The notes under the pieces were generated by a model. It was not told the origin of the DNA and searched no databases. It was given only the letters and a program-made list of their open reading frames with translations. A program made the position numbers and the translations under genes. A stretch of DNA of 34,980 bases from Deltaproteobacteria bacterium (GTDB lineage: Bacteria > Myxococcota_A > UBA9160 > UBA4427): positions 1 to 34,980 of the forward strand of contig DRKE01000369.1 of assembly GCA_011051925.1 (NCBI GenBank), read 5' to 3'. Below are positions 1-34,980 of the stretch, piece by piece (the stretch's first letter is position 1; each line of letters begins with the position of its first letter).

Positions 1-468
1 GATCATGGCGTTGAAGGCCCGACAGATCGCCCAGGTGAAGGGAATCAGATCCCGATTGTCGGCAACGGCTTCGAGGAGCCGATCCGCCGCGAAGGTATGG
101 AACGCGTCCATCGCACCCGCACACACGAACGCGAACCCGATGATCGGAAGAAACGGATCCCGGACGATCCGGTACTGGACGAGGGCGAGCATCCCGCCGA
201 AGGCCGCGAAACAGACAGCCGTCCACTCGAGGAGGGTGTGGGTGAAACTTCCTCGGAGAGCAAGATGGGCATTCTCGAATGCCGGACTCGAGAGGAGGGC
301 ATCGTCAACCGGAGCAGACGGCATCCCGAGATCGATGCCGAGCGCGATCAGGATCGCGGGAAACGCGGACAAGAAGAGCAGGATGGGCGCCCATCGTCGA
401 ACGCGGTCGTTGCTCGCCCTGCCTGCCGTCTCCATGCCCGCCCCTTCCCTTCGAATCGAGCGGATCAT
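1..468 (-). CDS. Membrane sensor-type protein, N-terminal part (truncated at window left edge)
   Basis: Reverse-strand reading from ATG at 468 stays open to base 1 (156 codons): MIRSIRREGAGMETAGRASNDRVRRWAPILLFLSAFPAILIALGIDL...HTLLEWTAVCFAAFGGMLALVQYRIVRDPFLPIIGFAFVCAGAMDAFHTFAADRLLEAVADNRDLIPFTWAICRAFNAMI. Hydrophobic segments and the 'G.MDAFHT...PFTWAICR' pattern resemble MASE-type membrane sensor domains. Absent from the ORF track because it is open at the edge. Confidence 0.7.
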   Translation of the reverse strand, partial: MIRSIRREGAGMETAGRASNDRVRRWAPILLFLSAFPAILIALGIDLGMPSAPVDDALLSSPAFENAHLALRGSFTHTLLEWTAVCFAAFGGMLALVQYRIVRDPFLPIIGFAFVCAGAMDAFHTFAADRLLEAVADNRDLIPFTWAICRAFNAMI

Positions 469-677
469 GACGCCTTCGCTCGAAACGGGTCACGCCTTGC
501 CGAGGCGGATTCCCCTTCTGCCGGAGCGGCACCCCGGAAGGCCGGATTGAGCCGCTCGGCATCGGCTGGGGCATGGATCTCCGCTCTGCCCTCCCTTCTC
601 TCGATCGGGGGATCGAGTGAAACACCGACGATCCCGAGGACCAGCGCTGGACCCGGTCGGCGGAATCCGGGCGGCTC

Positions 678-2864
678 ATGCGTTCCGCCGGTCTTGACGA
701 TCCAGCCACCTGGCACGGGGAGGTGGACTTGAGGCTGTTGTTGGTCGAGGACGATTCGAGCACGCGTCGGATGCTCGAAGGCCTCTTTGTGGGCCAGGGC
801 TACGAAGTCACGGCCTGCCCGAATGGCGAAGCGGCCCTGGTTCGCCACGCCGAGGATCCTTTTCCCTTCATCGCGCTCGACCTCTCCCTGCCCGGCATGA
901 GCGGGCTCGAGGTCTGCAGGCTGATTCGTGCGCGCCGCGACGGGGATCGCGCCTATATTCTCGTCATCACGTCGAGTACGGCGCCGGAGCGTCTCCAGGA
1001 GACACTCGCCGCCGGAGCGAACGACTATCTCGTCAAGCCGGTCAGCCTCGACCTCCTGCATGTCCGCCTGGCCGTCGCGAATCGGCATATCCATGAAGTC
1101 GAGCGGCGTTTCACGCTGGAAGAGCAGAACACGGCGACACGATCCGAGATCAGCGACATCATCCGCTCGATTCCGGACATGCTTCTCGTTCTCGATCGAA
1201 GCGGACGGATCCTCAGGACGAACCAGAGGGTGACGGAGATCCTGGGCTACGAGCAGGACGAGCTGGTCGGCGGCTCGGCGAACCGGATCTTCGGTCCGGC
1301 CTTTGCGGAATGTTTCGCGTCGGAATCTCCGAAATGGGAGAGTCCGTTCCACAATCTCGATATCGTCCTGACGGCTCGTGACGGTCGCCAGATTTCCGTT
1401 CTCGTTTCCGGCGCGCCTCTCCGCGCGTCGACCGAAGGTTCCGGAGGTGGAATCGTCTGCATCGCCAAGGACATGAGCGAACGGAATCGTGCCGAGGAAC
1501 GCATCCGGACCCTGGCCTTCTATGATGGCCTGACCGGTCTCCCGAATCGACATCTCATGCAGGAGCGCGTTCGCGCCGCGATGGCCTCGGCGAGGAAACA
1601 CGGGCGATCGCTCGCACTGCTCTTCCTCGACCTCGATCAGTTCAAACACGTCAACGACACCCTCGGACATCAGGTGGGCGATCGGCTGCTTCGCGACGTG
1701 TCCTCCCGTCTGATCGAGAGCGTCCGGCTGACCGACACGGTCGGTCGCAACGGCGCTACGGCCCAATCGGGCACGGTATCGCGGTTCGGGGGCGACGAGT
1801 TCACGATCCTGCTCACCGATATCGACGACGCGAATGGCGCGAGCCTGGTGGCCAACCGGATCCTGTCGGCCCTGGCAGAGCCCTTCGAGGTCGACGGGCG
1901 TGAGCTCTACTCCGGAGCGAGCATCGGCATCGCCATGTTCCCAGGAGATGGCAACGACGCCGAATCCCTCCTCCAAAGCGCCGATACGGCCATGTACGAC
2001 GCCAAGAGCCAGGGACGAAGTGGTTTCCGGTTCTTCACCCAGCCGATGAACGAAGCCGCCTCGAAGCGGCTCTCGATCGAGAACCGGCTGCGACGCGCCC
2101 TCGAGCGCGACGAGTTCGCGCTCCACTTCCAGCCGCTCCAGGCTTCGCGCACGGGCGCGCTCACCGGTGCCGAAGTACTGCTGCGCTGGCATCCAACGGG
2201 CGGAAAGCCGATCTCACCGGCCGACTTCATTCCCGTGGCCGAGGAAACCGGTCTGATCGTCGCGATCGGCGAATGGGTCCTCCGCGAAGCCTGCCGGCAG
2301 GCGGCGCGCTGGAATCGCTCCGGTCACCCACCGATCCGGATCTCCGTCAACCTTTCGACACGACAGCTTCGCGACGAGGCACTCTGCGAGACGGTTTTCG
2401 ATTGTCTGCGGGAGGGCGACCTCGACCCGTCACAGCTCGAATTGGAGATCACGGAAACGGCCGTCATGCAGGAATACGAAGCCTCCATCTCGGCGCTGCG
2501 CCGACTCGCCGAAGCGGGAATCGGCCTGTGTCTCGACGATTTCGGGACTGGATACTCATCGCTGGCGTATATCCGCCGCTTCCCGATCGAACGGATCAAG
2601 ATCGATCAATCCTTCGTATCGACGATCACGGAATGCCGGGATGACGCGATCTTCTCGGCCGCGATCATCGCCATGGCTCATACCCTCGGGCTCGACGTGG
2701 TCGGTGAAGGGGTCGAGACGACCGAACAGGCCGAGCTCCTCACCGCGCAGGGATGCGACGAACTCCAGGGTTTCCTCTTCAGCCGGCCCTGCCCCGCGGC
2801 TGGATTCGAACGTCTCCTGACCGGCAGCGGGGATCCGAAACCCGACGAAGAGGGATCCGACTGA
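678..2864 (+). CDS. Response regulator with REC-PAS-GGDEF-EAL architecture (c-di-GMP turnover); true start may be TTG at 729
   Basis: REC (LLLVEDDSSTRRML...FIALDLSLPGMSG...VKPVSL), PAS-like segment, GGDEF (SRFGGDEFTILL), EAL (AEVLLRW, DDFGTGYSSLAYIRRFPIERIKIDQSF). Confidence 0.95.
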   Translation: MRSAGLDDPATWHGEVDLRLLLVEDDSSTRRMLEGLFVGQGYEVTACPNGEAALVRHAEDPFPFIALDLSLPGMSGLEVCRLIRARRDGDRAYILVITSSTAPERLQETLAAGANDYLVKPVSLDLLHVRLAVANRHIHEVERRFTLEEQNTATRSEISDIIRSIPDMLLVLDRSGRILRTNQRVTEILGYEQDELVGGSANRIFGPAFAECFASESPKWESPFHNLDIVLTARDGRQISVLVSGAPLRASTEGSGGGIVCIAKDMSERNRAEERIRTLAFYDGLTGLPNRHLMQERVRAAMASARKHGRSLALLFLDLDQFKHVNDTLGHQVGDRLLRDVSSRLIESVRLTDTVGRNGATAQSGTVSRFGGDEFTILLTDIDDANGASLVANRILSALAEPFEVDGRELYSGASIGIAMFPGDGNDAESLLQSADTAMYDAKSQGRSGFRFFTQPMNEAASKRLSIENRLRRALERDEFALHFQPLQASRTGALTGAEVLLRWHPTGGKPISPADFIPVAEETGLIVAIGEWVLREACRQAARWNRSGHPPIRISVNLSTRQLRDEALCETVFDCLREGDLDPSQLELEITETAVMQEYEASISALRRLAEAGIGLCLDDFGTGYSSLAYIRRFPIERIKIDQSFVSTITECRDDAIFSAAIIAMAHTLGLDVVGEGVETTEQAELLTAQGCDELQGFLFSRPCPAAGFERLLTGSGDPKPDEEGSD

Positions 2865-2878
2865 AGCGAATCGGGGCA

Positions 2879-3964
2879 TCAGCGAAGCAGACGCCTTCCT
2901 CGGCGCAGCACACGACGGAGGCGCTTGCGGAGCCGGACCGACCGGCTCTCGCCTGATTTCGGATCGATCCGGATCCGGCTGAAGGCGGCGCGTATGGCCG
3001 CCACCTCGTCTTCATCGAGCCGGGCCCCCGCGGCCGCGGCGTTGGCCGTCACCTGCTCGACGGCACTCGCACCGGCGATCACCGCCGAAACCTCGTCGCG
3101 ATGAAGCAGCACGGCGAGACAGACCTGGGCCAGCGTCATGCCCTTCGCCCTCGCAACGGGCTCCACCACGGAGCGCAGGACCTCGTTCACCCGCCGAGCG
3201 TTGTCGGGATGGAATCCCGATCGGCCCGAACGGCCGTCAAGGGGTCGCGGATCGGGACCGAGCAGCCGACCGGCCAGCAGGCCCGCGTCCAGGGGCGAAT
3301 AGGCCAGCACGCCGATGCCGGTCTCGCGAACGAGGGGGAAGATCTCGTCCTCCGCGGCGCGATGGATCAGGTTGTATTCCAGTTGATCGCTCGCCAGGCC
3401 GGGCCGGCCCGGCGCATCCAGGAATCGAATCGTCTCCTCGAGTGCGTCTGCGCGGAAATTCGAAACACCAATCGCCCGAACCTTCCCCTCGGTCACGAGT
3501 TCGACGAGCGTGCCCAGGGATTCCGCCAGAGGCGTATCGGGATCGGGATGATGGATCTGACAGAGATCGATCCGATCCGTTTCCAGTCGCGCGAGGCTTT
3601 CTTCCACATCCCGGCGGATCGATTCCGGCCGACTGTCACGCCGCACGGCGCGCCGGAGGCCAGACGCGTCCGTGAACTCGAAGAGGGTCTCGCCGTGATC
3701 GGAATCCCAGCGCAGGCCGACCTTGGTGAGGATCTCGACGCGGTCCCGCTTGCCGCGGATCGCACGACCGACCAGTCGTTCTCCCTCGCCGAAACCGTAG
3801 AGCGGAGCCGTGTCGATAGTCGTGATTCCGCGTTCGACGGCCGCCTGGATCGTCCGGATCCGGTCCGATTCGAGTTGCCTGCCCTGGGGCATCGAACCGA
3901 AAACGACTCGCGATACCTCGAGCGGCCCATGGCCCAGGACGATCCTCGGAACGTCTTCAGACAA
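2879..3964 (-). CDS. Aldo/keto reductase family protein
   Basis: TIDTAPLYGFGEGERLVGRAI, ETDRIDLCQIHHPDPDTP, AIGVSNF and LAYSPLDAGLL are AKR signatures. Confidence 0.93.
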   Translation of the reverse strand: MSEDVPRIVLGHGPLEVSRVVFGSMPQGRQLESDRIRTIQAAVERGITTIDTAPLYGFGEGERLVGRAIRGKRDRVEILTKVGLRWDSDHGETLFEFTDASGLRRAVRRDSRPESIRRDVEESLARLETDRIDLCQIHHPDPDTPLAESLGTLVELVTEGKVRAIGVSNFRADALEETIRFLDAPGRPGLASDQLEYNLIHRAAEDEIFPLVRETGIGVLAYSPLDAGLLAGRLLGPDPRPLDGRSGRSGFHPDNARRVNEVLRSVVEPVARAKGMTLAQVCLAVLLHRDEVSAVIAGASAVEQVTANAAAAGARLDEDEVAAIRAAFSRIRIDPKSGESRSVRLRKRLRRVLRRGRRLLR

Positions 3965-3975
3965 GACCGTTCGAC

Positions 3976-5733
3976 TCAGCCCTCGAAGCCACGCTGGGCA
4001 CCCCGGATCAACTGGCCTGGCAATGCTCCCGTCGCCTCGCCGTTCTCGAAAACGACCTGCCCGGACACGATCGTCGCCGAATAGCCCTTCGCCCCCTGGT
4101 AGAGGCGCCGTCCCGAAGCGGGAAAATCATGGCGCATGTGAGGAGCGCCGAGACCGAGGTTCTCGAAATCGATGACGTTCACGTCGGCCTTCAAGCCGGG
4201 CCGGAGGATGCCACGATCATGCAGACCGTACTGATGGGCGGTATCGGCCGTCTGCCGGCGAACGATGAACTCGAGTGGCATCCGATCGCCGCGGGTGCGA
4301 TCCCGCACCCAATGCATCAGCATGAACGTCGGCGTTCCCGCATCACAGATCGCGCCGCAATGGGCACCGCCGTCCGCCAGACTCAATCCCGTCTGTGGGT
4401 GGAGCATCGTCTCCTCGATCGCATCGAAGCGATTCGTCCCGTATCCGAAGAGCGGGAAATAGATGAGCCCCTGGCCTTCCTGGTCCATCATCGCGTCGTA
4501 CACGATCTCGGCCGGCGTCCGACCCGTCGATTCCACCTGGCCCGCCACCGAACTCGAGGGGTCGGGTTCGTAGTCGTGTCCGCCCCCCATCGGATACATC
4601 TTGTAGGTCGCGGCCGTCAGGAATTGCAGGAAGACGGCAGGGATCGGTGCGTTCCTGGGCAGCGCATCGGTCCGCAGCTCGCCACCCTCGAGCAACCGGG
4701 CCTTCACCTCGGGTCTGCGCAGCTGCTCGAGGCGCTCCTTGATCGGAAGCCTCATCAACTTCACGTATTCGGGATGCCCGAGGAAGGGATGGACGCTCGT
4801 TTCCCAACCCATGAGGACGCCGACCGGCCGTCCCGAGAACTGGCCACGGAGATTCGTGATCCCTTCGGCCCGCGCCTCGTCGAGTCCACGCAGCGCCTCC
4901 TTGTAGAGGTCGGGCGCTTCGTCGATCTGCTGGAGGTTGAAGGTCACCATGCGACCCGTCTCCCGGGCCAGCTCCTTCATCCATGCCATCTCGTTCGGAA
5001 CTTCGCGATGGGTCAGGCTCATCTGGAAGACGCCTGCATTCTCCCTGGCGAGCGCGGCGCCGATTCCGAAGAGTTCGTCCCGCTCGGCAAAGGTTCCCGG
5101 AACCGGATCTCCTTTCAGCGTGTTGTGCATCTCCGTGCGGGAGGTCGAGAATCCCAGCGCTCCGGCGCGGATGGCCTCGCCGACGATTTCCTGCATGCGT
5201 GCGATGTCCTCGGCCGTCGCCGCCTCGTTGTCGATCCCGCGCTGACCCATCACGTAGGCCCTGAGGGCGCAATGCGGAACCTGGAGGCCGTAATCGATCG
5301 CATGTTCCCGCCGCTCGAGGGCCTCCATGAATTCAGGGAACGTCTCCCATTCCCATTGGATTCCCTCGTGCATGGCCGATCCGGGGATATCCTCGACCGC
5401 CTCCATCAGATCGATCAATTCATCCCGCAGGGACTCCCGGACGGGGGCGAATCCGACGCCACAATTGCCAAGCACGACCGTCGTGACGCCATGCTCCGAA
5501 GAGGGGGAGAACATCGGGTCCCAGGTCGCCTGGGCGTCGTAGTGTGCATGGATGTCGACCCAGCCGGGCGTCACGAGTTGGCCGTCCGCATCGATCTCCC
5601 GATGTCCCGTCCCGACATCGTCGCCAACCGCCGTGATGCGATCGCCGTCGATGGCGAGGTCTCCGCGTCGGGGGGCACTCCCCGTTCCGTCCACGAGGGT
5701 TCCCCCCCGGATGACCAGATCGTGTTCACTCAT
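3976..5733 (-). CDS. Amidohydrolase family protein (N-acyl-D-amino-acid deacylase-like)
   Basis: DLVIRGGTLVDGTG...TPGWVDIHAHYDAQATWDP...TTVVLGNCGVGFAP; GAGGAG Shine-Dalgarno before ATG at 5733. Confidence 0.92.
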   Translation of the reverse strand: MSEHDLVIRGGTLVDGTGSAPRRGDLAIDGDRITAVGDDVGTGHREIDADGQLVTPGWVDIHAHYDAQATWDPMFSPSSEHGVTTVVLGNCGVGFAPVRESLRDELIDLMEAVEDIPGSAMHEGIQWEWETFPEFMEALERREHAIDYGLQVPHCALRAYVMGQRGIDNEAATAEDIARMQEIVGEAIRAGALGFSTSRTEMHNTLKGDPVPGTFAERDELFGIGAALARENAGVFQMSLTHREVPNEMAWMKELARETGRMVTFNLQQIDEAPDLYKEALRGLDEARAEGITNLRGQFSGRPVGVLMGWETSVHPFLGHPEYVKLMRLPIKERLEQLRRPEVKARLLEGGELRTDALPRNAPIPAVFLQFLTAATYKMYPMGGGHDYEPDPSSSVAGQVESTGRTPAEIVYDAMMDQEGQGLIYFPLFGYGTNRFDAIEETMLHPQTGLSLADGGAHCGAICDAGTPTFMLMHWVRDRTRGDRMPLEFIVRRQTADTAHQYGLHDRGILRPGLKADVNVIDFENLGLGAPHMRHDFPASGRRLYQGAKGYSATIVSGQVVFENGEATGALPGQLIRGAQRGFEG

Positions 5734-5799
5734 GGTGTCGCTCCTCTTCGCGGCGGGAACTCGCTTCGGTTCCCGTCGGTCTTCACGTCGCCCGGACGC

Positions 5800-6585
5800 T
5801 CATTCGTCGGACGTCAACAGGGAATCGAGCGCCGACTCCGGAGAGGCGGCGAAGGCTTCGGAAAGCGCGAGCTCGACGACCCGGTCGACCGCCCGGGCGC
5901 GAGCCCCCCAACCGACCAGCAACGTCGCGAGCAGGCCTCGCGCGATCCGGGTCGAGTCGATGCGAGCGGTCGCGTGGCGAGCCAGCTTGCGAGTCTGGAC
6001 CACGCCCTGCAGGCTCGCCCAGATGGTCACCGCGCGCCCACTCTCGTCGCCGGGCCCGAGAGCCCCGCAATCCTGCGCGATCCGCAACCGTGATGCCAGA
6101 TCCGAAAGCGCCGACCAGGCCATCTCGAAGACCCGCGCCGCCTCGTGATCCGAAAGTGTGTACTCCGGCGCGCTGAGATCCGTCGAGAGAATGCCGAATT
6201 CGACAGGCGAACTTCGCGAGAACTCCTCGAAGACGAAGGCGGAAACCGTCACGTCGAGCAGGGCCCTTTCCTGCTCGGAGAGCCGGATCCGTCTGGCATG
6301 GTCCTCGGCGAGACCGACCCTCGCCCGCGTCGTCTCCGCGAGCGCCGAGATGATCGCCCTCTGCAGCTCGGCGACGAGCGCGTCCTTCGACGGGAAATAG
6401 CGGTAGAGCGCCGCACTGGTCACACCCTGGCGTTCCGCCAGGCGTTTCAGCGTCAGGGCGTCCCGCCCTTCGGCCGTGACGATCTCGAGGGCGATGCGCA
6501 GGATCTCCCGGATCCTGGCCTGACGCTTGCGCGCCACGTGCGGACTGTGACGTGCCTCGGCGAGATCGTATACTTCATGAACCAT
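5800..6585 (-). CDS. TetR/AcrR family transcriptional regulator
   Basis: HTH: RIREILRIALEIVTAEGRDALTLKRLAERQGVTSAALYRYFPSKDALVAEL. Trimmed from the long ORF 5800..7518; the start is either ATG 6585 or a downstream GTG. Confidence 0.9.
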   Translation of the reverse strand: MVHEVYDLAEARHSPHVARKRQARIREILRIALEIVTAEGRDALTLKRLAERQGVTSAALYRYFPSKDALVAELQRAIISALAETTRARVGLAEDHARRIRLSEQERALLDVTVSAFVFEEFSRSSPVEFGILSTDLSAPEYTLSDHEAARVFEMAWSALSDLASRLRIAQDCGALGPGDESGRAVTIWASLQGVVQTRKLARHATARIDSTRIARGLLATLLVGWGARARAVDRVVELALSEAFAASPESALDSLLTSDE

Positions 6586-6591
6586 CCAAAA

Positions 6592-6620
6592 AAAGTAAAC
6601 TAGATTCACGAATCTGACAA
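6592..6620 (-). promoter_or_regulatory. Candidate sigma70-like promoter of the TetR gene: -35 TTGTCA (6620-6615), 17-nt spacer, -10 TACTTT (6597-6592)
   Basis: -35 matches the consensus at 5/6 positions, the -10 at 3/6, with ideal spacing, in an AT-rich island of a GC-rich window. Confidence 0.45.
6602..6615. promoter_or_regulatory. Candidate TetR operator: 14-bp inverted repeat AGATTC-AC-GAATCT
   Basis: Perfect 6-bp arms around a 2-nt centre, located between the TetR gene and the divergent methyltransferase and inside the putative promoter spacer. Confidence 0.55.
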
Positions 6621-6718
6621 GCGGCCCGGGCGCCTCTCTACAGGGACATCGCAGCGGGACGCATGGCGGCCCCCGTTCCCCCATGGTACCTGTGGCGACC
6701 GACCAGCGGGGGATCGAC

Positions 6719-7591
6719 ATGACACAGCGGGCGGAAGACGGGCCGAATGCCCAGCAGGCCGAATACTGGAACGACGTCTCGGGGCGCCGATGGGTCGAGA
6801 TGGGAGACGTGATCGACGCCCAGATCGCCCCGCTCGGCCGGACCGCCATGGAACGCGCGGGGATCGAACCCGGGGAGCGGATCGTGGACGTCGGCTGCGG
6901 CTGCGGCCAGACCACCCTCGAGCTGGCTGCTCGCGTTGGCGAAAAGGGTCGCGTGCTCGGACTCGATATTTCGCAGCCGATGCTCGAGAGCGCCCGCGAC
7001 CGGGCGGCTCGCGAGGGCACGAAACAGGTCAGCTTCGAGCAAGCCGATGCACAGACCCACGAATTCGAGGCCGGGACCTTCGATCTCCTCTTTTCCCGAT
7101 TCGGCGTGATGTTCTTCTCGTCACCGGCCGAAGCCTTCGCGAACCTGCGCTCGGCCCTTCGTCCGGGCGGGCGCCTGACGTTCATCGCCTGGCAGGAACC
7201 GAACAAGAATCCCTGGATGATCCTCCCCGCGATGGCCGCCTTCAAGCATCTTCCCGCGCCGGAATCTCCTCCCGATCCGACCGCACCGGGCCCCTTCGCT
7301 TTCGCGGACCCGGAGCGCGTCGAGGGCATCCTTCGCGAAGCCGGTTTCCAGGACGTCGGACTCGAGGCGCTGGAACGCGATCTGCTCGTCGGAGGAGGTC
7401 GTCCACTCGACGAGACGGTCGAGTTCCTCGCCCAGCTCGGTCCGGCCGGAGCCGCGCTTCGCGAGGCCAGCCCCGAACTCCGACAGACGGTCATGCGGGA
7501 GATCCACGATGCGATCACGTCCTATCAGGTCGACGACGGCATTCGGATGCCGAGCGCGACCTGGATCGCGAGTGCAAGGAACCCCGGATGA
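6719..7591 (+). CDS. Class I SAM-dependent methyltransferase (ORF extends to 6683)
   Basis: RIVDVGCGCGQTTLELAARVG...VLGLDIS...FDLLFSRFGVMFF...LRPGGRLTFIAW. Confidence 0.92.
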   Translation: MTQRAEDGPNAQQAEYWNDVSGRRWVEMGDVIDAQIAPLGRTAMERAGIEPGERIVDVGCGCGQTTLELAARVGEKGRVLGLDISQPMLESARDRAAREGTKQVSFEQADAQTHEFEAGTFDLLFSRFGVMFFSSPAEAFANLRSALRPGGRLTFIAWQEPNKNPWMILPAMAAFKHLPAPESPPDPTAPGPFAFADPERVEGILREAGFQDVGLEALERDLLVGGGRPLDETVEFLAQLGPAGAALREASPELRQTVMREIHDAITSYQVDDGIRMPSATWIASARNPG

Positions 7592-8148
7592 ATCGACTCT
7601 TTCCCTCCCCGACCCCACGGAGAACCACAACCATGTCCGCTCGTCTCTTCCGGCCGCTCGTCCCCCTTCTCCTCCTCACCTTGATGATCTCGACCCTGGC
7701 GTCGGGTTCCGCCTCTGCCGAGAGCAAACCCGACAATTCCGCCGCCCTGGACGGCGTGAAGCGAACGAAGGCCGTCTTCCTGATCCGATTCGACGAACCC
7801 GGTCGAACGGGTTCCTTCATGAAGGCCATCCTCGCGACCGACAAGGGGCTGGAAGAGGAGGGGGTCGAATCCGACATGGTGGTCGTCTTCATCGGCAAGG
7901 CCGTCCGGTTCCTGACGACGACCCCCGACGCGGAGATCGCCCGGGAACACGGCAAGGCGCTGGAGACGATCGCCGAGACCGCCAGGGACCTGAAGTCCCG
8001 CGGAATCCGCATGGAGGTCTGCGGTGCGGCGACGAAGCGCTTCGGCGTCGACAACGCGACGATCCTCGATGAAATGGATGTCGTCGGCAACGGATTCATC
8101 TCCCTGATCGGTTGGCAGACACAGGGCTATGTTCCCATGACCTTCTGA
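7588..8148 (+). CDS. Exported DsrE-family-like protein
   Basis: Signal peptide (LFRPLVPLLLLTLMISTLASGSASAES) followed by a DsrE-like fold region (KAVFLIRFDEP...GSFMKAILATDKGL...VVVFIGKAVRFL...LKSRGIRMEVCGAATKRFGV). ATGA overlap with the upstream methyltransferase stop. An alternative start is 7633. Confidence 0.75.
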   Translation: MNRLFPSPTPRRTTTMSARLFRPLVPLLLLTLMISTLASGSASAESKPDNSAALDGVKRTKAVFLIRFDEPGRTGSFMKAILATDKGLEEEGVESDMVVVFIGKAVRFLTTTPDAEIAREHGKALETIAETARDLKSRGIRMEVCGAATKRFGVDNATILDEMDVVGNGFISLIGWQTQGYVPMTF

Positions 8149-8265
8149 ATGGACGGGAACGCGACGATCGGGCACGGTCCCGATCGGCACCCGGCGGCCT
8201 GGAATCCCGCCAGGACGCGCGAAGAAAAAGAAGAGCAAGGAAGAAGGAAAGAAGAAAGGAGCCCC

Positions 8266-8619
8266 ATGCCCCCCGTCACGATCATGGAACTACTTGAAAA
8301 GTGCAAGGAGAAGACGGCGCTCTGTGACGCACGAGAGGCTGCCCACCGGATCAAGAACGATGGGGATCTCGTCCTGATCGATGTTCGCGAACCAGGCGAA
8401 TTCGAAGAGAATCCCGTTCCCGGCGCCGTCAACATCCCCCGCGGATTCCTGGAATTCAAGATCTGCGAAACCTGCCCGGAAGATCATGCTCCGATCCTGC
8501 TCCACTGTCGGACGGGAGGTCGTGCGGTCCTCGCCGCGAAGACCCTCGCGGAGATGGGCTACCGCAACGTCGCCGCCTACCAGGGGACCGTCGACGAATT
8601 GCTCGCGGCACTCGAATAG
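8266..8619 (+). CDS. Rhodanese-like domain protein
   Basis: DLVLIDVREPGEFEENPVPGAVNIPRGFLEFKI...ILLHCRTGGRAVLAAKTLAEMGYRNV; purine-rich RBS (AAAGGA) before ATG 8266. Confidence 0.93.
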   Translation: MPPVTIMELLEKCKEKTALCDAREAAHRIKNDGDLVLIDVREPGEFEENPVPGAVNIPRGFLEFKICETCPEDHAPILLHCRTGGRAVLAAKTLAEMGYRNVAAYQGTVDELLAALE

Positions 8620-8802
8620 GGGACTTCGGGCCGCCCCGGGATCCCGTCCCCTCGAGGAATTCCCGCGACTTCGCCGGCGTGAAACGGGCGCATGGGCCTG
8701 GAACCGACCGATTCGGGCGCGAGCCGCCCTCTCCCCCGCTCGGCGGTCGATCGCGGCCGGTCGGGATTCAAGCCGATCGGCTTGCTGGCCGATTGCTTCT
8801 GC

Positions 8803-9414
8803 ATGCGGACACGATTCGATTTCCCGGGACTGATCCCGATGGTGATCGTCCTCGGCGCCCTCGCCTGTGCGACGAAGGACGCGCGCTGGGTCAATGAGCA
8901 CCTCGAACTCAGCGAGAACTTCCATGCGGGCACGAAGGTCCTCGAGACACCCCCGATTCCCGATACCGGGGCACATCGGGCCTGGCTGCGCGCGACCGGC
9001 AGGACCCGGGGTCCGCGGCGCGGTGCCGACATCGAACTCGCCGTCCGTGCCGAATTCGAGGACTTCTCGTTTCTCGATCGCGTCTCCTTCGCCAGCGGAC
9101 GGGCCTATCCACTCACGGTCGTCAAACGGGAGAACGAGGATTGCGGAACGACCGACATCTCGCTCTGCAACGTCCACGAAGACGTCTCCGTCCGGCTCTC
9201 GCGAAAATTCCTGATCGCGAAACGAGCGACTGGCTTCCATGTGAAGCTCTGGGGTCGACGGGAGAGCGTCGTCCTCTTCGTCCCTCCGGAATACATCGAG
9301 GGTCTGATCTCCAGGATGGAGAACCGCGAACCCCGACCGATCGAAGCCCTGAAGGCGGCACCCCCGGCCAGCGTGCCCGCTGCCGCCGATCCGGCTGCGT
9401 CTGCTCGCCGCTGA
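8803..9414 (+). CDS. Putative lipoprotein of unknown function
   Basis: MRTRFDFPGLIPMVIVLGALACATKD: lipobox-like LGALAC; no family recognised in the remainder. Confidence 0.65.
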   Translation: MRTRFDFPGLIPMVIVLGALACATKDARWVNEHLELSENFHAGTKVLETPPIPDTGAHRAWLRATGRTRGPRRGADIELAVRAEFEDFSFLDRVSFASGRAYPLTVVKRENEDCGTTDISLCNVHEDVSVRLSRKFLIAKRATGFHVKLWGRRESVVLFVPPEYIEGLISRMENREPRPIEALKAAPPASVPAAADPAASARR

Positions 9415-9420
9415 CGCCCC

Positions 9421-10059
9421 TCAGTCCCAGTCCGATTCGTCGCGCCCGAGTGCCCGAAGTCGTTCTCTCACGGGAAGCGGCGGGAAACCCGGTCGCTCTC
9501 CGCGGTCCAGGGCAGCCACATGTGCCCCGTCCTCGGCCCAGAGATGGCAGGTGTTCAGGTTCCCCTTCAAGCGACGACGGCGCTCCTCCGGGCTGATCAC
9601 CTGACCGGATTCCCCTCTCAGGCGGCCCTTGCGAACCGACACGGACCAGGTCGACTGGACGACGGCGGGCGCCATGGCCTGCATCAACGCATTGACATGG
9701 GTACACCCTTTCGGACCACCGAAGAGATCGCGGATTTCACGAGTGAAGCCCCGGGCGATCGAGAGCCCGACGAGCTTCTCGTAGTCGTTCGCGATGAGCG
9801 GACAATTCGCCTGGGGATGGGTCTCGAAGAGCACGCGGGCTGATGTGATCTCCAACATCGGAAGGCGTACGCGCAACTCGAGTTGCATCTGGTGGATCTC
9901 GAGGCTCTCCGGATCTTCGACCACATAGAGCCCGGGCGGCTTCGTGTCGGAGATGGCGCCACGAACGAGAAGTTCCTCGTCCGAGAGCTGGTAGACACGC
10001 GTCTCGTATCGACGCGTGTGGATGAGATCGAGATCGTCGTCGGGAGGCAGAAGGCTCAT
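9421..10059 (-). CDS. DUF2889-like domain protein
   Basis: 212-aa ORF with GGPKGCTHVNALMQAMAPAVVQS and NLNTCHLWAEDG; DUF assignment from memory of the family, not searched. Confidence 0.75.
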   Translation of the reverse strand: MSLLPPDDDLDLIHTRRYETRVYQLSDEELLVRGAISDTKPPGLYVVEDPESLEIHQMQLELRVRLPMLEITSARVLFETHPQANCPLIANDYEKLVGLSIARGFTREIRDLFGGPKGCTHVNALMQAMAPAVVQSTWSVSVRKGRLRGESGQVISPEERRRRLKGNLNTCHLWAEDGAHVAALDRGERPGFPPLPVRERLRALGRDESDWD

Positions 10060-10140
10060 GCCTCCTTCTTAGCACTGTCTCCGACGCCGTTCCCCTGGCG
10101 ACACGGCCTTCCGCGACCGCCCGCGGCGGATCGGGAGCGC

Positions 10141-10171
10141 TATCATCGCGGCGCCGGATTCCGATCCGGCG
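10141..10171 (+). promoter_or_regulatory. Candidate -10 (TATCAT, 10141-10146) followed by inverted repeat CGCCGGAT-tccg-ATCCGGCG (10152-10171)
   Basis: Perfect 8-bp arms with a 4-nt loop, 66 nt upstream of the MDR gene start; no clear -35. Confidence 0.35.
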
Positions 10172-10236
10172 AGCCGGAATCCCTGCCTTCGCGAGGGATC
10201 CCCTTGCCTCCCGAACCACAACCGTCGAGGAACGCG

Positions 10237-11376
10237 ATGAGTCAGACGACACCCCGAGAAACGCTCCAGATCGAGAGCACCGTGACCCCCGACGGACGCC
10301 TCGAGATCTCGCTCGCTTCGGCCGAGATCCCGCCGCTCGGCCCCGACGACGTCCTCGTTCGCGTCGAGGCCGCACCGATCAACCCCTCGGACCTCGGCCT
10401 CCTCTTCGGCCCCGCCGACATCCGGAAAGCCACCGCCGGCGGAACCCCGGAACGTCCTGTCCTGGCCGCTCCGATTCCCGACGCGTCGATCGGCAGCGTG
10501 GCGGCGCGGGTGGGCCGGCCGATGCCGGTCGGGAACGAAGGCGCAGGGATCGTCATCGAAGCGGGAACCTCCGATGCGGCACGAGCGCTCCTCGGTCGGA
10601 CGGTCGGCGTGATCGGCGGCGGGATGTACGCCCAGTACAGGGTCGTGCCGGCTGCCATGTGTCTTCCCCTGCCGGAGGGGACCGCGCCCGCCGAAGGCGC
10701 ATCGTGTTTCGTGAATCCGATGACCGCGCTGGGCATGGTCGAAACGATGCGTCTCGAAGGACACCACGCGCTGGTCCATACCGCCGCAGCCTCGAATCTC
10801 GGGCAGATGCTGAACAAGGTCTGTCTCGCAGACGGGATCCCGCTCGTCAACATCGTCCGCCGCAAGGAGCAGCAGGAGATCCTCCGCGCGATCGGCGCCA
10901 CGATCCTCTGCGACACGAGCGACCCCGATTTCAGGGACCGGTTGACCGATGCCCTGGCGGAAACCGGCGCCACTCTGGCCTTCGATGCCACGGGCGGAGG
11001 GAAGCTCGCCGGTTGGATTCTTTCGTGCATGGAGGCTGCCCTCAACCGGAACGCCGAGGAATACAGCCGGTACGGCTCGACGACCCACAAGCAGATCTAC
11101 ATCTACGGCCGGCTCGATCGTTCGCCCACCGTCCTCGAAGGGGATTTCGGAACGGCCTGGAGCGTGGGCGGTTGGTTGCTACCGCCGTTCCTGGCCAGGC
11201 TCGGTCCCGAAGGCGCCGCCCGGCTCCGCGAACGCGTCGCCTCCGAGATCAAGACGACCTTCGCGAGCCACTATACCTCCGAGATCTCGCTGGCCCAGGC
11301 CCTCGAGCCCGAAACGGCGGCCGCCTACGGAAGAATGGCAACGGGAGAGAAGTACCTGATCAATCCCCAGAAGTGA
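10237..11376 (+). CDS. Medium-chain dehydrogenase/reductase (quinone oxidoreductase-like, NAD(P)-dependent)
   Basis: GPDDVLVRVEAAPINPSDLGLL...VGNEGAGIVIEAG...ALVHTAAASNLGQML. Confidence 0.9.
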   Translation: MSQTTPRETLQIESTVTPDGRLEISLASAEIPPLGPDDVLVRVEAAPINPSDLGLLFGPADIRKATAGGTPERPVLAAPIPDASIGSVAARVGRPMPVGNEGAGIVIEAGTSDAARALLGRTVGVIGGGMYAQYRVVPAAMCLPLPEGTAPAEGASCFVNPMTALGMVETMRLEGHHALVHTAAASNLGQMLNKVCLADGIPLVNIVRRKEQQEILRAIGATILCDTSDPDFRDRLTDALAETGATLAFDATGGGKLAGWILSCMEAALNRNAEEYSRYGSTTHKQIYIYGRLDRSPTVLEGDFGTAWSVGGWLLPPFLARLGPEGAARLRERVASEIKTTFASHYTSEISLAQALEPETAAAYGRMATGEKYLINPQK

Positions 11377-11386
11377 CGACCGACCG

Positions 11387-12274
11387 TCAGCCACGCTCGT
11401 CGAGGATCTCGAGCAGGCCGTCGATCTCGGCGATTTCGGGCGTGGCGGAGTTCAGCCAGCATTCCTGGATTCCCAGTTCCTCGTAGGCATCGAGCGACGC
11501 GTGGATCGCTTCGCGCGAAGACCGATCGACCGTCCGCGCCATCGCCTTTGCCGGTCCCTCCCCTGCCAACCGGATGTACTTGTAGACGTAGTTCTTGAGC
11601 TTCGCATCCGCGTCGGGCGCGAGCGAGTACCAGAATCCCGCGATCCGGATGGGCGGCTCGTCGCGAGCGGCACGGTCCCACTCCGACAGGATCATCTCCT
11701 GTTGCGCCTTCATCTCCGAGCGGTCACCGTTGCCCGACCAGGAGTAGATGCCATCGGCCCAACGGACTGCCTGTGCGATCGCACGAGGTCGCGTCACCCC
11801 CGCCAGGATGGGCGGCCCGCCCGGCTGCACCGGCCGGGGGCCCAGGGGTTCCGCCCCTTCCAGGGGAGGCTCGCCAGCCCAGATCCTGCGGATCTGCGCG
11901 ACCTGCTCCGACATCTTCTTGTGTTGCTGGCGGACGGGTTCCCGTTCCATCACGGCATAGTCCTGGGGACGTCCACCCACGCCGACGGTGATCATCGTAC
12001 GGCCGTCCGAAATCAGATCGAGGGTCGCCGCATGCTTCGCGACCTTGCTCGCGGAGTGCATCGGCAGGACATAGAGCGTCGGCACGATCCGGACCCGCTC
12101 GGTCACGGCCGCTGCCGCGCCGAGCATCGCCATCATGTCCACGCCCGGACCGACCATCCGCTCGCCACAGGAGAGGGCCGAAAAGGGCCCCTCGTCGATG
12201 CGGCGACACCACTCCCGGAGGACCTCCCACGAAAGCCCCTCCTGGGAATACGGAAGACAGAGTCCGACCTTCAT
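11387..12274 (-). CDS. LLM class flavin-dependent oxidoreductase
   Basis: MKVGLCLPYSQEG...ERVRIVPTLYVLPMHSASKVAKHAATLDLISDGRTMITVGVGGRPQDY is luciferase-like monooxygenase pattern. Confidence 0.92.
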   Translation of the reverse strand: MKVGLCLPYSQEGLSWEVLREWCRRIDEGPFSALSCGERMVGPGVDMMAMLGAAAAVTERVRIVPTLYVLPMHSASKVAKHAATLDLISDGRTMITVGVGGRPQDYAVMEREPVRQQHKKMSEQVAQIRRIWAGEPPLEGAEPLGPRPVQPGGPPILAGVTRPRAIAQAVRWADGIYSWSGNGDRSEMKAQQEMILSEWDRAARDEPPIRIAGFWYSLAPDADAKLKNYVYKYIRLAGEGPAKAMARTVDRSSREAIHASLDAYEELGIQECWLNSATPEIAEIDGLLEILDERG

Positions 12275-12708
12275 CGCGCGCTCAGCCGGTAGAGATGGAC
12301 CTCTGCGATGTCCTCATGCCGAGGCCGCACGCCGTATTTCTCCTCGTAGTGATTCGCGAACGCGTCGAATTCCTCCTGCTCGCGAACCCGGAAGGCGACC
12401 AGGTCGTAGATCCGTCCGTCGATCGCGACCCGGACAGAAGGGTCCTTCTCCATGTTCTCGACCCAGCGGCTGCGATTCCTTCCCGCATGGACGTAGAGCC
12501 GGTCGCCCAGTCCGATCGCCCAGATATTGACCGAATAGGGATCCTCCGGCCGGGTCTCGAGCTGGATCGTCGACACCTCGTCGGTCCATTCCCAGTCGGA
12601 CGGCGCCGGAGCCGGCGTTCCGCTCAACCTTCCGCCGGGAAGCACGAGCATCGGGCCGCATCCGACGAGGAAGAAGAGGGTCGCGACCGCCAGCGTCCGG
12701 AAGATCAT
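12271..12708 (-). CDS. Putative lipoprotein with PNPOx/DUF2255-like split-barrel domain
   Basis: MIFRTLAVATLFFLVGCGP lipobox, then PYSVNIWAIGLGDRLYVHAGRNRSRWVENMEKDPSVRVAIDGRIYDL. ATGA overlap with the LLM oxidoreductase start. Confidence 0.75.
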   Translation of the reverse strand: MIFRTLAVATLFFLVGCGPMLVLPGGRLSGTPAPAPSDWEWTDEVSTIQLETRPEDPYSVNIWAIGLGDRLYVHAGRNRSRWVENMEKDPSVRVAIDGRIYDLVAFRVREQEEFDAFANHYEEKYGVRPRHEDIAEVHLYRLSAR

Positions 12709-12717
12709 CCAAAGCCC

Positions 12718-13602
12718 TCAATCCGAAGCGGAACGCTTCCGTTCTCCGTAGTCTCCGAAGGGCGCATCGCGCTCTGCGATGACCTTTCGGAAGCCCTTTT
12801 CCTCGAAACTCTCGACCCAGCGATAGGCCTCTTCGGTATGTCGGGTGATCCCGTCGAAGAGGGTCCCGAGCAGCTGTGTCGTTCGCAGGCCCATGTTCTC
12901 GAAGGCCTGGTTGATCAGGAGCTTGTTCAGCGCGAGCTGGTTGGCGGGAATGTTCTCGAGCCGTCGTGCATCCGCCTCGATCCGCTCTTCGATCTCGTCG
13001 GGAGGACAGACGTGCGAAACGAGCCCGATCCGATGGGCAGTCCCGGCATCGATCGCGTCCCCGCTCAGAAGGAACTGCTTCGCATGCTCCAGGCCCAGAC
13101 GATAGACCCAGATCATCGTCGTCGGTGTCCCGAAGATTCGCGAGGGCGCATAGCCGATAAAGGCATCTTCGGCCATGTAGAGGAGGTCGCAGCACAGGAT
13201 CAGGTCGGTCGCTCCCCCGATCGCCCAACCATGGATCTGGCCGAGCACGGGCTTCGGACACTCCCAGATCTTCATGAAGCGTTTGACGTTATGCCCCATG
13301 AACTGGAGATCGCGAACCGGGTCCCAGGCGCCTTCCCGGGGCTCCGGACCGGGTGCATCGAAGGGGCTCCCCCAACCCCCCTCCATCTGGCCGCCCGGAT
13401 TGAGATCGTATCCGCCCGTGAGCGCCCGCCCGGCACCGCGCAGGACGATCGAACGCACCGGTCGCGATGCCGTCGCACGATCGATCGCGTCCGCCACGCC
13501 CTGGACCATCGCTTCGGTCAGGGTATTCATCTTCTCGGGCCGGTTGAGCGTGACGATCGCGACGCTTCCCCGCTCTTCATAGAGCACGACCGACTCATCC
13601 AT
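12718..13602 (-). CDS. Enoyl-CoA hydratase/isomerase family protein
   Basis: VAIVTLNRPEKMNTLTEAM...IVLRGAGRALTGGYDL...KPVLGQIHGWAIGGATDLILCCDLLYM. Confidence 0.93.
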   Translation of the reverse strand: MDESVVLYEERGSVAIVTLNRPEKMNTLTEAMVQGVADAIDRATASRPVRSIVLRGAGRALTGGYDLNPGGQMEGGWGSPFDAPGPEPREGAWDPVRDLQFMGHNVKRFMKIWECPKPVLGQIHGWAIGGATDLILCCDLLYMAEDAFIGYAPSRIFGTPTTMIWVYRLGLEHAKQFLLSGDAIDAGTAHRIGLVSHVCPPDEIEERIEADARRLENIPANQLALNKLLINQAFENMGLRTTQLLGTLFDGITRHTEEAYRWVESFEEKGFRKVIAERDAPFGDYGERKRSASD

Positions 13603-13784
13603 GACTCCCACCTCCTGCCCGATCGACCCTCGCATGATAGACGACCCGATTCCTCCGGACACGAGTCGATTGCCGGACCGGTTCGGCCAGAGCCATGGGC
13701 GCAGCAGCCGTGTTCGCGCGACGCGCCGGAATGATCGACAATCGCCCCGGGGAGCCATTCACGAGATTTCCGCCCGGGAGTGAC

Positions 13785-15269
13785 ATGAAGACGACGAGAC
13801 GGAGCGCCGGATCGGCGAGCGTGACCTACCGCAACGCGGACGCCGACTACTTCGAACGCCGGGGCCTGCGTCGCTTCGCAGGCGTCTGGTCCCTCTGGGC
13901 CCTGGGCGTCGGCGCCGTGATCTCGGGCGATTTCTTCGGCTGGAACTACGGCCTGCTCTCCGGAGGCTTCGGCGGCCTGCTCGTCGCGACCGGGATCGTG
14001 AGCGTCATGTACGTCGGACTCTGTTTCTCGATCGCGGAACTCGGTCCCGCGCTCCCTCATACGGGCGGTGCCTATTCCTTCGGCCGAACGGCCTTCGGAC
14101 CCTGGGGCGGCTTCCTGACGGGACTCGCCGAAAGCATTGAGTACGTGTTGACGCCGGCCGTGATCGTCGTCGGTATCGGTGGCTATGTCGGAGCGATCGT
14201 GGAGGACACGCTCGGCCTCTCGCTGCCCGAGCCGGTCTGGTGGGCGCTCTTCTATGCATTCTTCGTCGGAATCAACGTCATCGGTGTCGAACTGACCTTT
14301 CGCGTGACGGTCGGCATCACCATCCTGGCCCTGCTCGTGCTCGTCGTCTTCTGGATCGGAGCGCTACCGCTTTTCAGTTGGGACGAAGCGCTCTCCGTCG
14401 GACCCCTGGCCGGCGCGAATCGATGGTTTCCCCGTGGCCTCTCCGGAGTCAGCGCGTCTCTTCCCTTTGCGATCTGGTTCTACCTGGCCATCGAGCAGCT
14501 TCCCCTTGCGGCCGAGGAGAGCCATGATCCGAAACGGGACATGCCGCGTGGACTCCTCTGGGGCATCGCGACCCTGATCGTCGCTTCGCTCCTCACGCTC
14601 TTTCTCAACGCGGGCATCCCGCCGGGCGCGGCGGTCGTCGGTGCTTCGGAAGAGCCCCTTCTTCTGGCGTTCAAGACCATCCATGGCGAGGGAACCGGCA
14701 CGACCCTCCTCGCGCTCGCGGCGGTCGCAGGCCTGGTCGCCAGCTTCCACGCGATCATCTACGCCTACGGCCGGAACATCTACTCCCTGGCCCGCGCGGG
14801 ATATTTCCCGACCTGGATGTCGAGAACCCATTCGACCCGGAAGACGCCCCATGTCGCACTGCTCGTCGGCGCCGCTTCGGGCTATGCGGTCGCCCTGGCG
14901 ATCCGATTCGGAAGCGCGATCTTCGGAGACGTACCCGTCGGCGGTGTCCTCCTCAACATGGCCGTCTTCGGTGCGGTCATCGCGTACATCATGCAGATGG
15001 CGGCCTACCTGCGAATCAAGTCGATGGACTCCCTCGAGCGTCCCTGGGTGAGTCCGCTGGGGAGAGCGGGGGCGCTCACGGCCGGCGGGATCGCGGCGAT
15101 CACGCTCGTGTTCCTGTTCGTGAATCCGGACTACCGACCGGGCATCTACGGCGTCGCGATCTGGTTCGGCCTATCGCTTCTCTACTTCGGGCTCTACGCG
15201 CGTCATCGGATGATCCTTTCTCCCGAGGAGGAATTCGCCCTCCGGGCACGCGAGGACACCGCGACCTGA
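13785..15269 (+). CDS. APC superfamily amino acid/amine permease (ethanolamine permease-like)
   Basis: LRRFAGVWSLWALGVGAVISGDFFGWNYGL...; multiple TM segments; AIEQLPLAAEESHDPKRDMPRG; ORF extends to 13695. Confidence 0.88.
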   Translation: MKTTRRSAGSASVTYRNADADYFERRGLRRFAGVWSLWALGVGAVISGDFFGWNYGLLSGGFGGLLVATGIVSVMYVGLCFSIAELGPALPHTGGAYSFGRTAFGPWGGFLTGLAESIEYVLTPAVIVVGIGGYVGAIVEDTLGLSLPEPVWWALFYAFFVGINVIGVELTFRVTVGITILALLVLVVFWIGALPLFSWDEALSVGPLAGANRWFPRGLSGVSASLPFAIWFYLAIEQLPLAAEESHDPKRDMPRGLLWGIATLIVASLLTLFLNAGIPPGAAVVGASEEPLLLAFKTIHGEGTGTTLLALAAVAGLVASFHAIIYAYGRNIYSLARAGYFPTWMSRTHSTRKTPHVALLVGAASGYAVALAIRFGSAIFGDVPVGGVLLNMAVFGAVIAYIMQMAAYLRIKSMDSLERPWVSPLGRAGALTAGGIAAITLVFLFVNPDYRPGIYGVAIWFGLSLLYFGLYARHRMILSPEEEFALRAREDTAT

Positions 15270-15321
15270 GCCGATTCCCGGCGCGGATTCCCCCATGCGC
15301 ACATGAAGACCCGCCCCCACG

Positions 15322-15335
15322 CCCGGGAACCCGGG
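15322..15335. terminator. Candidate bidirectional hairpin between convergent genes (CCCGG-GAAC-CCGGG)
   Basis: 5-bp GC stem with tetraloop in the 83-nt convergent gap; no U tract. Confidence 0.25.
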
Positions 15336-15351
15336 AGGCGCCCGAAGGAGT

Positions 15352-16608
15352 TCAGGCGGCCGGTCGGATCTTGTATCGGATGGGCAGCGTCTTGTACCCG
15401 ACGACGAAGCTCGACTCGATCAGGCTCGGGTCGGCCGCCGGCTCGACGTGTTCGATCCGGGTCGCGAGCTCACGGAAGAGCGCCCGCGCGCTGAGCCTCG
15501 CCACGTGGGATCCCAGACAGAAATGCTCACCGGTTCCGAATCCCAGGTGCCTGTTCGGTTGGCGTCGGATATCGAACTCGAAGGGTCTGTCGAAGACCGA
15601 TTCATCACGGTTCGCGGAAGCATAGAAGAGCGCCAGATCCTCCCCCTTCTTCATCTTCACGCCATGCATCTCCACATCCTCCAGCAGATGCCGCCGCATG
15701 TAGTTCACGGGCGTCGTCCAGCGAACGATCTCTTCGAAGGCCGGTTTCGTCAGCTCGGGATCATCGCAGAGGCGTTCCAGCTGTTCGGGATTCTCGAGGA
15801 GCGCCGCCATCCCGCCCGCGATCGCGTTTCTCGTCGTGTCGTGGCCGGCGGTGAAGACGATCAGGAAATACCCGAAGGTCTCGATCGGAGGCATCGGCGA
15901 CCCGTCCGCCATCTTCGCGTTGGCGAGCAGGCTCGCGAGATCGTCTCGGGGATTCGCGCGTCGATCCTCGATGATCCGGGCGAAGAGCCCCATGAACTCG
16001 GCCCCGAGGGCCATGATCGCTTCTTTCCGATCCTCGCCTTCGCGCTGGAGATCGGGATCTTCCGAAGCGAAGAGCTGTTGCGTCAAGGAGAGGACGAGCT
16101 CTTCGTCATCACGATCGATGCCGAGAATCGTCGCCAGGACGCGGAGGGGATGTCGCTGGGCGATCGCCTCGACGAAATCGCATTCCCCCTCGTCGCCGAG
16201 CTTGTCGACCTGTTCGCGAGCGCATTCCGTCACGATGTCGTCCAGACGATGGATGCTACGCGGCGTGAAGAACCCGCTCGCCACCTTCCGGAACTCCCGA
16301 TGCTCCGGCGGGTCCATGTCGATGATGCTGCGCATGGCGGCAAAGGGGCTCTCGGTCTTCTCGAGTTCCGCCTTCTGTTCGCGGTTCAACAGGACTGCAC
16401 CCTGCGTGTTGCTGAAGATCTCCGGCCGGCTGGAAATCTCGACGATGTCCGCGTGCCGCGTGATCGTATAGAAGGGCGGGAAGGTCTCCGTCTCGCAGCG
16501 CCAGACCGGTGCATTCTGGCGAAGCCAGGTCCAGGCCTCGTGGGGTTGTCCGGAAACGCCGTAGTGGCTCGGAACGATCAGATCGTCGGGATCGAAATCT
16601 GGGGACAT
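15352..16608 (-). CDS. Cytochrome P450
   Basis: I-helix FTAGHDTTRNAIAGG, ExxR in EEIVRW, heme loop FGTGEHFCLGSHVARL. Confidence 0.97.
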   Translation of the reverse strand: MSPDFDPDDLIVPSHYGVSGQPHEAWTWLRQNAPVWRCETETFPPFYTITRHADIVEISSRPEIFSNTQGAVLLNREQKAELEKTESPFAAMRSIIDMDPPEHREFRKVASGFFTPRSIHRLDDIVTECAREQVDKLGDEGECDFVEAIAQRHPLRVLATILGIDRDDEELVLSLTQQLFASEDPDLQREGEDRKEAIMALGAEFMGLFARIIEDRRANPRDDLASLLANAKMADGSPMPPIETFGYFLIVFTAGHDTTRNAIAGGMAALLENPEQLERLCDDPELTKPAFEEIVRWTTPVNYMRRHLLEDVEMHGVKMKKGEDLALFYASANRDESVFDRPFEFDIRRQPNRHLGFGTGEHFCLGSHVARLSARALFRELATRIEHVEPAADPSLIESSFVVGYKTLPIRYKIRPAA

Positions 16609-16749
16609 CGGATCACACTCCTTGGCTTCGAGGCACCTGTTCCGACTCGGCCGTCCCGGACGTCATCCTCCGCGCCATCAGCCGATCGCTTCGTGGCGGG
16701 AGGGCCATCGTCGCCTCCGCCTGCGCTCGAGAATGGATTATGGCATAGT

Positions 16750-16771
16750 GCGTGTCGATAGAAAAACACGC
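16750..16771. promoter_or_regulatory. Inverted repeat GCGTGT-N10-ACACGC abutting the RBS of the nitronate monooxygenase gene
   Basis: Arms 16750-16755 and 16766-16771, one nt before the GGAGG at 16773-16777. Confidence 0.4.
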
Positions 16772-16782
16772 CGGAGGCCCGC

Positions 16783-17913
16783 ATGAATACCCGCCTGGCT
16801 CGCGATCTCGGTCTCGAATTCCCGATCTTCGCCTTCACCCATTGCCGGGACGTCGCGGCCGCCGTCTCGAAAGCCGGGGGAATGGGCGTCTTCGGCGTCG
16901 CCGCCCATTCGGCGGAAGGGCTTCGCGCCGAACTCGAGTGGATCGAAAAGGAGGTCGGAGACAAGCCCTATGGCGTCGACCTCCTCCTCCCCACGCGATT
17001 CGTCGGCAGCGACAAGAAGGGCGGCCTGAATGACGCCGAGCTCGACGCGAAGATTCCCGAGACGCATCGACGATTCGTGAAGAACCTGCTCGATGAGTTC
17101 GAGGTTCCGCCGCTTCCGCCCGACGTCGATACTTCGGGAACCCTGGGTGTCGGCTACGAACGCCAGAAGGACGTGATCGAACTCCTCTTCCAGCATGATA
17201 TCAGCCTGATCGCGAGCGCCCTCGGTCCACCCCCGGCCTGGATGATCGACATGAGTCGGGACAAAGGGGTCAAGGTCGCGGCGCTCGCCGGGACGGTCGA
17301 GCACGCGAAACGACACGTCGAGGCCGGTGTCGACATCGTGGTCGCCCAGGGCTACGAAGCCGGCGGTCATACGGGCCAGATCGCGACGATGGTGCTGGTT
17401 CCCGAGGTCGTCGATGCGGTCGATCCGATTCCCGTCCTGGCGGCAGGCGGCATCGGGAGTGGCCGACAGATCACCGCAGCCCTCGCCTTGGGCGCCCAGG
17501 GCGTCTGGCTGGGCTCGCTCTGGCTGACGACCGAAGAGGCCGAAACCCACCCGGTCGTGAAGGAGAAATTCCTGAAGGCCTCGTCGAGCGACACGATCCG
17601 CAGTCGCTCGCTCACGGGAAAGCCCGCGCGGCAGCTCCGTAGTGCCTGGACCGACGCCTGGGAGGATCCGTCGAATCCCGATCCCCTTCCCATGCCCCTC
17701 CAACCCCGTCTGGTCCGCGAAGCCCAGGCCCGCATCTCGCGTACGGCGCATAAGTCGAAGGGCGCCGCCCAGCTGAGCAACTACTTCGTGGGGCAGATCG
17801 TTGGATCGATGAACCACACGAAATCCGTACGCACGGTGATGGAGGAGCTCGCGGTCGGGTATGCCGACACCATGGAGCGCCTCGACGAGTGGGCCCGGGG
17901 CGAAGAGGCCTGA
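16783..17913 (+). CDS. Nitronate monooxygenase / 2-nitropropane dioxygenase family
   Basis: FTHCRDVAAAVSKAGGMGVFG...VDIVVAQGYEAGGHTGQIATMVLVPEVVDAV..PVLAAGGIGSGRQITAALALGAQGVWLGS. Confidence 0.95.
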   Translation: MNTRLARDLGLEFPIFAFTHCRDVAAAVSKAGGMGVFGVAAHSAEGLRAELEWIEKEVGDKPYGVDLLLPTRFVGSDKKGGLNDAELDAKIPETHRRFVKNLLDEFEVPPLPPDVDTSGTLGVGYERQKDVIELLFQHDISLIASALGPPPAWMIDMSRDKGVKVAALAGTVEHAKRHVEAGVDIVVAQGYEAGGHTGQIATMVLVPEVVDAVDPIPVLAAGGIGSGRQITAALALGAQGVWLGSLWLTTEEAETHPVVKEKFLKASSSDTIRSRSLTGKPARQLRSAWTDAWEDPSNPDPLPMPLQPRLVREAQARISRTAHKSKGAAQLSNYFVGQIVGSMNHTKSVRTVMEELAVGYADTMERLDEWARGEEA

Positions 17914-18237
17914 ACCGGATCGGTGCGTACCGTTCCGGCGCTGTTCCGGAATGAAAGACCGCGTTTCGATCTGGAAGCCGCGCCCACCGATGCACGCCGA
18001 CGGGCGGCCGTTCCCAGCGACCAGGGCGAGAGAGCGCGATGCGGCAAAGGGCCCGTGCAGGCACGATCGAACGCGCCGAGACTTCCGGATCAGGCCGCTG
18101 GCAGCGCCCTCGGGCGGGATCCCATGGGACCGTGATCGGCTTCGCCCCCTTGGCATCGGTCTTGCTCCTTCCCTTCCGACCGATCCCCGGGCCGCGGCCC
18201 TGGCGGGCCGTTCGGGATCATCGGTCGGGGAGGAAAC

Positions 18238-20226
18238 TTGGGCTCACGAGCCGTCTTCGAAAGAAATCTCGCCGCGATCCGCAAGCGGAGCCCGCAGCTC
18301 GCGGACGCCCTGGCGAAGACGGATGCCGCGGGGATCGAGGAAGTCGAAGGACCACGCGGCGCCGTCGTCCTGCGCGAACGGGGCGTGCTTCTCGGATCCG
18401 CCTACGATCCGAAGCGGGAGGCGGAACAGATCGCCGAGACCATGGCTTCGGAACCCGCCGACATCATGGTCGCGATCGGATTCGGCCTGGGCGACCAGTT
18501 CCCGCACTATTGCGAGCAGAACCCGGCGACCGTGATCGTCTTCGAGCCCTCGGTGGCGCGGCTCCGAGCAGCACTCCATCGCTTCTGCTTGACGAATCTC
18601 TATGCGACGAATCGGGATTTCTACATCACGACGGATCTCGAACACTTCTCCCGCCTCCTCGATCATCGCTATTTCCCCGGCCTGCGCATCCGGGTCTTCC
18701 CGCATCCCGCCGTGCTCCGACTCGACCCCGAGGCCGTCGGGCGGGCGGTCGAACGGACCCGTCGCGTGAAGGACGCCGCCGACACGGGAAGGATCACGAC
18801 GATCGAACGAATGATGCCCTGGGCACGCCTGGTCGCGGGAAATGGCCGGCGGATCGCTTCCTCCGCGAGCCTTCGCGCGCTGGTGGGTCCCTTCGAAGGC
18901 AAGCCCGCCGTCATCGTCGCCGCCGGACCTTCCCTCGACAAGCAACTCCCCCTCCTGAAGGAGCGGGAAGACCACGTTCTCATCATCGCCATCGGCCAGA
19001 CCGTGAAGGCCCTCGCCGCCGCAGGGATCACGCCGCATCTCGTACATGTCCTCGAAAGCCGGAACGTCTCCCATCAGTTGACGGACGGGGGCGATTCGCG
19101 GGAGCTGAACGTCGTGCTCTCCCCGGATTGCCATCCAGCCATCTACGACGTCCCGGTTCGCGGTTCCTTCGTCGCGACACCGAGCGTCAATCCGATGGGA
19201 GCCTGGATCGAGACGGTTCGCGGAGACCCCTGCCTCACGATCGGCGGGGGTACGGTCGCCCTGGGTGCCGTTGCCGTCGCACAGGCCCTCGGGTCGGATC
19301 CGGTCATGTTGATCGGCCAGGATCTCGCGTTCACCGAAGGGCGTGCCTACGCGAAGAATTCGGCCTACGACTTCGTCGGCGTCGAGCTTTCGGAAGACGG
19401 AGAGTGTTCCTTCACGAACGGGAAGCGGAAGGTCGCCCTGCTCGGCGACGAAGACGTCGACCGGGTTCGCGATCGGTTCTCCCGATCCGACGTGGTCTGG
19501 GTCGACGGCTGGCACGAAGGCGAGCGGGTTCCGACCTGGCGCGCCTACGCCTCGTTCATCGAGCAGTATCGCGACGCGGGACTCTTCCTGGCCCAGTCGG
19601 GAATCCGACTGGTGAACTGCACCGAAGGGGGCGCGCGCATCCCCGGAATCGAGCACCTCGCTTTTCGAGAAGTCCTGGACGCGCTTCCGAGCGACTCCCT
19701 GGAGGCTTTCGCGACGATCGATCGCGCCTTCCGCGAGGCACCGCGACACGACCTCTCCGATTTCGCGGACGCGATCCGGAAGGCGCGCCGATCCCTCGAG
19801 CGGATCGAGCAGGAGTCCAGGAAGGCCCTCCGCTTCGCGAAGCGAAACGGGTCGAGGCTTCTCCGGGGGAAGGACGACCAACAGACCATCGACGTGCTCC
19901 GTCGGCTGGCTCGCCATGAGAAGAAGCTCCGAACGCAACTGGATCGGATGCCCTGGCTCGACGCGCTCGTCCAGCCGGAGATCTACAGCGCGATGGCCGC
20001 ATCCCGGAGGACCGAGCGCCAGGACCCCGGCCTCGAGGAACTTCTCGAGGAGTCACTCTTCCTCTTCGAAGCCGTCTGCCATGGGGTCGTACGCGCGCGA
20101 TCCTGGTTCGATCACTTCGAGGCTTCCTTCGACGAGGGAGCGGGCAACGGGGCCGGCCCGGATCGGCGAGAGGGAAAACCGGTCCGGCGGACCGATTCCC
20201 CGGATCTCGCGGCCGTCGCGCCCTGA
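18238..20226 (+). CDS. DUF115 / motility-associated (Maf-like) glycosyltransferase; TTG start
   Basis: GKPAVIVAAGPSLDKQLPLLKE...IIAIGQTVKALAAAGITPHLVHVLE..., IGGGTVALGAVAVAQALGSDPVMLIGQDLAFTEGRAYA; TTG at 18238 preceded by GGGAGGAAA. Confidence 0.88.
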   Translation: MGSRAVFERNLAAIRKRSPQLADALAKTDAAGIEEVEGPRGAVVLRERGVLLGSAYDPKREAEQIAETMASEPADIMVAIGFGLGDQFPHYCEQNPATVIVFEPSVARLRAALHRFCLTNLYATNRDFYITTDLEHFSRLLDHRYFPGLRIRVFPHPAVLRLDPEAVGRAVERTRRVKDAADTGRITTIERMMPWARLVAGNGRRIASSASLRALVGPFEGKPAVIVAAGPSLDKQLPLLKEREDHVLIIAIGQTVKALAAAGITPHLVHVLESRNVSHQLTDGGDSRELNVVLSPDCHPAIYDVPVRGSFVATPSVNPMGAWIETVRGDPCLTIGGGTVALGAVAVAQALGSDPVMLIGQDLAFTEGRAYAKNSAYDFVGVELSEDGECSFTNGKRKVALLGDEDVDRVRDRFSRSDVVWVDGWHEGERVPTWRAYASFIEQYRDAGLFLAQSGIRLVNCTEGGARIPGIEHLAFREVLDALPSDSLEAFATIDRAFREAPRHDLSDFADAIRKARRSLERIEQESRKALRFAKRNGSRLLRGKDDQQTIDVLRRLARHEKKLRTQLDRMPWLDALVQPEIYSAMAASRRTERQDPGLEELLEESLFLFEAVCHGVVRARSWFDHFEASFDEGAGNGAGPDRREGKPVRRTDSPDLAAVAP

Positions 20227-20258
20227 CGATACGCCCGTGAGACCCGATCAGATCCCGA

Positions 20259-22052
20259 TCATGCGTTCCTGATCCCCGCGATCCGGTCGGCGATTCCCTT
20301 CGCATCGAGACCGTAGGCCGCCTCGAGTTCGGCGTTGCTTCCCGCTTCGATGAAGCTCGCTGGAAGACCGATCTGGACGAGTTCCCGGTCGTTCTCCCCG
20401 GCAGAGAAAAGCAGGGAAGCGACCGCCGATCCGACCCCTCCGTCGAGAACGGCTTCTTCGACCGTGACGACGCGAGCATGGTCGCGGATCTTCTCGAGGA
20501 GCGCCGCTTCGGGAAGGGGCTTCAGTCTCCGCAGGTTGACGACTCGTGCCTCGATTCCCCTGTTCGCGAGAAGCTCCGATGCCTCGAGACAGGCCCGGAC
20601 CTTGTTGCCGACGGCGACGATCGCCACGTCCGGACCGTCTCGAACGATCTCGGGCTCGAAGAGTGTCCCGCCGCGGGCATCTTCGGCGGCGGGATCGATC
20701 GAATCCGCTGGTCCGTAGGGCATCATGACCAGGACGGGCCCCTCGATCGTTTCGAGAATCTCCCGGACCATCGCCCGCGCCTCATGGCGGTCCTTCGGAT
20801 AGAAGATCTCCAGATTCGGGATCGGGCGCAGATAGGCGATGTCGTAGATGCCATGGTGGGTGGGATTGTCGTAGCCGCTGAAGCCGCTCCGATACGAGAG
20901 CATCAGACAGGGACGATTCGCGAAAGCCACGTCGTGGATGATCTGATCGAAAGCACGCTGCAGGAAGGTCGACTGATAGGCGATGATCGGCAGCTTCCCG
21001 GCCAGGGAGAACCCCACGCACATGGAGAGCGCGTGTTGTTCTTCCATCCCGGGATCGAAACAGCGTTCCGGGTACTTCTCGAAGACTCCAGCCAGGCCTG
21101 TCGCGTAGAGCGTCGAGGGCGTGATGCAGACCGCATCGCGATTCGCCGCCATGAAGCCGTCGATCACTTCCGCGACCACCTCGGGATAGCCGGGAGCGGG
21201 CGTCGAGGCATCCCGCGGCGTGCCGGACACCGGATCGAAGGGAAAGGAGAAATGCAACCGGAAGGGATGATCGTCGGCCGGGGCCCAGCCCTTTCCCTTG
21301 ACCGTGCGCGCATGCACGAGGCTGAGCCCGTCTGCCGCCTTGGCTGCCTCGAGGGCTTCCATCAGGTCCCCGATCGAATGCCCATCGACGCGCCCGAGAT
21401 AATTCGCGCCGAGACTCCCGAAATAATCCCTTGCCCGCCCCGCCTCGCCCTGCAACATCTCGTGAAAGGCACCGAATCCGGGACTGATCGCATAGCCATT
21501 GTCGTTCAGGAGAACGATCAGGTTCGTCTTTTCGACGATCGCATGGTTGAAGGCTTCGAGGGAGATCCCCTCGACGAAGGCGCCATCGCCCACCGTCGCG
21601 ACGACATGGGAGGGATCATGGTCGAGCTTCCGTGCCAGCGCCAATCCCAGCCCCACGGAAATGGCGGTACCCGCATGAGAAGACTCGATCAGGTCGTGAG
21701 GGCTTTCGGTCGGCGTCAGGAAACGATTCATTCCGCCATGGCGGTTCAGTGACGGAAAGAGGCCAGCTCGTCCGGTGAGCAACTTGTGCGTGTAGCCCTG
21801 ATGACCGGTATCGAAGAGGAGTGCGTCCCGGGGCGTCTCGAAACAGGCGTGGAGAGCGATCGTCAATTCGACCGTCCCGAGGTTGGCTCCGATATGGCCT
21901 CCCGTCTTCGAGACATGGTCGAGCAGGAAACGCCGGACCTGCGTCGCCAGATCTTCCAGCTCGGACAGTCCGCATCGACGCAGCGGCGATGGATCCGCGA
22001 GCCGTGTCAATTCGATCGGGCCCGCCTCGTGGATCGGGAGTTGTGCACTCAA
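20259..22052 (-). CDS. 1-deoxy-D-xylulose-5-phosphate synthase-like transketolase
   Basis: VSKTGGHIGANLGTVELTIALHACFETPRDALLFDTGHQGYTHKLLTGR, GDGAFVEGISLEAFNHA, GMEEQHALSMCVGFSLAGKLPIIAYQSTFLQRAFDQIIHDVAF, NPTHHGIYDIAYLRPIPNLEI. Confidence 0.92.
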   Translation of the reverse strand: MSAQLPIHEAGPIELTRLADPSPLRRCGLSELEDLATQVRRFLLDHVSKTGGHIGANLGTVELTIALHACFETPRDALLFDTGHQGYTHKLLTGRAGLFPSLNRHGGMNRFLTPTESPHDLIESSHAGTAISVGLGLALARKLDHDPSHVVATVGDGAFVEGISLEAFNHAIVEKTNLIVLLNDNGYAISPGFGAFHEMLQGEAGRARDYFGSLGANYLGRVDGHSIGDLMEALEAAKAADGLSLVHARTVKGKGWAPADDHPFRLHFSFPFDPVSGTPRDASTPAPGYPEVVAEVIDGFMAANRDAVCITPSTLYATGLAGVFEKYPERCFDPGMEEQHALSMCVGFSLAGKLPIIAYQSTFLQRAFDQIIHDVAFANRPCLMLSYRSGFSGYDNPTHHGIYDIAYLRPIPNLEIFYPKDRHEARAMVREILETIEGPVLVMMPYGPADSIDPAAEDARGGTLFEPEIVRDGPDVAIVAVGNKVRACLEASELLANRGIEARVVNLRRLKPLPEAALLEKIRDHARVVTVEEAVLDGGVGSAVASLLFSAGENDRELVQIGLPASFIEAGSNAELEAAYGLDAKGIADRIAGIRNA

Positions 22053-22088
22053 ATCGGATTCCCCTCGGCCCGCGTCGGATCGGGGCCC

Positions 22089-22098
22089 TGACCGGTCA
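22089..22098. promoter_or_regulatory. 10-bp perfect palindrome TGACCGGTCA upstream of the DXS-like gene
   Basis: Self-complementary; 37 nt upstream of the ATG at 22052 in the divergent intergenic region. Confidence 0.3.
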
Positions 22099-22309
22099 TC
22101 GGGAAAGCCCTTGTTTTTCTTTACATTGCGCCGGGAAGGCGCGGCTCGGTTGCCGGACCCGGCCGAGCCGGCATGACACCCGGCACGAACTCCGGAGAAC
22201 CCCCCAGAAAATCCGTCTCCCGATCGGAAAGACCGAGCGGATCCGCAATTTTGGATCTCCTCGAATCACGCCATCTGCCGATAGGCAGGGGGAACGCAGG
22301 GAGAGAAGC

Positions 22310-22363
22310 ATGACGACACGCAGGGGCAACCGACCTCTTCTTCCGCGAAGCCCGGAAGCATGA
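22310..22363 (+). CDS. Putative leader peptide / small ORF MTTRRGNRPLLPRSPEA overlapping the ATP-grasp start
   Basis: ATG 22310 with AGGGAG 6 nt upstream; 17 sense codons; stop TGA 22361-22363 overlaps ATG 22360-22362 of the next gene (ATGA). Confidence 0.45.
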   Translation: MTTRRGNRPLLPRSPEA

Positions 22364-23694
22364 CCGGAAACGCGCGAACGCTCGTCGTTCTGGGCGCGAG
22401 TACCGATCAGCTCTTCCTGATCGAGACGGCGCAGGCACTCGGCCTGCGTGTCCTCGCCGTGGACCGGGATGCCGACGCCCCCGGGTTTGCCGTGGCCGAG
22501 GAATCGGCGCTCATCAGCACCCGGGACGTCGCCGGGATCTGCGCTCATCTCGATCGACTCGAGAAGGACGAAGGCGCGGTCTTCGCGGGGGTCACGACGA
22601 TGGGAAGCGACATTCCCGAGATCGTCGCCGCGATCGCCGGGCATCTGGGGACGCCCTCCATTCCCCTCGAAGCGGCTCGATTGACCGTCGACAAGTTCGC
22701 GATGAAGGTGCGTCTTCGCGAATGCTCGATTCCGATCCCCTGGTTCCGGGAAGTTCCCGGCGTGGAAGACCTGCTCGAGGTGATCGCGGATCGAGGACTT
22801 CCCCTCGTCATCAAACCGATCGACCGCTCGGGGTCCCGGGGCGTCTTCTTCCTCCGCCCGGGCTGCGACCCCACGGATCTCTTCCAGAAGGCGAAGGCCT
22901 TTTCGTTCTCGGGTCGCGTCCAGGTCGAGGAATATCTTCCCGGGCCCCAGATCAGCACGGAAACGATCCTCTACGGTGGGCGGGCGGTCACCCCGGGTTT
23001 CGCCGATCGGAACTACGACACCTTCGAGCGGTTCCTTCCCCAGATCATGGAAAACGGAGGATGGGTCCCTTCCCTCCTCTCGGCCGAGGAACGGAAGCAG
23101 GTGGAAGAGCTGGTCGTCTCGGCTTCCCTCGCATTGGGCATCTCGGAGGGCGTCACGAAGGGGGACGTCGTGATGACACCCGAGGGCCCCAGGATCATCG
23201 AGATTGCCGCCCGCCTGAGCGGCGGTGACTTCTGCGCGGGACTGGTCCCTCTCGGATCGGGCGTCAACTACGTCCGGACCGCGATCCAGATCGCGATCGG
23301 CGAGACGCCGGATCTCGACGCCCTCGCACCCCGTTTCGAGAGAGCCGTCGCGAATCGTTATTTCTTTCCCGAACCGGGCCGTCTCGTCCGGATCGAGGGC
23401 GTCGAAGCCATTCGCGCGAGGCCCTGGCTCCACAAACTCGAATTCTGGTACCGACCCGGGGAGATCGTTCCCGAAAGCCTCAGCCATGCCCATCGGTTCG
23501 GGGTCTTCGTCGTGAGCGCGCCGGATCGCGCGACGGCCCAGGCAAGGGTCGACGAGGTCTACGACACGATCCGGATCGTGACGAGGCCCGAGAAGGCAGC
23601 CTCGAGGACCCGTCCGGAATCCTCGTTCCCGCCGGACAGGCCATCGGCCGTCGCGACCCGCCCCGGGGCGATCGCGTCCGGGACTCGAGGATGA
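22360..23694 (+). CDS. ATP-grasp domain protein 1 (carbamoyl-phosphate-synthase-like fold)
   Basis: RTLVVLGASTDQLFLIETAQALGLRVLAVDRDADAPGFA..., PLVIKPIDRSGSRGVFFL, QVEEYLPGPQISTETI, IIEIAARLSGGDF. Confidence 0.92.
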   Translation: MTGNARTLVVLGASTDQLFLIETAQALGLRVLAVDRDADAPGFAVAEESALISTRDVAGICAHLDRLEKDEGAVFAGVTTMGSDIPEIVAAIAGHLGTPSIPLEAARLTVDKFAMKVRLRECSIPIPWFREVPGVEDLLEVIADRGLPLVIKPIDRSGSRGVFFLRPGCDPTDLFQKAKAFSFSGRVQVEEYLPGPQISTETILYGGRAVTPGFADRNYDTFERFLPQIMENGGWVPSLLSAEERKQVEELVVSASLALGISEGVTKGDVVMTPEGPRIIEIAARLSGGDFCAGLVPLGSGVNYVRTAIQIAIGETPDLDALAPRFERAVANRYFFPEPGRLVRIEGVEAIRARPWLHKLEFWYRPGEIVPESLSHAHRFGVFVVSAPDRATAQARVDEVYDTIRIVTRPEKAASRTRPESSFPPDRPSAVATRPGAIASGTRG

Positions 23695-23695
23695 A

Positions 23696-24916
23696 ATGGT
23701 GACGGTACCCGTCCGCTCGGGAGCCCTCGAATGGATCCACGTCGATTGCCCGCTCTGCGGGGCCGACGATGCCGAACCCGTCTATGAACGTGACCACGAG
23801 ACCGGTTCGACCCTCGGTCGACTCCGCAAGATCGACGTCCTCTGCCGCCGATGCGGATTCATGTACACCGACCCGCGACCGTCAGCCGCGGACATGCGTC
23901 GCTATTATGCGGAGGCCAGCGGCGCTTCGGGAAGCGTCTTCCACGCGATGGAGCCGGGCTCTCGGCTGCGCGGATTGATCGAGGAGCGTGCGGCCTTCAT
24001 GCAACCGCTCGTCGCTTCCCACTTCGGATCGGGACCCGGCGCGATCCTCGACATCGGATGCGCGACCGGCGACCTGCTCGAACACCTCGATCTTCCGGAA
24101 TGGCACAAGGCCGGGCTCGAGCCTTCGGCCAGAGCCTCCGCGACAGCCCGGACGCGCGGCCTCGAAGTCGAATGCGGGGATCTCGAGTCGACGTCGCTTC
24201 CCGACCGGAGCTTCGACGTCATCACATGCATCAGCGTGCTCGAACACGTCCACGATCTCCGGGCCTCGGTCGGACGGATCCGGCAGAGCCTCCGACCCGG
24301 AGGCCTGGCCTTCGTCGAAGTCCCCGACTCGACGCGGCCCGTGGCGCAGATCGCGGAGTTCTTTTCCTTCGAGCATCTCTCCCATTTCACGCGGGGAACG
24401 CTGGTCCGCTGTCTCGCGGAGGCCGGACTCGAAGCGATCGCCTTCGACGAACAGGTCGGCCTTCCCAACCTGCGCGTATGCGCACGGCGAAGCGAGCAGA
24501 TTCCCGCAAAGGCCGCCTTCGGAACGGACGATGCCGAAGCGCTTCGCCGGGCCATCGCTCGCTATCGTCGGCAACGCGAGGCCTTCGCGGAGACGCTCAC
24601 CCGCCGGCTGAACGATCGGGTCGACCGCTGGGCGACCCGGGATGCCCGCGTGGCGGTCTACGGCGCGGGCATGCACACGCGTTTCCTGATGGAGGTCGTC
24701 GATCTCGGCCGATCGGTCACATGTCTTCTCGACAGCGATCCGCGCAAGGCGGGAAGTTCGTTTCTCGGCTGGCGGGTCTTCGGACCGGACGACATCCCGC
24801 GACTCGGGCTGGACGCGATCCTGATTTCGACCAATGCCTTCGAGGAGGAGGTCTACTCGGCCATCGCCCCCACGGCGCGCGCACACGCGATCGAGGTCGT
24901 GCGGTGTTACGGATGA
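23696..24916 (+). CDS. Zinc-ribbon plus SAM methyltransferase plus C-terminal Rossmann-like domain (sugar C-methyltransferase-like)
   Basis: CPLCG...CRRCGFMYTDPRP; GAILDIGCATGDLLEHL; FDVITCISVLEHVHDL; C-terminal VAVYGAGMHTRFLMEVVDLGRSVTCLLDSDPRKAGSSFLGWRVF. Confidence 0.88.
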   Translation: MVTVPVRSGALEWIHVDCPLCGADDAEPVYERDHETGSTLGRLRKIDVLCRRCGFMYTDPRPSAADMRRYYAEASGASGSVFHAMEPGSRLRGLIEERAAFMQPLVASHFGSGPGAILDIGCATGDLLEHLDLPEWHKAGLEPSARASATARTRGLEVECGDLESTSLPDRSFDVITCISVLEHVHDLRASVGRIRQSLRPGGLAFVEVPDSTRPVAQIAEFFSFEHLSHFTRGTLVRCLAEAGLEAIAFDEQVGLPNLRVCARRSEQIPAKAAFGTDDAEALRRAIARYRRQREAFAETLTRRLNDRVDRWATRDARVAVYGAGMHTRFLMEVVDLGRSVTCLLDSDPRKAGSSFLGWRVFGPDDIPRLGLDAILISTNAFEEEVYSAIAPTARAHAIEVVRCYG

Positions 24917-26028
24917 ACCGGGGCGGAACCCCGCGAAGGAACGACCCACGGAAGAGCCTGCTCGTCTACGGAGCCGGACGGAACCAGCTGCCCCTTCTCG
25001 CAGCCGGAAGGCGCAGGGGATGGCGCATCATCGCGATCGACCGTGACGCCGGAGCGCCCGGCCGCTCCCTCGCCGACCGTTTCCTGTGTCTCAGCCTGCG
25101 CGATCACGAAGCGATCGTGAAGGAACTGGCGTCCGAGAAGATCGTCGGGGTGGTCGCGCGAATCACCGATCACGTCGGCCTCGAGTCCGCCTGCCGGATC
25201 GCCCGTGACCAGGGTCTCGCCTCCGTCTGTCCCGGTCTCTTCGCCGCGGCGACCCACAAGACGGCCCTGGCCCGCCAGTGCCGACGCGCTGGCCTGCGCA
25301 CCCCCGAACGCCGTTCAGCGAGTGATCCGGACCTCTTCGAGAAGGGCCCCATCCTGTTGCGACCCGACGTGACGATCCGGGGGAAGGCCGGCATCCGCCG
25401 GGTCCGGTCCGTGGAAGCCCTCGAACTCGCGCTTCCCGAGACCCGTTCGCGATCGGGAAACGGAGAGGTCGACCTCGCGGATTGGATCGACGGCACGGAC
25501 GTCTCGATTCTCGTCCAGCTCGATCGGGGCCACGGACGGCGACTCGCCTTGTGGGACGAGTGGGTCGCACTCGATGCCGAGGGGATGATCCGGGGCGTCG
25601 GCTGCGGCATGCCCTCGGTCTTCGAGGAGGACCCGACCTCGATCGATCGGGTCATCGACCGATTGGCCCGCGCCTTTCCCGAAAGCCGTGGCCTGATCGC
25701 CCTCTCCCTTCGCATCGACGCGGCGAACCGGCCCTGGATGATCGAGATCCATCTGGGAATCGGCGGCGACGGCATCGCGGACCGCCTCCTGCCCGCGGCA
25801 CTGCCGGGTTTCGATGCGTTCGAGCTCCTCGCCCGGACGCAGGCCGGCGAACGGGTCGACCCGCCGCCTGCTCGCGCGCGACCTCGCGCATTGCTGCGGG
25901 ATGGGGAGGGCGGAGCATGGCGGATCGTCGAAGCCCGGGATGCCGCGACGCTGCGCGCCCGATGTCTCGCCTCGCTGCCCCGGGATTGGGAGGCGCCCCG
26001 GGGCCTGCTTCCGGGGACGAAGCCATGA
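24913..26028 (+). CDS. ATP-grasp-like protein 2 (motif-degenerate paralogue)
   Basis: KSLLVYGAGRNQLPLLAAGRRRGWRIIAIDRDAGAPGRSLAD matches ATP-grasp 1 at the N terminus; 4-bp ATGA overlap with the upstream stop. Trimmed from ORF 23851..26028. Confidence 0.85.
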   Translation: MNRGGTPRRNDPRKSLLVYGAGRNQLPLLAAGRRRGWRIIAIDRDAGAPGRSLADRFLCLSLRDHEAIVKELASEKIVGVVARITDHVGLESACRIARDQGLASVCPGLFAAATHKTALARQCRRAGLRTPERRSASDPDLFEKGPILLRPDVTIRGKAGIRRVRSVEALELALPETRSRSGNGEVDLADWIDGTDVSILVQLDRGHGRRLALWDEWVALDAEGMIRGVGCGMPSVFEEDPTSIDRVIDRLARAFPESRGLIALSLRIDAANRPWMIEIHLGIGGDGIADRLLPAALPGFDAFELLARTQAGERVDPPPARARPRALLRDGEGGAWRIVEARDAATLRARCLASLPRDWEAPRGLLPGTKP

Positions 26029-27218
26029 GACGCGGGGTCGTCCAGCTGGGCGCGGGTCCCGTCCAACGCGGGCTGCTCGAACGCTTCCGCGAAAACGGCC
26101 TGGTCCCGATCCTCGTCGACCGGAACGAGCGACCCGCCGGCCGCGTTCCCGGAAGCCTCCACGTTCGCGCGCCGATCGACGAGCCGCAGACGATCGTCCG
26201 GGCTCTTCAGGAAGCCCGGTCGGATCGGCGGCTGGCCGGAGTCGGGATCGGCGCCGTTCTCACGAGCACCGACCTCGGTGTCGCGAGCGTCCCGGTCGTC
26301 GCGAGAGCCCTCGACCTGCCGCATGCCTCGATCGATTCGATCGCCACGATGGACGACAAGGCCCTTGCGCGACGGGTGCTCTCCGAAGCGGGAGTCCGCG
26401 TACCGGAGGGATGGCTCGGCCGACGCCCCTGCGACATTCCCGCCCTCGAAACCGACCGCGAGTGGATCGTGAAACCCGTCGACTCTTCGGGCAGCCGCGG
26501 CGTCAGGCGCATCCGGGGCCCGGTCGCCCTGGCCCATGCGATCGAGAACGCCCTCGCCTTCAGCGACCGCTTCCTCGTCGAGGAATGCATCGACGGGATC
26601 CATCTCGACATCAACGGTCTGGTCATCGACGGCCGGTTCGAGCTGGTTTCGATCGGCCGGCGGCATTTCACGAGGCCCCCCGCCTGCGTGCCGATCCATG
26701 GCGGAATCGCCGGTGGCTGGAGCGCATCGCTCGCCGAAGAGGTCGTCCGGCTGATGCAGGCCTCCGTTGCGGCCTTCGACTATCGCCATGGCCCCGTGAA
26801 GGCCGATCTCATCCAGGACGAGCGCGGTCTCGTCGTCCTCGAACTGGCCGCCCGTTTCCATGGGGACGTCTTCTCCCATCACGTCGCCGAAGCAGCCGGA
26901 CGGCCTCCCGCCGCCCTCGTCTGGCTGGCGCGCCTGGGACTCTGCCCGAAGCCGGTGGAAGGACCCCGCCACGGGGGCTGGTTCGGCGTCTTCGCCGAGA
27001 AGGCCGGCACGATCCGGGCGATCGAGGGACTCGACGAGGTCCGCTCGCTTCCCGGCTTCCGGACCTGGATCCCCCGGCTCGGTCCGGGCGACCCGGTCGG
27101 CTCGCCCGAGGACAACCGAGCCCTCGTGGGCTTCGGGCTGATCGGTTTCGACCGGACGGAAGATCTCTGGGCGGAAGCCGATCGGCGGCGGCAGATGATC
27201 CGGGTGGCGCTCGACTGA
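26025..27218 (+). CDS. ATP-grasp domain protein 3
   Basis: GVVQLGAGPVQRGLLERFRENGLVPILVDRNERPAGRV..., WIVKPVDSSGSRGVRRI, FLVEECIDGIHLDINGL, VLELAARFHGDVF; ATGA overlap at 26025-26028. Confidence 0.92.
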   Translation: MRRGVVQLGAGPVQRGLLERFRENGLVPILVDRNERPAGRVPGSLHVRAPIDEPQTIVRALQEARSDRRLAGVGIGAVLTSTDLGVASVPVVARALDLPHASIDSIATMDDKALARRVLSEAGVRVPEGWLGRRPCDIPALETDREWIVKPVDSSGSRGVRRIRGPVALAHAIENALAFSDRFLVEECIDGIHLDINGLVIDGRFELVSIGRRHFTRPPACVPIHGGIAGGWSASLAEEVVRLMQASVAAFDYRHGPVKADLIQDERGLVVLELAARFHGDVFSHHVAEAAGRPPAALVWLARLGLCPKPVEGPRHGGWFGVFAEKAGTIRAIEGLDEVRSLPGFRTWIPRLGPGDPVGSPEDNRALVGFGLIGFDRTEDLWAEADRRRQMIRVALD

Positions 27219-27327
27219 TCGTCGAAGGGAAACGGTTCGGACGGACGGGTCCCGACCTGGACCGGCCAGGAGAATCCCGACCCGTCATCCGCGTCGAGCC
27301 AGGACGGGGCATCCGCCGGATCCCGCC

Positions 27328-28053
27328 CTATCCCATGAACTGTCCACCGTTCACGTTCAGGACCTGTCCCGTCACGAAGGCCGCGTCATCCGAGGCGAGA
27401 TAGACCGCCGCGGCGGCCACGTCGCCCACCTCGCCGATCCGGCCCAACGGAAGGCCTGCGGCGATCTCGCGCTCTTCGTCTTCGAGCAGGTGTTGGATCA
27501 TCTCCGTCCGGATGAAACCCGGCGAGATCGCGTTCACGCGAACGCCCATCGGCCCCAGGATCCGTGCACAGGATTTCGTGAGCGCGAGGATCGCGGCCTT
27601 CGAGGCCGAATAGTGCGGTGCTTTCGGTCCGCCGAACTGACCGCCGACGGAGGCGATGTTGATCACGACCCCCGAGCCCGCGGCTTCGAAGCGACGGGCG
27701 GCGGCCTGGGTCGCAAAGAACGTGCCCTTGAGATTCGTGTCGAGGGTCCGCTCGTAGCTTGCCTCCGTGATCTCCAGGAAGGGTTCCTGCGCGAGATGAC
27801 CGGCGTTGTTCACCAGGATGTCGAGGCTCCCCAGGCATTCGTCGATCGTTCCGAAGACCTTTTCGAGGCTCGACAGCTTCGTCACGTCGAGTTCGAGACA
27901 GAGCGCGTCGCCGAGCTCCCGGGCGAGCGCACGAGCGCGTTCTTCTTCCCTGCGATAGGTGACGACGACCCGGGCGCCCTCCTCGTGGAAGGCGCGGGCG
28001 ATCTCGGCGCCGATGCCCCGGGCTGAACCCGTGACGAGGGCGACGCGATCCAT
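27328..28053 (-). CDS. Short-chain dehydrogenase/reductase (FabG-like)
   Basis: VALVTGSARGIGAEIARAF, LVNNAG, INIASVGG..HYSASKAAI, INPG-type ISPGFIRTEM. Confidence 0.95.
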   Translation of the reverse strand: MDRVALVTGSARGIGAEIARAFHEEGARVVVTYRREEERARALARELGDALCLELDVTKLSSLEKVFGTIDECLGSLDILVNNAGHLAQEPFLEITEASYERTLDTNLKGTFFATQAAARRFEAAGSGVVINIASVGGQFGGPKAPHYSASKAAILALTKSCARILGPMGVRVNAISPGFIRTEMIQHLLEDEEREIAAGLPLGRIGEVGDVAAAAVYLASDDAAFVTGQVLNVNGGQFMG

Positions 28054-28397
28054 CAGTCGACGACCGGCTCCCAGACGATCGAGCACGATTCTTCCTCCCG
28101 GCATGGGACCCCGTCTGCCCCGATCCCGGCATCGGACGCGGACGACACCGCCAATGCCTGATCCGAACGAAGGGCCGCAGCCCGATCGGGCGACGAGCCG
28201 CCCCTCCCGTCTATCGGCCGATTCCGTGCAAGACCGAGGGATAAGTGCGCGGAAAAAGAGGGCGATCGATCACGAGGGTGTGGCTGCGGAAAGGACCGGA
28301 GAGGGTCTCGGGCGTTCCCCGGAATCGCCCTGGCGTCGTTCCGGCCGGGAAGCCATGCCGACCGACCCATGCCCGACCGACAAGAGGGGGAAGTCGC

Positions 28398-28697
28398 TCA
28401 GCCCGGAACGCCGTTCACGAGGATGGCGAAATGGTTCGAGGTCGCCGCGTGTCGTTTGGGAATCAGCGCCTGGTAGTCCCCCGATTCGTAGAGCGCCTTC
28501 GCCTCCTCCTTCGATCCGAAGCGCAGGACGATCGTCTGATGCCCCGCACTTTCGCCTTCGAGCCGCTCGGTCGCAGGATCGAAGGCGATGAGCTGGCAGG
28601 CGTCGCCGATCTTCATGACCGAACCGGCCGAAGCGGAATATTCCGCGTAGCCTTCGGGGTCCTCGACGTTGTAGTTGACGATCAGATAGGCGGGCAT
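28398..28697 (-). CDS. DUF1330 family protein
   Basis: MPAYLIVNYNVEDPEGYAEYSAS...VLRFGSKEEAKALYESGDYQALIPKRHAATSNHFAILVNGV. Confidence 0.9.
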   Translation of the reverse strand: MPAYLIVNYNVEDPEGYAEYSASAGSVMKIGDACQLIAFDPATERLEGESAGHQTIVLRFGSKEEAKALYESGDYQALIPKRHAATSNHFAILVNGVPG

Positions 28698-28729
28698 TCC
28701 GAATCCTCGACGGGATAGAATCGTGGGGT

Positions 28730-30514
28730 TTGCGAACATCGGACAATGACCGATCGGGAGGCGCGGCGCCAGCCTCGAGGTGCGGCCGGTCGGAAGAGGG
28801 GTTTCCGCTGTCTCGTCTCGATCTCGCCGTCATCGCTGCCTACCTCGCGATCACGCTCGGCTGGGGTGCGTGGCACGCGCGACGCGCGTCGAGGGACACG
28901 ACCGCCTTTTTCGTCGCCGATCGGACGCTCCCCTGGTGGCTCGCGGGAACCTCGATCGTCGCAACGACCTTCGCGGCGGATACGCCGCTGGCGATCGCCG
29001 GTCTGGTCGCGGTCGATGGCATCTCTGGAAACTGGTTCTGGTGGGCCGACGTCCTGCCCGTCGTGATCGGCACCTTCATCGTGAGCCATCTCTGGCGTCG
29101 CAGCCGGGTCCTCACGGACAACGAGATCTCTGAACTCCGCTATGGCGGCCGCCCCGCCGCCGGGCTTCGCCTTTTCCGGGCGCTCTATTTCGGCGTGCTT
29201 CGCAACGCGATCGTGATGGGCTGGGTGAACCTCGCCATGGTGAAGATCCTTTCGCTGGCCCTCGGATTGGACGAGGAGGCCAGTGGGCTCGTCCTCGCCG
29301 GACTCTTCGCCCTGACGGTGCTCTATACGCTTCTCTCGGGCCTGCTCGGCGTCGTGCTCACCGATTTCCTGCAATTCGGACTCGCCCTCATGGGTGGGGT
29401 GGCGCTGGCCTTCCTCGCACTCGAGGAAGTCGGTGGGCTCGGCCACCTCGTCGAAGCGTTCCGCCTTGCCCCCGACGTCCTGCGGCTCGTTCCGTCGCCC
29501 GGAAACAACGAGGCCTTCTGGGCCTTCGTCGCCTATGTCGGCGTCAAGAGCTGGTCGAGCGGCAATACCGAGGGCAGCGGCTACGTCGCCCAGCGGATCC
29601 TGTCGACGCGCAGCGAGAGGGACGCCCGTCTGGCTTCCCTCTGGTATGCGATCGCCCATTTCGCCCTGCGGCCATGGCCCTGGATCATCGTCGGACTCGT
29701 CGCCCTCGTCCGCTTTCCCGGCCTCGAGGATCCCGAGGCCGGCTATGTGCGGGTGATGCTCGAGGTCCTGCCGAGCGGGCTTCTGGGCCTCGTGCTGGCC
29801 GCGTTCTTCGCTGCCTACATGTCGACGATCGATACCCAGCTGAACTGGGGCGCTTCCTATCTCACGCATGACGTCTATGAACGCTTCCTCGATCCCGGGG
29901 CCTCGCAGGCGAGACGGATCGTCGTCGCACGGGCGAGCGTCGTGCTCCTCGCCACAGCGGGCGTCGGCGCCACCCTCGCCATGGATTCCATCGCTGGAGC
30001 CTGGAGATTCCTGGCGATGATCAGCGCGGGAACGGGGCTCGTCGGACTCCTTCGCTGGCTCTGGTGGCGGATCAACGCGTGGAGCGAGATCGCCGTCATG
30101 ACCGCCTCGCTCCTGGGCGCGAACCTCGTCGGCGTCTTCAGTGACATCGCCTTCCCCTTCTCTCTCGTGCTCGTCGTCCTCTTCGCGCTCCCCATCGCCT
30201 TCGCGGTCACCCTGGCGACGCCACCCGAGGAGGCCGCCACGCTGAAGGCCTTTTTCGTTCGTGTCCGACCCGCGGGCGCCTGGGCGCCCGTCGCTCGGAT
30301 GACCGGGCTTCCCTGCCGACGGATCGGTCTCCGCCCGTGGCTCGACGTCGCCGCCGCCACCTTCGGCATCTACGCCGCCATCGCGAGCACGGGCTGGCTC
30401 CTCTTCGGAGAATCGTTCCGGGGAGTGCTGGCGGGCGGCCTGGCGATCGGACTGCTCGCCTTCTCGATCCAGGGGGCCGAGGCCTGCCCGGCTGCCGAAT
30501 CCCGAAGGCGCTGA
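28730..30514 (+). CDS. Sodium:solute symporter family protein
   Basis: FFVADRTLPWWLAGTSIVATTFAADTPLAIAGL...ISELRYGGRP...LYTLLSGLLGVVLTDFLQFGL; TTG start at 28730, true start uncertain. Confidence 0.9.
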   Translation: MRTSDNDRSGGAAPASRCGRSEEGFPLSRLDLAVIAAYLAITLGWGAWHARRASRDTTAFFVADRTLPWWLAGTSIVATTFAADTPLAIAGLVAVDGISGNWFWWADVLPVVIGTFIVSHLWRRSRVLTDNEISELRYGGRPAAGLRLFRALYFGVLRNAIVMGWVNLAMVKILSLALGLDEEASGLVLAGLFALTVLYTLLSGLLGVVLTDFLQFGLALMGGVALAFLALEEVGGLGHLVEAFRLAPDVLRLVPSPGNNEAFWAFVAYVGVKSWSSGNTEGSGYVAQRILSTRSERDARLASLWYAIAHFALRPWPWIIVGLVALVRFPGLEDPEAGYVRVMLEVLPSGLLGLVLAAFFAAYMSTIDTQLNWGASYLTHDVYERFLDPGASQARRIVVARASVVLLATAGVGATLAMDSIAGAWRFLAMISAGTGLVGLLRWLWWRINAWSEIAVMTASLLGANLVGVFSDIAFPFSLVLVVLFALPIAFAVTLATPPEEAATLKAFFVRVRPAGAWAPVARMTGLPCRRIGLRPWLDVAAATFGIYAAIASTGWLLFGESFRGVLAGGLAIGLLAFSIQGAEACPAAESRRR

Positions 30515-30520
30515 TCCGCA

Positions 30521-30532
30521 GCCGGATCCGGC
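30521..30532. terminator. 12-bp perfect palindrome GCCGGATCCGGC just after the symporter stop (terminator or operator)
   Basis: Self-complementary, 7 nt after the stop codon; no U tract. Confidence 0.25.
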
Positions 30533-30677
30533 CTCACCCCGGCCTTGCAGGAGAGCGGGCGGATGGGCTTCACTTGCCGGTCTACGACCCACGAGAGCCC
30601 GCCACGTCACGATCCTTCGAGCCCGCGACCCACGGCCGACTCGCGGCGCGCGTGAGGAACCGAAACGGGAGCCCAGG

Positions 30678-31655
30678 ATGCCGATTCTCGATGCCAGACA
30701 CGACCGCATGCATCCCGTCGAAGGCGAATCCGCCTGGAGCGAGTCCTACTACTTCAACGGATACGATCCCCACGAGGATGTCGGCCTCTATACGCGAATC
30801 GGCATCCGGCCCAACGAAGGCACGATGGACGTGATGCTCGCCAGTTGGCAGCCCGGCAACCGATTGGCCTTCGCACGCGCCGTCCGGGAGCAGGACGAGA
30901 TGTGCGAATCGCCCCTCGAGGTCGGCGGCGTGCGTTATGCCTGCCTCGAGGAGGGTCGGCGCTGGCGCCTCACGGCGGATTGCGACGCCAGGCTCTATTC
31001 CCTCGGCACCCGGGAGCAGGCCGACACCCGCCTCGTCCTGGATCTCGAGTTCGAGGCCTTGATGCCGATGGTCGGCGTCGACGGTCAGGGAGCGCAGGGA
31101 AGCGGCGCGAGTGCCGCCACGGGCCAGGCCACGGGCAAGGGCCATCTCGAGCAGGCGGGGCGCTGGTCGGGATGGATCGAGGCGGACGGAAAGCGGCTGA
31201 CGCTCGGCGAACAGGCCCGGGGCAACCGCGACAAGTCCTGGGGGCCGCGCCGCTGGGGCGGCCCGAAGATGTGGCGCTGGTTCTCGATCAACATCTCCGA
31301 CGACATCCATTTCGGCGGCATCCGGATCGGTACGGACGCCGGCGATCTCCATCGCGGCTGGGTCTGGCGCGATGGCGAACTCACGAGCCTCGTCGAATGG
31401 CGTATTCGAACGGAGACCCGAGCCGACGGGATCACCCAGAAGACCTGCTTCGTGACGGCGGTCGACAAGCGTGGTCGTGAACACGTGCTTCGGGGTGACG
31501 TCCTGCGGGTCTTTCCGGGGGGCGCCCGAGCCGGTCGGACGGTCGTGAACGAAGGACTCACGCGCTGGACCCTCGATGGGATGACGGGCCACGGAATCGC
31601 CGAATACCTTCATCAATTCGACGACGAAGGCCGCCCGCTCGTTCCGATCGAATGA
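30678..31655 (+). CDS. DUF7064/DUF7065-like protein of unknown function
   Basis: ESYYFNGYDPHEDVGLYTRIGIRPNEG...GRWSGWI..DGKRLTLGEQARGNRDKSWGPRRWGGPKMWRWFSINI; family name from memory. Confidence 0.75.
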   Translation: MPILDARHDRMHPVEGESAWSESYYFNGYDPHEDVGLYTRIGIRPNEGTMDVMLASWQPGNRLAFARAVREQDEMCESPLEVGGVRYACLEEGRRWRLTADCDARLYSLGTREQADTRLVLDLEFEALMPMVGVDGQGAQGSGASAATGQATGKGHLEQAGRWSGWIEADGKRLTLGEQARGNRDKSWGPRRWGGPKMWRWFSINISDDIHFGGIRIGTDAGDLHRGWVWRDGELTSLVEWRIRTETRADGITQKTCFVTAVDKRGREHVLRGDVLRVFPGGARAGRTVVNEGLTRWTLDGMTGHGIAEYLHQFDDEGRPLVPIE

Positions 31656-31748
31656 CGGCAGACGAGGGGGCGCCTGGCCCCGGCCCGGCCTGTCCCGCTC
31701 CTCCGCAGTCGGACGGAGTGGGAAGAGTGGGAAGAAAAGGCGGATCCG

Positions 31749-32162
31749 ATGCTCGATCAACCCGACATGGCGACGCTCCTGGGGGCCATCGCGCGAACCC
31801 TCGACGATGAGGTCCTGGCCTCGACCGCGGGACCCGCGCAACACGCGGTCCGGGTGATCGCGAATCTCTGTCGGATCCTCGAGCGGGAGATCCATCTCGG
31901 GCCGACCGCCGCGGAAACATCCCGCCGGGCCCTGGCCGATCTGCTGGGGCGGGACGCGCCGCTTCCGGAGCTGGTCGGAGAACTCGATGCGCGGCTTCGC
32001 CAGGGAACGGACGACGGCCGCTCCGCGCATCGGGATTCCGAGGCCCACGTGGCCAACGCTCCGAGGGCGGACGATGCGGATTTCGACGAACGGGTCCGCT
32101 TGCTGCTGCTGGCCGACGTGGAACGGCGACTCGCGATCGACCGACCGGGATACGCCTCATGA
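31749..32162 (+). CDS. DUF6285-like small protein
   Basis: HAVRVIANLCRILEREIHLGPTAAE... directly upstream of, and ATGA-overlapping, the APH-family gene, the usual context of this family. Confidence 0.75.
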   Translation: MLDQPDMATLLGAIARTLDDEVLASTAGPAQHAVRVIANLCRILEREIHLGPTAAETSRRALADLLGRDAPLPELVGELDARLRQGTDDGRSAHRDSEAHVANAPRADDADFDERVRLLLLADVERRLAIDRPGYAS

Positions 32163-33124
32163 GCGCGAAGGATGCGGAAGGCGTCACCCGTCATCTGGCA
32201 GGACTCTTCCCGGACGTCGACGAGGTCCGGATCACGGGGGTCGCCTCCGTCGGGGCGCAGCGCAAGACGCTCTTCATCGACCTCGTCCGGAACGGCGAAA
32301 CGAAGAAGGCCGTGGCGCAGATCGCGGGTCGGGCCCTCGACGTCTCGGACACGGGGCTCGAAGCCGCGCTGCTGCGAGCCGCGCGGGCGGGCGGCGTCGC
32401 GGTCCCGCGGGTCCTCGCCTGGGACGAAAAGACGGGCACCCTCGTCACGAGCCATGTCGAAGGCGAATCGATCCCGCGACGGATCCTCCGGAAGATCGAG
32501 GCGGATGCGGGTCTGGGGCCGAAACTGACGACCGACTGCGGCTCGGCACTCGCCGCGATCCACCGGATCCCGACCGATGCCTTCGAGCGCCTTCCAGCCC
32601 CGGCCGATCCCTTCGACTATGCGAACGATCTCGAACGGCTGCTCGAAACGCTGACGACACCCCATCCGAGCTTCCGGCTCGGACTCCGCTGGCTCCGCCG
32701 CCATGCGATTCCCAGCGTCCCACAGGAGGCGATCGTTCATGGGGATTTCCGACTCGGAAACCTGCTCGTCTCGGACGATGGCCTCTCCGCCGTCCTCGAT
32801 TGGGAGCTCGCCCATCGCGGCGATCCGATGGAGGACCTGGCCTGGCTCTGCCTGCGGACCTGGCGATTCGGGAACGACGATCGCACGGTCGGTGGATTCG
32901 GAAGTCTCGACGGATTGCGCGAGGCCTACGCCGAGGCCGGGGGCGAATGGCGAGACGAGGCCTTCGCGTGGTGGACGGTGGCGAGAACCCTCTGGTGGGG
33001 ACTCGGTCTCGCCCGACAGGCCCAGGCCTTCGTGGGCGGCGAGGCGGACTCGATCGTCCTGGCCGCCAGCGGACGACGCGTGGTCGAGCTCGAGTACGAT
33101 CTGCTTCGCATGATCGGCGCATGA
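32159..33124 (+). CDS. Phosphotransferase (APH) family protein, ACAD10-N-terminal-like
   Basis: IVHGDFRLGNLLVSDDGLSAVLDWELAHRGDPMEDLAWLCLRTWRFG. Confidence 0.93.
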   Translation: MSAKDAEGVTRHLAGLFPDVDEVRITGVASVGAQRKTLFIDLVRNGETKKAVAQIAGRALDVSDTGLEAALLRAARAGGVAVPRVLAWDEKTGTLVTSHVEGESIPRRILRKIEADAGLGPKLTTDCGSALAAIHRIPTDAFERLPAPADPFDYANDLERLLETLTTPHPSFRLGLRWLRRHAIPSVPQEAIVHGDFRLGNLLVSDDGLSAVLDWELAHRGDPMEDLAWLCLRTWRFGNDDRTVGGFGSLDGLREAYAEAGGEWRDEAFAWWTVARTLWWGLGLARQAQAFVGGEADSIVLAASGRRVVELEYDLLRMIGA

Positions 33125-33230
33125 TGGAGGGCCGTCGGAACGGGGGCGGGCCGTCCCCGCCATCAGCCCATCGCGGACAGGGGCCGGAAGCCACGGGGAT
33201 CGGCAGACGGAGAAGAGGAGACGGACGACG

Positions 33231-33974
33231 GTGTTCGATCTGAGGGGCAGGGTCGCGCTGGTGACCGGCGCTGGGCGGCATGTCGGCCTCGCGATCGCCG
33301 AGGCCCTCGCGCGCCAGGGTGCCGCGGTCGCAATCAACGACGTCGTGGCCGACCGGGCCCACGCCGCCGCCGAAGGATTGGCCCGGACGGGGGCACAGGC
33401 GCTTGCGGTCCCTGCCGACATGACCGATCTCGGAGCCGTCGAAGAGGCCGTCGCCGCGGTCGGATCGCAGCTCGGCCCGGTCGACATCCTCGTCTCGAAC
33501 GCGGGCAACGCGGGCGCAGCGCCCGCCCTGCCCACCCCGTTTCTCGACATGGCGCCCGGCGACTGGCATCGGTACATCGACATCAATTTCTACGCCGTCC
33601 TGAACGGGATCCATGCCGTCCTGCCGGGGATGTGCCGTCGAAACCACGGGCGCATCATCACGATCTCATCGGACGCGGGACGGGCGGGCGTCGGCATGGG
33701 CATGTCGGTCTACAGCGGCGGCAAGGCGGCCGCGATGGGCTTCCAGCGATCCCTCGCCTGTGAAGTCGGCCCGCAGCAGGTCACGGTGAATACGATCGCC
33801 CTGGGTCTCGTTCCCGGAGATTGGGATGCGGGTTCGCCGGACAAGATCCCCCTCGGACGGTTCGGGACGCCCGACGATGTCGGACCGGCCGCCGTCTTCT
33901 TCGCTTCCGACGAAGCGGGCTGGGTCACGGGACAGGTGCTGTCGGTCAATGGCGGCTATTTCCGGAACCTGTGA
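33231..33974 (+). CDS. Short-chain dehydrogenase/reductase
   Basis: VALVTGAGRHVGLAIAEALARQGAAVAINDV, VSNAGNAG, ITISSDAG..VYSGGKAA; GTG start. Confidence 0.94.
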   Translation: MFDLRGRVALVTGAGRHVGLAIAEALARQGAAVAINDVVADRAHAAAEGLARTGAQALAVPADMTDLGAVEEAVAAVGSQLGPVDILVSNAGNAGAAPALPTPFLDMAPGDWHRYIDINFYAVLNGIHAVLPGMCRRNHGRIITISSDAGRAGVGMGMSVYSGGKAAAMGFQRSLACEVGPQQVTVNTIALGLVPGDWDAGSPDKIPLGRFGTPDDVGPAAVFFASDEAGWVTGQVLSVNGGYFRNL

Positions 33975-34055
33975 TCCGGGGGATCCGGACACACGATGCG
34001 GAAGGACACGAGGACAAGAGGGGTCGGCGGATCGGCCTTGCGGAAGGGAGTCCCG

Positions 34056-34844
34056 ATGAAGTGCAGTCTCGAAGGCAAGGTCGCGCTCGTGACCGGCGGG
34101 AGCGGAGGGATCGGCAGGGCGACCCTGCGTCGTTTCGTCGAAGAAGGAGCGGCCGTGGTCTGCGCGGACATCGACGAGGAGGGCGGAAAGAAGATCGTCG
34201 GGGAGCTCGAGGCCGCTGGTGGGCGAGCGCGCTTCACGCGCTGTGACGTGAGCCGGCTCGAGGAAGTGACCGCGAGTGTCGACGAGGCCGTCCGGGAATT
34301 CGGCCGGATCGACATCCTCTTCAACAACGCGGCGACCAGCACCGGGGGCTATGTCGCGGATCTCGACCCCGAAGGTTGGGACCGGAGCCTGCGCGTCATG
34401 CTGACCGCAGCGATGTACGGCATGAAGGCGGCCATCCCCCACATGCTGGAGCAGGGCGGCGGATCGATCATCTCGACCTCCTCGATCTATGGCCACGTTT
34501 CGAGTCCCGGCAATGCGCCCTACGCCACGGCCAAGGCCGGGCTCGTCAATCTCACGCGCACGGCCGCCCTCGAATACGGACGCCGGGGAATCCGCGTGAA
34601 CGCGGTCTGCCCCGGTGCGGTCGAAACCCCGATGCTCGACGCCGTCGTGGGCCTCGGGCTGAAGAGCCGGGAAGCGATCGCCGACATGCATGCGCTGGGC
34701 AGGACGATCCGTCCGGAAGAGGTCGCCAATCTCGTCCTTTTTCTCGCCAGCGACGAGGCCTCGGCGATCACGGGACAGTCGATCGTGATCGACGGTGGAC
34801 TGCTCGCCGGTTGTGATCTCACGGGTGTTCCGCCGATGGGCTGA
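34056..34844 (+). CDS. Short-chain dehydrogenase/reductase
   Basis: KVALVTGGSGGIGRATLRRF, LFNNAATS, ISTSSIYGH..PYATAKAGLVNLTR, VNAVCPGAVETPM. Confidence 0.95.
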   Translation: MKCSLEGKVALVTGGSGGIGRATLRRFVEEGAAVVCADIDEEGGKKIVGELEAAGGRARFTRCDVSRLEEVTASVDEAVREFGRIDILFNNAATSTGGYVADLDPEGWDRSLRVMLTAAMYGMKAAIPHMLEQGGGSIISTSSIYGHVSSPGNAPYATAKAGLVNLTRTAALEYGRRGIRVNAVCPGAVETPMLDAVVGLGLKSREAIADMHALGRTIRPEEVANLVLFLASDEASAITGQSIVIDGGLLAGCDLTGVPPMG

Positions 34845-34980
34845 TCACCAGGGCCCGTCGTCGTCCGTCACCACCCGAGTCTCCGGTTCCAGGCCCCTTC
34901 GCTTCCCGCCGAATCCTTCGAGCGCCTCGACGGCCTCCTTCACGCTCGCCACCTGCTGGATCCGGGCACGCCCGACCAGC
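34845..34980 (-). CDS. C-terminal fragment of a gene running off the right edge
   Basis: Reverse strand open from the edge to TGA at 34847-34845: LVGRARIQQVASVKEAVEALEGFGGKRRGLEPETRVVTDDDGPW; plausible coding composition but no family recognised. Confidence 0.45.
   Translation of the reverse strand, partial: LVGRARIQQVASVKEAVEALEGFGGKRRGLEPETRVVTDDDGPW

Follow-up and report, generated by a model that had tools for sequence, protein, structure and literature searches.

What might a bacterium build with three related ATP-grasp ligases encoded in one operon with a methyltransferase? This question is raised by the window (the whole stretch of DNA analysed, 34,980 nucleotides), in which the following features make up the region of interest at 18.2-28.1 kb:

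18238-20226, plus strand: MAF-family flagellin glycosyltransferase (PseD/Maf type, MptE-like domain; Pfam MptE-like 5.8e-31, weak NCBIfam FlagModPseD match)
20259-22052, minus strand: DXS-type thiamine-diphosphate (ThDP) enzyme, 597 aa, paralogue of housekeeping DXS (Pfam DXP_synthase_N and transketolase domains)
22053-22359, no strand: intergenic region separating the divergently transcribed DXS-like and AG1 genes, presumed to hold promoters (coordinates, sequence)
22360-23694, plus strand: AG1, predicted ATP-grasp carboxylate-amine ligase with an L-amino-acid-ligase C-terminal domain (Pfam ATP-grasp_3, LAL_C2)
23696-24916, plus strand: MT, zinc ribbon, SAM methyltransferase and C-terminal Rossmann domain, sugar 3-C-methyltransferase architecture (Pfam Methyltransf_23, weak Methyltransf_14; profile matches)
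24913-26028, plus strand: AG2, predicted divergent ATP-grasp without LAL_C2 (hhalign to AG1, AlphaFold, Foldseek, residue comparison with loci L078, L083 and L084)
26025-27218, plus strand: AG3, predicted ATP-grasp carboxylate-amine ligase with LAL_C2 (Pfam ATP-grasp_3 5.4e-11, LAL_C2 5.4e-12)
27328-28104, minus strand: SDR of the module, FabG-like short-chain dehydrogenase (Pfam adh_short_C2 8.3e-69)

Coding is supported for the four central genes by the ORF listing and codon-position GC. Together with the gene caller, these bear out the arrangement given in an earlier sequence-only reading of this DNA, namely four plus-strand genes with a 1-nt gap at 23695 between AG1 and MT and two 4-bp ATGA overlaps (MT/AG2, 24913-24916; AG2/AG3, 26025-26028). 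The products are 444 (AG1), 406 (MT), 371 (AG2) and 397 aa (AG3) long. AG1 and MT come directly from the ORF listing; the AG2 and AG3 starts are those of a codon-usage gene caller, the mechanical ORF list giving longer ORFs from earlier start codons. By Pfam, a ThDP (TPP) enzyme, an SDR, ATP-grasp proteins and a SAM methyltransferase are clustered at 20259-28104, with MAF adjoining, and the upstream MAF gene and the minus-strand DXS-like gene and SDR belong to the same module as the four-gene operon. Sigma-28 and sigma-54 promoter sites showed no enrichment over chance.

The three ATP-grasps share an N-terminal motif (LGASTDQLFLIETAQALGLRVLAVDRDADAPG / YGAGRNQLPLLAAGRRRGWRIIAIDRDAGAPG / LGAGPVQRGLLERFRENGLVPILVDRNERPAG), from which a triplication had been proposed. 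The motif and the relationship are real, but a tree rules out a local triplication: AG2 and AG3 each group with counterparts in other phyla, apart from AG1, and the AG3 clade, which includes the proteins of L078, L083, L084 and L032, has support of 100/97. For the deviant AG2 of L032, long branches make the position in the tree uncertain. Judged from this tree, the three are old subfamilies, inherited separately. Identity is 26% between AG1 and AG3, and 29% between AG1 and AG2 over the N-terminal half. AG1 and AG3 match both ATP-grasp_3 and LAL_C2 above the curated Pfam cut-offs and keep the catalytic Lys/Glu positions (K112, K152, E190 and E281 in AG1; K112, K150, E186 and E273 in AG3), and are predicted to be L-amino-acid-ligase-type ATP-grasps. 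The solved structures nearest to AG1 are 4dim, BL00235 and BacD, and AG3 has a profile match of 3.9e-26 to BL00235. BL00235 and BacD (with the uncharacterised 4dim) are the nearest characterised structural relatives of both, differing in that the matches are distant and at profile level only, and in that the context here is a glycan and not a dipeptide antibiotic. Housekeeping identities for AG1-AG3 (PurK, PurT or biotin carboxylase), which would have counted against the sequence-only reading, were rejected, as their scores for those families are weak and far below cut-offs.

AG2 is divergent, with only a weak PylC-like_N match in Pfam. Its profile aligns to that of AG1 (hhalign, 99.5%), and an AlphaFold model with a pLDDT of 89.6 finds PurK, PurT and BL00235 in a Foldseek search of the PDB, so that AG2 is predicted to have the ATP-grasp fold; an earlier model built from 3 sequences (pLDDT 50) was set aside. 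In the window protein Arg150 replaces the second nucleotide-binding Lys, and Ala189 stands where the EE/EY motif has its conserved Glu. The Lys equivalent to Arg150 is present in AG2 of L078, L083 and L084.

MT had been taken for a zinc-ribbon protein resembling sugar C-methyltransferases, and this holds up. It has four invariant Cys (18, 21, 50 and 53) and profile matches to TylC3 (4rv9, full-length, E 5e-29) and TcaB9 (3ndi), and it shares with TylC3 and TcaB9/KijD1 the order zinc ribbon, methyltransferase, C-terminal domain. It differs from them in that the C-terminal Pfam domain is below cut-off and that TDP-sugar genes were not seen beside MT. By its architecture, assignment as a sugar-C-methyltransferase-type enzyme is supported.

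The ThDP enzyme is distinct from the housekeeping DXS of the genome. It passes the NCBIfam dxs equivalog cut-off (505 vs 466), but a second DXS, at G000:C298, scores 803 bits against its 505. Its active-site motifs are conserved, but YSTFL has become QSTFL and RFPRG has become MMPYGP, and its orthologues show changes of the same type. In E. coli DXS, roles are assigned to the Tyr of YSTFL and to the phosphate-binding Arg of RFPRG, neither of which the window enzyme keeps. Besides the separate DXS, the genome encodes flagellins, one NeuB and one MAF, the window copy being its sole PF01973 protein. The NeuB gene is on another contig (C424), outside the module, and the link of the module to NeuB is therefore not direct in this genome.

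The neighbourhood check suggested with the sequence-only reading found the trio co-conserved. AG1, AG2 and AG3 occur together with a DXS-like enzyme and an SDR in Magnetospirillum aberrantis (L078), where a flagellin gene, NeuB and a CMP-transferase are neighbours, and in the alphaproteobacterium nSSYDbin4 (L083), with MT, NeuB and PseB. A Falkowbacteria MAG (L084) has the run MT-AG2-AG3-SDR-DXS-AG1, and L032 has a divergent version of the trio with a split transketolase. The M. aberrantis AG1 is 66% identical to that of the window. Contigs were scanned with a single protein, since the mixed-AG1 profile was too diverse for this use, and the scan reaches fairly close relatives only. Among 29 AG1-type loci, an SDR is present in 25, nonulosonate genes in 20 and a ThDP enzyme in 16, and several adjoin flagellin or flagellar genes. 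NeuB, ThDP enzyme and MAF are found in none of nine loci with other ATP-grasps, and other ATP-grasps of the same genus (L035, L037 and L038), used as controls, lie in unrelated contexts. NeuB is inside the cluster in L078, L083 and L160; the last has the run PseB-PseC-CMP-transferase-NeuB-PseG-MT-DXS-SDR-AG1 directly ahead of fleQ and fliF, its PseB and PseC being above the NCBIfam equivalog cut-offs. In L111, and likewise by tblastn in L112 and L113, an acetolactate-synthase-type ThDP enzyme and a CMP-sugar cytidylyltransferase form a single fusion protein. The assignment to the nonulosonate flagellin-glycosylation pathway is well supported.

AG1 is not exclusive to the nonulosonate pathway, as no nonulosonate gene is within reach of it in L086, L087, L089 and L090. 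L086 is among the AG1 loci that adjoin polysaccharide pyruvyltransferases and lack a MAF gene, and one could imagine from them that the glycan is placed on a surface polysaccharide and not on flagellin. This seems improbable here, given that the only MAF gene of the genome adjoins the module, that the genome encodes flagellins and that the trio of M. aberrantis adjoins a flagellin gene. We give still less credence to the idea that the cluster has nothing to do with flagella and makes a natural product of the BacD or dapdiamide type, such as a small secreted peptide. The likeness of AG1 and AG3 to L-amino-acid ligases would fit such a product, as would the weak NCBIfam scores that AG1 obtains for dapdiamide synthase and BacD; it is the adjacent MAF gene, the frequency of nonulosonate genes and flagellar neighbours around AG1, and the cytidylyltransferase fusion that speak against it, and no export or carrier genes were seen in the operon.

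A different division of labour within the flagellin nonulosonate pathway deserves more weight, if still unlikely: the ThDP enzyme, MT and SDR would build a branch or extension of the sugar, and the role of AG1-AG3 would be to add ordinary amino acids, like those carried by amino-acid-substituted nonulosonates. ThDP enzymes of the YerE type put two-carbon branches on keto sugars, MT resembles sugar 3-C-methyltransferases, and AG1 and AG3 resemble L-amino-acid ligases, all of which favour this division. Against it, the constant pairing of SDR with AG1 suggests that a product is handed from one to the other, and the outer group of the Shewanella glycan has been reported as nitrogen-free (PMC3765264).

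The combination had not been recognised as a described pathway, but a partly characterised relative exists in sfmABCDE of Shewanella oneidensis, the closest described system. It comprises NeuB, a ThDP enzyme, an SDR, a methyltransferase and an ATP-grasp, with MAF upstream, and is needed for flagellin modification (PMC3765264). The two have in common the ThDP enzyme, the SDR, a SAM methyltransferase of ~400 aa and an ATP-grasp of ~410 aa, and both genomes also encode MAF and a short synthase of the NeuB type; AG1 is likened to SfmE (SO_3265) by reported domain and length only. They differ in the ThDP enzyme (DXS-type in the window, IlvB-type in sfmABCDE), the number of ATP-grasps (three vs one) and the position of NeuB (on another contig vs within the operon). 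L114, with an IlvB-type enzyme, SDR, AG1, MT and NeuB, looks more like sfm than the window does. The Shewanella glycan has a mono-N-acetyl nonulosonate of 274 Da, a free-amine candidate, and also carries an O-methylated, apparently nitrogen-free group of 236-264 Da (PMC3765264). That the 264-Da group comes off readily in MS is unusual for an amide and counts against that linkage. In Campylobacter jejuni, a flagellin nonulosonate likewise carries an O-methylated substituent of acyl type: its pseudaminic acid bears di-O-methylglyceric acid, which the authors tie to Cj1295 alone; the paper differs from our case in not mentioning an ATP-grasp (PMC3068675). Beyond the Shewanella paper, a search of the open-access literature for nonulosonate/ATP-grasp clusters yielded one C. 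difficile paper, with a single mention.

Successive ligations on a methylated sugar or small molecule, the function first suggested for the operon, proved too vague, and the context narrows it to nonulosonic-acid flagellin glycosylation. We think it probable that the region at 18.2-28.1 kb serves as an accessory module in the glycosylation of flagellin with a nonulosonic acid (pseudaminic-acid-type), working as follows. The DXS-like enzyme would decarboxylate pyruvate and pass the remaining two carbons to an acceptor, either an aldehyde or a keto compound, and the keto product would be methylated by MT and reduced by the SDR. AG1 would then activate the resulting carboxylate as an acyl phosphate and couple it to an amino group on the nonulosonic acid or on a precursor; AG3, and possibly AG2, would add further acyl or aminoacyl units, and MAF would transfer the finished CMP-sugar to Ser/Thr of flagellin. 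The loss of two normally conserved ATP-grasp residues in the window AG2 speaks against this explanation. More speculatively, there may be a general, previously undescribed route, possible rather than probable, in which carboligases of different types can stand in for one another (DXS, transketolase or acetolactate synthase, and perhaps a transaldolase or a phosphonopyruvate-decarboxylase-like enzyme); the carboligase makes a keto compound that an SDR reduces and an ATP-grasp couples to the flagellar nonulosonate, two more ATP-grasps extending it in window-type loci to a multi-unit, peptide-like appendage.

The window module most likely makes an unusual decoration and attaches it to a sialic-acid-like sugar of the flagellum; it resembles the flagellin-modification operon of Shewanella, with two extra ATP-grasp ligases. 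For the 236-264 Da decoration of Shewanella, whose chemistry was left open (PMC3765264), our comparison suggests that ThDP enzyme, SDR and ATP-grasp work together; in L111-L113 the ThDP enzyme is physically fused to the CMP-sugar cytidylyltransferase. DXS-like genes can belong to glycan synthesis even when they pass the curated DXS cut-off, which calls for caution in annotation, and Magnetospirillum aberrantis offers a tractable organism with the triple-ligase version.

The window (GC 66%) is contig C369 of a MAG of 4.4 Mb in 552 contigs. The four genes that the sequence-only reading placed at 22360-27218, separated once by a single nucleotide and overlapping twice by ATGA, were recovered there by ORF listing and gene calling. 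In AG1 and AG3 both ATP-grasp_3 and LAL_C2, the C-terminal domain of L-amino-acid ligases, score above the Pfam cut-offs, and MT is a SAM methyltransferase by Pfam with a full-length profile match to sugar 3-C-methyltransferases. AG2 gives a weak PylC-like_N match and nothing else in Pfam; its profile aligned with that of AG1 at 99.5% probability, and its AlphaFold model (30 sequences, pLDDT 89.6) matches the PDB ATP-grasp enzymes PurK, PurT and BL00235. Window AG2 has Ala189 in place of a conserved Glu and Arg150 in place of a conserved Lys, the latter kept in the orthologues of L078, L083 and L084. The module exceeds these four genes on both sides (all by Pfam):

18238-20226, upstream of AG1: MAF-type flagellin glycosyltransferase
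20259-22052, minus strand, divergent from AG1: DXS-type ThDP enzyme
27328-28104, minus strand, downstream of the four genes: SDR

Named genomes scanned with AG1 yielded relatives in other phyla at up to 66% identity, and the trio is co-conserved: three genomes combine AG1, AG2, AG3, DXS-like enzyme and SDR in one locus. In Magnetospirillum aberrantis (L078) this set adjoins a flagellin gene, NeuB and a CMP-transferase; the locus of an alphaproteobacterium (L083) also holds MT, NeuB and PseB; and that of a Falkowbacteria MAG (L084) is ordered MT-AG2-AG3-SDR-DXS-AG1. This last is a full triple-ATP-grasp module in a candidate phylum, for which a binning error is possible. A genome of the window's own order (L032) has MT, AG2-like, AG3-like, a split transketolase, SDR and AG1 beside flgD and flgE (both named by eye), with NeuB and MAF further along the contig. 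AG2 and AG3 are adjacent, in that order, in all five loci with both. Among 29 AG1-type loci, retrieved via AG1 and some cut by contig ends, an SDR is present in 25, nonulosonate genes are in 20 and a ThDP enzyme is in 16; NeuB, ThDP enzyme and MAF were found in none of a small control set of nine loci with other ATP-grasps.

The source genome has one NeuB (contig C424), flagellins and, in the window, its one MAF. At L160, where PseB and PseC exceed NCBIfam equivalog cut-offs, PseB, PseC, CMP-transferase, NeuB, PseG, methyltransferases, DXS-like, SDR and AG1 run into fleQ and fliF; flagellin-like genes lie near L161 and L162, and G034 (L033) combines a pseudaminic-acid set, MAF, an AG1-like ligase and an MT homologue. 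That the window module serves nonulosonate flagellin glycosylation is very probable.

Several of these loci hold further genes. A GH57-like protein (weak PF03065; no NCBIfam family matched) adjoins MAF or AG1 in nonulosonate loci, among others:

L033, 4506-6839: GH57-like protein
L064, 3738-6047: GH57-like protein
L084, 11245-13158: GH57-like protein

L115 (9645-12389) encodes a 914-aa fusion of an AG1-like ATP-grasp and a class-III aminotransferase, adjoining NeuB and a CMP-transferase. Upstream of MT in L083 (4897-8697) lie an AMP-ligase, a small unidentified protein, a DUF2172/DUF4910 protein and an Antibiotic_NAT-type acetyltransferase, a group that we take to resemble the Campylobacter Cj1295 region. 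The nonulosonate loci L045 (10937-13835) and L046 (7061-9917) encode two proteins, sulfotransferases by eye, and a cytidylyltransferase-methyltransferase fusion.

The sequence-only reading took the ATP-grasps for a triplication. In our tree AG1, AG2 and AG3 separate and each groups across phyla (support 100/97 for AG3; 85/88 for AG2, 100/99 for its core four; 99/99 for a twelve-member AG1 clade), so the paralogy is old. Window branch lengths are 0.28 for the slow AG1, 1.88 for AG2 and 3.17 for AG3, the latter two evolving as if their substrates varied. Among 379 genomes of the window's phylum, the window alone has a close-type AG1. The trio as a whole is rare: of 317 genomes in the order that includes Magnetospirillum, 2 carry AG3 proper. 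A congener (G001, L039) has the flanking P450, FabK-like, DUF1330 and symporter genes without the island, and a scan of its genome found neither MAF nor NeuB. The island was probably acquired horizontally.

The window DXS-like enzyme is a paralogue, since contig C298 carries a far higher-scoring DXS (803 bits vs 505). It exceeds the NCBIfam dxs equivalog cut-off (466), so automatic annotation would name it a housekeeping DXS. Both enzymes have the NDN, EQHA, STFLQR and RxGxxGxDxxTH motifs; the window copy has Gln for Tyr before STFL and MMPYGP for RFPRG, and replacements of this type recur in its orthologues. These positions, which we take to contact substrate and phosphate in E. coli DXS, suggest an altered acceptor. 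The ThDP partner is DXS-type in nine loci (window, L077, L078, L080, L083, L084, L085, L088, L160), a split transketolase in L032 and L162, and acetolactate-synthase-type in L111-L114; in L111 (8329-10758) the last is fused to a CMP-nonulosonate-type cytidylyltransferase in one 809-aa protein (Pfam), as in L112 and L113 (tblastn). L161 (10253-13439) has a split phosphonopyruvate/sulfopyruvate-decarboxylase-like ThDP enzyme, with an Fe-alcohol dehydrogenase replacing the SDR; both of these and a second NeuB adjoin AG1 and pse genes. A transaldolase-family protein beside AG1 (L045, L046) or a B12/radical-SAM protein (L079) stands in the ThDP enzyme's stead. The ThDP partner can thus be exchanged between loci. 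Mainly because such varied carbon-carbon-bond enzymes fill one position, we infer that it acts as a carboligase.

Shewanella oneidensis sfmABCDE encodes NeuB, a TPP enzyme, an SDR, a methyltransferase and an ATP-grasp (PMC3765264), the same kind of parts list. Deleting any of the first four genes leaves flagellin at about its unmodified mass, and deleting the last, the ATP-grasp, gives a slightly smaller flagellin shift with motility kept; the flagellin glycan consists of a 274-Da mono-N-acetyl nonulosonate and a 236/250/264-Da group (C9H16O7 to C11H20O7), the latter O-methylated and apparently nitrogen-free (PMC3765264). By our own arithmetic, C9H16O7 could, if an acyl group, be a saturated polyhydroxy acid; a hexosyl-glycerol is another option. 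In the proposed route the carboligase would make a product with a ketone, on which MT would act as a C- or O-methyltransferase (its sugar 3-C-methyltransferase relatives act beside a ketone, which the ThDP product would offer); the SDR would serve as reductase in the same route, and the ATP-grasp, as carboxylate-amine ligase, would target the free amine of the nonulosonate. Such a route would fit the Shewanella data. We give this specific chemistry an even chance, and rate the combined statement of pathway membership and chemistry somewhat above that. The sequence-only reading, successive ligations on a methylated sugar or small molecule, stands in its observation and in part of its interpretation. 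What is new relative to sfm-like flagellin nonulosonate modification is the pairing of a DXS-type carboligase with three ATP-grasps.
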